Assembly: GCF_000702725.1 (NCBI RefSeq)
Contig: NZ_JNJI01000005.1
Location: forward strand, 1-64,000
Reading direction: 5' to 3'
DNA length: 64,000 nucleotides
DNA from: Mesoplasma photuris ATCC 49581
GTDB taxonomy: Bacteria; Bacillota_I; Bacilli_A; Mycoplasmatales; Mycoplasmataceae
Positions within the stretch are counted from its first letter, which is position 1. Every line of letters begins with the position of its first letter. Made by a program: the position numbers and the translations under genes. Below are positions 1-64,000 of the stretch, piece after piece. A model generated the notes under the pieces. It worked only from the letters and a program-made list of their open reading frames with translations, was not told where the DNA came from and did no database searches.

Positions 1-415
<415 letters not shown>

Positions 416-503
416 GATAAAATCTATTACAAACGCACATTTAAATAAACATTAAATTTCAATCTAGTATTCAGTTTTCAAAGAACAATCAAAACAATTT
501 AAG

Positions 504-613
504 ATCTGGTGATAATAGCGTAGAGGTCACACCTGTTCCCATGCCGAACACAGAAGTTAAGCTCTACTACGGCGACAATATTGCCTTGCGAGAAGATAGC
601 GAGTTGCCAGTTC
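504..613 (+). rRNA. rrf: 5S ribosomal RNA
   Basis: Conserved 5S core (CCCATGCCGAACACAGAAGT at 538-557) and complementary ends, CTGG near 506 with CCAG near 608. It lies behind 23S rRNA and directly before an intrinsic terminator, the usual end of an rRNA operon. End positions may be off by a few bases. Confidence 0.96.
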
Positions 614-621
614 TAAAAGAA

Positions 622-645
622 AAAGAACCTTTAGGTTCTTTTTTT
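622..645 (+). terminator. rRNA operon terminator
   Basis: Hairpin with arms AAAGAACC and GGTTCTTT around a TTTA loop, running into a T tract. It closes the rRNA operon. The following bases to 822 hold no gene; a TATAAT at 771-776 is a possible -10 box for the ABC operon. Confidence 0.9.
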
Positions 646-822
646 ATACTTATAAGATACTTTATTATTTAATATTTGATTGTAAAAATATTCTAAGTCA
701 GTAAATAGAAATCTAAATTTTATTTAAATTAAATAATTGAGGTTTGTTAAAAATATATTTTTTAATAATTTATAATCAAATTAGCATTAGAAATATAAAA
801 TACTAAGGAGTTTAAATTCAAT

Positions 823-1530
823 ATGATTAAAATTGAAAATTTAACAAAAAAATATTCAAAAACAGCAGGAAATTTCAATATAAATTTTGAATTAAAAGAA
901 GGTAAATCACTTGGAATAGTTGGTCCAAATGGGGCTGGAAAATCAACATTAATTAGACAATTAATGGGTTTTATAAAATCAGATTCAGGTAATATTTATT
1001 TTTCTGGGCTTGATCCAATTAAAAATCATGATGAATTAATGGCACATACTGGTTATATTGCTGGTGAACTAAATCTTATTGAACATTTAACAGGGAAACA
1101 ATATTTAAAATTAGTGAAGCAATTTAAAAAAGACTATGATGAGGAATTTTTTCAAAAATTAATTAAATATTTTGACATAGACATTGATAAAAAAATTAAA
1201 AGAATGTCAAAAGGAATGAAACAAAAGATTGCAATAATAGCTGCAGTTATGAACAAACCAAAGTTTTTGATTTTAGATGAACCAACATCTGGTTTGGATC
1301 CGGTTATGCAAAAAAGGTTTGTTAAATTGATTAAAAAATTAAATTTAGAAAATAACACTACCGTAATTATTTGTTCTCATATTCTTGATGAAATAATGGA
1401 AGCAACTGATGAATTGATTTTTCTTAAAGATGGCAAAATCGTTGAAAACTTTGTTACAAACGATTTTGAACAATTGGAAAAATTAAAAGAAGTTTTTGAT
1501 GGGATATACAAAGATGAAGCATCCATTTAA
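823..1530 (+). CDS. ABC transporter ATP-binding protein (ABC-2 exporter type)
   Basis: ATPase subunit of an ABC exporter; it should couple ATP hydrolysis to the two membrane proteins encoded just downstream. Visible motifs are Walker A GPNGAGKST (residues 34-42), a signature variant MSKGMKQK, Walker B FLILDEPTSGLDP and the switch histidine in ICSHILDE. At 235 residues it is a single nucleotide-binding domain, like the DrrA/NatA/CcmA group. A good ribosome binding site AAGGAG (805-810) fixes the start. The 3' end overlaps the next gene, suggesting translational coupling. The substrate (drug, peptide or lipid) cannot be told from sequence. Confidence 0.93.
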   Translation: MIKIENLTKKYSKTAGNFNINFELKEGKSLGIVGPNGAGKSTLIRQLMGFIKSDSGNIYFSGLDPIKNHDELMAHTGYIAGELNLIEHLTGKQYLKLVKQFKKDYDEEFFQKLIKYFDIDIDKKIKRMSKGMKQKIAIIAAVMNKPKFLILDEPTSGLDPVMQKRFVKLIKKLNLENNTTVIICSHILDEIMEATDELIFLKDGKIVENFVTNDFEQLEKLKEVFDGIYKDEASI

Positions 1531-2446
1531 AAATTCAAATATAACATTTTCAATATCAAGAAATGTATGAAGATATGTATTGAAAAATATTTTAATTAAC
1601 ATTAAATTAATTATTATTTTTTTGGTTATTTACTTTTTAATTTCAATGATTCCTATCGTTATATCTTCAATGAACTCAAGTCAGTCATTAAAAGCTTTTG
1701 GTGATTCAACTCTTTTTGTTAAAGATGATAATTTTAAAATTAATATAATTTCTATTTCATCAATATTTAATACTATAACTTTTGGTCCTACAACGATAAT
1801 TGTAACAATTGTTTTTGTTCTATTATTTAGTAACAAAACAATATCTGGAGAGTTAGAACGTGGTTCAATTTCTTTTTGATTAGTTAAGCCAATAAAAGTT
1901 AAAGACATTATTTGAATAAAAACAATTACAATTTATTTAACTATAATTTCTTGTTGATTAATTTCATTTTTAATTTCTTCGATATCGTTAGTTGGAATTG
2001 TTGATAAAAATCAAATTGCATTTGCATTTTTAAAAATGTTTCAACATTTAATAATATTACTATTTTTAACATCTATAGTAATATACACTAATTTATTATT
2101 AGTTGAATCTAGAGAATGATTTAACATTTTATGATTTTCAATAATTATATATACGATTTTTTCAATGGTTGCGCCAATGTTTATTTCTAACCCAATAGTT
2201 AAATTTTTAGGAATTGAATCTATATTGCCTAGAATTACAGACTATTCAAATCATGAAATCAATAATGTAATTGAGTTTACGTCGGGTAATACTGATTTTT
2301 TTCAAGTTTTTTATAAAAAAAATGAAATAGGTGTCTATGGAATAATACAATACGTTTTATTTTTACCATTAATTTTATTCTCAATAATTACTATAAATTT
2401 TATTGGTATAAATATAAAATGAAGCAATAAAGAATTTAATATATAG
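1514..2446 (+). CDS. ABC-2 type permease subunit
   Basis: Integral membrane protein of 310 residues, with about six hydrophobic segments, read through several UGA tryptophan codons. After the second membrane segment comes SGELERGSISFWLVKP, which resembles the conserved coupling helix of ABC-2 permeases (G-E-x-E-x-G-x-x). The start at 1514 lies inside the end of the ATPase gene in another frame. Together with the upstream ATPase and the similar downstream permease it should form a heterodimeric exporter. I base this on topology, coupling motif and operon position; there is no substrate clue. Confidence 0.82.
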
Positions 2447-2456
2447 AAGGATCAAT

Positions 2457-3368
2457 ATGAAAATTAAATCAAACAACATTATGAACATAATAAATTATCA
2501 TTCTAAAAAAAATTGAAAATTTATATGTGTTTTTTCAATAATTTTATTTTTAATAGCTTCGCTAGCAATAATTATTGTGGGCTTTAACTTTCCAAATAAT
2601 GTTTTAAAGACAATATCTGAATCAAGTTATAAGCTCGATGATATTCCTACGACTTATGGACTTGTAACATTTAGTACAATTTTAAATGCATTTATATTTG
2701 GTGCTCCAATGATATCAATTTTAGTTATCTGTTCTTCTTTCTTTATAACAAACATTTTTTCTAAAGAAGTTGTTACAGGTGAAGTGGGCTTTTGATTATC
2801 TACAAGCACAAGTCGTCAAAAAATATATTTAGCAAAATTGTTTTTTATATTTTTAACAACATTTATATTAGTTTTTCCAATAGTTATTTCAGCACCAATA
2901 TTATTATCGATTTTCAATGTAGCAGATAAAGAAAATATTAAACTCGTATTTTTCCAAGGTCTTGAAATGTTATTCTTAATTATGATTATAAATTCGTTCT
3001 TAATTTTTATAAATATATTATTGAATGATAAAGTTATTTGATTTTGGATCATAACTTTTGTTCTTATAATTATTTTAGCGGCAATAGGTTTAACAGATTT
3101 TCTGTATAGAACAAATCCTTATGATTATGCAATATTTCAATATAATAAATACTTTTCATTTTATTTATTTTCTCCTGGTCTTTTATATTCAGGTACTGAA
3201 TCTAAAGAATATTTAATTGATAATGGTGTTCAATTAATACAATTAATGAATTTACCAAAAAATAAAGAATTTATAGTATCATTAGCAATTATCGATCCGA
3301 TATTATTAACATTATCAATATTTTTTGGAATTTTCACTTTTTCTAGAAAAAATTTCTTAAATCTTTAA
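2457..3368 (+). CDS. ABC-2 type permease subunit, second
   Basis: A second membrane protein (303 residues) of the same build as its neighbour: an N-terminal membrane segment, then a segment followed by the coupling-helix-like stretch SKEVVTGEVGFWLSTSTSRQ, then four further hydrophobic segments. It starts 10 bases after the preceding stop with AGAAGGA as ribosome binding site. It is probably the other half of the exporter's membrane channel. No terminator is obvious directly after it; the following gene has its own ribosome binding site after an 89-base gap. Confidence 0.8.
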
Positions 3369-3457
3369 AGCCAAATAAAATTTTAAAATATAAATTTCTA
3401 TTTACTCATTTAAAATATTTTCAAAAAATCATATAGAATATTTTAAAAGGAGTAATT

Positions 3458-4459
3458 ATGAAGAAAATATGAATCACAGTTACTGGATATGATAAGAAGA
3501 AAATGACGTCACATTCTCAATTTGAAGAAGTTGATGTTATCAATGAGGAAAATGGATTATTTAGTTACACACATAAAGGTGATAAATATTTAATTACTGA
3601 AAATGAAATTGATATTTATAATACTAGATATAAAATTTATAATAATGCAAAATTAATGAATGAAGTATATTCTACAATTAAAACTAATTTACCGTTATTT
3701 TTAATTCCACTAGTTACAAAGTTTGTTCAACAAGCTGTCCCTAATCAAAAAGAAAATGATATCATGACTTTGTTTGGTAAAAACAATTTAGTAACACTGA
3801 AATTAACAACTTTGATTAACATTATTGAAACAAATACTAAAGCAATTATGTCTTCAATGTTATTGAGAATGGACACAGAAAATATTATTAATACTAAAAC
3901 TAATATCATTTCCAATTTATTTTTAATTTTTCAATCATTTGTTACTTTTAACTTTATTTATAATTATTATGATATTAATGAAGATTTAAGTGAGAAGCTA
4001 GAATCTGAAATTTGAAAATTTAATCCTAATCATGAGTATAAAGAAATAGCTGAAGCTTCAATTTCATTTCAGAATTTATTGCCAATCGCAACTTTAGAAG
4101 AAACTCTTAAAGCTTTCGATGATTTAGCTATAATTAGGAATATTATGAACCACCCTTTTGGATATTTTTCAACTAATAAAAAAGTAGATGGTAAATATAC
4201 TTATTGACAAATCGACTGAAACGGAACTGAAGATGAAGATAATCATAAAGATTTGTCCACTGTTATAATTTCAAAAATTGGAAATAGAAAAACTGAAGCA
4301 GAACCAGATCTACAAGTCTTATTACAAAATATTATTTCTAAATTTGACAACCAATCTAAAGAAAATGAACATGTAGTAGATATTTATAAAATGAGTAATC
4401 AAATACTAGAAAGTCTTATTATTTGATTTGAAAATTTCAGAAACAATTATAACCATTAA
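3458..4459 (+). CDS. unknown protein with HEPN-like Rx4H motif
   Basis: A soluble, mostly helical protein of 333 residues with no recognised family. An N-terminal part of about 75 residues (WITVTGYDKKK, then a region rich in Asp/Glu and beta-prone stretches) precedes a helical domain. Near residues 218-236 it reads AFDDLAIIRNIMNHPFGYF: an arginine-asparagine followed four residues on by histidine (R227, H232), the signature arrangement of HEPN-domain ribonucleases and Abi-like proteins. The family call is inference from this motif and the helical context. It stands between two ABC transporter genes and has its own ribosome binding site and terminator, so it may be a single-gene unit. Confidence 0.7.
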
Positions 4460-4475
4460 ATTGGTTTTTTTATTT
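4451..4475 (+). terminator. intrinsic terminator overlapping the stop of the HEPN-like gene
   Basis: Arms AACCA and TGGTT around a short AT loop, then a T tract. It overlaps the TAA stop at 4457-4459. The short stem makes it a weak to moderate terminator. A TATAAT box at 4503-4508 follows and could start the next gene. Confidence 0.6.
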
Positions 4476-4529
4476 TGAATGTATTAATAAATTGTAATAG
4501 AATATAATATAAATATATCGGAGTTTTAA

Positions 4530-7500
4530 ATGAAGCAAATCATCAAAAGTTACTTAAAAACATTTTTTAAAAACTGAGTGTCTGCGATAGGTACACTTCT
4601 TTTTCTTGTGATGTTAGTAACTGTAGTGATTGGTATGGTTTCAACACCACTACAACTAAAAACAAAATTAACTTCTTTTAAAAACAAAACAACACCATAT
4701 GATACTCAAATAAAAGTTGAAGCTTCAACAGAGTATGATCAAGAATTTACTTATAATTTTTTCTATAAAGCAGATATTGAAAAGTATGAAGAATTTTTTG
4801 GTTCTGATATCGAAATTTCTAATTTTGATGATAAAACTTTTTTATCAGAATCAACGTTAATGATCATCGATCAAGATATGGAAAAAAATTTTGGATCAAT
4901 TAATTGAAGAGAAGTAGCCGATAATCAAGACGATTTAATGCATTATAGTGTTATCACTAAACTTAATGAAATAATTAATAATGGTTTAATAAACTTTAGA
5001 ACTGGTGCTTTGAGTAAAACAAATGCATATTTTGTTTATTCAAATAACGATCAAAAGTCTCAAGAATTTAAAGCAGGTTATATCGAAGAAATGACAAATA
5101 TCATTATAAAAGATATAACAGATGCTCTTTGAAGTTCTAATTATGATCAAAATTTAATTAATTTAAAAAATAACGAAGATTTAATTTCTGCAGTTGTTAG
5201 ATCAATTACTAAAATGGATGAAGCTTTTAAACAAAATGGTGGTTCAGGTATTGATATTACTAGTTTAATTTCAAGCGGAACTATTCCTAATATCAAAGAC
5301 ATTTTAATTTTTTTAAATGATTCTTTAAATGAAAATATTAATGAAATTTTTAAAGAAGGTAATAAAATTTATTTACTTGGTTTTCAGTTTATTAATTTAG
5401 ATTTTTATAACATTCTAAAACAACAAGGTAATGACTATAATGATCAAACATTTTTAATTAGAAAAGTTATAAAAAATTCTAATAAATTTTATAATCAGTA
5501 TTTATTAGATGTTGAGCAAACATATTTATTATCAAAAATTGAAGCAGGATCTATTTCACCTTCGAAATCGATTCAATTAGCAACTTATGATAATGATCAA
5601 AAATTTAATGAATTATTTTATAGTGAAGGAAGTAGTGTAATTGATCAAAATTCACAACCAAATTCTTTATCAAGAAAAGAACTTCCGGGTGTAGTTATTT
5701 CATCAGGTTATGCAAAAGCTAACAATATTAATGTTGGTGATGTTTTCACAACTCCATCTTCGCCAGTAACTTCGTTACTGTTTAATATTGATAAAAAAGA
5801 TGCTTATTACGCTAATGAAATAAGTTTTGAAGTAACGGGTATTGGTAATAAACTTGATGACTTGGTTCCAAGTGACGGTTTTAGTGGTCTTACTCAAAAA
5901 ATTGATACATTTGGTTTTGCTTATGCTTCAAAAGAAATGCTAAGAGAGATTCATGCTACAAATTGAAATTTTTCAAAAACTCCTTCAAACAGTTATTCTA
6001 TGAACTATAAAGTTAAAAACAACATCGCTACAAATAATATTGCAAATATTTTTAAAAGTGAAAATAACGATTTTATATTCGATCAAAAAGAAGAAGTGTT
6101 CATCGATTGATCAGATTCAAGTATAGCTAATAAAATAAGTAATATAAATTTACAAGTATTTATTTTTATAAGTTTAGGAGTTGCTGTTTTAGTTTTAGCA
6201 TTCATTTTTATTAACTTTACAATAAAAAAAGAAATGAATGAAACAAGAAAACAACTAGGTATTTTTAAATCATTTGGTTATAAAGTTAAAGAACTATCTT
6301 GAATTTTCGCTTTAAAAACTTATCTTCAAATTTTATTGGGATTAATATTGGGGTGACTTGTTTCAATTCCGTTCCAAATATATGCATCAAACAGTTTTGG
6401 AGCAGTTGTGACATTTGAGTATTCACAAGTTTATACAGGACCAGTATTCTTATCAATATTATTTATAATAATTCCAGTTATATTTTTACTTCTATCTTTT
6501 GGTTTAACGATTTTATATTTAAGAGAACCAACTCTATCATTAATTAATAATCAAAATAAATTAGGTAAGAAAAAGAAACAAAATTTCTTCAATGCTATAT
6601 TAGCAAAACACCAATTTGCATTTGGTTATCGATTACGTGGCGCTTTTGTAAAAGCAGCCAAAGGTAAATTTATTATCGTTCAATTCTTATTTGCTTTTTC
6701 AGCATTAGTTTATACAATGATGTTTGGAGCGCAAGCATTGCTTACACAAACTATCGATCAAGGATTAAGAATGATAAATGATGATACCGATCATAGATAT
6801 ATCTGAGAATATGATTCAAATATTAATATTACAAAAGGCCAAGAAAAATTTAACATTTATGGTGTTAATGAAGAAGAATTTGTAGACGGTCTTTTAAAAT
6901 CATATGATTATAAAAATTCTGATAGTATTAATAAAGCAATTGATACTAATGAGGAATCTTCAGACTCTAGATATAGAATAAAAGCCTTGATGCAAGCGAT
7001 CAGAAATACATTGGTTCAAGAAGAGGGGATAGAAAAAGTTTTACTTCCAAAAGAAGGAATCGAGTTTTTCTTATCTACATTATCTAATTCAAGTGCAAAA
7101 TCTCCAGTTTTTGTTAGAGATTATTATTTAAATACGATGAATGCCTATAAAATGTTAGATTCTGATCTATTAAAAGATCAAGAAGAATTAATAAAAGCTA
7201 ATCAATCAATAGATATTACATTAGATGATTTAAACCAAAATTCAGAAGATTGAATACAAGATTTAAGTGCTAATAATATTGGCGATGATCTAGAAAAAAC
7301 ATTTTTTGGTATGAAACCATATGATAGAGCAGAAGAAAAATTTAACAATATGTTTATAACTGATTCATCTAGATTAATAGCTATTAAAATGGCTGAAACT
7401 TACGGTCAAGCAATATTTATAAAAGAGCTTACAAACAATTTTACAGAATTAGACAAAATTCAAAATTATACGCAAGAAGAATTCGATATTGCTTATAATA

Positions 7501-8942
7501 AATTACTTGAAGATCAGTTGTTAAATGATTTTGATCCTAATAATAGTATTTATTGATCAATGTCAACCAATCCGATTATGCAATATTTATCTAATTCTTT
7601 ACAAAGTAAAGAATTTGCTGATCAAATCAATTCAAAAGCAACAAGTAGAGCATCCACTGGAGGATTAAACTTAAATTTAGTATCAGCTACAGGTCAAACA
7701 ATTATTATGGGTTCAATGATGCTTGATGAAATTAAATCTATTGATGAAGAACCAGTTGTCACTTTTAATCAATTGTTTTATGATTCAACAATGGAACATT
7801 TAGATTACAATATGGATGCTTTATTCGATGATAGTAAAGTTAAAAATGTTGGAGCAGCAATAGTTTTATCTGATTATGATAGTAACAATAATATTTTAGG
7901 TGATCCAAGAAATCAATTAAATTTTGATGGTGTTTCTAACCAAATTATTGAAGATTTATCGTATGATTATGAAGGTGAAAATAAATTTAATGCAGTTATT
8001 GATTATTATTTTGCTAAAAAAAATAATATAAAAGTTGGCGATCATATTCAAATGACAACAGATACTATTCAAAAAATTCCTTTCACAGTTGTTGTAACAG
8101 GAATTAATGAAGCTGTTAAAATTCAACTTACACAAAAACCACAAGTACAATTAGATTACAGATTATTCTTTGATAAAATGTTTGATGATGCTTTAAAAGA
8201 AATTATGTCCGCAGATGATTACAAACGTTTATTAATAAATGAAGTTTGATCACGTAAAGAAATGTTAAGTGGAAATATTGATATAAATGATTTACAAGGA
8301 TCGGTATCAAAAATGAAGTTTACAGGAGATACAATTGCCATTAAAGTCAATAATGATTCTGCAATTCTAACATCATTATTTGATGGACTATTTAAAGAAT
8401 TGGATTCAATCAAAAGTAAATTTAATCAAATTGATGATGCGAGTGGTATGTATACAAATCCTAATCCAATTAGTGGTGATATTCACACAACAGGAATTCC
8501 AATTAATATTTCAAAAACAGCTGTTAAAATACTTGTTGATAGTATGCAGCAATTAATGATGATCTTGATTTTATTACAAACATTATTATTATCAATTATT
8601 TTGATAGTTGTTATGAATATTATTGTTGAAGAATCAACAAGAACAATCTTAACAATGAAGTCTCTTGGTTATAAACGAAGACAAATAAATTGAGTTGTAA
8701 TGGGAAGTTATGTTATTGGAGCAATAATATCATTTATTGTAGCTTATATTTTATCAATTGTTGTTTGAGCGGTATTTGTTCAAATTGCTGCAGCGCAGTG
8801 ATCACTATACATGTCTATACCATTTAGTTGACAAGCAATTGTTATCACGTTCTTAGTTTTAGGGTTTGTAATTACTTTAGGATGATGAGCATCAGACAAG
8901 CAAGTTCAAAATAAGCCATTATCTAGAATTACAAATTTTTAG
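4530..8942 (+). CDS. giant FtsX-family ABC transporter permease
   Basis: A 1470-residue membrane protein, spread over many UGA codons. Order of parts: one N-terminal membrane segment (about residues 17-40); a large external domain; a three-segment FtsX-type core at about 535-675, with the typical cytoplasmic stretch TRKQLGIFKSFGYK; another membrane segment near 715; a second large external domain; and a second FtsX core at about 1335-1470 with RTILTMKSLGYKRRQINW. This two-repeat layout matches MacB/LolC- and BceB-type permeases that move lipids or peptides or sense them outside the cell. No ATPase gene adjoins it, so its partner is either elsewhere or the protein at 823. Start follows TCGGAG. 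Confidence 0.88.
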
Positions 8943-8951
8943 TTAATAAAG

Positions 8952-8973
8952 AAACCTTTTATGAGGTTTTTTT
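8952..8973 (+). terminator. terminator of the FtsX-type permease gene
   Basis: Arms AAACCT (8952-8957) and AGGTTT (8964-8969), followed by T residues, ten bases after the TAG stop. Confidence 0.8.
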
Positions 8974-9002
8974 ATTTGTTAAAATATATAAGAGGTAATA
9001 CT

Positions 9003-9623
9003 ATGAGTGAATATGAAAAAATAGCATTAGAATTTAAAAATAATTCAATTTCAAAAATAAATTATGCAGACTTTAAAAAATATAAAATTAAATGAAAATT
9101 TGATGGTTTTGAAAATATAGTTTCAAAACCAATTTTCCTTACTTATTTACAAACTAATTTTGATTTTCAATTTAGTATTGATATGATCAATAAAATTGAA
9201 GAAGAAATAGATGAAATGCGTCATATTTTTAAATTAACTTCTGAAGGAGCACAAACCTATTTAAATGAAATTGGCATTCCTGAAATTATAATTAAAAACT
9301 ATAACAGATTTTTATTAACTGCTTATACTGATTTGAGAAATTTTATTAATCAAGCATTAATTCCATGAGTTTTTTATCAAGAATTAAGAGAAGATTGATC
9401 AGAGGGCAAAGTTAAATTTGACACAAATAAATATTACGAATATAAATTTCAAAAACTTAAATATGATTTTCAAAATAATTTAAAAAAGGTTTTAAAATCT
9501 ATTTCAAAAATTATGCCAAATGATCAAACTTTAAACTTGATGCTGAGCACATATGATGATGATATGGCAATTAAAGAACATAATATTTATCAATTAAAAT
9601 TAGCTTCTAAAAAAGAAGACTAA
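9003..9623 (+). CDS. hypothetical helical protein
   Basis: A protein of 206 residues that I do not recognise. It is charged, without signal peptide or membrane segments, and is predicted by eye to be mainly alpha-helical, with a middle stretch of alternating acidic and hydrophobic residues (MINKIEEEIDEMRHIF). The start ATG follows AGAGG. It has its own position between the permease terminator and pheS and shows no clear tie to either. Codon use (UGA for Trp, AT-rich third positions) is like its neighbours. Confidence 0.75.
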
Positions 9624-9719
9624 ATTAAAAAATATTATTTCAATATTTATATTTTAAATCAAACCGTACTTATAAAATAATATTAAAAGTAGTAAAATTA
9701 TAAAATGAAAGAGGTACTT

Positions 9720-10772
9720 ATGTTAAATAAATTAAAGGACATATTAGAAAAATTTAATACTAAAATAAATGAAATAGAAACTCTTGAGCAGTTAGAACAA
9801 ATTAAACAAGATTTTAGTGGAAAAGATTCACCTCTAATCCCTATTCTGAAATCAATTAAAAGTGCATCACCTGAAGAACGTCAAGAAGTTGGTAAGCTTG
9901 CTAATGATGTTAAAATTGAAATATCAACAAAATTAAATGCTAAATTTGATACTTTCCAAAAAAACATTTTGAAAGAAAAATTGGCGAGTGAAAAAATCGA
10001 CGTTTCTTTAGTTGGCACAGATATTAAATTTGGTACAAAGCATCCTCTAAACTTAGTTATTGAAGAAATCAGTGATATTTTTACTGAAATTGGATATGAA
10101 ATGGTTGATGGTCAAGAAGTAGAACAAGATTTATTTAACTTTCAAAATCTTAATTTACCTATCGGTCATCCAGCTCGTGATATGCAAGATACATTTTATA
10201 TTAATGATGAAATTGTAATGAGAACTCACTGTACAAATATGACAGCAAGAATGTTAACAGAACTTTCAAAACAAAAAACTAATGAAAAAAACTTAGCAGC
10301 AATTTCATATGGTAATGTATATCGTAGAGATGATGATGATGCAACTCACTCACATCAATTTATGCAAATCGATGGATTCGCAGTTGGTCAAAAAGTATCC
10401 TTTGCAAATTTAAAATGAATTTTAAAATACATGTGTCAAAGATTATTTAATGAAAATGTCAACATTCGTTTGAGACCAAGCTTCTTCCCATTTACTGAAC
10501 CAAGTGTTGAAGTAGATGTATCATGTTTTAAATGTGAAGGAAAAGGTTGTTCATTATGTAAACAATCTGGTTGAATTGAAATTCTTGGAGCAGGAATGAT
10601 AAATGAACAAGTGATGGAATTGAATGGTTTAGATCCTAAAACAACAACAGGATTGGCTTTCGGTATTGGAGTAGAGCGTATCGCGATGTTAAAATTCGGA
10701 ATTAATAATATTAGATCATTTTATGAAAATAATGTTAAATTTTTAGACCAATTTAAATTTTATGGAGAATAG
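9720..10772 (+). CDS. pheS: phenylalanine--tRNA ligase alpha subunit
   Basis: Catalytic subunit of the alpha2-beta2 enzyme that charges tRNA-Phe in the cytoplasm. N-terminal coiled-coil about residues 1-85, then the class II synthetase core with [12 protein letters not shown], motif 2 region [18 protein letters not shown], the bacterial PheS cysteine pattern [17 protein letters not shown] and motif 3 [13 protein letters not shown]. Length 350 fits the family. I chose the ATG at 9720 because AAAGAGG sits 6 bases before it; an in-frame ATG at 9705 lacks a binding site. pheT follows after 12 bases. Confidence 0.97.
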
Positions 10773-10784
10773 GAGGAACTATAG

Positions 10785-13166
10785 ATGATAATTACAAGAA
10801 AATGATTAGAAAAATCAATCGATTTAAAAAATGTGTCAAATGATCAAATAACAGTTGCTCTTAATTCATTAGGTTTTGAAGTAGAAGAAACTTGTGATCT
10901 TTCAAAATTAAATGGTGAATTGATTATTGGACATGTTTTACATTCAGAACCAATTGAAGGAACACATTTAAGATTTAATAAAGTAAACGTTGGTTCTCAA
11001 GAATTAGATATAGTTTGTGGAGCACCTAATGTTGATAAAGGTCAATTTGTGATCGTTGCTTTACCAGGGGTGACAATATCAAATGGGATGACTCTTGATA
11101 TAAGAGAAATACGTGGTTACCGTTCTCATGGTATGATTTGTTCTTTAACTGAAATTGGTTTAAGTGCAAATGTTTTAACCGATTTAGAAAACGATTCAAT
11201 TTATGAAATTGAATCAAATGAAGATTTGACAAAATTAATTGGTAAATCAGTTTCAGAGATTAATTTTAATGATTTTATTTGAGATATGGATTTAACTTTA
11301 AATAGAAGCGATGCTTTATCAGCTATTCAATTAGCTAAAGAAATATCAAATTACTTTAATTTAGAATTAAATTTACAGTCTCTGATCGAAGTTAATACTA
11401 ATAAAAACTTAGAGGTTAATGGTTTAACTTTAACAACTAGTTTAACAAAAGAAGAATTAAATACAATATCAATTGCAAGTTTAAAAGTTAAAAGTGGTAA
11501 ACATAAAGTTGATGCTAAAGATGATTTATGATTAAAAATATCAGGATCAAAAACTACTGATAACTTTTATGAGGACTTAGCTAATGCATCAGCAATCATT
11601 TCTGGTCAACCAATTATTTTGGTTGATGCAGATAAAATTAAATCGCTTAATTTAACTAAAATGTTAATAGATAATAAAGAAATGGTTGTCTTATTGAATG
11701 AAGATTCTATTGTTAATATTTTAGGTAATAAAACAGAAGAAGCATTCAAAGTAACTGACACAACAGTAAATGTGTTAGCAATCATGATAAACGCATCAAA
11801 AACTTTAATGCGTAAACAGCAAAAAACTTTAAATACATCTAATGTTGATATTCAAAGATATATCAAGCCTTTAAATCCGAATTTAAGTAATTTAGCATTG
11901 AGCTCATTAGTTAAAATACTAGAACAATATGATGTTCTTGAAGCGTTTAGTGATGTTAAAAAAATTATTGATAATTCAAAATGACAAAATAAAGTAATAA
12001 CTTTAACTTTACAAAAAATTAAAGATTTCTTAGGAATCGAAATATCTGCAAAAGAAGTTATTGAATTATTTAAAAATTTGGATTTTACAATTTCTTATAA
12101 TGAAGCAATTGATGGGTTTACTTTTGTAGCTGATGAAAATAGAACTGATCTTTATGGTCAAAACGATATTTGTGAAGAAGTTGCACGTCTATATGGATAT
12201 GACAATATTAAAGAAGTTCCTCCAATGATTGTGGCTAGAAAAAATTCTAAAAACACAAATCAAAAATTACAAACAAAATTAACAGATTACTTAATTGGTA
12301 AGGGATTTAATAATGTTAAAACTTATTCATTAATAGAAAAAGATGAAGTTGAAAAATGAAATCTTTTCAATATTGATGAACCAATTTCATTAATGAGTCC
12401 ACTTTCAAAAATTCGTGAAACATATAGAACGAATTTAGCAAAATCTTTAGTTGATGTAGCTATTTATAATTCAAGCGTTGATAATAAACATGTTCAATTA
12501 TTTGAAATCGCTGATATTTATGCAAAAAACTTAAGAGAAAGACATTTAAGTTTATTAATTTCAGGTAATTTAATTGAAGATAGAATTAATAAATTTACAA
12601 TTGAATCAAATTACTTTTATTTAAAAGGAATCGTTGAAGAAATTTTTAAATTATATAAAGTTGACTTATCAAAAATCACTTTTGCAAACAATGAAGAAGT
12701 AATTGATGAAATTCATCCATTTATTAATGCAGAAATTAAGTTTGAAGATGAGTTAATTGGTTATATTTTTAAACTAAATCCTAAATTCGAAAATGTTAAA
12801 AAAATTAATAAAACTTTTGTGGTTGAATTAAACATTAATCTTTTAGAAAAATTATCACAAAAAATTTATAGTTCTAAAGAGCTTTCAAAATTCCAACAAT
12901 CATCAAGAGATATTTCTCTATTAATTTCAAAAAATGATAAATATGAAGAAATTGTTAAAAATATGATTATTGGTGTTAACAATTTAATTTCAATTAAATT
13001 GTTAGATGAATATTTCGGTGAAGAATTAGATGCTAACAATCAAAAATCATTAGCGATTTCATTAGTATTCAATAATCTAGATCACCAATTAACAGAAAAT
13101 GAAATTAATGAAGAATGAAGCAAAGTTTTATCAAATGTTTCTAAAATGGATATTAAGGTAAGATAA
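10785..13166 (+). CDS. pheT: phenylalanine--tRNA ligase beta subunit
   Basis: Partner of PheS: tRNA-binding and editing subunit. The 793-residue chain shows the EMAP-like tRNA-binding domain at about 40-150 (CGAPNV, ALPG, REIRGYRSHGMICS), then B3/B4 and B5 regions (DENRTDLYGQNDICEEVARLYGYDN), the pseudo-synthetase core, and a C-terminal FDX-ACB domain beginning near FQQSSRDISLLIS. Full length for the family. Its start follows AGGAGG. The next gene begins 1 base after its stop. Confidence 0.97.
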
Positions 13167-13167
13167 T

Positions 13168-13668
13168 ATGCATCTTTCCGAATTAAGAAATAAGTCGCAT
13201 CAAGAATTAACTGATGCAATTAAAAATCCAGAATTAATCGTTTCTAAACAAAGATTGATTAAAGAATATTTAGCAATTGATTATGATATTGATTTAGATT
13301 ATTTACAATCAATTGAGACTATTGAAATTAATGGAGTTATTAATTTTGAAATCCTAGCAATAGATGCTAGAGATGGTAAAGAATTTATTTATAAAGATGG
13401 AATTGATTGAAGGGAAGAATATACTTTTAGTCAAGAATTAAATGACCAAGCAAATCTGATTTTAGGAGATGAATTCAATTTGGAAGAATATTTAATTGAA
13501 CAAATAAATATTAATATTCCTGTAAATATTTCAAAAAACAATGATATAATTTTTAAGACTGGTTCTGGATGATCATTGTTGTCAGAGCAACAATATCAAA
13601 ACTCTAAGAATGATAAACCAGATCCAAGATGAGATAAATTATCAGAAATAAACATAGATAAAAAATAA
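13168..13668 (+). CDS. YceD/DUF177-family protein
   Basis: Small cytoplasmic protein (166 residues) encoded directly before ribosomal protein L32, the standard place for the YceD (DUF177) family. The N-terminal half shows the family pattern of a beta-rich domain (EINGVINFEILAIDARDG), and the C-terminus carries DPRWDKLSEI, equivalent to the conserved DPRxxxL ending. In other bacteria the family is linked to 23S rRNA accumulation; that role is from knowledge of the family, not from this sequence. It is coupled to pheT with a 1-base gap. Confidence 0.8.
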
Positions 13669-13687
13669 TTAATAGGAGGTGTCAAAC

Positions 13688-13864
13688 ATGGCTGTACCAT
13701 TTAGAAAAACTAGTAAGTCTGCTAAAAATAAGAGAAGATCTCACTTAGCTTTAGCATCAGCATCAATTGTTTCATGTACAAACTGTGGTTCTATGATTAA
13801 ACCACACCGCGTATGTAGAGAATGTGGTTTCTACAAAGGAAAAGAAGTTAAAGCAGTTGCTTAA
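13688..13864 (+). CDS. rpmF: 50S ribosomal protein L32, zinc-binding form
   Basis: 58-residue ribosomal protein with the start MAVPFRKTSK and the zinc pattern CTNC ... CREC, so this is the cysteine-containing form. The ATG at 13688 is preceded by AGGAGG (13674-13679); the in-frame GTG at 13679 overlaps that site and is rejected. It ends the pheS-pheT-yceD unit and is followed by a strong terminator. Confidence 0.97.
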   Translation: MAVPFRKTSKSAKNKRRSHLALASASIVSCTNCGSMIKPHRVCRECGFYKGKEVKAVA

Positions 13865-13874
13865 TTTTAAAATA

Positions 13875-13906
13875 AAAGAGCGTGTCTTCGGGCATGCTCT
13901 TTTTTT
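13875..13906 (+). terminator. strong terminator after rpmF
   Basis: Arms AAAGAGCGTGTC and GGCATGCTCTTT with a TTCG tetraloop, G-U pairs included, then a long T tract. Confidence 0.92.
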
Positions 13907-13987
13907 ATTTGTTTTTTAAACCTTGTATTAAATTTTTATTTTTTGTTTTTCTTAACAAATATACAAAAAATGTGAAATAATATAAAT

Positions 13988-14012
13988 GTGGGAGAAAGTG
14001 GGGCGAAGTGGT
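13988..14012 (+). promoter_or_regulatory. MraZ operator boxes (three GTGG repeats, 10-base period)
   Basis: GTGGG at 13988, GTGGGG at 13998 and GTGGT at 14008 recur at exactly 10-base steps and end directly at the mraZ ATG. MraZ is known to bind GTGG-type direct repeats of this spacing upstream of its own operon, so this is a likely autoregulatory site. The boxes occupy the place of the ribosome binding site. The AATATAAAT at 13978-13987 may serve as -10 element. Confidence 0.8.
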
Positions 14013-14444
14013 ATGTTATTAGGAAAATATGAACATAGTTTAGATGACAAACTTCGTCTAACTATTCCGGCTAAGTTAAGAACTAAATTAGGAAACATAG
14101 TTTATGTTTCAAAAGGTTTTGAAGGAAGTTTAGAATTACGAAGTTCTGTCGAGTTTGAAAAATGAGCAAATTCAATTATGTCATTTTCAAATATGAATAG
14201 TGAATCACGTATGTTAACAAGAGAAATTATGGCAAATTCAGTGGAAGCTGAAATTGACTCATCAGGTAGAATTAAAATTCCAGGCAATTTATTGAATACA
14301 GCAAATATTGATAAAGATGTTTATATTTTAGGTTTAGGATCGAAAGCAGAAATTTGAGATCGTACTAAGTATGATAATTATCAAAACATTAATTCTGAAA
14401 AAATGGAAGAAATCGCTGATAACTTAAGTGGGAAGATAACGTAA
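14013..14444 (+). CDS. mraZ: transcriptional regulator MraZ
   Basis: DNA-binding regulator of the division cluster, 143 residues, made of two SpoVT/AbrB-like repeats. The first has GKYEHSLDDKLRLTIPAKLR and the second EIDSSGRIKIPGNLL; both show the D-x-x-x-R-(L/I)-x-(I/L)-P pattern of the family. It starts the mraZ-rsmH-FtsA-like-ftsZ-sepF unit, overlaps rsmH by 1 base, and its putative operator lies directly upstream. There is no ordinary Shine-Dalgarno sequence at the usual distance, so translation may be weak or may depend on the GTGG-rich leader. Confidence 0.95.
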
Positions 14445-15370
14445 TGGAAAAGCACATCCCGGTATTGTTACATGAATCAATTGAATTGCTAAATATTAAA
14501 CCCGATGGAATATATGTTGATTGTACTTTGGGTCGTGGTGGTCACTCTAGTGAAATACTAAAGCAATTAACATCAGGAAAATTGTATGCAATTGATCAAG
14601 ATCCAACAGCTATTATTGAAGGTAGAGAAAAGCTAAATAAAATTTCAAATAATTTTGAAATTTTAGAAGGTAACTTTTTAAATATTCAAGCATTACTTGC
14701 ACTCAAAGGTGTCTTCGAAGTTGATGGAATCTTATATGATTTAGGAGTTAGTTCCCCTCAATTCGACGTTCCAGAAAGAGGATTTAGTTATCGCTTTGAT
14801 GGACCATTAGATATGAGAATGGATACAATAAATAATCAGTTAAGTGCACACGAAGTTGTTAATACATATTCATATGAACAGATTAGAGATATTTTATGAA
14901 AATATGGTGATGAAGATTTTGCACCGAGAATAGCTCAAACAATCATTGATAATAGACCAGTTAATACAACATTTGAATTAGTTGAATTAATTAAAAAATC
15001 TCTACCTCAAAAAGTACTTAAAAAACCAAAGCATCCAGCTAAAAAAACTTTTCAGGCTTTAAGAATTTATGTAAACGATGAAATTGGAGTTTTAACAGAT
15101 TCATTAAAACAAAGTTTAGACTTATTAAAACCTGGTGGAAGAATATCGGTAATTACCTTTCATTCTCTTGAAGAAAAAATAGTAAAAAATATTTTTAATG
15201 AAGTAACGCAAGATCCTCAAGATGCAATTTTGGCGTCATTACCAATTAGAATTGAAAGTAATGCCAAATTTGAATTAATAATTAAAAAACCAATCAAAGC
15301 AAATGTTGGAGAATTAGAAAATAATCGAAGATCACATAGTGCTAAATTATGAGCAATTAGAAAAAAATAG
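14444..15370 (+). CDS. rsmH: 16S rRNA (cytosine-1402-N4)-methyltransferase
   Basis: Methylates N4 of cytidine 1402 of 16S rRNA using S-adenosylmethionine. The 308 residues match the family: EKHIPVLLHESIELL at the start, the SAM site VDCTLGRGGHS, LYDLGVSSPQFD and the later PKHPAKKTFQALRIYVN and ISVITFHSLEEKIVK. Its ATG overlaps the TAA of mraZ (TAATG), indicating coupling. Conserved position behind mraZ. Confidence 0.96.
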
Positions 15371-15385
15371 AAAGTAGGTGTAAAC

Positions 15386-16726
15386 ATGGGAAAAATTATT
15401 GGAACAATTGAAATTAAAATGAATGAAATGAGTTTTATCGTTTCAACTTTTAATCAAAGTACTAATCAACAAATAGTTATCTTTAAAGAAAAGAAATATG
15501 CAAAAATTAATTATTTGAAAAATAACAATACAATTAATGAATCTTCAAAAGTTGAAAAAGATCTTTCAGAAATTTATGAAAAATATACTTCTAGTTCAAA
15601 AAACAAGCTAACAAGTATTAATTACATTTTCCCATCTACATCAACTCAAAATATAGAAGATACTCAATTAGTAAAGATTTCTGAAAAAATATTAACTAAT
15701 TCTGCATACGTTTTACAATCTGATCCTAAATTAAAGAGAAGAATTGAAGCGACTTTCAGAAATGCAAATGATACAGATGGTTATAAAACTAAATCATACA
15801 AACCAACTAAATTTGTTTATAATGATATTACTTATAGAACTGGAACTTTATCACTTGAAGCTGGTGATTTTATCGAAGTAACTGCAACTTTAAATAGAGT
15901 TGATGAACAAGTTGAAAAATCATTTGAAAAATTGTTTAAAGATGTTTTTAATGATTCAATTGTTATAAAACAATATCAAAAGAGTAAAATTTTAATTAAT
16001 GAAATCAAAAGAAATAATTTAGGAAAAATTAAATCAGGAATTTTAATTGACTGACAAGAAAATCATATTGAAGTAATTCATTTTGCAGGAGATATTATAA
16101 AGTCTTATTATTTAGAAAAAGGAATGGAAGATATAGCTATTCAACTTTCTAATAAAATAGGAATTAAACCAAGTTCAGCTAAGAATTACATTTATAATAA
16201 TTTAAATTATGCAACTCAATTATTTGATGATGTTAATGTTTTAAAGGCAAGAAGTAGTAAAGGAAACAAATTCTTTACAATGACAAAACGTGATATTGGT
16301 AAAATTTTAAAATCAATTATTACAAACTACATTGATGAAATTGAATCAATAATTAAAAATTCGTATATTGAAAAAATAACTTTAAAAGGATTACCAAAAT
16401 TTAACTCAGGTTTAATAACTTCAGTTATTGGTTTTGAAAAATTAAATGCCAACTTAGGTTCTTTAGATGTATTTAAAATTTTAAAAATTAAATCAATTAA
16501 TTCATTTGGTGTTGAACCGATATTAATTGCTGCTAATCAATTTATTTACGATAGAAACTTACAACAAAATCACATTCATAAAGAAGAGGTTGTTAATGCA
16601 AATGAACTTGTTAACAATTTACCAAGTTTACAAAAAGGAAAACCTTTTTTACAACCAGCTTTCTTGGAATCTAAAGGAACTTTCATTGCTTCAAAAGTAA
16701 TTAGAAAAAATAGGGAGAAAAATTAA
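15386..16726 (+). CDS. divergent FtsA-like division protein
   Basis: 446-residue protein between rsmH and ftsZ, the place of FtsA. Similarity is faint but in order: a start GKIIGTIEIKMNEMSFIV resembling the first actin-fold strand pair, and near residue 220 a second strand pair (LIDWQENHIEVIHFAGDIIKS followed by YYLEKGMEDIAIQLS) laid out like FtsA's DIGGGTTD...PIGG...DIA region. The glycine-rich phosphate loop is absent (DWQENH in its place). The C-terminus ends in a basic stretch (ASKVIRKNREKN) that could touch the membrane. I call it FtsA-like from position and fold pattern; ATP binding is doubtful. ftsZ starts 2 bases later. Confidence 0.65.
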
Positions 16727-16727
16727 T

Positions 16728-17888
16728 ATGGAAAACTACAATATTGATAATGATATTCAATTAAATGAAATTGAATCAGAAGATTCAATCAAACCAGCTG
16801 TAATTAAAGTAATTGGAGTTGGAGGCGGAGGAAACAACGCTGTTAATAGAATGGTAAACGAAAAAATAAAAGGTGTTGATTTTATTGTTGCCAATACTGA
16901 TGCACAAGTATTAGCAACTTCAAAAGCTGAAAAACTAATTTTACTTGGTAGAAAAACAACTTCTGGTTTAGGAGCTGGTGCAGATCCAGAAGTGGGTAAA
17001 ATTGCTGCACAAGAATCAGAAAAAGAAATCAGAGAAGCTCTTGAGGGAGCCGACTTAATTTTCGTGGCTGCTGGAATGGGTGGTGGAACTGGTACAGGTG
17101 CTGCACCAATCATCGCTAAAATAGCTCAAGAAAGTGGTGCTTTAGTAATTGCTATTGTAACTAAACCATTCCGTTTTGAAGGACGTCACCGTGCAAGATT
17201 TGCAGATGAAGGTTTAGAGAAATTAAAGAAAAACGTTGATTCAATTATTGTTATTTCAAACGACAAAGTTTTATCAACAATTGGAACAATGCCTATTAAA
17301 GATTCCTTTAGAGAAGCTGATGATATTTTAAAACAAGGAGTACAAACAATCACTGATTTAATTGCTGTCCCAGCATTAATGAATTTAGATTTTGCTGATG
17401 TTAGAACAATCATGACTAAAAAAGGTAATGCTTTATTTGGTCGAGGAACATCTACAGGACCTAATAAAGCAATTGAAGCTGCAAATTCAGCAATTAATTC
17501 AGCATTGCTAGAAGCTTCAATTGTTGGAGCCAAAGATGTTATTATTAATATTACAGGTGGAGATGATGTTTCTTTAACTGATGCTTATGATGTTGCTGAA
17601 GTTATTGAAGAAGCATCTCAAAATCCAGATATTAATATTGTTTATGGTATTGCTATTAATGATGAAATCAAAGACGACAGAATTTTTGTAACAGTTATTG
17701 CTACAGGATTTGAAGACATTACAGAAGAAACAATTAAATCTCGTTCAAATGTGAACTTAGATTTAATTCGTCAATCAAACAAACAAAGTAATCAAAATAA
17801 TAACGTTATTATTGAATCAGAAATCACAAGTGATTTAGCTACTACAGATGTTGAAGAAGATTTCCCAACTTTCTTAAGAAGAGATTAA
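16728..17888 (+). CDS. ftsZ: cell division GTPase FtsZ
   Basis: Tubulin-like GTPase that forms the division ring. 386 residues with [15 protein letters not shown] (about 28-42), the tubulin signature [10 protein letters not shown] (about 118-127), the catalytic T7 loop [11 protein letters not shown] (about 219-229) and the C-terminal peptide EDFPTFLRR used by FtsZ for binding partners such as FtsA and SepF. The complete tail suggests partners are present, and both the FtsA-like gene and sepF adjoin it. Ribosome binding site AGGGAGA lies within the end of the upstream gene. Confidence 0.98.
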
Positions 17889-17889
17889 T

Positions 17890-18249
17890 ATGAAATTATG
17901 AGATAAATTAAAAGCTCCTTTGATTTCAAATGATACTATCGAAAAAGAAGAAGTGGAGATTGATTATACAGAAATAGTTGAAGAGTCAGAAGACTACAAA
18001 ACTTTTTACGAAACTATTAGAACTGCACCAAGCAATTCTGATAGAGTATATTCTCCAACGACATATAATGAAATACAAACACTTTCTGATGATTTAATAA
18101 AAAACGGTCAAATAATTTTAAATTTAAACAAAGCAAACTTAGAAGAATCTAAAAAAATATTACAATTTCTTTCGGGTGTAATTTATGTACTTGGTGGATC
18201 ATATAAAAAAATGGATAAAAATATTTACCTATTTAAAACTAAAAAATAA
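17890..18249 (+). CDS. sepF: cell division protein SepF
   Basis: FtsZ-associated protein of 119 residues. After a short N-terminus (MKLWDKLKAP, which may be the membrane-binding helix) and an acidic linker, residues about 50-119 match the SepF domain: VYSPTTYNEIQTLSDDL, GQIILNLNKANLEESKKI and FLSGVIYVLGGSYKKMDKNIY. It follows ftsZ with a 1-base gap and closes the cluster. UGA in the fourth codon hides its start under the standard code. Confidence 0.93.
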
Positions 18250-18267
18250 CTTCGGTTATTTTTTTCA
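18241..18267 (+). terminator. terminator of the division cluster
   Basis: AAAATAAC and GTTATTTT arms around TTCG followed by T residues; the 5' arm contains the TAA stop of sepF. Confidence 0.88.
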
Positions 18268-18306
18268 TAAATAGAATAATTATTAAATTATAAAATAAAG
18301 GAAAAT

Positions 18307-19233
18307 ATGAAAAATATAAACAAAAAGAATTTGATTAAAACATCATATTCATCAAAATGATTAGCCGCAGTTGATCTTAAAAATTTCAGAATTTGATTAG
18401 GATTATTTTTTGCGTTGCTTTTCACAGGGATCATCATCGCTGTTTATGCTGAAAACATCGCAAGTATTTTTAATTTAAAAAATCAAATAGAGGGATTGAT
18501 ATCTGATGGTAAATTAACATCAATACAACAAATTTATGAATGAGCAAGTGATAAAGGTCAATTAGGAATTGGATCAGAAGAAATGGCATTTCTAAAGTTT
18601 GTTTATTCAACAGGAGATGATCAAACAAGTAAAATATTGATTAGTGTTAATCTTTTTGATTATTTAATTTACTATTCTTCATTTTTCACAACAATCTCTA
18701 ATGTATTAATTGCATCATGAATGATGATCTATGTGATTAAACCTTATAATTTAGGTGTAAAAGGAATTTTAAATTCTAAAATGACAATTACTGCTGCAGT
18801 TGCTATCACTGTAACAATGCTTGTTTACAATGCTGTTTTATTACCAACAAATGAAATACCTATCGAATTAAATTGATATTGAATTAGTCAATTATTTTTA
18901 CATATATTAATGCCGATTTCTTTTATTGGATTTTCATTATTTGCAATCAAACACGATTTAAATAACTATACAAAAGAAAAACTCTTTGCACAATGAAAAT
19001 TTCAATTAATTCCTTTATTTGGATATGTAATTTATGTTATGATAAGAGGCTTAATTAGAACAGCATCTGGTTATGATGCTTCTACAAATTTTCCTTATTT
19101 CTTTTTAAATGTCACAACTAAATCTGGTCAAATTTGAATCGTTCCTATAATTATTTTGGTTTTTGGAATTATGTTAGGCTTTTCAAGTTTATATTTCCTA
19201 ATAATTAAAAAAGTTAATAAAAAAACTCTATAA
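18307..19233 (+). CDS. multi-pass membrane protein, Pr6Pr/DUF1600-like
   Basis: 308-residue integral membrane protein with about six to seven hydrophobic segments. It contains YYSSFFTTISNVLIASWMM, LHILMPISFIGFSLFAI, a pair LIPLFGYVIYVMIRG and NFPYFFLNV near the end. The same ordered pieces occur in the minus-strand gene at 41869-42609 (YSNWTVML, SHLVMP, NFPYWFL), so the two are paralogues. The pattern resembles the Pr6Pr/DUF1600 membrane proteins common in mycoplasmas, function unknown. The start follows AAAGGA and the gene is the first after the division terminator. Confidence 0.75.
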
Positions 19234-19318
19234 TTTAATATAATAATTGCAAAGTTGTAATGTGCTAAATACATATTTCAATTTTGTAATTTTATTTAAG
19301 ATAAACAAGGAGGACACT

Positions 19319-20053
19319 ATGAAAAACAAATATAAAATAATTTCTTTTGCGTATTTATTTTCTTGAATAATTGTTTTTCTCTTTTTAGGGTATCCAGAGA
19401 TTTCTAAGTTTATTCCTAAAAATTTATTAACATTTTCTAGTTTATCAGTTGTAATTTTAGCTTTGATTTTCTCGATTAATATATTCAAATATTCTTCAAC
19501 GATGATCAAATATTTTAGAAATGAAGAACATAAAAAATATAATAATAAAATTGATATTAAAATTAGCTCAATAACTATATTGGCTTTTATAGCTTGAGTT
19601 TTACAAGTAGCATTTCAATTGTATATTTCTTCGAATTTCATAATTATAGATGTACTTCAAAAATTTGATATCAAGTTATTGTTTGGGTCTGCAAGTCATA
19701 TTTGATACGAAGTGTATATCTCATCATTAATATTTTGTGCAATTTTATCAATAGCACTTATATTTTTAATAACCATTGTTTTGATATCAATATTTTCTGA
19801 AAGATTCAAAATTAAAATTCAATTCTTAACTATTTTAAATATGAAATTTTTATTTTCATATTTAACAATAAAATTTAAACAAAAAATTTCTTTTTTAAGA
19901 TCAGATAATATTTTATTTGTGATATTTGAAGTTATTTATTTAAGAATTAAAAAATGGTCATGTAATATTTTTATTTTAATTTCTAATATTAAAAAGAAAT
20001 ATTTAATAACAAATATAAAATCGCAAATACCGCCAGCTTCTTTCCTTTTTTAA
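19319..20053 (+). CDS. hypothetical membrane protein
   Basis: Protein of 244 residues with four strong hydrophobic segments in its first 165 residues and a basic C-terminal region (KIKIQF, LRIKKWSC, NIKKKYL). No family recognised. It has an excellent ribosome binding site (AAGGAGG). It uses one UGG codon for Trp, which is rare in this window. It lies 24 bases upstream of a lipoprotein gene and may be co-transcribed with it. Confidence 0.7.
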
Positions 20054-20077
20054 TTAAAAAGAAAGAAGGAAAAAAAT

Positions 20078-22318
20078 ATGAAAAAATTATTAGCATTACT
20101 TGGAGTTGTTTCTTTAGTTGCATCTTCAAGTGCGCTTGTTGTATCATGTACTGACAAAAAAACTGACAATCAAAATGAAAAAGATAATGAAAAAGAAAAT
20201 ATCGATATTAAAGATAGTCAAGAAATTAAAACATCTGCTGCTTTAATAGCAAAACAATTAATTCTTGCTGATCAAAAACAATATGACTTAAGTTTATTAA
20301 AACAAAAATATGCCGAAGCAAAAGTTTCTGATTCGCTTCAAGGGATAGATAAAAAAATAGTTATAAAAAATGATAGATTATTAAATAGAGATTTAATTGA
20401 GAAATATTTTGACTACTCAACAACTACAGGCGATTTTTCAGAATTTATAGACTTAAATTTATCTGGTAGAAAAGGTAATGAATTAGGAGATTTATATAAT
20501 TTATTACCTGAAAATATAATGGGGATGAACAAAGACAGCATCTTCAACATTATGAATATCGTGATTGATGTTTTACCAACACTTTCAACAGATACATTAT
20601 CTGCTTTGTTAGGTTCGATATCTATAAATATTGATGATTTAACATCAATGCTAAAAAGTTCTGGTCAAGGACTTATTAATAACGAATTAAGCGAAAATGA
20701 TTTTCAATCTATTATTAATGATATTAATGTATTTGATAAAATCGGTAATTTAAACATTAAACAAGCAGACAATATTTTGTGAATTTCTATGTTTAATGCT
20801 ATTAACCTAATTATTAATCCTAATTCAAAAACTTATAGTTATGATTCTGATGATTCGATTAAAGAATCTCTATCAATGGTTGGATTAGATTTATTAAACA
20901 ATATTAAAAATAAAAACTCATCAGCATCAAATCAATCAAAAAATTCAATTCAAATTTATGGAAAAGTATTTACTGAAATCTTAACAGCAATATCAATGAT
21001 TCAATTAAAACTTCAACTATTTGAATACGATAAAGCATTTCAACCAATTGATTCATTGCATTTATTTAATGGAGAAGAAAGTAATTCTGAATTTTTAAAT
21101 CGCATGTATTTTGGAAGAGAAGAATCTTTTAATGATTATTTGAAAAATGAAGACTTCCAATTAAATATTAAATTCGTTTTAAAAGAATTATCATACTATT
21201 TAGGTAATATTAATAAAGATAAAGATCCTAACGGTTATATTTTACAAAGAGGAATTAATATATTATTTGGTGTACAAACTGAAGTGAAAGTAAAAGGCGA
21301 TGTAACTATGGAAAAAGCAAATGGGGGACCAATTGCAGCTATTTTTGCACCAGTTTTAAAAAGTTTAATTACAGATGAGACTATTGATATGATTTGAAAT
21401 CAAATTCCTGGTTATGTGAGTTGACTTACAAGTAAAGCAGCAGTTGCTAGAGCCTTAGATACAGATATGTTATATGGATTACTTGCTTCAGTTATTTATG
21501 GATTAAGTAATGATACTGAGATTAAAGGATTAAAAGTAATGACTGATGAAATCAGCAGCCTGGTTTGAATAGCTATTACAAAAATTGGACTTATCGAAAA
21601 ACCATTTTCAACTTTATATAAAGGTGATTTAAGAACAGATGGAGTAATTAGTGTTGCTGGAAATGCACTTATTAATATTTATGATAAATTAGTAGAACAA
21701 ATTCCGAATGGTGCAGAAGTGATTACAAAACTATTTGGTGATAAACCAATAAATTTAACAACTTTATTTGAAATTAAATTAAAGGATTTGATCGGAATAG
21801 AATCAAAATCAAAAGATAGTTATTTATCTCAATCATTAACTGATTTAATCAATAAAGTTAGTGATGATCTAAATTTAAATAAAATTAATGAACCAAGTGA
21901 TAATCAAAAATATCAAATCTCTTTAAAAGAATTGCAAAATATTTTTAAAAACTTTTTAAACGGTAAATCAATTTCCGAAATTTTCGAAAGTATAAAACCT
22001 ATTTTAAAACCCGATGATCAATCTACAGATTTGATTAAAGAAATTGCTGGTATTCTTGAAAATATTTGAAAATCTTTAAATGCTAATGATGAAAATGATG
22101 AAAACATCAAATCTATGGATAAAGACTTTAAAGAACAAAATATCAAAATCATTAAAGAATCTCTAATTCAAGTTAATGCAAAAGATATTTATCAAAAAGG
22201 TGATTTAAGTATTAATTATGTAAATATAGATGAAAATAAAACATATACATATACATTTGAATATGTTAAAAAATCACAAAATGACAACTTTATAATTACA
22301 AAAATTAATAAAAAATAG
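20078..22318 (+). CDS. large surface lipoprotein
   Basis: 746-residue lipoprotein. The N-terminus MKKLLALLGVVSLVASSS is a typical mollicute signal peptide, ending in VVSC, where the cysteine (residue 24) should be lipid-modified. A charged linker rich in Lys, Glu, Asp and Asn follows, then a long, helical, mostly polar body with hydrophobic patches. Such large lipoproteins are common in Mesoplasma/Spiroplasma (some are catalogued as MOLPALP proteins), but I see no signature that proves membership. Processing would use LspA (encoded at 26471). A terminator follows the stop. Confidence 0.88.
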
Positions 22319-22323
22319 TTTTT

Positions 22324-22353
22324 AAAACCATCAATATTATTGATGGTTTTTTG
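22324..22353 (+). terminator. terminator after the large lipoprotein gene
   Basis: Arms AAACCATCAATA and TATTGATGGTTT with a minimal loop, then TTTT. Confidence 0.9.
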
Positions 22354-22411
22354 TTGTTTAGGTCAGATATATTCTTAAATATAAATATAAATTATTAATA
22401 AGTAATGAACA

Positions 22412-22439
22412 TTGTTCGATACCTTGTTAAAATATAATA
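22412..22439 (+). promoter_or_regulatory. putative promoter of the hydrolase gene
   Basis: TTGTTC (22412-22417), a 16-base spacer and TATAAT (22434-22439). The start codon follows only 17 bases after the -10 box, so the leader would be short. Confidence 0.5.
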
Positions 22440-22455
22440 TGAAAATGAGGTAAAA

Positions 22456-23439
22456 ATGGAAGATAGAAACTATTCGGCATTAGCCAGAACAATGATTAGT
22501 ATGTGAAACAACCATTTTTCTAAAACAATCATTCAAAGAGAAAATGCAACCAACGTAAAACTAAATTTTGTAAATATGTTTAATTTAAATCCTGTAAATT
22601 GAAACTCAAATAAAAAATTAGGCATTCAAGAATATAAAGAACCAACAATTAACTTTATGACCTCATCATTTGATGGAATAAAATTAGCCGGATCAATATG
22701 ATTAAACCCAGTTCCAACAAATAAATGAATTATTGGCTGTCATGGATTTAATTCTTCAAGATTTGATGTTTTATATTTAACATGACATTATAGAGAACTT
22801 GGATATAATATTATAACTTTTGATTTCAGAAGTCATGGTGGATCTGATAAAGATATTGTTAGTTGAGGTATGAAAGAAAAAGAAGATTTAGTATCGATTG
22901 TTAAATGATTAACTCAAAACTATAAAGTTGATGAAATTGGTTTGGTTGGTACAAGCATGGGTGGATTTACTATAAACCACTTTATATTGACTGAAATAGA
23001 ATTAATCAAAAAAGTTAATGTTAAATGAGGAATTGCAGATTCAGCATATATGTCAGTACCAAAATTATTAGAGAGAATGGTTTCTAATAATGCTCCGGCA
23101 CCATTTAAAGGATATGCTAAAGAAGTGTTATCAGATATGATGCGTATTTATAAAAACGAATATGGTGTAAATCTTTATAATTTAAGTTTTATAGATTTAA
23201 TCCAACCAAATAATAAATATGTGCCTATGTTATATTTACATAATCGTCATGATCGTATTACCGATTCTTTAGATAGTTTCAGTATGGCTAACATCAAAAA
23301 TAATATTGAAGGTAAACCAGAAAATGAATTTAGAATATTTGATGAAGGATATCATCATACAAAATCAATTATCGAGTTCGAAGATGAGTACAAAAAAATT
23401 TCAATTGATTTTGTAAAAAAACATCAACAAAACAAATAA
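22456..23439 (+). CDS. alpha/beta hydrolase
   Basis: 327-residue serine hydrolase of the alpha/beta fold. It shows the oxyanion-type HGF (WIIGCHGFNSSRFD), DFRSHGGSD, the nucleophile elbow GTSMGG, the acid in LHNRHDRIT and the catalytic histidine in EGYHHTKS near the C-terminus, so the triad appears complete. The layout resembles the cell-envelope-associated alpha/beta hydrolases found in many mycoplasmas; substrate unknown (an ester or lipid is plausible). A short N-terminal region may be a membrane-proximal extension. Start chosen at 22456 behind GAGG. Confidence 0.85.
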
Positions 23440-23485
23440 ATATATAGATTAAAACATAAAATAACATATAATTATTAAGAATACT

Positions 23486-23708
23486 AATAGACACGACTTT
23501 TATAAGATGTTACTCAGAGAACTAGCGTATGGTGCAAGCTAGCTAACTATTATTTAAGTTATCACTATTTTTAAACAGAAAAGAAAATTTTGATGAGTAG
23601 AATTCTGCGGTGGCACCGTTAAAACCTTGAGATGATAAATATATAATGTATTTATTAATTAGGATGGTACCGCGATAAATCGCTCCTTATTTAGGAGCGA
23701 TTTTGTTT
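23486..23708 (+). promoter_or_regulatory. T-box leader for ileS (AUC specifier)
   Basis: tRNA-sensing leader that lets transcription continue when uncharged tRNA-Ile accumulates. Stem I: AATAG (23486-23490) pairs with CTATT (23565-23569) and ACTT (23496-23499) with AAGT (23556-23559); the internal loop on the 3' side is TATCA, so the specifier codon is AUC (23561-23563), isoleucine. The AGAGA motif (23516-23520) and GGTGC loop (23531-23535) are present. The T-box AGGATGGTACCGCG is at 23661-23674, with UGGU matching an ACCA tRNA end. The terminator with arms ATCGCTCC and GGAGCGAT (about 23678-23702) follows. A TATAAT at 23467-23472 is a likely -10 box. Confidence 0.93.
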
Positions 23709-23726
23709 TATTAAAAGGAGATAAAT

Positions 23727-26456
23727 ATGGCAAATAAATATAAAGACACATTATTAATTGGACAAACCGATTTTGATATGCGTGCAGGTTTAAAAGATAA
23801 AGAACCTGTTTTTGAAAAAATGTGAGAAGATGACAAAATCTATCAAGAAAAATTATCATTAAATGAAGGTAAACCTCAATTTGTTTTACATGATGGTCCT
23901 CCATATGCAAATGGTGATATTCATTTAGGACATGCATTAAATAAAACTTTAAAAGACATTATTGTGCGTTGAAAAAATGCTTCTGGTTACAAAGCTCCTT
24001 TTATTATGGGATGAGATACACATGGTTTACCAATTGAAACAGCAGTTACTAAAACTGGTGTTGATCGTAAAGCGATTGATCCGGTTGAGTTTAGAAAATT
24101 ATGTGAAAAATATGCATGAGAACAAATTGAACGTCAAACAAAAGGATTTAAGCGTTTAGGGATGTTTACTGATTACGATACTAAATATGTTACATTAACT
24201 CATGATTATGTTGTTTCTGAATTGCGTTTATTTGAAAAAATGTATCAAAAAAATTTAATTTACAAAGCTTTAAAACCAATTTACTGATCACCGTCATCAG
24301 AATCAGCATTAGCTGAATCAGAAATTGAATATGCTGATATTAAATCACCAACAATTTATGTAGCTTGTGAAATTACTAATTCAAATCAATTTGTTGTCAA
24401 GGGCGATAACTTAGTTATTTGAACTACAACTCCATGAACAATTCCATCAAACCAATTAATTTCAGTTGGTGAAAAAATGGAATATGCAATTGTTAAACCA
24501 TCAAATGATGATCGTCGTTTCATTATTGCTCACTCTTTAATTAATGCAGTATCTGAAGCGATTGGATGAACTGATGTTGAAGTGATCAGTATTATTAAAG
24601 GAACAGATTTAGTTGATCTGGAATATGCGCACCCATTGTATGAATCAAAAATTGCTAAAGTAGTAATTGGACACCACGTAACTGATGAAGCTGGAACTGG
24701 TTTAGTTCATACTGCTGGAGGTTTTGGTGAAGATGATTATACCATTGTTAAAAATAACGGTATGGAACCTTTTGCTCCAATTGATAATCAAGGTAAATTT
24801 ACAGAAGAGATGGCTATCTATGATGAATCATTAGTTGGAAAATTTTATGATGATACAAATAAAGAAATCGGTCAAAGATTGGCAGAAAACAATAAATTAT
24901 TAAAATTAAAATTTGTAACTCACTCTTATCCTCATGATTGAAGAACTAAAAAACCAGTTATTTACAGATGTACTTTACAATGATTTGTTGGTCTAGATAA
25001 AGTTAAATCAGAAATTTTAAAAAATGTTGATGGAATTGAAACAAATCCAAAATGAGCAAAACAACGTCTATATCAAGTTTTAGAAGATAGAACAGATTGA
25101 ACTATTTCACGTCAAAGACTTTGAGGAGTACCAATTATTGGATTCTATAATGAAAATGATGAATTAGTTTTAAATAATGAAATTTTAAATCATGCTATTA
25201 CTAAAATTGAAGAATTAGGTGTTAATGCATGATTTAAAGAAACTGCAGATACATTTTTACCAAAAGAATATCAAAATCAAAACTTAAGAAAAGAAAAAGA
25301 TATTTTAGATGTTTGATTTGATTCAGGATCAAGTGCTATCGCATTACAAAATCGCTTCCCAGAATTATCACTACCATTTGATATTTACTTAGAAGGTAGC
25401 GATCAATATCGTGGTTGATTCAATGCTTCAATGATTAACTCAACAGTTTATAGTGGTCAAGCACCATATAAAAAATTAGTTTCACATGGTATGACAGTTA
25501 CTGAAAAAGGTGAAAAAATGTCTAAATCATTAGGTAATGGTGTTGATCCTGTGGATTTCTCAAATGACTTAGGAGCAGACATCTTAAGATTATGAGTTTC
25601 ATCAACTAACTATACTGATGATCAAAAATGAGGAAATGATATTATTAAACAAGTTTCTGAATCATACAGAAAAATAAGAAACACTATGAGATTTATTTTA
25701 GCTAATCTATCAGATTTTGATGCTGAGACTGATTACATTAAAGGATTATCACCAGTCGATCAATTTGCATTAAATAACTTAACAGAATTTAAAAACAAAG
25801 TTAAAATTGCTTATGATAATTTAGCTTACAATCAAGTTTATAATTTAGTTATTAACTATGTAACAAAAGATTTATCTTCATTCTATTTAGACTTTATTAA
25901 AGATATTTTATATATTGAAAAGAAAGATAATGTAAGAAGAAGACAAGTTCAAACAGTTTTATTTGAACAACTATGAGTATTAATTGATACTTTAAGACCA
26001 ATTCTTGTTCATACAATCGAAGAAGTTTATCAATCATTTAACATTAAAGATAAATCAAAATCAGTTCATTTATTAGATTTAAGAGAACAAAATTTTGCTC
26101 AATCTGAAGAATTTATTGCAGAATGAAATAATGTTTTAGCATTAAGAAATGATGTCAATAAAGCACTTGAAAATGCAAGAAATGAAAAAATTATTAACAA
26201 AGGTTTTGAAGCTGTTGTTGAAATTTCATTAAAACAAGGATATGAAACTTTAAAAGAAATTAAAGATTTATCTCAAATCTTTATTGTAAATGAAGTTATT
26301 TTTAATGAAGTGGATGCCGAATTTACTGAGCAAGTAATTTCTTCAATTAAAATATCACCTAAACAAGGTGGTAAATGTGAAAGATGTTGAGGAATTTTTG
26401 AAACATTAATTGATAACGAAATTTGTGTTCGTTGTAATGAAGTAGTTAATTCTTAA
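23727..26456 (+). CDS. ileS: isoleucine--tRNA ligase
   Basis: Charges tRNA-Ile in the cytoplasm, with editing of valine. 909 residues, full length. HIGH-type motif as HLGH (about 66-69, in [12 protein letters not shown]), editing domain with [23 protein letters not shown] at about 597-601 ([11 protein letters not shown]), and a C-terminal zinc site CERCWG ... CVRC. The gene sits directly behind its T-box and has AAAGGAG as ribosome binding site. lspA begins 14 bases after the stop. Confidence 0.98.
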
Positions 26457-26470
26457 AAGAAAGGAAATCT

Positions 26471-27298
26471 ATGTGATTAAACATTAAAGAAAAATTTATT
26501 AGTCATGAATATGGTTGAAAATGAAAATTAAGAGTAGCATTACCCTTATTAATCTTTTTAATCGCAATAGATTGAATTATAAAAGCGGTTGTAGTTGGAC
26601 AAATGGAATATGGTCAATCAATTAGTAATTGAATTCCGGGAGTAATTGGTTTGGATTACATCATAAATCCTGGAGCAGCCAAAGGAGTTGGAGCTGATAA
26701 CATGTCGCTAACAATTTCTTTAGCGTCATTTTCAACATTAATTGCTTTGATTGGTTGAATTTTTATAGCTGATAAAAAATGAAATTTAGCATTAACATTT
26801 ATTTTAGCAGGATCATTTGCCAACTTATTAGCTAGATCTTGAGCGCCGATGATTCCACTTGATGCGGTTGAAAATGCAGGTGTTAAAGGTGGAGTTGTTG
26901 ATATGTTTAAATGAGAGTTTGATATATTTGGATCAAATTCTTATGTATTTAATTTAGCTGATCTTTGGGTAAATATTGGAATTGCAGTATTGATATTGGC
27001 ATTTATAATTGAAATATGAAATTTATGTTGAAAAGTTTATTTCAAAACTAAATGAGAAAACCAAACAATTGAAAATTTAAAAACTCATACTGGAATTGCA
27101 ATTATATTTGGTGTTGTCGGAAGTGCATTATCAATTTCAATGACAGTGATGATGTTTATTAATGGTATTAGTTATATATTATTTGCTTGATGCTTAGGTA
27201 TATTGATGATTTGAATTTGCGTGGCTTATATATTAAAAATAAGACATCATGATTTAATTAAAAATAAAAAGGGAGAGAATGATGAAAAAACAAATTAA
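26471..27298 (+). CDS. lspA: prolipoprotein signal peptidase with C-terminal extension
   Basis: Membrane aspartic protease that cuts lipoprotein signal peptides. 275 residues. The family motifs are in order: NPGAAKG (66-72), the first catalytic aspartate in GGVVDM (D144) and the second in FNLADLWVNIG (D164). Four or so membrane helices fall where expected. After the last family helix (about 190) there are roughly 85 more residues with two further hydrophobic segments, so the protein is longer than the usual 150-200. The second codon is UGA (Trp), and the gene holds about 20 UGA codons. It overlaps the next gene by about 20 bases. Confidence 0.9.
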
Positions 27299-28202
27299 GT
27301 TATCATCTACACAAAGTGGTGTTAGATTGGATAAATATTTATCAGAAGTATTAAAAGATGAACATGAATTCTCTAGAGCTTTCTTGCAAAAATTAATTAA
27401 AGATGGAAATGTTTTAGTCAATGATGTAATTTCTAGTCAAAAACAGTTGCTTCAATTAGAAGATGTAATTATCGTTAATGTACCTGAACCTGAATCAACA
27501 GATATTGTTGCAGAAAAAATTGATTTTGAAACACTATATGAAGATGAAGATATTTTGATCATTAATAAACCAAATAACATGGTTGTTCATCCGGGAGCTG
27601 GAAACACAAGTGGAACATTAGTTAATGCTTTATTAGGATCTATGGATGATTTATCAAGTATTGGTGGTGTTGAAAGACCTGGTATTATTCACCGTTTAGA
27701 TAAACAAACTACAGGATTATTGATTGTTGCTAAAAACGACAAGGCTCATAAAGAGATGAGTAGAATGATTGCTGATCATGAAGTTTATAAAGAATATCAA
27801 GCACTTGTTTGAGGAGTGATCAAAGAAAATAAAGGAATTATTGATGCTCCAATTGGAAGACACCAAAATGACCGTAAGAAAATGATGGTAACTCACAAAA
27901 ATTCTAAAGAAGCTAGAACTAAATTCGAAGTGATTGAAAGATTTGAAAATGCTTCTTTATTAAGAGTTTCAATCGAGACAGGAAGAACACATCAAATTCG
28001 TGCTCATTTTGCTTTTATTAAATTCCCAATCATGAATGATCCTGTGTATGGTCGTCTAACAGAAAAAACAACCGACTTCGGACAAATGCTTCATGCATAT
28101 AAACTTTCTTTTAAACATCCGATCACAAAAAAAGAAATTGAGATTATTGCTCCACTTCCAAGTGAATTTAATGATAAAATTAAAGAATTAAGAGGTGCAT
28201 AA
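27279..28202 (+). CDS. rluD: RluD-family 23S rRNA pseudouridine synthase
   Basis: Makes pseudouridine in 23S rRNA. 307 residues from the first of two adjacent ATG codons (27279 or 27282; the second has the better distance to GGGAGAG). N-terminal S4 RNA-binding domain (about 1-65: VRLDKYLSEVL ... FLQKLIKDGNVLVN), then the catalytic domain with the HRLDKQTTGLLIVAK motif holding the catalytic aspartate, and ETGRTHQIRAHF. It overlaps lspA, the same order as in Bacillus (lspA-rluD), implying co-translation. Confidence 0.94.
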
Positions 28203-28203
28203 A

Positions 28204-29565
28204 ATGGAATTCAATTATACAGATGTAAAGTCGGCTCTAAAAACTTACTTCCAGAAGGAATTAAAGTATAAAGTTTACAAATCAAAAGTTAATGATAAAG
28301 TGATTTATTTTTATAATAAATTTAATCATATCAAAGTTATTAAACTTGTCGATGATTCATCAACAAGTTTAGAAAACAATGAATTAGATTACATCATTAA
28401 ACAAGTTTCTGATAACTCATCAAAAACTAAAGTTATGAAAATTACAATTTCGGAAAGTGCTTCATCAAATGTTGAAGAAATCGGAGACGAAATTTTAGTT
28501 ACAGCAGATGCTAAAACTATTTATGATGAATTAGAACCATATTTTGATTCAATCGCTAAATTATCAATTTCAAAAGTTTCTGATGGATTGAAAAGAGAAC
28601 AAGAATCAAGTTTAGCTGATTCTGATAAAAATGATGAACAACTAAATTACTTCCAAAAATTTATGACTGATATTAAGACTAATAAAGTTACAATATCATG
28701 AGGTTTATTGTTATTATTTGTTATCTTGCCAACTATTTTCTCAGTAATTGGAGCAATGTCTCCAGAATTGAGACTATTTCCAGAATCATCTAAATTGGTT
28801 TTTGGTGGAACTACTTATTCACTTTCAATTTTAGGTGGTCAATGATGAAGAATTTTCACATGAGGATTTGCACCAATCACAACGAATTTATTGATGAGTA
28901 TATTATTCTTATTCATTGTTGGAGTTGCTTTATTTAGAACATCAAAAATTGCTGAAAATAAATTAAAACCACTTAAATTCGGAATATCATTTTTATTATC
29001 ATATGTATTATTAGGATTGTTTGCATCATCAGTATTACCAGGTGTTATTATGTCTGGCCCATTACCAATTCTTGGTATTCTTATTGGAATGACTGCAATG
29101 AGTTCATCTGGTGAAAAAACTCCCGTAGCTCGTTGAGCTAAATATAAAATGATTTGACCAATGGTAATAATTGTTTTCATAACTTTATTTACTGGTCAAT
29201 GAATGGATTTAACTTTAGTTTTATCAGGTTTAATTCTTGGTTCAGCATTTGTTGGATTAACAAAAGTTAATTTAAAAGAATGAAATTGAACTTATAGTAT
29301 TTTAATTTTAATAATCTTAGCATTCGTGGTAGTTATTATGGTTTTCTTAATAATGGATCACTATATTCCTGCACAAGATATGAATGTTGTTGTGGCTTTG
29401 AAATATTACGCAAATAATAATTTATTTGGTGGTGTTGATGGAGCAAATGCAATCCTTGAAAAAATTGGATGAATTGGAAGAATCTCCCCTGATGGTAATT
29501 GAATGCCAGATGGTGTTCATCAAGAAGCTTTAAATAGTTTTTTAAAATTCAAAATTAGAGGTTAA
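28204..29565 (+). CDS. rhomboid-fold membrane protein lacking catalytic residues
   Basis: 453 residues: a soluble N-terminal domain of about 160 (MEFNYTDVKSALKTYF...), then six or more membrane segments. The membrane part follows the rhomboid plan: GGQWWRIFTWGFAP in the first loop and a later helix SGPLPILGILIGMTA that lines up with the active-site helix GxSGxxxGLxG, but the serine position is leucine (about L287). The helix that normally carries the catalytic histidine reads MDLTLVLSGLILG (from about 334) with no histidine. I infer a rhomboid pseudoprotease; binding or chaperone roles are known for such proteins elsewhere. An in-frame GTG at 28195 is rejected in favour of ATG 28204. Confidence 0.65.
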
Positions 29566-29566
29566 C

Positions 29567-30046
29567 ATGGGAAAAAGAGAAAATTATTTATCATGAAAAC
29601 AATATTTTATGACAATTGCTACAGCTAGTGCGATGAGAAGTAAAGATCCAAATACACAAGTTGGTGCTGTAATTGTTAATGGTTTAAATCAAATTCTTTC
29701 AACGGGTTATAATGGATTTCCAAGAGGAATTGATGATGACATTTTCCCATGAGCAAATAGTGATGGTGAATGAGCTGAACTAAAATATCCATATGTTGCT
29801 CATGCTGAATTAAATGCTATTGTTAGTGCTAAAACAGATTTAACTAATACTAGCTTGTATGTAACATTATTTCCGTGTAACGAATGTACTAAACTAGCAA
29901 TTCAAGCCGGAATTTCAAAAATTTATTACATGGAAGATAAATACCACAATGATAAAGAATTTGTTACATCTAGAAAAATGCTAGATGCAGCTGGAATTGT
30001 TTATGAAGCACTATTAGATTTAGAAATTAATATTGAAGTAAAATAA
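29567..30046 (+). CDS. deoxycytidylate (dCMP) deaminase
   Basis: Zinc enzyme converting dCMP to dUMP for thymidylate synthesis. 159 residues with YFMTIATASAMRSKDPNTQVGAVIV, the zinc/proton-shuttle motif HAELNAI and PCNECTKLAI, as in the ComEB/dCMP deaminase family. It begins 1 base after the preceding stop. Downstream lie acpS and dihydrofolate reductase, which also serves thymidylate synthesis. Confidence 0.92.
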
Positions 30047-30068
30047 AAGCATTTGCTTTTATTTTTTT
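30042..30068 (+). terminator. terminator after the dCMP deaminase gene
   Basis: Arms AATAAAAGCA and TGCTTTTATT, then T residues; the 5' arm overlaps the stop. It closes the ileS-led unit. Confidence 0.85.
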
Positions 30069-30101
30069 AATTCAAAATGTTAAAATTAAAGAAGGTGAAT
30101 T

Positions 30102-30431
30102 ATGATTAAAAAAGTAGGAATAGATATTGTTGAAAATAATAGATTAAACTTAGAAGAAAAATTTTTAAGTAAAGTTTTAACAATCAAAGAAATTGATATT
30201 TTAAATGCTAAAACTTCAGATAAATCAAAATTAGAATTTCTTGGTGGACGTTGAGCAATCAAAGAGGCGATTATTAAAACTTTGGATCAAAAAATTCCGA
30301 TGAATGCAATTGAGATTAATTATGATGATCAAGCACCAATTATTTTGAATGAAGATTTAAAAAATATTCACATTTCAATTTCTCATGAAACAAATTATTC
30401 TGTAGGAATGGCGGTAAGAGAAGATGATTAG
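30102..30431 (+). CDS. acpS: holo-[acyl-carrier-protein] synthase
   Basis: Transfers 4'-phosphopantetheine from CoA to acyl carrier protein. 109 residues with the magnesium-binding VGIDIVE (about 5-11), FLGGRWAIKEAIIK with the second acidic residue, and ISISHE near the end. Ribosome binding site GAAGGTG. It overlaps the next gene by 8 bases. Confidence 0.93.
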
Positions 30432-30906
30432 TCTAATATGAGCACAAACTCAAAAAGGTGTTATTGGTAATAAAAATAGTCTCCCATGATCAATTCCTGA
30501 GGAGATGAAACATTTTCGAGCTACTACACTAAACAGTGATATTTTGATGGGGAATAAGACTTTTATATCAATGGGTCAAAAACCACTTCCAAAACGCTTA
30601 AATTATGTATTATCAAGCAATGCAAAAGCACTGTCGGTTAATAATAAAGATAATTTGATTTATATAGATGATATTTCTGATCTAATTAAGAAATATAAAA
30701 ACAATCCAGACAATAAATTATATGTGATTGGTGGTAGTCAAATATTTAATTTGTTTTTTGATCATGCTGATGAAATTATTAGAACAATAATCAAAGAAGA
30801 TTATGAAGGTGATGTATATATTGAAAATTTCAATTATAATAAATTAAGTAAAGTGAAACAAATTGATTACGATGAGTTTTACATAGAATACTTTGAAAGG
30901 GATTAA
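30424..30906 (+). CDS. folA: dihydrofolate reductase
   Basis: Reduces dihydrofolate to tetrahydrofolate with NADPH. 160 residues: MISLIWAQTQKGVIGNKNSL at the start, then PWSIPEEMKHFRATT with the catalytic acidic residue, LMGNKTFISMG, and YVIGGSQIF, all in family order. The start ATG lies inside the end of acpS; tryptophans in the active-site region are encoded by UGA. Confidence 0.94.
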
Positions 30907-30908
30907 CT

Positions 30909-31820
30909 ATGAGTACAGAAGTTACAACAACAATCGAACAAGAGGATAAAGTAAAATTTGATCCATTAAAAATGACTTACATGTGATTACCATTATTACA
31001 CATGAAAAGAAAATCTAAAAAAATCGTTAGAAAAAATCGTCGTGAAGCAGGATATTATTCAGAAGAATTTTGTTATGATTGAACAAAAAAACAAGCAAAA
31101 CATCTTTTAAACGTTTTAAACGTTACTGTTAAAGTAGAAGGACTAGAAAATTGATTAGATACTGGTCTTGTTTTAGCACCAAACCATCAATCAAATATTG
31201 ATCCAGTTATTTTATTAGCTATGAATGATTTTTCAGTTCAACAACCAGTTGCATTTATTGCAAAAGAAGAATTATGAGATGATAAAACATTTGGAAACTT
31301 CGTACGTTTAATCGATGTTATTCCTTTGGATCGCAACAATCCTAGAAGTGCTGTAGCTGCTTTTAAAGAAGCGAAAGAATTGATTGTTGAATTTAAGCGT
31401 TCAATGGTTATTTTCCCAGAAGGAACAAGATCTAATTCTCAAAAAGTTGGTGAATTTTTAGACGCTTCAATGAAAATTGCTCAAATGGCAAATGCGCCGG
31501 TTGTTCCAGTTACTTTCATAAATTCTCATTTAGTTTTTGCTCCAGATCGTCCAAAACACGTTGAAGTAAAAGTGGTTTTTGGTAAACCAATTCCTGCTTC
31601 AAAACATATTTCATTAGCAACTGCTGCTTTAACAAATAATGTTAGAAAAGAAGTTGTAGCTAACTTAGAAAAATGAGAAAACAAGGAAATGCATCAAACA
31701 ATTGGAGTATCTCCTAAAAAATTATTAAAACAAAAAGAAAAAGAATTAGAAGCGATCAAAAAAGCCAAAAAATCTAATTCAAAAAAATCAATTAAAGATA
31801 TCTTTAAAATTGTAGATTAA
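30909..31820 (+). CDS. plsC: 1-acyl-sn-glycerol-3-phosphate acyltransferase
   Basis: Membrane-associated acyltransferase making phosphatidic acid. 303 residues with the catalytic motif NHQSNID (about 92-98, the NHx4D pattern), DVIPLDR and FPEGTRS (about 169-175). The C-terminal 50 residues are a lysine-rich tail (LKQKEKELEAIKKAKKSNSK). It follows folA by 2 bases. Product feeds CdsA, encoded at 35017. The terminator overlaps the stop. Confidence 0.92.
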
Positions 31821-31835
31821 TCTACAATTTTTTAT
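31806..31835 (+). terminator. terminator after plsC
   Basis: Near-perfect inverted repeat AAAATTGTAGATTA / TAATCTACAATTTT centred on the stop codon, then a T tract. Confidence 0.9.
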
Positions 31836-31921
31836 TTTTTTCCTTAAAATGTATTGCAATTAGAAGCAAATTATTTAATAATTAATAGGTAATTAACTTT
31901 GTTTTAATTACTCGTAAAAGA

Positions 31922-31950
31922 TTGACAAGGTAAAAATATTTATATAAAAT
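31922..31950 (+). promoter_or_regulatory. promoter of the tRNA cluster
   Basis: Consensus TTGACA (31922-31927), a 17-base spacer and TAAAAT (31945-31950). About 70 bases of leader precede tRNA-Tyr; nothing else was seen in the 31836-32019 gap. Confidence 0.8.
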
Positions 31951-32019
31951 TATATATGTGTCTTAGTGGGTCACAATAGCAATTGATTTATTTTTTAAGA
32001 GTTGATCAAACTAATATTT

Positions 32020-32103
32020 GGAAGGGTAGCGAAGAGGCTAAACGCGGGTGGCTGTAACCCACTTCCTTTCGGTTCGGGGGTTCGAATCCCTCCCCTTCCA
32101 CCA
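32020..32103 (+). tRNA. tRNA-Tyr (GUA)
   Basis: Cloverleaf with long variable arm, acceptor GGAAGGG pairing with CCCTTCC, anticodon GTA at 32054-32056, T loop GGTTCGAATCC-like sequence, and encoded CCA end. Confidence 0.96.
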
Positions 32104-32108
32104 TTTAT

Positions 32109-32183
32109 TGGGCTATAGCCAAGCGGTAAGGCAAAGGACTTTGACTCCTTCATGCGCCGGTTCGAATCCTGCTAGCCCAACCA
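32109..32183 (+). tRNA. tRNA-Gln (UUG)
   Basis: Acceptor TGGGCTA pairs with TAGCCCA; anticodon TTG at 32141-32143; T loop TTCGAAT; CCA encoded. It starts 5 bases after tRNA-Tyr. Confidence 0.96.
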
Positions 32184-32188
32184 TTCAC

Positions 32189-32264
<76 letters not shown>

Positions 32265-32287
32265 TCATTTTTATATTTTGGATTTAT

Positions 32288-32376
32288 CCCCAAGTGGCGG
32301 AACAGGTAGACGCACTGGACTTAAAATCCAGCGGGCTTTATATCCCGTGCCGGTTCAAGTCCGGCCTTGGGGACCA
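32288..32376 (+). tRNA. tRNA-Leu (UAA)
   Basis: Acceptor CCCCAAG pairs with CTTGGGG, long variable arm, anticodon TAA inside ACTTAAAA, CCA encoded. Last tRNA of the cluster. Confidence 0.95.
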
Positions 32377-32388
32377 TTAAAAAATTAC

Positions 32389-32411
32389 TCAACCTTCGGG
32401 TTGATTTTTTT
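32389..32411 (+). terminator. terminator of the tRNA cluster
   Basis: TCAACC and GGTTGA arms with a TTCG loop, then six T residues. Confidence 0.9.
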
Positions 32412-32429
32412 ATGTCTTTTCATTTTTTA

Positions 32430-32455
32430 ATAAAAAAAATAACCGTTAGGTTATT
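32430..32455 (-). terminator. terminator of the minus-strand lipoprotein gene
   Basis: Read on the minus strand, AATAACC and GGTTATT arms run into a T tract (A run at 32431-32439 on the plus strand). It faces the tRNA terminator, a convergent arrangement. Confidence 0.88.
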
Positions 32456-33479
32456 AATCGATATCTTCACCTTCAGTTGTTGCATCTTGGTAAGCAACAG
32501 GTGTTGTTGATTGGATCTTACCACTATTAAATTTTGTAAAAGTAGCTTGAGCAGTTTCTTCAAAATTTCCAGTTTCTTTATTATAGTAATTACTTCTTAC
32601 ATCATCAATTCATTTTTCAAATTGATCATTAATTAAATCATCATCTTCACTTTTTAAATTAGCAACTCTTGATGGATCCTTATCACCAATTAAATCAGTT
32701 AAACCTTCTTGAGTTGTTGCAAACCCAGAAGTAGCTCCAGTAATTGTTCCGTTTTTAATTATTAGGAACACAGGTCCTTTTAATTCTTTAACTTTTTCTT
32801 TAATAGTATCAATAAATGGTTCTAATTCTGTTTTTCAATCTTGTGATCCAGTTTCTTTTTTCTGTGATAAGAAAACTCGAGCAATACTTTCTTCGACTAG
32901 TCAATTTAAAATTTCTGCTGTTGCACCTTCATTTCAAAGATCACTAGATTTTTCAATATTTATACCTTGGAATTCAATCTTCGGTTCTAAATATCCTTCA
33001 ACTTGTTTATTAGGACCAACTCCTGAAAGTGAAATACTATTATTTAATGCTCCATCAGTTTTTCAAGTACCTTTATCTTCATCTCATTTAACATTATAAA
33101 TTCCTTGTGATGTATCATATTCTTTATCTAAGATAACATCAGTTCTTAAAAGTTCTTTTAAAGTTTCATTATTAGTACTATTAATTTTTTCTGAAATTGT
33201 TTTGATTGAAGCAGTTGGATCTAATCCAACAGTTTTTGCTAACATTCTTTCAAAAGATTTTGCACTAGCATTATCTTTAGCTCCAATATATAAAATCATA
33301 TGTGAAGCTTTTTCATTAACTGTTCCATCGGCATTAAAAGTTGCTTTAGTACTATTGATTCAATTTTCTACTTGATCAAAAGTTCTTGAATCGGTTTTAT
33401 CTGATGAACAAGCCATTACAGTACTTGTTGTTGCAGCTGAAAGTGTAATTGCTCCAAGAATAGCGATAAGTTTTCTCAT
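32454..33479 (-). CDS. lipoprotein of unknown function
   Basis: 341-residue lipoprotein, one of only two genes on the minus strand. The signal peptide MRKLIAILGAITLSAATTS ends at MAC, with lipid-modified cysteine at residue 24, followed by SSDKTDSRTF. The mature part is acidic and soluble, with MILYIGAKDN, a central region of short beta-prone stretches and a helical C-terminal half (LNWLVEESIARVFL, FIDTIKEKVKELKGPVFLIIKNG). No family recognised. A good ribosome binding site (GGAGG on the minus strand, 33485-33489) fixes the start. Confidence 0.85.
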
Positions 33480-33682
33480 ACATGCCTCCGTTATTATTAT
33501 AATATTTAATAATATTTTACTATAAAATAAGCACCATACAATTATTTATTCAATATTTAAATTAAATATAGTTAAAGTGTTGAAATATTTTGCGATAATT
33601 GATATTATTAAAAAGCAAGTAGAAAATATCTACAGCTGATATTACATGATAATATTATGAATTTAGAGAGGTTAATGTTAAT

Positions 33683-33826
33683 ATGCGCGACAAAATTATT
33701 TTACGTTGTTCAGTTTGTAAAAACGAAAACTATATTGGTAGAAATGACAAAAAATTACCAAAAATAGAAGCTTCAAAATACTGTTCAAACTGTAACAAAC
33801 ACGAAATTCATAAACAAAAAAAATAG
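33683..33826 (+). CDS. rpmG: 50S ribosomal protein L33, zinc-binding form
   Basis: 47-residue ribosomal protein ([19 protein letters not shown] ... [15 protein letters not shown]). Two CxxC pairs mark the zinc-binding form. The binding site AGAGAGG precedes the ATG; an ATG at 33675 is out of frame and rejected. Too short to stand out by length but clear by sequence. A terminator overlaps its stop. Confidence 0.95.
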
Positions 33827-33850
33827 TCTTAATAAAAAGACTATTTTTTT
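33821..33850 (+). terminator. terminator after rpmG
   Basis: AAATAGTCTT and AAGACTATTT arms, then T residues; it includes the TAG stop of rpmG. Confidence 0.9.
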
Positions 33851-33883
33851 ATGCTTTAATATTATTAAAGATGAGGAAATAAT

Positions 33884-34954
33884 ATGAATAAAAAAGATAA
33901 AATATTACAATTATTAGAACAAAATAATACTGATGCAATGTTATTATTTTCACCACAAAATAGATATTGATATTCACGTTTTCATTCTTCAATGGGTTAC
34001 TTGATTATTACTAAAAAAGCTAGTTATTTATTTTTAGATGGAAGATATATTACAGCAGCTAATAACAAGAAAGACTTACAAAATGTTGATCATGTGATCC
34101 ATTTTGGAAAAAATGTTTATCAAGAAATGAATAAAATTTTGGAAAATGATCAAGTTAAATCATTAGGATTCGAATCTGATTGAGTGATGTATAAACAATT
34201 TGAAAGTTTCGAACAAATTTTTAAAAATTATGAAATTAAAGCAATCGATACACAATTTTTAAGAATGGAAAAAGAAGCTTGAGAAATCGAGCAAATTCAA
34301 AAAGCTTGTGACATCACTAATAAAGTTTTTGAAGAAGTTATTGCTTGAGTTAAACCAGGGAAAACTGAAATTGAATTAGCAAGATTTGTTTCAGATAGAT
34401 TTTTAGCAAATGGTGCTGATAAATTAAGTTTTGACACAATTGTAGCATCAGGTGTTAATGGAAGTATGCCACACGCTGTTCCAACTAACAAAGTAATGAA
34501 TTCAGGAGAATTAGTTACTTTAGATATGGGATGTTACTATAATGGTTATTGTTCAGATCAAACTAGAACTTTTGCTTTGGGTGATGTTAGTGAAGAATTA
34601 GAAAAAATTTATAATGTTGTTTATGAATCGCAAAGTTTAGGAATAAGTTTAGTTAAAGCAGAAAAAAATGCTGGAGATATTCATAGAGAAGTTGCTAAAT
34701 TTATTGATGATGCTGGTTATGGTCAATACTTTGATCATGGTTTAGGTCATGGAATTGGTATTGAAATTCATGAAGATCCGTATGAAAACGCACTATCAAA
34801 TCAAATTTTAAAAGAGAATATGGCAATTACTGTTGAACCGGGAATTTATATTCCAGGAATTGGTGGAGTAAGAATTGAAGATGACTTGCTTGTAACTAAA
34901 ACTGGATATGAAATGCTTACTTCTTCAAAAAGAGAATTAATAAAAATTAAATAA
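33884..34954 (+). CDS. Xaa-Pro aminopeptidase family (M24) metallopeptidase
   Basis: 356-residue peptidase that likely removes N-terminal residues preceding proline. N-terminal creatinase-like domain (about 1-125), then the M24 catalytic domain with five metal ligands in order: two aspartates in LDMGCYYNGYCSDQTRTF, histidine in HGLGHGIGIEIHE, glutamate in TVEPGIY and glutamate in GVRIEDDLLVT. All ligands are present, so it should be active. In amino-acid auxotrophic mollicutes it would help recycle peptides. Starts behind GAGGA. Confidence 0.9.
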
Positions 34955-34974
34955 GGCAAACCCTTATTTTTTTT
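34949..34974 (+). terminator. terminator after the M24 peptidase gene
   Basis: AAATAAGG and CCTTATTT arms with a short loop and T tract; overlaps the stop. Confidence 0.85.
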
Positions 34975-35016
34975 GCCATTTTTTGCTAAAATAATACTTA
35001 TAAATGCGGAGGATTA

Positions 35017-36099
35017 ATGTTACAAAATATTTTTAAAAAAAGAGAAAAAGATTTTCCTCCAAAAAAAGTAAAAAGCGATCTTAAAACAAGAATTAATTCG
35101 GCAATAGTTTTAGGTGTTGTTATTGTAATTTATCTAACAATGTCTACCCTACACACGGAGTTACAAAGAGGTATTAATGTTAACCCTGATGCTGTTTTAG
35201 CTTTTGGTTGAATTTTTATTATTTTAACTTGAGCTTTATTAGCTGGTAGTTTATTCGAACTTTCACGAGCTTTAGGAATTAAAAAATGATATCACTTTGC
35301 AGCTATTATACTTGGTGGTTTGGCATTATTTATTTGACCGTTTGGTCAAAAAGAAGCTTCACTAAAAATATTTTTGTATAATTCTTTTGATTTAAATATT
35401 TTTAATAAAATGTCCAAATTTTGAGTTATAGCACTGATTGGAATTATTTATATTTCTGTATTGATGTTGATTTCTTTTATGGCAAATAAAAAAGATTGAA
35501 TTAAAAAAGGTTTAATTTTAGTTTTTGTTTCATTATTAATGATAAGTGCATTAAAAGGTTTTGAAACAATGGCTTTATCATTTGGGGTTGAACCACTAAA
35601 TTTATCAGATAGTGGAAATTCTCCAACATATTCTTTCACAAGTATTATTTGAGTTTGATCAACAATCATCTTGACAGATTCATTTGCATACTTGGGTGGT
35701 CGTAAATTCGGTAAAAATTTATTAGCCCCAAACATCAGTCCTAAAAAAACTTGAGAAGGAGCTTTAATTGGAACTGGTGTGGCAACGATAATTGGATTCC
35801 TTTTTGCTTTCCTATTATTTTTCTTCTCAGATACTAAAGAATATTCACCACTATATGGAATCTTCCAAAATGAATCAATTGGACTTGCATTCGTAGTATT
35901 CTTCTTAATGACATTGATGATTTCAATTGTTGGTCAAATGGGTGACTTATTATTTAGTGCAATCAAACGTTATGTTGGGATTAAAGATTATTCAAAATTA
36001 ATACCAGGTCATGGTGGAATTTTAGATAGAATGGATTCTTTCTACTTAGTTTTCTTTATTATGTTTATAATGACAATTATTTGAGGATATACAATTTAA
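35017..36099 (+). CDS. cdsA: phosphatidate cytidylyltransferase
   Basis: Membrane enzyme making CDP-diacylglycerol from phosphatidate and CTP. 360 residues with about eight membrane segments and the family signature [20 protein letters not shown] followed by GILDRMDSF close to the C-terminus; [13 protein letters not shown] is the earlier conserved loop. The N-terminal 25 residues are basic and cytoplasmic. GGAGG precedes the start. Like in many Firmicutes it is followed by the RseP-type protease gene. Confidence 0.94.
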
Positions 36100-36119
36100 T
36101 TTAAAAAGGAGATCGTCTT

Positions 36120-37358
36120 ATGGAAGTTGGAATAATTATCGCTGGTTTCATTATTGGAATTTTAGTTGTATTATTCTTAGTTTTAGTCCATGAGTTCGGT
36201 CATTTTTTATTAGCTAAATTAGCGAAAGCTTATGTATATGAGTTTGCAGTCGGTTTTGGTCCAAGACTTTTCACTTTTAAAGGTAAAGAAACTTGATATT
36301 CAATTCGTTTAATTCCTCTTGGAGGTTATGTATGAATTGCATCAGATAAATCTGAACCTCCTAAAGGTAGAGAAGATTTAGCAGATACAATTCCAGATGA
36401 AAGAAAAATGGATTATGCTAAACGTTGAAAAAAAGCATTTTTTATCATATCTGGTCCAGTAGTAAACTTTTTATTAGCGGCATTTATTATTACAACAACT
36501 TTAATGGCATCAATGTACAAACCTGATGATATGTCTTTTTATGGACAAAGATTTTCTAACGATAGTGTTGCATTAAAAATGATTCAAACTGTTGATTCAG
36601 AGTATAAGTCTGAAGATCAAACATATGCTATTACTGAGTGAAACTATAAACTTGGTATTTATGAACATTCTGCAAACACAGATCTTTATGATGTAAATCA
36701 AGCAAAAGCAAAAGATTATGAAACAATTGTTTATAATTTTAAAAATGAATTTGATTTAGTTGATTGAAATACATTAACTATAGAAGATATAAATGAAATT
36801 GAATTATCAATTTCATTTAAACCGATTGATAAAGTTTCAGGAGCATTTATTGGTACAACTAATGAAGAAATAACTGTATCTTTAAAAGATAATCCGATAC
36901 TTAAAGAAGAATTCATCAAAAAAATTACTAATGATAAAAAAGTTTCTATTGGAATAACAGCGCCGTATAGATATTTTAAAAATACAACCGAAGCTTATGG
37001 TTATGGTTGAAAAGAAACGGCTAATCAATCAATTAGTTTAATTAAGGGAATTGGACAACTATTTACCGGTAATTTTGATGCGTTATCAGGACCTGTAGGA
37101 ATGGCTAACCAAACTGCAAATGTATTAGATTCACCCACTGAATTTTTCTTATATTTTGGAGGAATTAGTGCTAACCTATTTATGTTAAATATGCTTCCGA
37201 TTCCACCATTAGATGGTTATAAATTTTTAGAAAATGCAGTTGAAGCAGCCATTAGAAGAGATTTGAATAAGAAGTATAAATATATTGCATACTCAATTGG
37301 TGCGATTTTATTCATTGGTATATTTGTATTAATAACAATTAAAGATTTAATTATGTAG
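36120..37358 (+). CDS. rseP: RseP/site-2-type membrane metalloprotease (M50)
   Basis: Intramembrane zinc protease of 412 residues. HEFGH (24-28) supplies two zinc ligands and the catalytic glutamate; the third ligand is in PPLDGYKF (D365). The central part between them is the PDZ-containing external region, here divergent; four membrane segments in all. In other bacteria it cleaves anti-sigma factors or remnant signal peptides; the substrate here is unknown. The gene sits between cdsA and polC, a conserved order. Confidence 0.92.
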
Positions 37359-37367
37359 GAGATAAAT

Positions 37368-40300
37368 ATGGAAAAGAAAATCGAACAAGTATTTGAAAAA
37401 TTAAATATTCAAATAGATGATCTTGATTTATCTTATTTTGATGATGCCAAATTAGTAAAAGATATTTATGTATCGCAATCAAAAGAAAAAGGATACATGC
37501 ATATCGAAGTTGCTAACTTTTTACCAATAAGAATATTAAGTAACATTGAAAAAAAATTTAAAAATAATGACTTAGTTACCTTCAAACTATCTTTAACTGT
37601 TAAAAATCAGATTTTAGATAAAGAAATCATTGCTGATTACTTAGAGTTTATTAAAAAGAATAAAGCTCAAGTTAAAGGCGGTTCATGACACATCATATCA
37701 AATGATGGTTTTGAATATGATGTTGATGAAAATAAAATAAAGTTTAATGTTGAATCAAATTCAGAAAAAGAATCCTTGAATTGTGAATTAGAATATTGTT
37801 CAAAAAAAATGCAACAATATGGATTTGAAAATTTAGATTACGAAATCGATGTTAATCATGTATCTGAAGAATATTGAACTAATAAAGAACAAAATTATAA
37901 AGAGCAAGCTTCTAAAAAGGTTGCTGAATATAAAGAATTACAAAATAAATATTCTAATTCTTCGACCTCTTCTATTTTTACAGATAATGGAAAAGCATAT
38001 AAATCTGCTAATTTTGTTAGATTAGATCAACCAACTTATGAATCAATATCAGATCTTGAAAAAGACTCACAAAATGTTGTAATTCATGGAATGGTTATGT
38101 CTTTAGATATTAGAAAAACTAAAGCTGGAAGAAATATGTACACTCTAGGAATTACCGATCATACTTCTTCAATTAAAGCGATGCACTTTGCTCGTGGAGA
38201 AGGACCAACTTTATTTGATGAATTAAATGAAGAAGATAAAACAAAACCAAACGCAAACGAATTAAAAGAACAAAAGGTTTTAAAAGGTGATTGAGTATCA
38301 ATTAAAGGTAAATATTCATATAGTGATTGAGATAAAGATTATGTTTTCATGATTGATAATTTTGCTAAAATTGAAAAAAAAGTAACATCAAGAGTTGATC
38401 ATAATGTTGAAAAACGAGTTGAATTACATACACATACTAAAATGTCTGCAATGGATGCTGTTTCTTCAATTTCAGATTATGTAAAATTAGCAAACAAATG
38501 AAATTGAAATGCAATCGCAATTACTGATCACATAAATGCACAAGCATTTCCAGATGCATATCACGCTATAAAAGCAGTTAATAAATCTAGAGATAAAGAT
38601 AATCAAATGAAGATGATTTATGGTTTAGAAATAAACACGTTAAATGAAGATATTTGATATGTAAAAAATGATAAAGGACAAAACTTAAGAGAAGCTAAAT
38701 TAGTTGTTTTCGATTTAGAAACAACAGGATTAAGTCCTGAATTTGATGAAATTATTGAGTTTGGTGCAGTTGTTTATGATTACAAAACTGGAGAACGTAA
38801 AAAACATGATATTTTAATCAAACCTAAAAACCCATTAAAACAATTCACAAAAGATTTAACTAATATTTCTGATGAAATGTTGAAAAATATGCCTAATATT
38901 GATGAAGCATTTAAAGAAATACGCGAAATCATTAAAGATGGTATTTTAGTAGCTCATAATGCAAACTTCGACTTCAACTTTTTAGATACACTTTCTAAAA
39001 AGTTAGGTTATGGACCTTTAGAAAATACAGTAATTGACACACTTACTTTATCAAGAGCTATATATCCTCAATTGAAGAATTATCGTTTAGGAACCGTTGC
39101 TAAAAAAAATGGTATTGATTACGATGATAAAATTGCTCACCGTGGTGATTATGATGCTGATGTTTTATGTGACATCTATGAACATATGTGATCGGATGTC
39201 AGAAAAAAAATTGATGTTGATATAGATAGTGATTGAAATAAAGTTGCACCATTAACAAATGAAGAAAATATGAATCTTGTAAAAGCAAGAGGATTTCACA
39301 CAACTATTTTAGTTAAAAATAATTTAGGCTTAAAAGAGCTTTATAAATTAATTTCTAAATCACATACAGAAACTTTTTTAGGATCACCAAAAATTTTTAA
39401 ATCTGAATTATTGAAAATTAGAAGTAATGGAAATATTTTATTAGGAACATCTTGTGCAAATGGAGAAATATTTGAATTGGCAAGAACTGGTACTTTGGAA
39501 ATGTTCGAAGCAGCAATTCAAGAATATGATTATATTGAAGTTCAACCAATTTCTGTTTATAAAAATTTATTACAAAATGATTCATTGGATTTGGATGAAT
39601 TAAAAAGAACGATTAAATTAATTATCGACACAGGAATTAAATTTAATAAAATAGTTGTTGCAACAAGTGATGCTCACTATACAGAACCTAATTTAAAAAT
39701 GATTAGAGAAGTGTATATCACTGCTAAGGGTCTTGGTGGAAGAAGACATCCACTTTATGACTTCAAAGGTAGAATAACAGATTATCCTGATCAACACTTA
39801 AGAACAACTCAAGAAATGATTGATGAATTCGAGTGACTAAATAATTCTGATTTAGTAAATGATATAGTTGTTAAAAACACAAATAAAATTGCAAATATGA
39901 TTGATGCGGATATTGCACCAGTAAAAGATGGATTATTTACACCAACTATCGAAAATGTTGATATAAAACTAAGAGATAAATGTTATGAAACAGCCCATGA
40001 ATTTTATGGAGATAATCTTCCTGATATTGTTGTATCTCGTTTAGAAAAAGAATTAGAATCAATTACAAAACACGGTTTTGCTGTTGTATATTGAATTTCT
40101 CATCTATTAGTAAAAAAATCACTAGATGATGGATATTTAGTGGGATCTCGTGGATCGGTTGGTTCTTCTTTTGTAGCTACAATGTCAAACATTACCGAAG
40201 TAAATCCTCTAAGACCACATTATAGATGTACATCATGTAAGTATTCTGATTTTACAACACCACCAGAATTTAAGTGTGGTTATGATTTACCTAAAAAGAA

Positions 40301-41843
40301 TTGTCCTGAATGTGAACAACCTTTAATTGGGGATGGTCATGATATTCCGTTTGAAACATTCTTAGGATTTGATGGAGATAAAGTTCCTGATATTGATTTA
40401 AATTTTTCAGGTGAATATCAACCAACTGCACATAACTTTACTAAAGAAATGTTTGGTGAGAATAATGTATTTAGAGCTGGGACAATATCAACTGTGGCAT
40501 CAAAAACTGCTTTTGGATATGTAAAAGCTTATTTTGAAGAAAAATATTCAGAAGATAATCAACCAAATTATATGGAAACAAACCGTTTGGCTGAACTTGC
40601 TGAAGGTGTTAAACGAACAACTGGTCAACACCCAGGAGGAATAATTATTCTTCCAAGTGAATATGAAATTGAAGATTTCACACCAGTTAACTATCCAGCT
40701 GATGATACTTCATCAAGTTGAAAAACAACACATTTTGATTTCCATTCAATTCACGATAATCTGTTAAAAATGGATATTCTAGGTCACGTTGATCCAACAG
40801 CTTTAAGAATATTAAGAGATATTACTGGAATTGATCCAATTAACATTCCAACAAATGATGAAAGAGTTTATTCTTTATTCTCAACCACACAAGAACTTGG
40901 TGTTCAACCTGATCAAATTTATGGTGAAACAACTGGAGCAATTGGTATTCCAGAATTTGGAACACAATTTGTTAGAGCGATGTTAAGAGACACCAATCCA
41001 AAAACATTTGCTGACTTAGTGCAAATTTCTGGATTATCACATGGTACAGACGTTTACTTGGGTAATGCTAAGGATTTAATCCAAAATGGTCAAGCAGATA
41101 TTTCTTCAGTTATTGGATGTAGAGATGACATTATGGTTTATTTAATGTCTATGGGAATGGATAACTCACTTTCATTTACAATCATGGAATCAGTTCGTAA
41201 AGGTAAGGGTTTAAATTCTAAATGAATTGAGGAAATGAAAAAATGTTCAGTTCCGGATTGATATATTGATTCATGTCAAAAGATTAAATATATGTTCCCT
41301 AAAGCACATGCTACAGCATATGTTTTAATGGCTTATCGTGTTGCTTGATATAAAGTTCATTATCCAACAGAGTACTATGCAACATTCTTATCAACAAGAG
41401 CTGATGCTTTCAATTTAAAAGTTGCATTAAGTGGTTATAATGGAGTTCTTGAAGCAATCAAAGAAATTGATGAGAGATCTAAAAAAGAAAAATTATCTAA
41501 AAAAGATGATGATCTAAGAGTTGTATATGAAATCATGATTGAAATGTATGCACGTGGAATTAAATTTAGAAACATTGACTTTACAAAATCTGCATCAACA
41601 AGATTTGTTGTTGATATTGATGAAGAGGGTAATAAATGAATTGTTCCACCATTCAACATCATTGATTCATTGGGTGAAGCTGCTGCTGAATCAATAATTA
41701 AAGCAAGAGATCTTAAACCAATTTCAAGCGTTACTGATTTGAAACAAAGAACTCAAATTACACAGACTCAGTTAAAGATTTTTGATGAATTAGGAATCAC
41801 TGATGCCTTATCAAGTGATGAACAATTAGCATTTGAATTTTAA
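37368..41843 (+). CDS. polC: DNA polymerase III PolC-type alpha subunit
   Basis: Replicative polymerase of Gram-positive type, 1491 residues. Domain order: N-terminal domain, OB domain near 240 ([15 protein letters not shown]), PHP domain start [14 protein letters not shown], inserted 3'-5' exonuclease [17 protein letters not shown] ... [12 protein letters not shown], second PHP part, zinc finger CTSCKYSDF ... CPEC, catalytic core with [13 protein letters not shown] and GSRGSVGSS, then a helix-hairpin-helix end ([14 protein letters not shown]). Complete and apparently active. It starts 9 bases after rseP. Confidence 0.97.
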
Positions 41844-41873
41844 AAAATGAACCATCTTTGGTTCATTTTTATT
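41841..41873 (+). terminator. terminator after polC (may act in both directions)
   Basis: AAAATGAACCA and TGGTTCATTTT arms, TTTA-rich run after. It overlaps both the stop of polC and, on the other strand, the end of the membrane protein gene, and could serve both. Confidence 0.88.
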
Positions 41874-42609
41874 TATGTAGTTTTAAATAAGTTTTATTAT
41901 TTAATCAAACAAAACCAATTCCTAATAAAGTATGACCACCTATTAAAGCGAAAATTATTGGAACAACAGCATACCAAGTCATAGCATCTGGTGATAAGAA
42001 TCAATATGGAAAGTTTTGATGAGGATCATCAAAACCGTTTGTTTTGAGCATAGCATATCTTATTAGGGCAAATGCAATATAAATACTAATAAAAATTGTA
42101 AATGACCATCACTTAGTTTTAAAATAAGTTTTAATATTTTTGGTTTCAAAATTTAAATAAAAGAAATAAATTATTCCCATTAATATTGGCATAACTAAGT
42201 GTGAGCTGATTGATTTTGATCAATCAGCTCAAGTATCAAGACTGTTTGCAGAATCTACTCCAAAAAATAATTTAGGTAATAACCCAGAAAAATATAAAAT
42301 CATGATTACTAAATTTGATACCATGACAACAGTAGACATATTTTTAATTCCACTAATTTTACTTCTTTTATTTCAATAAAATAATAATATTATGCAATAA
42401 ATCATTGTTAGCATCACTGTTCAATTACTATAATAGCTAAATTGTTGTAAAAAAGAATATTCAAAAGAAAAAGTTGTTATTCCATCAGGATAGTATCATC
42501 CGAAATCTCCGGTGCTTGCATCATAAATTGCTCTAATAAACATTGAAAATAACGATACTATAATGATAGAAGATAAGATGATGTATGGAAGACAACTTTT
42601 AAATTTCAT
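41869..42609 (-). CDS. multi-pass membrane protein, Pr6Pr/DUF1600-like (paralogue)
   Basis: 246-residue membrane protein on the minus strand, hidden from standard-code reading by many UGA codons. About six membrane segments. It shares with the protein at 18307-19233 the ordered pieces FSYYSNWTVML, ISSHLVMPILMG, a late ALIRYAM and HQNFPYWFLSP, so both belong to one family. Function unknown. Two of its tryptophans use UGG, unusual in this window. It points away from guaA and shares a terminator with polC. Confidence 0.75.
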
Positions 42610-42760
42610 GAATACCTATTTCTATTTATTATATTATCTCTTAATAATTTTCTTAAAAATTTAAAATGATAGAATATTTAAAAGATTTTTTACCTTATGC
42701 AATTGAATTAGTTATTGTGTAAGTGTAATATTAATATTAACAAACTAAATATTTTTAAAA

Positions 42761-42820
42761 CTTGTATAAGCCGGTAAATTGGTCCGGTGTCTCTACGTTG
42801 CACCATTGCAAATCTATAAG
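42761..42820 (+). promoter_or_regulatory. variant guanine-type purine riboswitch aptamer
   Basis: P1 forms from CTTGTA (42761-42766) with TATAAG (42815-42820). P2 is CCGG (42771-42774) with CCGG (42784-42787). The junction GTCTCTAC (42789-42796) is nearly identical to the canonical J2/3, keeping U51, and the base before the P1 3' strand is C, the guanine-pairing C74 equivalent. P3 is altered: TTGCA and TGCAA enclose a CCAT tetraloop instead of the usual seven-base loop, so the normal loop-loop contact should be missing. Location before guaA fits guanine control. M. florum is known to carry several such variants. Confidence 0.88.
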
Positions 42821-42823
42821 TCT

Positions 42824-42866
42824 CGTCAGGGAAAGTTTTTTTAATACTTTTTTTGACGTTTTTTTA
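42824..42866 (+). terminator. riboswitch expression platform terminator
   Basis: CGTCA (42824-42828) pairs with TGACG near 42854, with an inner AAAGT/ACTTT stem, and a T7 tract follows. It sits between aptamer and guaA start, so ligand-dependent termination is the likely output. Confidence 0.85.
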
Positions 42867-42886
42867 TTATAAAAAAGGAGAAGGAA

Positions 42887-44431
42887 ATGAAACAAACGCA
42901 AATTATTATTTTAGATTTTGGAAGTCAATATACGCAATTGCTTGCAAGAAGAATTCGTGAACAAAATGTTTTAGCTGAAGTGGTTGATTTTTCAATTAAG
43001 CCTGAAGAATTAAAACAATATCCAAATTTAAAAGGAATCATTTTATCAGGAGGCCCAGCTTCAGTTTATGAAAATGATGCTTATACAATTGATCGAGGTC
43101 TATTAGAAACTAAATTACCTATTCTTGGTGTTTGTTATGGACTACAATTAATCACTCATTTATTTGGTGGAACAGTTGAATTATCAGAAAAACAAGAATT
43201 TGGTAAATCAAAATTGTTTATCGATGATTTAAACTGTAAATTATTTATTGATGTACCAAATGATAAAAATGTTTGAATGTCACATGCTGATCATATTACT
43301 AAACTTCCAGAAAACTTTATTCAAGTTGCTCATTCAGAAAACTCAATTGCTGCAATTAAACATAGTGATAAAGAAATTTATGGAATTCAATTCCATGCCG
43401 AAACAACACATTCAGAATATGGAGCACAAATGCTTGCTAATTTCTTGTTTGAAGTATGTCAAGCTAATAAAGATTGATACGTAAAAGCCTTTATTGAAAA
43501 AGCAATTACAGATATTAAAGAAAAAGTCGATAATCAAAAAGTGATTTTAGGATTAAGTGGTGGAGTTGATTCATCAGTGGCAGCAACTTTAATTTCTAAA
43601 GCAATTGGAAAACAACTAACATGTATTTTTGTTGATACTGGTTTACTACGCAAAAATGAAGGACAACAAGTGATGGAAACATATACTAAAAACTTCGATA
43701 TGAATATCAAAATGGTTGATAGTAGCGAGTTGTTTTATGAAAATTTAAAAGGAATCACAGAACCTGAATCTAAACGTAAAATGATTGGTAAATTATTTAT
43801 TGATGTATTTACCGATGAAGCTAGAAAAATGTCAAAAGATGCTAAATTCTTAGCGCAAGGAACAATCTATCCTGATGTGATTGAATCTTCAAAACAAGGA
43901 CATACTTCAAAAACAATTAAATCTCATCACAATGTTGGTGGATTACCAGAAGACTTAGGATTTGAACTTTTAGAACCTTTGAGAGATCTATTCAAAGATG
44001 AAGTAAGACAAGTTGGTCGTGAATTAGGAATTCCCGACATTATGATTGATCGTCATCCATTCCCAGGACCTGGATTAGGAATCAGGGTAATTGGGGAAGT
44101 GACTAAAGAAAAATGTGATATTTTAAGAGAAGTTGATGATATTTTTATTAAAGCATTACATGAAGAAGGATTATACACAAAAGTTCAACAAGCTCACGTT
44201 GTTTTATTACCAGTTAAAACAGTTGGTGTCATGGGTGATAATAGAACTTATGAATATTTAGCTGCTTTAAGAAGTGTCGATACCGTTGATTTTATGACAG
44301 CAACAGCATCACATTTACCATGAGATTTTTTAGACAGAGTTGTTAATAAAATAATCAATGAAGTAAAACACGTTAACAGAATTGTATATGATGTAACTTC
44401 AAAACCGCCAGGAACAATAGAATGGGAGTAA
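42887..44431 (+). CDS. guaA: GMP synthase (glutamine-hydrolysing)
   Basis: Converts XMP to GMP with glutamine nitrogen. 514 residues. Glutamine amidotransferase domain (about 1-195) with GGPASVYE, the nucleophile in GVCYGLQ and [11 protein letters not shown] with the catalytic histidine and glutamate; then the ATP-pyrophosphatase domain with the SGGVDSS loop and the dimerisation domain ending PPGTIEWE. The final Trp is a rare UGG. Preceded by a riboswitch; guaB follows after 3 bases, so both steps from IMP to GMP are in one unit. Ribosome binding site AAGGAGAAGG. Confidence 0.97.
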
Positions 44432-45574
<1,143 letters not shown>

Positions 45575-45655
45575 TTATTATAGTTATTAAATATAAGCAA
45601 CACTTTCTTTTATTAAAAAAATAGTGTAATATATATTTATAAGATTAATAAATCT

Positions 45656-45681
45656 AAGCAGCCCAAAAGGCTGCTTTCTTA
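45656..45681 (+). terminator. hairpin between guaB and rimP (terminator or leader attenuator)
   Basis: AAGCAGCC (45656-45663) and GGCTGCTT arms around a CAAAA-type loop, then TTCTTATT. It is 24 bases upstream of the rimP start, so a promoter for rimP would have to lie before it. It may end guaB transcription, or act as a leader terminator of the rimP-infB unit. Confidence 0.75.
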
Positions 45682-45704
45682 TTGAACTTACGGAAGGAGA
45701 TTTA

Positions 45705-46202
45705 ATGAAAAACTTTTCAAACATTAAACAAGAAGTCGAAGAAATGACAAATGTGATTTTAAAGAATCACAATTTAAAGGTTTATGAAGTAAATAACTTT
45801 GAGGATTTTGAAAGTGATGTACTACAAATCCTGATTGAAGATGCTATTCAACCAAATAAAGCTTTAGATTTTGATGTTTTAATGAGTGTTAATGAAGCGA
45901 TATCAAATGCAATGGAAAAATTTGATGCAATTATCAAAGACCCATACATGCTAGAAGTTGCTAGTGCGGGTATTGAAAAAAGAATTAGAAGTAAAGAAGA
46001 ATTAGCTAACGCAATTGATCAATATGTTCACTTAGAATTACATAAAGCGATTGCTAATTCAAAAGTAATTGAAGGATTTTTGACAGAATTTAATGTAGAC
46101 ACACAAGAGTTTAAAATTGAATACTTCATCAAAGGTCAAAAGAAAAAATCTTATGTTAAATGAGATGATATATCAGCATGTCGATATGCTGTTAAATTTT
46201 AG
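45705..46202 (+). CDS. rimP: ribosome maturation factor RimP
   Basis: Small-subunit assembly factor, 165 residues. N-terminal alpha/beta domain with VYEVNNFEDFESDVLQILIED in place of the family's L-x-V-E strand, the conserved helix and DPYMLEVASAGIEKRI (family: Y-x-L-E-V-S-S-P-G-x-x-R), then a C-terminal SH3-like domain. The sequence is divergent, but it directly precedes nusA, the classic order. Start behind GGAAGGAG. Confidence 0.88.
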
Positions 46203-46211
46203 GAGGATTGC

Positions 46212-47642
46212 ATGGTAAATGGTGCACAATTATTAGAAGCTATTAATTTAATTGCTTCAGAAAAAAATATTGAAAAAGAATTAGTTATTGAGGCAATCAA
46301 AGAAGGATTTGCTAAAGCATACGAAAGATTTTTTGATACAGAAGCTTGAGTTGAAGTTGAAATCGATGAAAAAGTTGGATCAATCGAAATGTTCCAAGTA
46401 TTAACGGTTGTTAAAACAGTTGAAGATGATTGATTAGAAATTTCAGTTAATGATGCAAATAAAGAATTTGTTCAAGAACACCAAATCGGAGATCAAGTAA
46501 GAAGAAAAATTGAATTCAACACAGAATTTTCTAAATCAGCTGTTGGTCAAGTTGCTCAAATTATTAATCAAAAGATTCGTGGAGCTGAAAGAGCAAAAGT
46601 TTATGATAAATACATTGGTAAAAAAGGTGAAATTATCAGAGGTAAAATCATCGGTATCAACGAACAACAAACTTCGTATTTAGTTGATCTTGATGGAACA
46701 ACTGCTAGTTTATGACATAAAAAAACTATCAACGGTGAAACTTTCAATGTTAATGAATACGTAACTTTATTTATTGAAGAAGTTGAAAGAGATAATAAAT
46801 TTTCACAAGTTATGGTTTCAAGAACAGCTGCTGATTTCTTAGGAAAATTATTAGAAGAGAATGTTCCTGAAATTTTTGATGGAATTATTGAAGTTAAAGC
46901 AGTTTCTCGTGAACCTGGTAAAAGAGCAAAAGTTGCAGTTATGTCACACGATGAATTTGTTGACCCAATTGGATCAGTTGTTGGTTCACATGGTGTTCGT
47001 ATCAACAGTATCTCAAAAGAACTTAAAGGTGAAAAAATTGATGTTGTTAAATGAGATGAAAATGTTATTCAATTCGTAATGAATGCAATGGCACCAGTTA
47101 GAGTTATTTCTGTTTCATACAATGAAGAAGATGGTGAGTGTGATGTAATTGTTCCAAATGAACAATTATCACTTGCAATTGGTAAATCAGGAATTGCTGC
47201 TAGATTAGTTGCGAACTTATTAAAATTAAGAGTTAATATTTTTTCATATGAGAATGCTATAACAGACGGAATTGAAATTTTATGAAATGGTAATATTACT
47301 GAAGCTGAATTATCAGATCCAGAATTCTTAGCAAATGTTAATAGAAGAAAAGAAAAATCAACTACACCAAGAGTTGAAAGACCAAAATTTAACCGTAGAA
47401 ATGATTTTGATGTTGATGCTTTAGCAGCTGCTCAAGCAGATATTTTATTAGATAATGAAATCGAAGAAGAATATGAAGAAATCGATTTCGAAGAATTAGA
47501 AATTGAAGCACCAAAACCTTTATTTGAAGAATCAACTCTTGAATTGAGTGATATTGAGGCTGAATTAGAAGCTCTTGATGAAGAAACTGATAGTGATTTA
47601 TTCGACGAAGATTTAGAAGAATACGACGAGTACTATAAATAG
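46212..47642 (+). CDS. nusA: transcription termination/antitermination factor NusA
   Basis: RNA polymerase-associated factor of 476 residues. N-terminal domain (about 1-135), S1 domain from about 140 (KKGEIIRGKIIGINEQQTSYLV), then KH1 and KH2 (GKRAKVAVMSHDEFVDPIGS, VGSHGVRINSISKEL, LAIGKSGIAARLVANLL). After about residue 350 the tail is long and very acidic (EEEYEEIDFEELEIE ... DEDLEEYDEYY), unlike the short end in Bacillus. Follows rimP with AGGAGG; its stop overlaps the start of ylxR. Confidence 0.96.
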
Positions 47643-47905
47643 TGAAAAAACAAAAAGTTTCATTACGTAGAGATGTTGTTTCAAAACAGTTACTACCTAA
47701 AAATGAACTTATTCGTATAGTAAAGAATAAATCAAATGAAATTTTTATTGATCAAAGCCAAAAAGCTGATGGTCGAGGTGTTTGAATTAAATCTGATATA
47801 GATTCAATCAAAAAAGCACGACAAAAAAATCTCTTATCAAAGGGATTAAAAACGAAATTAAATTTAGACATTTATGATCAATTAGAAAGAGAAATTAATG
47901 GATAA
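47642..47905 (+). CDS. ylxR: YlxR-family RNA-binding protein
   Basis: 87-residue protein starting with GTG that overlaps the last base of the nusA stop. It has the family pattern: SLRRDVVSKQLLPKNELIRIV, FIDQSQKADGRGVWIKSD. YlxR proteins bind RNA and in Bacillus/Clostridium affect RNase P and gene expression. In its usual place between nusA and ylxQ. The GTG start is chosen because the frame contains no earlier in-frame ATG and coupling to nusA is typical. Confidence 0.88.
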
Positions 47906-48197
47906 ACAAAAATTACTAAATGCAATTGGAATGGCTTATGCTTCTAATAATGTAATTTATGGTGCTAAATTATTAGATTTTATTAAAACAAACAAAACTT
48001 CTTTTGTAATCATTGGTTCTAATATGGGACCAAGTCAAAAGAAAAAAATAACAGATAAGTGCATTTCTCATAACATTAAATATGTCGATGATGTATTAAC
48101 GGTTGAAGAATTAGCACAAGCATGTGGAAGAACCACTATTGTATCAGTTGGATTTAATAATTCTAACTTTGTTAAATTAATTAAATCCACTTTATAA
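47898..48197 (+). CDS. ylxQ: L7Ae-family protein (YlxQ)
   Basis: 99-residue RNA-binding protein of the L7Ae/L30e fold, which in this family recognises kink-turn RNA. Matches by LLNAIGMAYASNNVIYGAKLL, SFVIIGSNMGPSQKKKI and LAQACGRTTIVSVGF. Start lies 8 bases inside the end of ylxR; infB follows 26 bases downstream with its own strong binding site. Position in the nusA-infB unit supports the call. Confidence 0.88.
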   Translation: MDKQKLLNAIGMAYASNNVIYGAKLLDFIKTNKTSFVIIGSNMGPSQKKKITDKCISHNIKYVDDVLTVEELAQACGRTTIVSVGFNNSNFVKLIKSTL

Positions 48198-48223
48198 CAA
48201 TATTAAGAAAGGGGAAAAATTAC

Positions 48224-50089
48224 ATGGCTAAACAAAACGTAAATAAAAAACAAAATATTGCTAAACAAAAAGCAAAACAACACACCAACCAAATTAAACA
48301 ACAACTTAAAGAAGAGGTTGCAACTGGTTTAGTTGATGGAGTATTTGTTTTCACTGAAGCACTTTCGGTTGGAGATTTTGCAACTAAAATTGGTAAAAAT
48401 GCAGCAGATATTTTAAAATTCTTCTTTTCTCAAGGAACAATTATGAATCAAAACATGATTCTTTCAGAAGAACAAATGGGAGAATTAGCAATTGAATTTG
48501 GATTCGACTTTAAAAAAGAAGAAGTGTTAACAAAAGAAAATATTTTGGATCAATTAACTCAAGTTGAAGATAAACCAGAAGATTTAAAAGAAAGACCTCC
48601 AATAGTAACAATCATGGGACACGTTGATCATGGTAAAACAACTTTATTAGATTCAATGAGAAATGCTGATGTTGCCGCGGGTGAAGCTGGAGGAATTACT
48701 CAAGCGATTGGTGCTTATCAAGTTACTCATTCAAGTGGTAAAAAAATAACTTTCATCGATACACCTGGTCACGAGGCATTCACAGAAATGAGAAGTCGTG
48801 GAGCAAATGCTACAGATATCGTTATTTTGATCGTAGCAGCCGATGATGGTGTAATGCCTCAAACTGAAGAAGCAATCGATCATGCTAAAATGGCAGGAGT
48901 TCCAATTGTTGTTTTTGTAAACAAAATTGATAAGCCTGGAGCAGATCCTGAAAAAGTTAAATCAGAGTTAATGAGATATAACTTAGTAGCTGAAGAATTT
49001 GGTGGAGATATTCCTTTCATTGAAGGATCAGCTAAACAAAAAATTGGTTTAGATAAACTACAAGAAACTTTATTATTGATTGCTGAAATCAATGAATATA
49101 AAGCAAATCCTAATAAATTTGCTTCAGGAGTTGTTTTAGAAGCTCACTTGGATAAAGCAAAAGGACCAGTAGCATCAGTTTTAATTCAACAAGGTACTTT
49201 AGAAATTAAAGACACCGTGATTGCTGGAGGAACTTTTGGTTCAATTAAAAATATGGAAAACGAACACAATAAGAAAGTTTTAAAAGCAGAGCCTTCTAAA
49301 CCTGTTGTAATTTATGGTCTAAACGAAGTTCCAAATGCTGGTGATAAAATTTTAGTTATGAATGATGAAAAAATGGCTCGTCAAATTGCTGAAGCGCAAG
49401 CTGAAAAACAAAAACAAGCAGAACGTCAATCAAAACAAATATTCTCATTGGATTCAATTAAAAAATATATTGATGAAGGTGAATTAAAAAATATTAATAT
49501 TATTGTTAAAGCTGATACTCAAGGTTCAGTTGAAGCATTAAAAGGATCACTTTCAAAAATTGATATTGCTGGTGTTAAACTTTCAATTATTCGTGCTTCA
49601 GTTGGAGCAATTACTAACTCTGATATTACTTTAGCGGGAGCTGGAAGTGCTATAGTTTATGGATTTAATGTTAGACCCGATGCATCTGTTCGTAAAAAAG
49701 CTGAAGAAGATGGTGTTGAAATTCGTTTACACAACATTATTTATAAAGTTATTGAAGAACTTGAAGCAGCCGCTAAAGGAATGTTAGACCCTGAAGTGGT
49801 TGAAGTGATTTTAGGTCAAGCAGAAATTAGAAACCTATTTAGACATACAGCAATTGGTGTTATTGGTGGATTCCATGTAACTGATGGATTAATTCCTCGT
49901 AATGCAAAAATTCGTGTTTTACGTGATGGTGTTGTTGTTTACACTGGAGAAATTTCTTCTTTAAAACATTTAAAAGATGATATTAAAGAAGCTAAAATTG
50001 ATTCAGAAGGTGGATTAACAATCAAAAACTTTAATGATATTAAAGAAGGCGACATTATTGAAGCTTACAAAGAAGAAACTAAAAAATAA
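48224..50089 (+). CDS. infB: translation initiation factor IF-2
   Basis: GTPase that brings initiator tRNA to the ribosome. 621 residues, a short form: a lysine/glutamine-rich N-terminus of about 30, one IF2N domain (about 35-95), then the G domain with GHVDHGKTT (about 131-139), DTPGHEAF and NKID, domain II, and the C-terminal domains ending near YTGEISSLKHLKDDI. The reduced N-terminus is typical of mollicutes. Ribosome binding site AAAGGGG. A terminator follows. Confidence 0.97.
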   Translation: MAKQNVNKKQNIAKQKAKQHTNQIKQQLKEEVATGLVDGVFVFTEALSVGDFATKIGKNAADILKFFFSQGTIMNQNMILSEEQMGELAIEFGFDFKKEEVLTKENILDQLTQVEDKPEDLKERPPIVTIMGHVDHGKTTLLDSMRNADVAAGEAGGITQAIGAYQVTHSSGKKITFIDTPGHEAFTEMRSRGANATDIVILIVAADDGVMPQTEEAIDHAKMAGVPIVVFVNKIDKPGADPEKVKSELMRYNLVAEEFGGDIPFIEGSAKQKIGLDKLQETLLLIAEINEYKANPNKFASGVVLEAHLDKAKGPVASVLIQQGTLEIKDTVIAGGTFGSIKNMENEHNKKVLKAEPSKPVVIYGLNEVPNAGDKILVMNDEKMARQIAEAQAEKQKQAERQSKQIFSLDSIKKYIDEGELKNINIIVKADTQGSVEALKGSLSKIDIAGVKLSIIRASVGAITNSDITLAGAGSAIVYGFNVRPDASVRKKAEEDGVEIRLHNIIYKVIEELEAAAKGMLDPEVVEVILGQAEIRNLFRHTAIGVIGGFHVTDGLIPRNAKIRVLRDGVVVYTGEISSLKHLKDDIKEAKIDSEGGLTIKNFNDIKEGDIIEAYKEETKK

Positions 50090-50092
50090 AGG

Positions 50093-50126
50093 TAAAATTG
50101 TAATGTAAAGTTACAATTTTTTTTGC
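50093..50126 (+). terminator. terminator of the rimP-infB unit
   Basis: AAATTGTAA and TTACAATTT arms (about 50095-50119) then eight T residues. Confidence 0.9.
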
Positions 50127-50141
50127 GTAAATAAAAATAAA

Positions 50142-50170
50142 CTTTTTTGGTTTATTTTGGTTTATTTTGA
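50142..50170 (+). promoter_or_regulatory. direct repeats upstream of fruR, possible operator
   Basis: TTTATTTTGG (50151-50160) is repeated at 50161-50170 with one change, and a third partial copy CTTTTTTGG lies at 50142-50150. The exact 10-base step places them on one helix face. DeoR-family regulators often bind such direct repeats, so autoregulation by the fruR product is a reasonable guess. Confidence 0.5.
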
Positions 50171-50193
50171 TAAAATAAAATTGAGGAGGATAT

Positions 50194-50889
50194 ATGATTA
50201 AAGAACAAAGATATAAAATGATTATCGATTTTTTAGAAAACAAAGACATTGTTTTAACAAAAGATTTATTAGATCACTTAGATGTGCCATTAACAACACT
50301 TAGAAGAGACCTGATTGAATTAGAGCATGAAAATGTTATTACCAAATTACATGGCGGAGTTAAAATTAACAAAAAAAACATCGTCGCTGAAGAAGAATTT
50401 GAATCTAAAGTTTTAGTTAATATTGAAGAAAAAAGAGAAATTGCTAAAAAAGCAGTTGCTAAAATCAAAAAAAATGAATCAATTTTTATTGATTCAGGAT
50501 CAAATGGTTACTTCATTTCGCAAATTTTAGACCCAAATTTAAATTTGAAAATAGTTACTAATTCTATGAAAAACGTGCAAGAACTTTCTAAAAATGGTCA
50601 TCAAGACATTTATATCTTAGGTGGTAAATTCAAATCTACAACAGAAGCAATTCTAGGATATGAAGCGATTGAACACTTAAAAAAATATAATTTTGATAAA
50701 GCTTTTATCGGAATTAATGCAATTGATAAAAATGGAAACATCTTTACAACAAGTTCTGATCATGCCCAAATCAAAATCGAAATTATTAACCGCTCTGAAA
50801 AAGCTTATGGATTAGCTGATTCAAGTAAAATGAATGCTAAATCTTTTTACGTATTTTCAAATACAAAAGATTTGGAATTAATTAGTTAG
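50194..50889 (+). CDS. fruR: DeoR-family transcriptional regulator, probable FruR
   Basis: 231-residue repressor-type protein. N-terminal DeoR helix-turn-helix (about 1-57: LLDHLDVPLTTLRRDLIELEHENVITKLHGG), then a sugar-phosphate sensing DeoRC domain with FIDSGSNGYFISQIL, TNSMKNVQEL and DKAFIGINAID. It leads the fruR-fruK-fruA operon, the same order as in Bacillus, so fructose-1-phosphate is the likely effector. Binding site GGAGGA; possible operator repeats lie just upstream. Confidence 0.9.
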   Translation: MIKEQRYKMIIDFLENKDIVLTKDLLDHLDVPLTTLRRDLIELEHENVITKLHGGVKINKKNIVAEEEFESKVLVNIEEKREIAKKAVAKIKKNESIFIDSGSNGYFISQILDPNLNLKIVTNSMKNVQELSKNGHQDIYILGGKFKSTTEAILGYEAIEHLKKYNFDKAFIGINAIDKNGNIFTTSSDHAQIKIEIINRSEKAYGLADSSKMNAKSFYVFSNTKDLELIS

Positions 50890-50899
50890 GAGAAAAAGA

Positions 50900-51832
50900 A
50901 TGATTTATTCAATTACATTAAATCCAGCATTAGATCATATTATTGAAACTGATGGATTTAATATTGGCGAAACTAACTATTATAGTCAAGATTACACTGT
51001 TATTGGTGGAAAAGGTATAAACGTATCGATTGTCTTAAATAGTTTAAAAGCTAATGTTCTTTCTACTGGAATTATGGGAGAAAAAAACAAAAATCCATTT
51101 ATTCAAAAATTTGATGAAGTGAATTTAAAAAATAAATTTTTCTTTTTTGACGGAAATACTAGAACAAACTTTAAAATCAAAAATTTAAATAAAAACGAAG
51201 AGACTGAAATTAACGGAATCGGGATAATTAAAGAACTAAAACTATTAAATGATTTAAAAGATTTTTTATCATCTAATTTAGAAAAAGATGATATAGTAAT
51301 CGCTTCAGGAAGCTTACCAAACGGAGTGCCTACAAATATTTATAAAGAAATTGGAGATATTTGTAATTCTAAAGAGGCAACATTTATTTTAGATACATCT
51401 AAAATTCAAATGATTGAAGGTATTAAGTCAAAACCATTTTTAATCAAACCAAACATTGAAGAAATTTGTGAAATTTTAAACATTCCTTTTAAAGAATATA
51501 ATTTTTCAGAAATTGAAAAAATGATTATGGAATTAAAAACAATGGGAGCAAAAAATGTTTTATTGAGCATGGGTTCAAAAGGAAGCTACTTCTTTTCTGA
51601 AAACGGCGACAAATATAAAGTAGGAATTGCTAAAGGAAAATTGGTAAACTCAGTTGGATCTGGTGATAGTATGATTGCTGGATTTGCCTATGGTTTATAC
51701 AAAAAACTAGATATTATTAAAACTTTAAAATATGGAGCAGCAGCAGGTGGAGCAACAGCTTTCACTCAATGACTAGCTCAAAAAGAAGATATCGAACCAC
51801 TAATTGAAACAATTAGTGTTGAAAAAATATAA
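50900..51832 (+). CDS. fruK: 1-phosphofructokinase
   Basis: Phosphorylates fructose-1-phosphate to fructose-1,6-bisphosphate. 310-residue PfkB-family kinase: start MIYSITLNPALDHIIET, GGKGINVSIVL, and the active-site stretch NSVGSGDSMIAGFAYGL containing the catalytic aspartate. It lies between the regulator and the fructose PTS gene, which supplies its substrate. Start follows AGGAGA. Confidence 0.94.
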
Positions 51833-51842
51833 AGGAGATACA

Positions 51843-53924
51843 ATGGAACTAAAAGATTTTTTTAAATCAAAAATTTCGTTTTTTAAATCTAATTTAGAAA
51901 CAAAAGACGAAGTGATTAATTTCTTAACAGAAAAACTTTTAAATGAAAAAATCGTTGATGATGCAAGTGTTTTCAAAGCTAAAATTTTAGAACGTGAAAG
52001 CCAAGATTCGACAGGTATTGGTGATGGAATTGCAATTCCGCATGCAATCACAAAACATGTTAAAAATCCTTCAATTGCATTTGTGAGTTTAGAAAAACCA
52101 ATTGAGTGAGGTAGTTTAGATAATAAACCAGTTGATTTGGTTTTTATGATCGCTACAAATGATGAAAATGGTGATGCTCACTTAACAGCGCTTTCAAATT
52201 TATCAATTGCTTTAATTGATGGAGCAAACCAAGCAAAAATTAGAAAAGCTAAAACATTTAAAGAATTAGTTGAAGTTTTTAATACTACTAAAAAAGCCAA
52301 AACTTTAGAAACTAATGATTCGGGTCATTATGATGTGATTGGTATTACAGCTTGTCCAACAGGAATTGCACATACTTATTTAGCTGAAGAAAAATTAATT
52401 GAATCAGCAAAAGAATTAGGTATGACAGTTAAAGTTGAAACACAAGGTAGACGTGGAACTGAAAACAGATTAACTGAAGAAGATATTAAAAATGCTAAAG
52501 TAATTATTTTAGCTCATGATAAAGCAATTGCTGGAATGAGCAGATTTAATGGAGTATCAGTTATTGATACAAACACTAAAGATGTTATTTTTAATGGAAC
52601 TAAAGTAATTGAGCAATACCAAAAAGGTGAAGGAACAAAAATTGTTAAAGTTAAAGCTGATTCTGAAGAGATGAGTGATGATTTTTCACTTAAAAAATTC
52701 TTTGATTTCAAAGGAAATTTATTAGCTGGAGTTTCAAGAATGTTACCATTTGTTGTAGCTGGTGGTATTATTTTAGGAATCGCATTCCTAATTGATTTTG
52801 CTGCTGGTTATACAGAAAATTTAGGAATTAATAACGAAGCTGCTGGATGATTTGCTGCAATTGGTAAAACAGCGATGATGATGATGGCTCCAATCCTTGG
52901 TGGATACATCGCATATACAATTGTTGGTCCACAAGGATTAATGCCTGGGGTAGTAGCTGGTTTATTAGCTGATGGTACTGGAGGATTTGCTTATGGAGCT
53001 GTTGATGGATGATCAGGTTTATGATCTAAATTATTCCCAATGGAAATCCCAATGAACTCAGGATTTATTGGAGCAATGGTTGGAGCATACTTCGCAGCAC
53101 TAATCGTATTTGGACTAACAAAAGGATTTAGAAATTTCAAAAAAAGTTTCCATGGGGTTAGAGATATAGTTTTAATTCCAATCTTATCATTATTGGGAAT
53201 TGCGTTCACAATGTTTGTAATTAATATTCCTTTAGGATATGCAATGTTTGGTATTAAAGAAGGTCTAGTTTGAATGGCACAAAACAACTTGTTAATTCTA
53301 GTGGGTATGTTAATAGGATTGATGATGTGTGTTGACATGGGTGGTCCAATTAACAAAATCGCATATACAATTGGTGTTATGACAACAACTGGTGGACTTG
53401 AAGTTATTGTTGATGGTACTGATCTATCAGGTGTATTAATGGCTGCTGCTATGGCTGGAGGTATGATTCCTCCTTTAGGAATTGCTGTATGTACAATTAT
53501 GTTTAGAAAAGTATGAACAGCTAAAGAAAGAGATGCTGCTAAAGCTAACTGATTAATGGGAGCATTCTTCATTACCGAAGGAGCAATTCCATTTATGGTA
53601 ACTGATCCAAAAAGAATTTCAGCATCAGCATTAACTGGTGGAGCAATTACTGGTTTAATGGTTGGTGGATTCCAAATCACTTTATCAGCAGCTCATGGTG
53701 GGGTTGCAGTATTCCCATTACTAAATTCTCACATATTTGAAGGAGCAGGAACTCAAATGGGAGCCGGAATTGCATTATACATCTTATCAATTGTGGTTGG
53801 TGTAATGATTATGGCATTGATTTTAGGATTCTGAAAAAAAGCAGATATTAAAAAAGGTAAATTAAATGTCGATCATGGAATTGTTTTAAACCCAAATAAA
53901 AAAACATTTTCATTTAAAAAATAG
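51843..53924 (+). CDS. fruA: PTS fructose transporter subunit IIABC
   Basis: Membrane permease importing fructose as fructose-1-phosphate. 693 residues in the order IIA-IIB-IIC: IIA (about 1-150) with phospho-histidine in GDGIAIPHA (H67); IIB (about 160-265) with phospho-cysteine in GITACPTGIAHTYLAEE (C171); IIC (about 285-680) with many membrane segments, DMGGPINK and ITEGAIPFMVTDP. The start at 51843 follows AAAGGAGA; an in-frame ATG at 51804 inside fruK is rejected. C-terminal tail short, unlike the related gene at 61100. Confidence 0.96.
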
Positions 53925-53941
53925 TTATTAAAATAATTAAC

Positions 53942-53967
53942 AGGATTAGATTTTCTAATCCTTTTTA
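53942..53967 (+). terminator. terminator of the fru operon
   Basis: AGGATTAGA and TCTAATCCT arms around TTT, then T residues. Confidence 0.9.
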
Positions 53968-53973
53968 TTTTCA

Positions 53974-54006
53974 TTTAAAAATATTCATAAGTTGAATATT
54001 TTTAAA
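53974..54006 (+). promoter_or_regulatory. 14-base inverted repeat upstream of manA, probable operator
   Basis: Half-sites TTTAAAAATATTCA (53974-53987) and TGAATATTTTTAAA (53993-54006) are a perfect inverted repeat with a 5-base gap. The core AAAAATATTCA/TGAATATTTTT with the same 5-base gap recurs at 61043-61069. It overlaps a possible -35 TTGAAT (53992-53997) with -10 TAAACT (54015-54020), a repressor-like position. A terminator for the previous operon already lies at 53942, so this hairpin is not needed for termination. Confidence 0.72.
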
Positions 54007-54043
54007 TTTGTAGTTAAACTATTAATGAACAAACGAGGTAAAA

Positions 54044-54961
54044 ATGGAAATAATAAAATTAAAACCAGCTTATTCAGAAAAGCTGTGAGGTGGGTCAAAA
54101 TTAAAGGAATTAGGTTTTGATATTCCTAATGGTAAAAAAATCGGAGAAGCATGAACAATTTCAGCTCACGAGAATGGAATGAGTTATTTGAGTGAGGGAA
54201 AATTTGCTGGTTTATCATTAAAAGAAGTTTTTGATAATCACCGAGAAAGTTTTGGTAACTATACAGGTATGTATCCAATGTTAACTAAAATAATTACTGC
54301 TAATGACTATTTGTCAGTACAAGTTCATCCTGATGATGAATATGCCTTAAAAAAACATAATGAATTAGGTAAACCTGAATCATGATATATTTTAGATTGT
54401 CCTGAAAATGCACAATTAATTTATGGACACAATGCAAAGTCTAAAGATGAATTATCAACGATGATTGAAAATGGTCAATGAGATAAACTATTAAAAAATG
54501 TTGATATTAAAAAAGGTGACTTCTTATTTGTTGATGCTGGTAAAATTCATGCAATCACACCAGGGGTTACAGTAATTGAATTACAAAGATCTAGTGATGT
54601 AACTTATAGACTTTATGATTATGATCGATTAGAAGCTGATGGAAAACCAAGAAGATTGGATTTAGAAGATTCAATCAATTGTACAACTGTTCCAGATAGT
54701 GATGATGTGATTGTTAGAAATGCAAATAAAGAAGTTTTTAATTCTGATTTCTTTTCAATTTACATACTTGATGCAACAATTGAAAATACATTTAAAATTT
54801 CTGAATCAGCATCATGATTACAATTAAGCGTTGTTGATGGATCGGGAACTATTAATGGAATTGATTTTAAAACTGGAGAATCAGCAATAACAATGAATGG
54901 AATTGAAGATATTAAAGTAACTGGAAATTTAAAAGTTTACATTTCTTGAATTAGAAAATAA
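54044..54961 (+). CDS. manA: mannose-6-phosphate isomerase, class I
   Basis: Zinc enzyme interconverting mannose-6-phosphate and fructose-6-phosphate. 305 residues, the short Gram-positive type: PAYSEKLWGGSKLKEL at the start, metal ligands in VQVHPDD and GKIHAITPG, and ELQRSSDVTYRLYDYDR in the middle of the cupin. The upstream inverted repeat is shared with the PTS gene at 61100, suggesting that the two serve one sugar pathway. The gene is followed by a GH1 glycosidase gene. Confidence 0.93.
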
Positions 54962-55004
54962 AGATATAAATTTATAAACCATAAAATCAACCAAGGAGAG
55001 AACA

Positions 55005-56414
55005 ATGAAAATAAAATTTAGCAAAGATTTCTTATGAGGAACAGCAATATCTGGTCCACAATCAGAAGGTGCATTAGATAAACCACATGAAAGTATTATG
55101 GATTTTTGATATAAACAAAACCCAGAAGATTTTCATAATCAAGTTGGACCAGAAGTAACTTCTAATATGTATTTACAATATCGTGAAGATATCGAAATTA
55201 TGAAACAGTTGAAACTAAACAGTTATCGAACATCAATTCAGTGAACTAGATTGATTAAAGATTTTGAAACGGGAGAGCCAGATTTAAAAGCAGTTGCTTT
55301 TTATCGTGACTATTTTAAAAGAGTTAAAGAATCGGGAATCGTAATCAGTGTTAACTTATTTCACTTTGATATGCCAATTGAATTGCAAAATATTGGAGGT
55401 TTTGAAAACCTGCATGTTGTTGATTTATTTGTAAAATATGCCGAAACTGCATTTAAGGAATTTGGAGATTTAGTAGATAACTGAATTACTTTTAACGAAC
55501 CTGTTGTTCCAATTGAGGGAGGATATCTTTATAAATGATATTATCCAAAAATCGTTGATTTCAAAAGAGGAATTCAAGCAGGATATTATACAATTCTTGC
55601 TCATTCAAGAACTGTTAAAACCTTCAAAAAAATGTTTGCTAATGATTCTAATAAGCAAATCAGTATTGTTTTAAATTTAACACCAGCTTATCCAAAAGAT
55701 AATTCCCCCGAAAATATGGAAGCTGCAAAAATTAGAGATTTAATTTTTAATAAATCATTTTTAGATCCTGTTGTAAAAGGTGAATTTCCCAAAGAATTAA
55801 TCGCCCTTTTTAAAAGTGAGAATATTTTACCCATTTACACTAAAGAGGAACTAAAAGACATTAAAGAAAATATTATTGATTTTTTAGAAGTTAATTATTA
55901 TCAACCAAGTCGAATTCAAAGTCGAATAACGCCTTTTGAAGGACAGATTATGCCTGAAAAATGATTCGAAAATTATGAATGAGCCGAAAGACGAATCAAT
56001 CCGCATAGAGGTTGAGAAATTAATCCAAAAACTTTATATGAAATTGCTAAAGATATTCAACAAAACTATAATAACTTTAAATGATTAGTTACTGAAAATG
56101 GTATGGGTGTTGAAAACGAACACTTATTCAAAGATGAAACTGGTCAAGTTCAAGATGATTATCGTATTGATTTTATTAAAGAACATTTATATTGATTAAA
56201 TAAAGCAATTGAAGAAGGTTCAAGCTGTTTTGGATACCAAATGTGAACTTTTATTGATTGTTGATCATGAGCTAATTCTTATAAAAATAGATATGGACTT
56301 GTTGAATTAGATTTAAAAACTCAAAAAAGAATTATTAAAAAATCTGGGTTTTGATTTAAAGAAATGATTGAAAACGGAAAAGAAATTGAAATTGAAGATA
56401 ATTTAATCAAATAA
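55005..56414 (+). CDS. glycoside hydrolase family 1, probable 6-phospho-beta-glucosidase
   Basis: Cleaves phosphorylated beta-glucosides brought in by a PTS. 469 residues with the GH1 opening FSKDFLWGTAISGPQSEG, acid/base glutamate in ITFNEPVVP and nucleophile in LVTENGMG, then GYQMWTFIDCWSWANSYKNRYGLVELD, where the S-x-K-x-R-Y pattern corresponds to the phosphate-binding residues of phospho-glucosidases. It lies 43 bases behind manA with its own ribosome binding site AAGGAGAG and ends at a terminator, probably one transcription unit with manA. Confidence 0.9.
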
Positions 56415-56419
56415 TTGAC

Positions 56420-56452
56420 TAACAACTATAATTTTATAGTTGTTTTCTTTTT
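56420..56452 (+). terminator. terminator after the GH1 gene
   Basis: AACAACTATAA and TTATAGTTGTT arms followed by TTCTTTTT. Confidence 0.88.
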
Positions 56453-56496
56453 ATAAAAGAACAGATATTGTATAATTAAGTTGTAATGGAGGCGTT

Positions 56497-56850
56497 ATGG
56501 CAAATAATAAAATTCAAGCAAGAAAAGAATCCTTAATATTAAGAGAATTGACTTTAATTTTAAATAGACAAATGGAAGATGAATTATTAAAAGCAATTTC
56601 TATTTCAGAAGTTAGACTAACAAACGATAGTGAATTAGCTAAAGTATACTTTTCATTTATTGCTTTTAATGAAGACATCACATTAGATGCAATCGAAGAT
56701 CAATTAGAATTAAGACACGGTAAAATAAGAAAACTCTTAGCGTCAAAAATTCAAATGAGAGCAGTTCCTGAACTGCAATTCATTTATGATACATCTTTAG
56801 ATAATGCAAACAGAATCGAAGAGATTCTAAAGAAAGTGAATAAGGGATAA
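56497..56850 (+). CDS. rbfA: 30S ribosome-binding factor RbfA
   Basis: 117-residue KH-fold factor for 16S rRNA 5'-end maturation and cold growth. Recognised by ESLILRELTLIL, ISISEVRLTNDSELAKVYFSF and RAVPELQFIYDTSLDNANRIEEIL. Full family length. ATG preceded by GGAGG; TATAAT at 56471-56476 is a possible -10 box. In Bacillus rbfA is followed by truB; here a small membrane gene stands between. Confidence 0.95.
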   Translation: MANNKIQARKESLILRELTLILNRQMEDELLKAISISEVRLTNDSELAKVYFSFIAFNEDITLDAIEDQLELRHGKIRKLLASKIQMRAVPELQFIYDTSLDNANRIEEILKKVNKG

Positions 56851-56854
56851 AAAT

Positions 56855-57136
56855 ATGAACAAAGATAGAGTATTAGCAGCATTAGTAAACTTTTTAATTT
56901 GTGCTACATTAATTGGATTAGTTGTATATGTTATTTTTTGATATAAAGGTGAAAAACCACTTGGTCAAAAATTATTTAATACAGCATGTCCATCAGATAA
57001 AAAAGAACAATTAATTTTTGGTATTTTTTCAGTAATTATGTATATTTCATTAATTTTATGAGTTGTAAACATTTACTTCTGATACAAAAATGAAGATTCA
57101 ATTGCTACAAAATTAACAAATTGAGCTTGTAAATAA
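56855..57136 (+). CDS. small two-helix membrane protein
   Basis: 93 residues with two hydrophobic segments (ALVNFLICATLIGLVVYVIF and LIFGIFSVIMYISLILWVV) separated by a polar stretch with KPLGQKLFNTACPSDKKE. The arrangement of two helices, a GQK-type loop and trailing aromatic residues is faintly like RDD-domain fragments, but I do not assign a family. It lies 4 bases behind rbfA and probably shares its transcript. Ends with a terminator. Confidence 0.72.
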
Positions 57137-57155
57137 TTAACTTTAAAAGGTTATC

Positions 57156-57180
57156 AATAAGACTTAGGTCTTATTTTTTA
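57156..57180 (+). terminator. terminator after the small membrane gene
   Basis: AATAAGAC (57156-57163) and GTCTTATT (57168-57175) with loop TTAG, then T residues. The AGACTTAGGTCT core is the same as in the tRNA-Gly terminator at 59364. Confidence 0.9.
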
Positions 57181-57219
57181 TACTTCAATAGTATAATTAA
57201 TTAGAATGAGGAACTTAAA

Positions 57220-58086
57220 ATGAAATCAGGAATTATAATAATTGATAAATCACAAGGAATTAGTACAAATCATGTGATTCAAAAGGCAAAAAGAAGTTTA
57301 GGAATTAAAAAGGTTGGGCATGCAGGAACTTTAGATCCACTAGCAACTGGAGTTGTTGTTTGCTTAGTTAATAACGGAACTAAAATTAGTGACTATTTAT
57401 TAAGTTCAGATAAACAATATTTAGTTACAATGAAATTGTTTACGTCAACTGATAGTTACGATAGTGATGGAGAAATAACAGAAACTCAAAATCCATTCGA
57501 GATTTCATTAGAAGAAGTTAAAAATGCTATTAAACATTTTGATGGTTTAAATTATGATCAAACACCACCAATTTATTCAGCAATTAAAGTTGGTGGTAAA
57601 AAACTATATGAATATGCTTTAAGTGGTCAAGATGTTGATATTAAAAAAAGAAATGTCACTATTAAGAAGTTAGAATTGATTGATTATAATGTTGAAGCAG
57701 GAGAAATAACTTTAAAAGCTGATTGTTCAAAAGGAACTTATATTAGAAGTTTAATTGTTGATATTGCTGAGCAATTAAATACAATTGCACATGTTGTAAT
57801 GTTAAGACGCACTAAATCTGGTCAATTTTCAATTGAGGATGCTACTACTTTAGATAATATTACTGAAGATCACATTATTAATATTCATGATGCATTAGTA
57901 ATGAATCACTTTCCTTTAGTAACATTAAAAGATGTTACTGATGTTAGTTTTGGTAAACCAATAACTTTATTAGATAATAATGAACCAATTGTTTTTATTC
58001 AGAATTCTGATAATCAAGTAATTGCATGTTATGAACATGTTAAGGATAATCATTATAAATGCCGTAGAGGTGGATTAAATAACTAG
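57220..58086 (+). CDS. truB: tRNA pseudouridine-55 synthase
   Basis: Makes pseudouridine 55 in the T loop of tRNAs. 288 residues: MKSGIIIIDKSQGISTNHVI, catalytic aspartate in VGHAGTLDPLATG (D39), and CSKGTYIRSLIVDIAEQL. Complete for the bacterial family, with a short C-terminal PUA-like region. TATAAT at 57192-57197 could be its -10 box. ribF starts 8 bases after the stop, as in Bacillus. Confidence 0.95.
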   Translation: MKSGIIIIDKSQGISTNHVIQKAKRSLGIKKVGHAGTLDPLATGVVVCLVNNGTKISDYLLSSDKQYLVTMKLFTSTDSYDSDGEITETQNPFEISLEEVKNAIKHFDGLNYDQTPPIYSAIKVGGKKLYEYALSGQDVDIKKRNVTIKKLELIDYNVEAGEITLKADCSKGTYIRSLIVDIAEQLNTIAHVVMLRRTKSGQFSIEDATTLDNITEDHIINIHDALVMNHFPLVTLKDVTDVSFGKPITLLDNNEPIVFIQNSDNQVIACYEHVKDNHYKCRRGGLNN

Positions 58087-58094
58087 GAGTAATT

Positions 58095-58838
58095 ATGTTA
58101 GAAAAAACTTATTTTGATTTGATGTCAATTAAAGATTTACCAAAAATTAATTTAAAAAGTATAGTTACAATCGGTGTGTTTGACGGAATGCATCAAACAC
58201 ACCAAAAGATGATTAAAAACTTAAATGAATTAGCTAAACAAAATAATGCAGTTTCAATTGTTATTGCATTAGAAAGTAAAGTAAGCGATTTCTTTTCTAA
58301 TGTTCATTCAAATATTTCAGAAGTTAAAGATAGATATCAAGCTTTAATAGATAGAGAAATTGAACCAACTTATTGAATATCAGTTCAAGTTGATCAAGAT
58401 TTAATTTCGATGAGTGCTGGTAACTTTGTTGAACTTTTAAAAACAAAATTAAATACAATTGGAATCGTTGAAGGAACTGATTTTAAATTTGGTCATAAAG
58501 CTCAGGGTAATATTGAAACGCTGAAAAAAGTTTTTGGTCAAGAAAATGTTTATATTGAAGAAAGAGTTGATGATGTATCAACATCAAATATCAAAAATTT
58601 ATTAAAGACAAAATATATTAATACAGGTATTGAAAATTTAGGAACAAAATTTAAGGTTAAATTGGAAAACCAAAAAATAATTTTTCCTTCAATTGAACTA
58701 TTGGATGGGAACTATTTAGTAGTTAATCCAAAAGGCTTAAAAGAAGAGGTTAAATTCTTGAATAACGAACTAATAATCAGCTTAGATATAAATGTTAATG
58801 AATTAGAAATTGTTAGATATCTAGGTGTAAATTCATAA
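58095..58838 (+). CDS. ribF: RibF-like FMN adenylyltransferase with reduced C-terminus
   Basis: 247 residues, against about 300-320 for usual bifunctional RibF. The N-terminal nucleotidyltransferase half is recognisable: VTIGVFDGMHQTHQKMI (27-36 region, HxxH-type), GIVEGTDFKFGHKAQGN and VSTSNIKNLLK. The C-terminal riboflavin kinase half should show a G-x-P-T-A-N motif and about 120 residues; here only about 75 remain (KVKLENQKIIFPSIELLDG) without that motif. It may therefore only make FAD from FMN. Follows truB in the usual order. Confidence 0.85.
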
Positions 58839-58872
58839 TATATATGATAATATTAAATAGGTGATTGTTTAC

Positions 58873-58910
58873 CAGAGTTTTTATCCATCCCAGATACTTC
58901 TCTGATAAAA
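58873..58910 (+). promoter_or_regulatory. possible S15-binding pseudoknot in the rpsO leader
   Basis: CAGAG (58873-58877) can pair with CTCTG (58900-58904), and TTTTATC (58879-58885) with GATAAAA (58904-58910). The order of the strands (1-2-1'-2') is that of an H-type pseudoknot or of two competing hairpins. S15 is known to repress its own mRNA in several bacteria with unrelated structures, including a pseudoknot in E. coli. Assignment here is inference. Confidence 0.45.
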
Positions 58911-58943
58911 CACTGAAAATCAAAACAAAGGGAGGAATCTATC

Positions 58944-59210
58944 ATGGTTTCAAAAGAAAGAAAATTAGAATTAATTAAAGAATTTGGTGGATCAGAAAAA
59001 AACACTGGTTTAGCAGAAGTACAAATTGCTATCTTAACTGAAGATATCAAAAACATGACTGCTCACTTACAAATTCACAAAAAAGATGTTCCAACAAGAA
59101 GAACATTATTGAAAAAAGTTGCTCAAAGACGTCACTTTACTGAATACTTAGCTAAAAATGATGTTGTTAGATATAAAGCAATTATTGAAAAATTAGGGTT
59201 AAGAAAATAA
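58944..59210 (+). CDS. rpsO: 30S ribosomal protein S15
   Basis: 88-residue protein binding the central domain of 16S rRNA. Matches the family over its whole length (KERKLELIKEFGGSEKNTGL, VQIAILTEDIKNMTAHL, RRTLLKKVAQRRHFTEYL, ARYKAII-like end). Strong ribosome binding site GGGAGG at 58930-58935, with a structured leader upstream that may be the autoregulation site. Confidence 0.97.
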   Translation: MVSKERKLELIKEFGGSEKNTGLAEVQIAILTEDIKNMTAHLQIHKKDVPTRRTLLKKVAQRRHFTEYLAKNDVVRYKAIIEKLGLRK

Positions 59211-59231
59211 TCTAAAATTTTTGAAAAATTA

Positions 59232-59260
59232 TTGACACTCTTAGCGAATTATATTATTAT
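59232..59260 (+). promoter_or_regulatory. promoter of tRNA-Gly
   Basis: Perfect TTGACA (59232-59237), 17-base spacer and TATTAT (59255-59260), 18 bases before the tRNA. Confidence 0.85.
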
Positions 59261-59277
59261 TTAAGAGTGTTAAACAT

Positions 59278-59351
59278 GCAGGTGTAGTTTAATGGTAGAA
59301 CTTCAGCCTTCCAAGCTGACTGTGAGGGTTCGATTCCCTTCACCTGCTCCA
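59278..59351 (+). tRNA. tRNA-Gly (UCC)
   Basis: Acceptor GCAGGTG pairs with CACCTGC; anticodon TCC at 59310-59312; T loop TTCGATT; CCA encoded after discriminator T. Confidence 0.96.
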
Positions 59352-59363
59352 TTAAGAAATTGT

Positions 59364-59388
59364 AAATAGACTTAGGTCTATTTTTTTT
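59364..59388 (+). terminator. terminator after tRNA-Gly
   Basis: AAATAGAC (59364-59371) and GTCTATTT (59376-59383) with loop TTAG and a T tract. Confidence 0.9.
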
Positions 59389-59451
59389 ATCTCAATGTTA
59401 GTAGTATAATTAAAAATAATTAATGATATATAAAATGATAAAGGAGGAATC

Positions 59452-60204
59452 ATGGCTGAATTTAAAGAAAACAATTATTGAGACCGAATGAGACATTTTT
59501 CAACAAGTAGAACCAACTTTTGAATCAGTTTATTATTTCAATTAATAGCAACTATTATTCCTTTTATATTATTGTGAATTTTTATTGGTGCTGATTATAA
59601 AATATATGATTTTTCCTTATATGGTAAGTTGCCAAATCCGTATGATGGTTATGTGGCATTAATTTTAATCGGATATGTATTGTGAAGTTTATTAATAACA
59701 ACAATTACCTTCTTTTTAAAATGACAAAAAGCAGATGGTTTTACTTTTACTGTAGCATTAGTCTTTGTTGGCTTTAGCGTTATTATGAATGGAAGTTGAA
59801 TTAATGATTTAGCGGGTTTAAATCAAGGTATGAAAATATTCATTCGATTCTTAATTGCAATCGCGTGTGGTTTTATTGGAATCTTTATCGGAGTTATTAT
59901 TACAACTTACGCTCGAAACTTTAATTATAAAATTGAAGAAGATGATCAAAAAATACTTATTGCATATCGTAATGGTGAAGAAATCCCATCAAGAAAACAA
60001 CTTCAGATTAAAAGAGCTGAAAAAGCACATGAAAAACGTTTAAAAGAACAAGAAGAACTTGAAGAATTTAAAAAAGAATTAGATTTAAAATTAATTGAAG
60101 CTTTCAATGAGAAAGAAAAAGAAAAACAAGATTTTCGTAAATCTAAATTAGATGCTAAAGAGCAAAAACAAAGAAATAGAGACAAGAAAAGAAAAGGTGA
60201 TTAA
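59452..60204 (+). CDS. membrane protein with charged coiled-coil tail
   Basis: 250 residues, not recognised. The first 165 hold four hydrophobic segments (FWISLLFQLIATIIPFILLW, YVALILIGYVLWSLLITT, FTFTVALVFVGFSVIM, IFIRFLIAIACGFIGIFIG). The last 85 are highly charged and form a likely coiled coil (LQIKRAEKAHEKRLKEQEEL ... EKEKEKQDFRKSKL), cytoplasmic if the N-terminus is inside. It has a strong AAGGAGG site and is followed after 1 base by the RpiR regulator gene, so the two are likely co-expressed. Confidence 0.75.
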
Positions 60205-60205
60205 T

Positions 60206-61009
60206 ATGGTACTTGAGAAAATTTTTGACTTAACAAAAGAAGACGGTGTAAATAAAGAAATTAGTGACACTATTTTAAAAGAAATTATGAAAAACAGAAA
60301 TTATTCAATTTCTGTTTCTGAATTAGCTGAACTTGCAAATCTTAGTCAACCAACAATTACAAGATTTGTCCAAAACAATTTTAATTTAAAAAGTTATAAA
60401 AACTTTACAAAGCAATTAAATGAAGAAGTTTTGACTTATTTTGAACATAAAAATGAAATTAACGATATTAAGAACAATTCAGACTTATTAATTAAAGATG
60501 TTATTAAAACACTTGATGAAATAGATTCAGAAGTTTTAGTTAAAGCAGCTAAAATGATTGCTGGAGCTGAAAAAATTAACGTCACAGGAATTGCGGGTAA
60601 TTCTGCAATGAAATTAGACATTGAGCACAAATTAGCCCAAGTTGGTAAAATTGTGATGTCAGGAAGAGATTGACACCAAGAAATGATGAACTTAAATAGC
60701 ATGAATGAAAAGGATCTATTAATTATCATTTCTTATTCAGGTGATAAATACGAAATGAACCGTATTGCTGAAAAAGCAAAAACAAGAGGAATTAAAATTA
60801 TTTCTTTTACAGGTAACTTCGATTCAAATTTAAGAGATAAATCAGATGTTGTCTTGTTAGCAAACTCATCAGATCCTAAATATCGAACATATACAACAAC
60901 TGCACGTGTATGTATGATGGCATTATGACAAATTCTTTTTAGAGAAATGATTAAGTACATTAAGATCGATATTGATGCTATTGAAGAATGAAAATGAACA
61001 ATGTTATAA
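60206..61009 (+). CDS. RpiR/MurR-family transcriptional regulator
   Basis: 267-residue regulator. N-terminal helix-turn-helix (about 30-75: YSISVSELAELANLSQPTIT and RFVQNNFNLKSYKNF), then a SIS sugar-phosphate isomerase-like sensing domain (about 120-245: KINVTGIAGNSAMKLDIEHK, ISYSGDKYEMNRIAEKAKTR, KIISFTGNFDSNL). Such proteins sense phosphosugars. It lies directly upstream of a PTS gene whose promoter carries a palindrome shared with manA, so it is the natural candidate to bind that palindrome. Confidence 0.9.
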
Positions 61010-61042
61010 TTTCCAATTTTTCCAATATATTTAAAAATTACT

Positions 61043-61079
61043 AAAAATATTCACAAAATGAATATTTTTTTAATATAAT
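61043..61079 (+). promoter_or_regulatory. promoter and palindromic operator of the PTS IIABC gene
   Basis: AAAAATATTCA (61043-61053) and TGAATATTTTT (61059-61069) are an 11-base inverted repeat with a 5-base gap, the same as upstream of manA. It overlaps -35 TTCACA (61050-61055), which with an 18-base spacer leads to -10 TATAAT (61074-61079). The A-to-T run could also terminate the regulator transcript, so a double function is possible. Confidence 0.75.
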
Positions 61080-61099
61080 TAAATTAGGAGGATGAAAAA

Positions 61100-63637
61100 G
61101 TGAAAGATATTTTGAAAAAAGAATACGTCTATTTAGATGTAGATGTACAAAATCAAGATCAAGCTTTTGATTTTATTGCTAAAAAAGCAGTTGAATTAGG
61201 GCTAGTTACAAGTGCTTCTGCTTTGGTTAAGGGTTATAAAAATCGTGAAGCCGAAGGAACTACTGGATTCGAAGATGGATTTGCTATTCCACACGCAAGA
61301 ATCAAAGAAGTTAAAGAAGCTGCTGTATTTGTATTAAGATTCAAAAATGAAATTGACTGAAAATCAATGGATGAAAAACCAACTAAAGTTGCAATTGCAT
61401 TGTTAATTCCTGATGGACCGAACGGTGAACAACACTTAGCTATTTTAAGTGACATCGCGATGAAATTAATGGATGAAAACTTTAAAACAGAAATGAAAAA
61501 AGCTAAAACTACTGATGCAGTAATTAAAGCAATGACTTCAACTAAAAAAGAAGAAGTTAAAAATGTATCAGTAAATGATAAAGCTAAAAAAGTAGTTGCA
61601 ATTACTTCATGTATTACAGGAATTGCTCATACTTATATGGCTGAAGAAAAATTATTATTAGCTGGAAAAGAAATGGGAATCAATGTTAGAGTTGAAACTC
61701 AAGGATCAAAGGGTGTTGGTACAAAATTAACTAGTGATGAAATTAATGAAGCAGATGTTGTTATTATTGCAGCTGACTTAGCTGTTGATATGTCAAGATT
61801 TGCTGGTAAGAAAATTTATTCATTAAAAGTTGCAAAAGCTATGAAAGATCCAATTGGAACAATCAAATCAGCTTTTGAACAAGGTACAACTCTTGTTGTA
61901 AAAGGAGAAGGATTTAATTCTTCAAAAAATAATAAATCTGCAACTGAACGTCAAACAGTTATGCAACACGTTATGGCCGGTATTTCATACATGATTCCAG
62001 TTATTGTACTTGGAGGAATCTGTTTAGCATTCTCAATCGGGATTGCCAAAGCAATTTGAGGACCTAGTGCTGGAACTTCGGGACCAGCAATTCTTGACCC
62101 TGGAACTGGATTACCAACTGGAGAATTTCAATATCCATGAAACCCATTAGCAGTAATGGATAAAATTGGGGGGGCAGCTTTTGCTATGATGATCCCAATT
62201 TTAGCAGGATTCATCGCTAACTCAATTTCAGGTAGAGCAGCCATAGCACCAGCAATGGTAGCTGCTTTCATCGGAAATAACGCTGGAAACTTTATGCCAT
62301 TAGGAGACATGGGAGTTGTTGAAACTCCTGCTGGATTCTTGGGAGCAATCGCAGCCGGGCTTGCTGCTGGTTATATTGTTAAATGAATTAACACATGATC
62401 AGTGCCACGATCATTACAAGCTGCTATGCCAATCTTCTTTATTCCAATCGTTGTTGGATTAGGGTTAGGATTATTATTCATTTATGTAATTGGGGGACCA
62501 ATTGGATTCGTTATGGATCAAATATCAATAGGATTTAAAAGTATTTATGAAAACAATGCCGAAGTTGGAGTTGGTGTTGGATTAGCTGTAGGTATAGCAC
62601 TTGGTGCTATGGCTGGATTTGATATGGGTGGACCAATCAACAAAATCGCCTTTGTTACAGGTTCAGCATTAGTAACTGCACAAGTTTATGAACCAATGGG
62701 AGCAATTGGAGCTGCAATTCCAGTTGCACCATTATCAATGGGACTTTCAACAATTTTATTCCCAAAATTCTTCAACAAAGATGAAAAAGGAATGGGAATT
62801 GCTGCATTAATTATGGGAACAATTGGTATTTCTGAAGGTGCCATTCCATTTGCAATTAGAGATCCAAAACGTGCTGTATTATCTAACGTAGTTGGATCAG
62901 CTGTTGCTGGAGGAATTGCTGGAGCACTTGGAGTACAAAACTTCGCTGCTCACGGTGGACCAATCGTTGCTATTTTAGGAGCTGTTCCTTATGGAACTCA
63001 AACTTTATACTTCTTCTTAGCTGTGGCTGTTGGAGTTGCTGTGACAACTTCAATGTATGGTCTATGAATGATTAAAGATGCTGGAGTTGTTGGATCAGTT
63101 AAAGCTACTCATATTGCTTTATTAACAAAATTAGCAAATGAAAAACGCGATGCAATTGGTAATGTTAAAGAAGAAATGTTAGCAATTAAAAATGAAAATA
63201 GAATTGCAATTAAAGAAGCAAAATTAGCAGAAAAAGATGTTGAAAAAACAAAAGCAGCTGCTAAAGCTAAAATGGATGCTAAAAAAGCAGAAATTATGAA
63301 AATTAAAGAAATTTATAAAGCAAATGTTGCGAAAGCAAAATCTGCTTATAAAGTTGAGGTTATTAAAGAAAAAGAATTTGTTAACTCAAGAAAAGTTGAA
63401 ATTAAAACATTTAATACAACAATTAAAACAAACAGAAAAGAAGAACTAGAAATTTTATCTAGTGCTACATCTAAAGCAAAAGAAATTTCAAATAAAGCTG
63501 ATAAAAAATCTTCATTAGAAAGTATTCGTGAAGAAAAAATATCAACAAAAGAAAAATTCCAAAAACAATTAGATAATAAACAAATTACTTTAAGAAAATC
63601 ATTTGTCGATAGTTATTCAAAATTAGCTAACGCTTAA
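61100..63637 (+). CDS. PTS fructose-family IIABC transporter with coiled-coil tail
   Basis: 845-residue sugar permease. IIA (about 1-150) with phospho-histidine in EDGFAIPHARI (H65); IIB (about 165-270) with phospho-cysteine in AITSCITGIAHTYMAEE; IIC (about 285-655) with MDKIGGAAFAMMIPILAGF, DMGGPINKIA and ISEGAIPFAIRDP. After the last membrane segment comes a tail of about 180 residues (665-845), rich in Lys, Glu and Ala, forming a likely coiled coil, absent in the fruA protein. Start is GTG at 61100 with AGGAGG at 61086-61091; no in-frame ATG fits. The sugar could be mannose-related, given the operator shared with manA. Confidence 0.93.
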
Positions 63638-63651
63638 TAATTAAAAATTTC

Positions 63652-63676
63652 AAACAGACTTTTAAAGTCTGTTTTT
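63652..63676 (+). terminator. terminator after the PTS IIABC gene
   Basis: AAACAGACTTT and AAAGTCTGTTT arms, then TTATTTT. Confidence 0.9.
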
Positions 63677-63774
63677 ATTTTGTTTTGTATTCTTTATGAG
63701 ATACTTATATAAATAAAAACAAATATTTAATGATCATTTTCATGTCATTTTATTATTATTTTTTATAAATAAAA

Positions 63775-63797
63775 AATACTCTCAAAATGAGAATGTT
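63775..63797 (+). promoter_or_regulatory. imperfect inverted repeat upstream of the last gene
   Basis: AATACTCTCA (63775-63784) and TGAGAATGTT (63788-63797) match as an inverted repeat at 8 of 10 positions. It lies about 35 bases before the start codon, with TATTAT at 63802-63807 as a possible -10 box. It differs from the manA/PTS palindrome in half-site and spacing. The rest of the 63677-63830 gap shows nothing further. Confidence 0.35.
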
Positions 63798-63830
63798 ATG
63801 TTATTATATAAAAAGTAGGAGATAATTAGA

Positions 63831-64000
63831 ATGAAAGAAAATAAAAAAACAGATCTAAGTTTTTGAAATAAATTAAATAACTTATCTAAAAAAACTAGGA
63901 TTATATCAGCTGCTGTTTTAATGTCTGTCCCAATGGCACTTGGTGCAGGTTTATTAATTCCGGGAATGGGAATTGAATCACTAAGATTTATTGGAACAGT
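63831..64000 (+). CDS. start of a membrane protein gene, possibly a PTS IIC component (partial)
   Basis: Only the first 56 residues are in the window. They read MKENKKTDLSFWNKLNNLSK, a basic amphipathic start, and then a hydrophobic segment with AAVLMSVPMALGAGLLIPGMG. A sugar permease IIC subunit would fit the location after a PTS gene and the glycine-rich helix, but the fragment is too short to decide. Start at ATG with AGGAGA upstream. Confidence 0.6.

What the first reader, a model, noticed from the sequence alone, without database searches (positions are those of the whole stretch)
61100..63637. PTS permease with a 180-residue coiled-coil tail
The last 180 residues of this IIABC protein are a Lys/Glu/Ala-rich, likely coiled coil with repeated KxxAxxK patterns, absent in fruA and in ordinary fructose-family permeases. 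It should lie in the cytoplasm and could scaffold enzymes, bind a regulator or tether the transporter to a cytoskeleton.
Basis: partly seen in the sequence, partly recalled or inferred. Interest (0 to 1): 0.6.

Follow-up and report, generated by a model that had tools for sequence, protein, structure and literature searches.

The report
Mannose permease with long helical tail
A wall-less bacterium's sugar-import protein, most likely for mannose, carries a real, inherited 180-residue helical tail that its relatives keep on this one transporter and on almost nothing else; the tail probably holds copies of the transporter together, but its job is untested.

Summary
ORF 61100-63637 (845 aa, TGA=Trp) is an intact PTS EIIA-EIIB-EIIC permease of the fructose superfamily with an in-frame, Lys-rich, proline-free tail from residue 662. 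The tail is no artefact: 27 proteins aligned here (window included), in nine genera of the window's family, carry it between conserved ends (GSxKEAHV, LRxKFVxxY). It is under purifying selection but evolves faster than the permease. A tail profile finds one strong hit per tail-bearing genome, on this type of permease (one genome has two), and nothing convincing in other families. The tree fits one gain, one loss and one spread to a tandem paralogue. It is a long amphipathic helix that continues the last membrane helix, with a hinge at about 800. Its hydrophobic period is 3.58, not the 3.5 of a classical coiled coil, and KxxAxxK is not enriched. New: an exact 27-bp palindrome occurs twice in the genome assembly, before manA and before this gene, so the sugar is probably mannose. 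Best mechanism: permease self-association through the tail (inferred).

The parts
61100..63637 (+). PTS EIIABC permease, fructose superfamily, probably mannose-specific, with C-terminal helical tail (845 aa, TGA=Trp, GTG start, AGGAGG at 61086-61091)
61109..61534 (+). EIIA domain (residues 4-145); His65 invariant in 25 aligned proteins
   Evidence: Pfam PF00359 E=6.6e-35
61598..61852 (+). EIIB domain (residues 167-251); Cys171 invariant in 25 aligned proteins; best PDB sequence match 2r48 (named mannose-specific IIBCA)
   Evidence: Pfam PF02302
61928..63067 (+). EIIC membrane domain (residues 277-656)
   Evidence: TIGR01427 226 bits; Foldseek matches to PTS IIC structures
63083..63634 (+). Helical tail, residues 662-845; conserved ends and a conserved KAKxAYK..E.xFIK stretch (745-762)
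63083..63496 (+). Long amphipathic helix of the tail, residues 662-799; hydrophobic period 3.58 with a basic stripe on one flank; possible break at 709-716
63497..63511 (+). Hinge between tail helices (residues 800-804), at the alignment's NKxxKK region
   Evidence: helix break in both AlphaFold2 models
63512..63631 (+). Last tail helix, residues 805-844, ending in LRxKFVxxY
61050..61079 (+). Promoter-like site TTCACA-18-TATAAT (11 of 12)
   Evidence: promoter-like sites as a class are not above shuffles there
61043..61069 (.). Palindrome AAAAATATTC-N7-GAATATTTTT over the -35, putative operator
53977..54003 (.). Same palindrome, 40 bp before manA; these two are the only exact copies in the genome assembly
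54044..54961 (+). manA, mannose-6-phosphate isomerase
   Evidence: PF20511 E=3.5e-18
60206..61009 (+). RpiR-family regulator (HTH_6 + SIS); start at 60206 (MVLEKIF) preferred over the ORF list's 60152, by comparison with relatives
63652..63674 (+). Intrinsic terminator-like hairpin (10 pairs, then T-rich) after the stop codon

Best explanation
It is a working EIIABC sugar permease of the fructose superfamily, most likely the mannose permease of this organism, controlled with manA through a shared palindrome and probably by the adjacent RpiR protein. Its C-terminus has gained a lineage-specific helical domain. The last membrane helix runs straight into a long amphipathic cytoplasmic helix that turns back at a hinge near residue 800. 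The most likely role, which is inferred, is self-association: the tail packs on itself and on tails of neighbouring permeases, through its hydrophobic stripe and one-sided basic stripe, and so stabilises or clusters the transporter. Shown here: the reading frame, tail homology, distribution, selection, helicity and periodicity by prediction, and the operator pair. Inferred: cytoplasmic side, self-association, mannose as substrate, RpiR as the operator's ligand.
For: Invariant catalytic residues. Tail present in 27 aligned proteins including the window's and found by profile almost only on this permease. Tail dN/dS 0.23-0.48 in eight of nine pairs, core 0.04-0.22 over all nine. Alignment z-scores 4.5-28.6 against shuffled tails. 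Helix predicted alone (mean pLDDT 86.5) and continuous with the last membrane helix, 633-708. Phase-locked hydrophobic, basic and acidic faces, 0 of 1000 column shuffles as strong. A related PTS glucose permease IIC is a homodimer (PMC11393339). Mannose: manA adjoins 10 tailed and 3 tail-less orthologues; exact 27-bp palindrome only before manA and this gene in the own assembly, and before the PTS-manA pair of G002.
Against: No oligomer was modelled. pTM is 0.30 for the tail and 0.46 for the full protein, and tail confidence drops to about 40-78 per ten-residue block in the full model. The heptad period of classical dimeric coiled coils is absent over the whole helix. In the glucose permease the C-terminal half is the mobile, peripheral transport domain, so tying two tails of one dimer together could hinder transport; contacts between dimers, or packing within one chain, would avoid that. 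The pair of the window's protein with L004 gave tail dN/dS 0.84 with high dS. Substrate is by context only.
Confidence: 0.4

Rival explanations
1. The tail is a docking platform for another cytoplasmic protein (HPr, enzyme I, ManA or a glycolytic enzyme), scaffolding uptake and metabolism.
For: The most conserved tail residues form short motifs (GSxKEAHV, KAKxAYK..E.xFIK, LRxKFVxxY) rather than an even repeat, and the basic stripe is kept in most relatives.
Against: No neighbour is specific to tailed genes: manA and RpiR adjoin tailed and tail-less orthologues. The tail evolves faster than the core.
Confidence: 0.22
2. The long helix lies on the inner membrane face as an amphipathic lipid-binding helix.
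For: Period 3.58 suits a straight surface helix, and the tail is basic, +17.
Against: The hydrophobic face is narrow and lysines sit on one flank only, unlike helices with lysines on both edges of the hydrophobic face; no Trp in the tail.
Confidence: 0.17
3. The tail is a mildly constrained spacer or stabiliser without a specific partner.
For: Fast evolution, length variation of 159-185 residues, lost in G005 (L013).
Against: Conserved ends, kept in nine genera, dN/dS below 1 in all nine pairs.
Confidence: 0.16
4. The tail anchors the permease to the MreB cytoskeleton, or binds RpiR or the membrane protein of 59452-60204.
For: RpiR lies next to the gene in about ten tailed relatives.
Against: Tail and MreB do not co-occur. 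RpiR also adjoins a tail-less orthologue, and the 59452 protein adjoins none of the relatives searched. Fibril protein was not tested.
Confidence: 0.05

Closest known systems
Mannose permease ManP of Bacillus subtilis (fructose-superfamily PTS) with manA
   Same: EIIB domain is the best PDB sequence match (2r48; 50% identity); a paper read here states that manP and manA form an operon there (PMC9392796); here manA shares a palindrome or adjoins the gene.
   Different: Domain order is B-C-A in the name of 2r48 and A-B-C here; no helical tail known to me; the regulator here would be RpiR-type.
VC1826 (ManP) of Vibrio cholerae
   Same: Reported as a mannose PTS transporter in an operon with a mannose-6-phosphate isomerase (PMC9392796).
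   Different: Regulated by an AraC-type protein; sequence not compared here.
MngA, 2-O-mannosyl-glycerate IIABC (NCBIfam PRK09765)
   Same: Best NCBIfam match, 305 bits.
   Different: Far below that model's cut-off of 763 bits, so not a member.
Other PTS permeases of mollicutes with C-terminal helical extensions (L126-L131, L139)
   Same: Lys/Glu-rich extensions after a PTS permease core.
   Different: The tail profile gave no match in G066, G069, G079 and G025, so these look independent; not tested in depth.

Membership tests
PTS fructose-superfamily EIIABC permease | EIIA, EIIB and EIIC domains above curated cut-offs | tested here: met
   PF00359, PF02302; TIGR00848, TIGR00829, TIGR01427 above cut-off
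PTS fructose-superfamily EIIABC permease | Phosphorylated His in EIIA and Cys in EIIB | tested here: met
   H65 and C171 invariant in 25 aligned proteins; that these are the phosphorylated residues is family knowledge
Mannose permease | Genetic link to manA | tested here: met
   Exact shared palindrome; manA adjacent in 10 tailed orthologues
Mannose permease | Transport and phosphorylation of mannose | not testable with these tools
   Needs growth or uptake assays
MngA equivalog (PRK09765) | Score above the curated cut-off | tested here: not met
   305 against 763 bits
Classical heptad coiled coil | Hydrophobic period 3.5 over the helix | tested here: not met
   Best 3.58; power at 3.5 is 0.04 against 1.33 for the family mean; short stretches fit 3.5 less badly, and a dedicated coiled-coil predictor was not available
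Shared tail domain of this permease clade | Tails homologous across genera | tested here: met
   Profile E-values 4e-19 to 1e-53 (most of these tails helped build the profile); z-scores 4.5-28.6

The most novel reading that the evidence does not exclude
Helical tails have been added repeatedly and independently to PTS permeases of wall-less bacteria and organise these permeases into clusters or scaffolds with metabolic enzymes, a cytoplasmic organisation of sugar uptake not described in the papers found here.
Probability: 0.15. Interest if true: 0.6.

Novelty: new variant of a known kind. Interest (0 to 1): 0.36.

Why it matters
It gives a testable, lineage-wide case of a sugar permease that gained a cytoplasmic domain, in small bacteria where genetics on near-minimal genomes is practical. 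It also assigns a probable substrate and regulator site to a permease that family searches label only 'fructose'.

Tried and rejected
Separate gene or missed stop: no stop in frame, and relatives share the fusion. Known domain: Pfam and PHROGs gave only weak scattered matches in one or two members; the tail profile against PDB gave keratin at 0.013. Fold search of the full model matched EIIA, EIIB and IIC structures; the tail model was not searched because its pTM was 0.30. Tree: L082 was kept although its translation has 34 stops, and L002, L003 and L123_3 have long branches, so the rooting is unreliable. Literature searches found no description of the tail; that library lacks most subscription journals.

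Full report
What is there. The ORF at 61100-63637 is a continuous 845-residue protein under table 4 with a good ribosome-binding site, a promoter-like site just upstream and a terminator-like hairpin just downstream. It has EIIA, EIIB and EIIC domains of the fructose superfamily. From residue 662 it continues for 184 residues as a Lys/Glu/Ala-rich stretch without proline. The window's own fruA and the third permease in the genome end a few dozen residues after the membrane domain.

Is the tail real. Among 119 related genomes, 96 have a match to the protein. In the first set of loci 27 proteins, window included, carry the tail; later fetches added L132 and L133 and three tailed paralogues. Its start (GSxKEAHV) and end (LRxKFVxxY) are conserved and the middle varies in length. 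Tails align to the window's with z-scores of 4.5 to 28.6 against shuffled tails of equal composition; without the conserved ends the range is 0.4 to 17.5. Tail dN/dS is 0.23-0.48 in eight of nine pairs and 0.84 in the pair of the window's protein with L004; for the core it is 0.04-0.22 over the nine pairs (simple counting, some pairs have high dS). So the tail is constrained, but evolves faster than the core.

Where it occurs. A profile of 26 tails was run over 62 relatives at E up to 1e-5. It hit 22 genomes in nine genera, all of the window's family, once each except G009, which has a second hit on a tandem paralogue; the hits lie on this type of permease. Over 296 genomes of the class it hit 15, of which one lies outside the family, weak and partial (3.6e-6). 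Tail-less relatives are L013 from G005, the g8 genomes and the order-level homologues fetched. On a tree of the core the tail label needs three changes at the fewest, which fits one gain, one loss and one spread to the G009 paralogue; the root and some branches are unsure.

Structure. AlphaFold2 on the tail alone gives helices 662-800 and 806-844 (mean pLDDT 86.5, pTM 0.30). On the whole protein, with tail-less homologues as alignment, the last membrane helix runs on unbroken from 633 to 708, followed by helices 717-799 and 805-844, with lower confidence in the tail. Over residues 663-800 the family-mean hydrophobic period is 3.58, with a basic stripe about 98 degrees to one side and acidic residues toward the opposite face. 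None of 1000 column shuffles was as strong, though the members are related. The phase of the basic stripe lies between 229 and 324 degrees in 24 of the 27 tails; individual best periods range from 3.40 to 4.08. This is a long amphipathic helix with a near-straight stripe rather than a classical heptad coiled coil. KxxAxxK is not enriched.

Substrate and control. Mannose-6-phosphate isomerase adjoins the gene in 10 tailed orthologues and in 3 tail-less g8 loci (L031, L032, L042), and an RpiR-type gene in about 10 tailed ones and one tail-less one. In the window manA lies about 6 kb upstream (54044-54961), but the palindrome AAAAATATTC-N7-GAATATTTTT stands before manA (53977-54003) and before this gene (61043-61069), and nowhere else exactly in the genome assembly (10 contigs, 97% complete). 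In G002 its one exact copy stands before the permease, with manA directly downstream. The shorter form TATTC-N7-GAATA lies upstream in 6 of 9 RpiR-adjacent orthologues tested and in 1 of 20 others; the motif was chosen after looking at these sequences, so this count is descriptive. At up to two mismatches the seven-base-arm form is no more frequent in the window than in shuffles; only the exact copies are notable.

What it does. The permease itself should work as usual: His65 and Cys171 are invariant. The C-terminus should be cytoplasmic, from family knowledge that related permeases carry EIIB or EIIA there. A related glucose IIC is a homodimer whose C-terminal half is the moving transport domain (PMC11393339); if that holds here, the tail moves with it. 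Self-association of tails is the preferred role, at about 0.4, because the tail is nearly exclusive to this protein and has a regular interface-like stripe. Docking of another protein, lipid binding and a loose spacer remain open. The MreB, RpiR and 59452-protein partners are disfavoured.

Verdict. A confirmed, inherited, lineage-specific domain on an otherwise ordinary permease: a new variant of a known kind, of moderate interest.

Noticed in passing
window 53977-54003 and 61043-61069: Identical-arm palindrome before manA and the tailed permease, the only two exact copies in the genome assembly; suggests a two-gene mannose regulon under the RpiR protein.
   Followed up: yes
L126, L127, L128, L139 (fruA-like), L130, L131, L129: Other PTS permeases of mollicutes carry Lys/Glu-rich, probably helical C-terminal extensions of roughly 70 to 400 residues that look independent of this one.
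   Followed up: partly
L123 (G009:C67): Tandem paralogue, about 39% identical in the core, also carries a homologous tail (E=4.3e-19), so the tail has spread to a second permease.
   Followed up: partly
G000-G004, G007 and related genomes: MreB-family matches much weaker (about 1e-39 to 1e-61) than the 1e-120s of genera g6-g12, in genera without a strong MreB match.
   Followed up: no
window 59452-60204: Protein matches NCBIfam DxFTY_mem_plasm (1e-46) and ends in a Lys/Glu-rich stretch; not found beside the permease in the relatives searched.
   Followed up: partly
L013 (G005): Orthologue that lacks the tail in a genus where others have it, with RpiR still adjacent; a natural tail-loss case.
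   Followed up: partly
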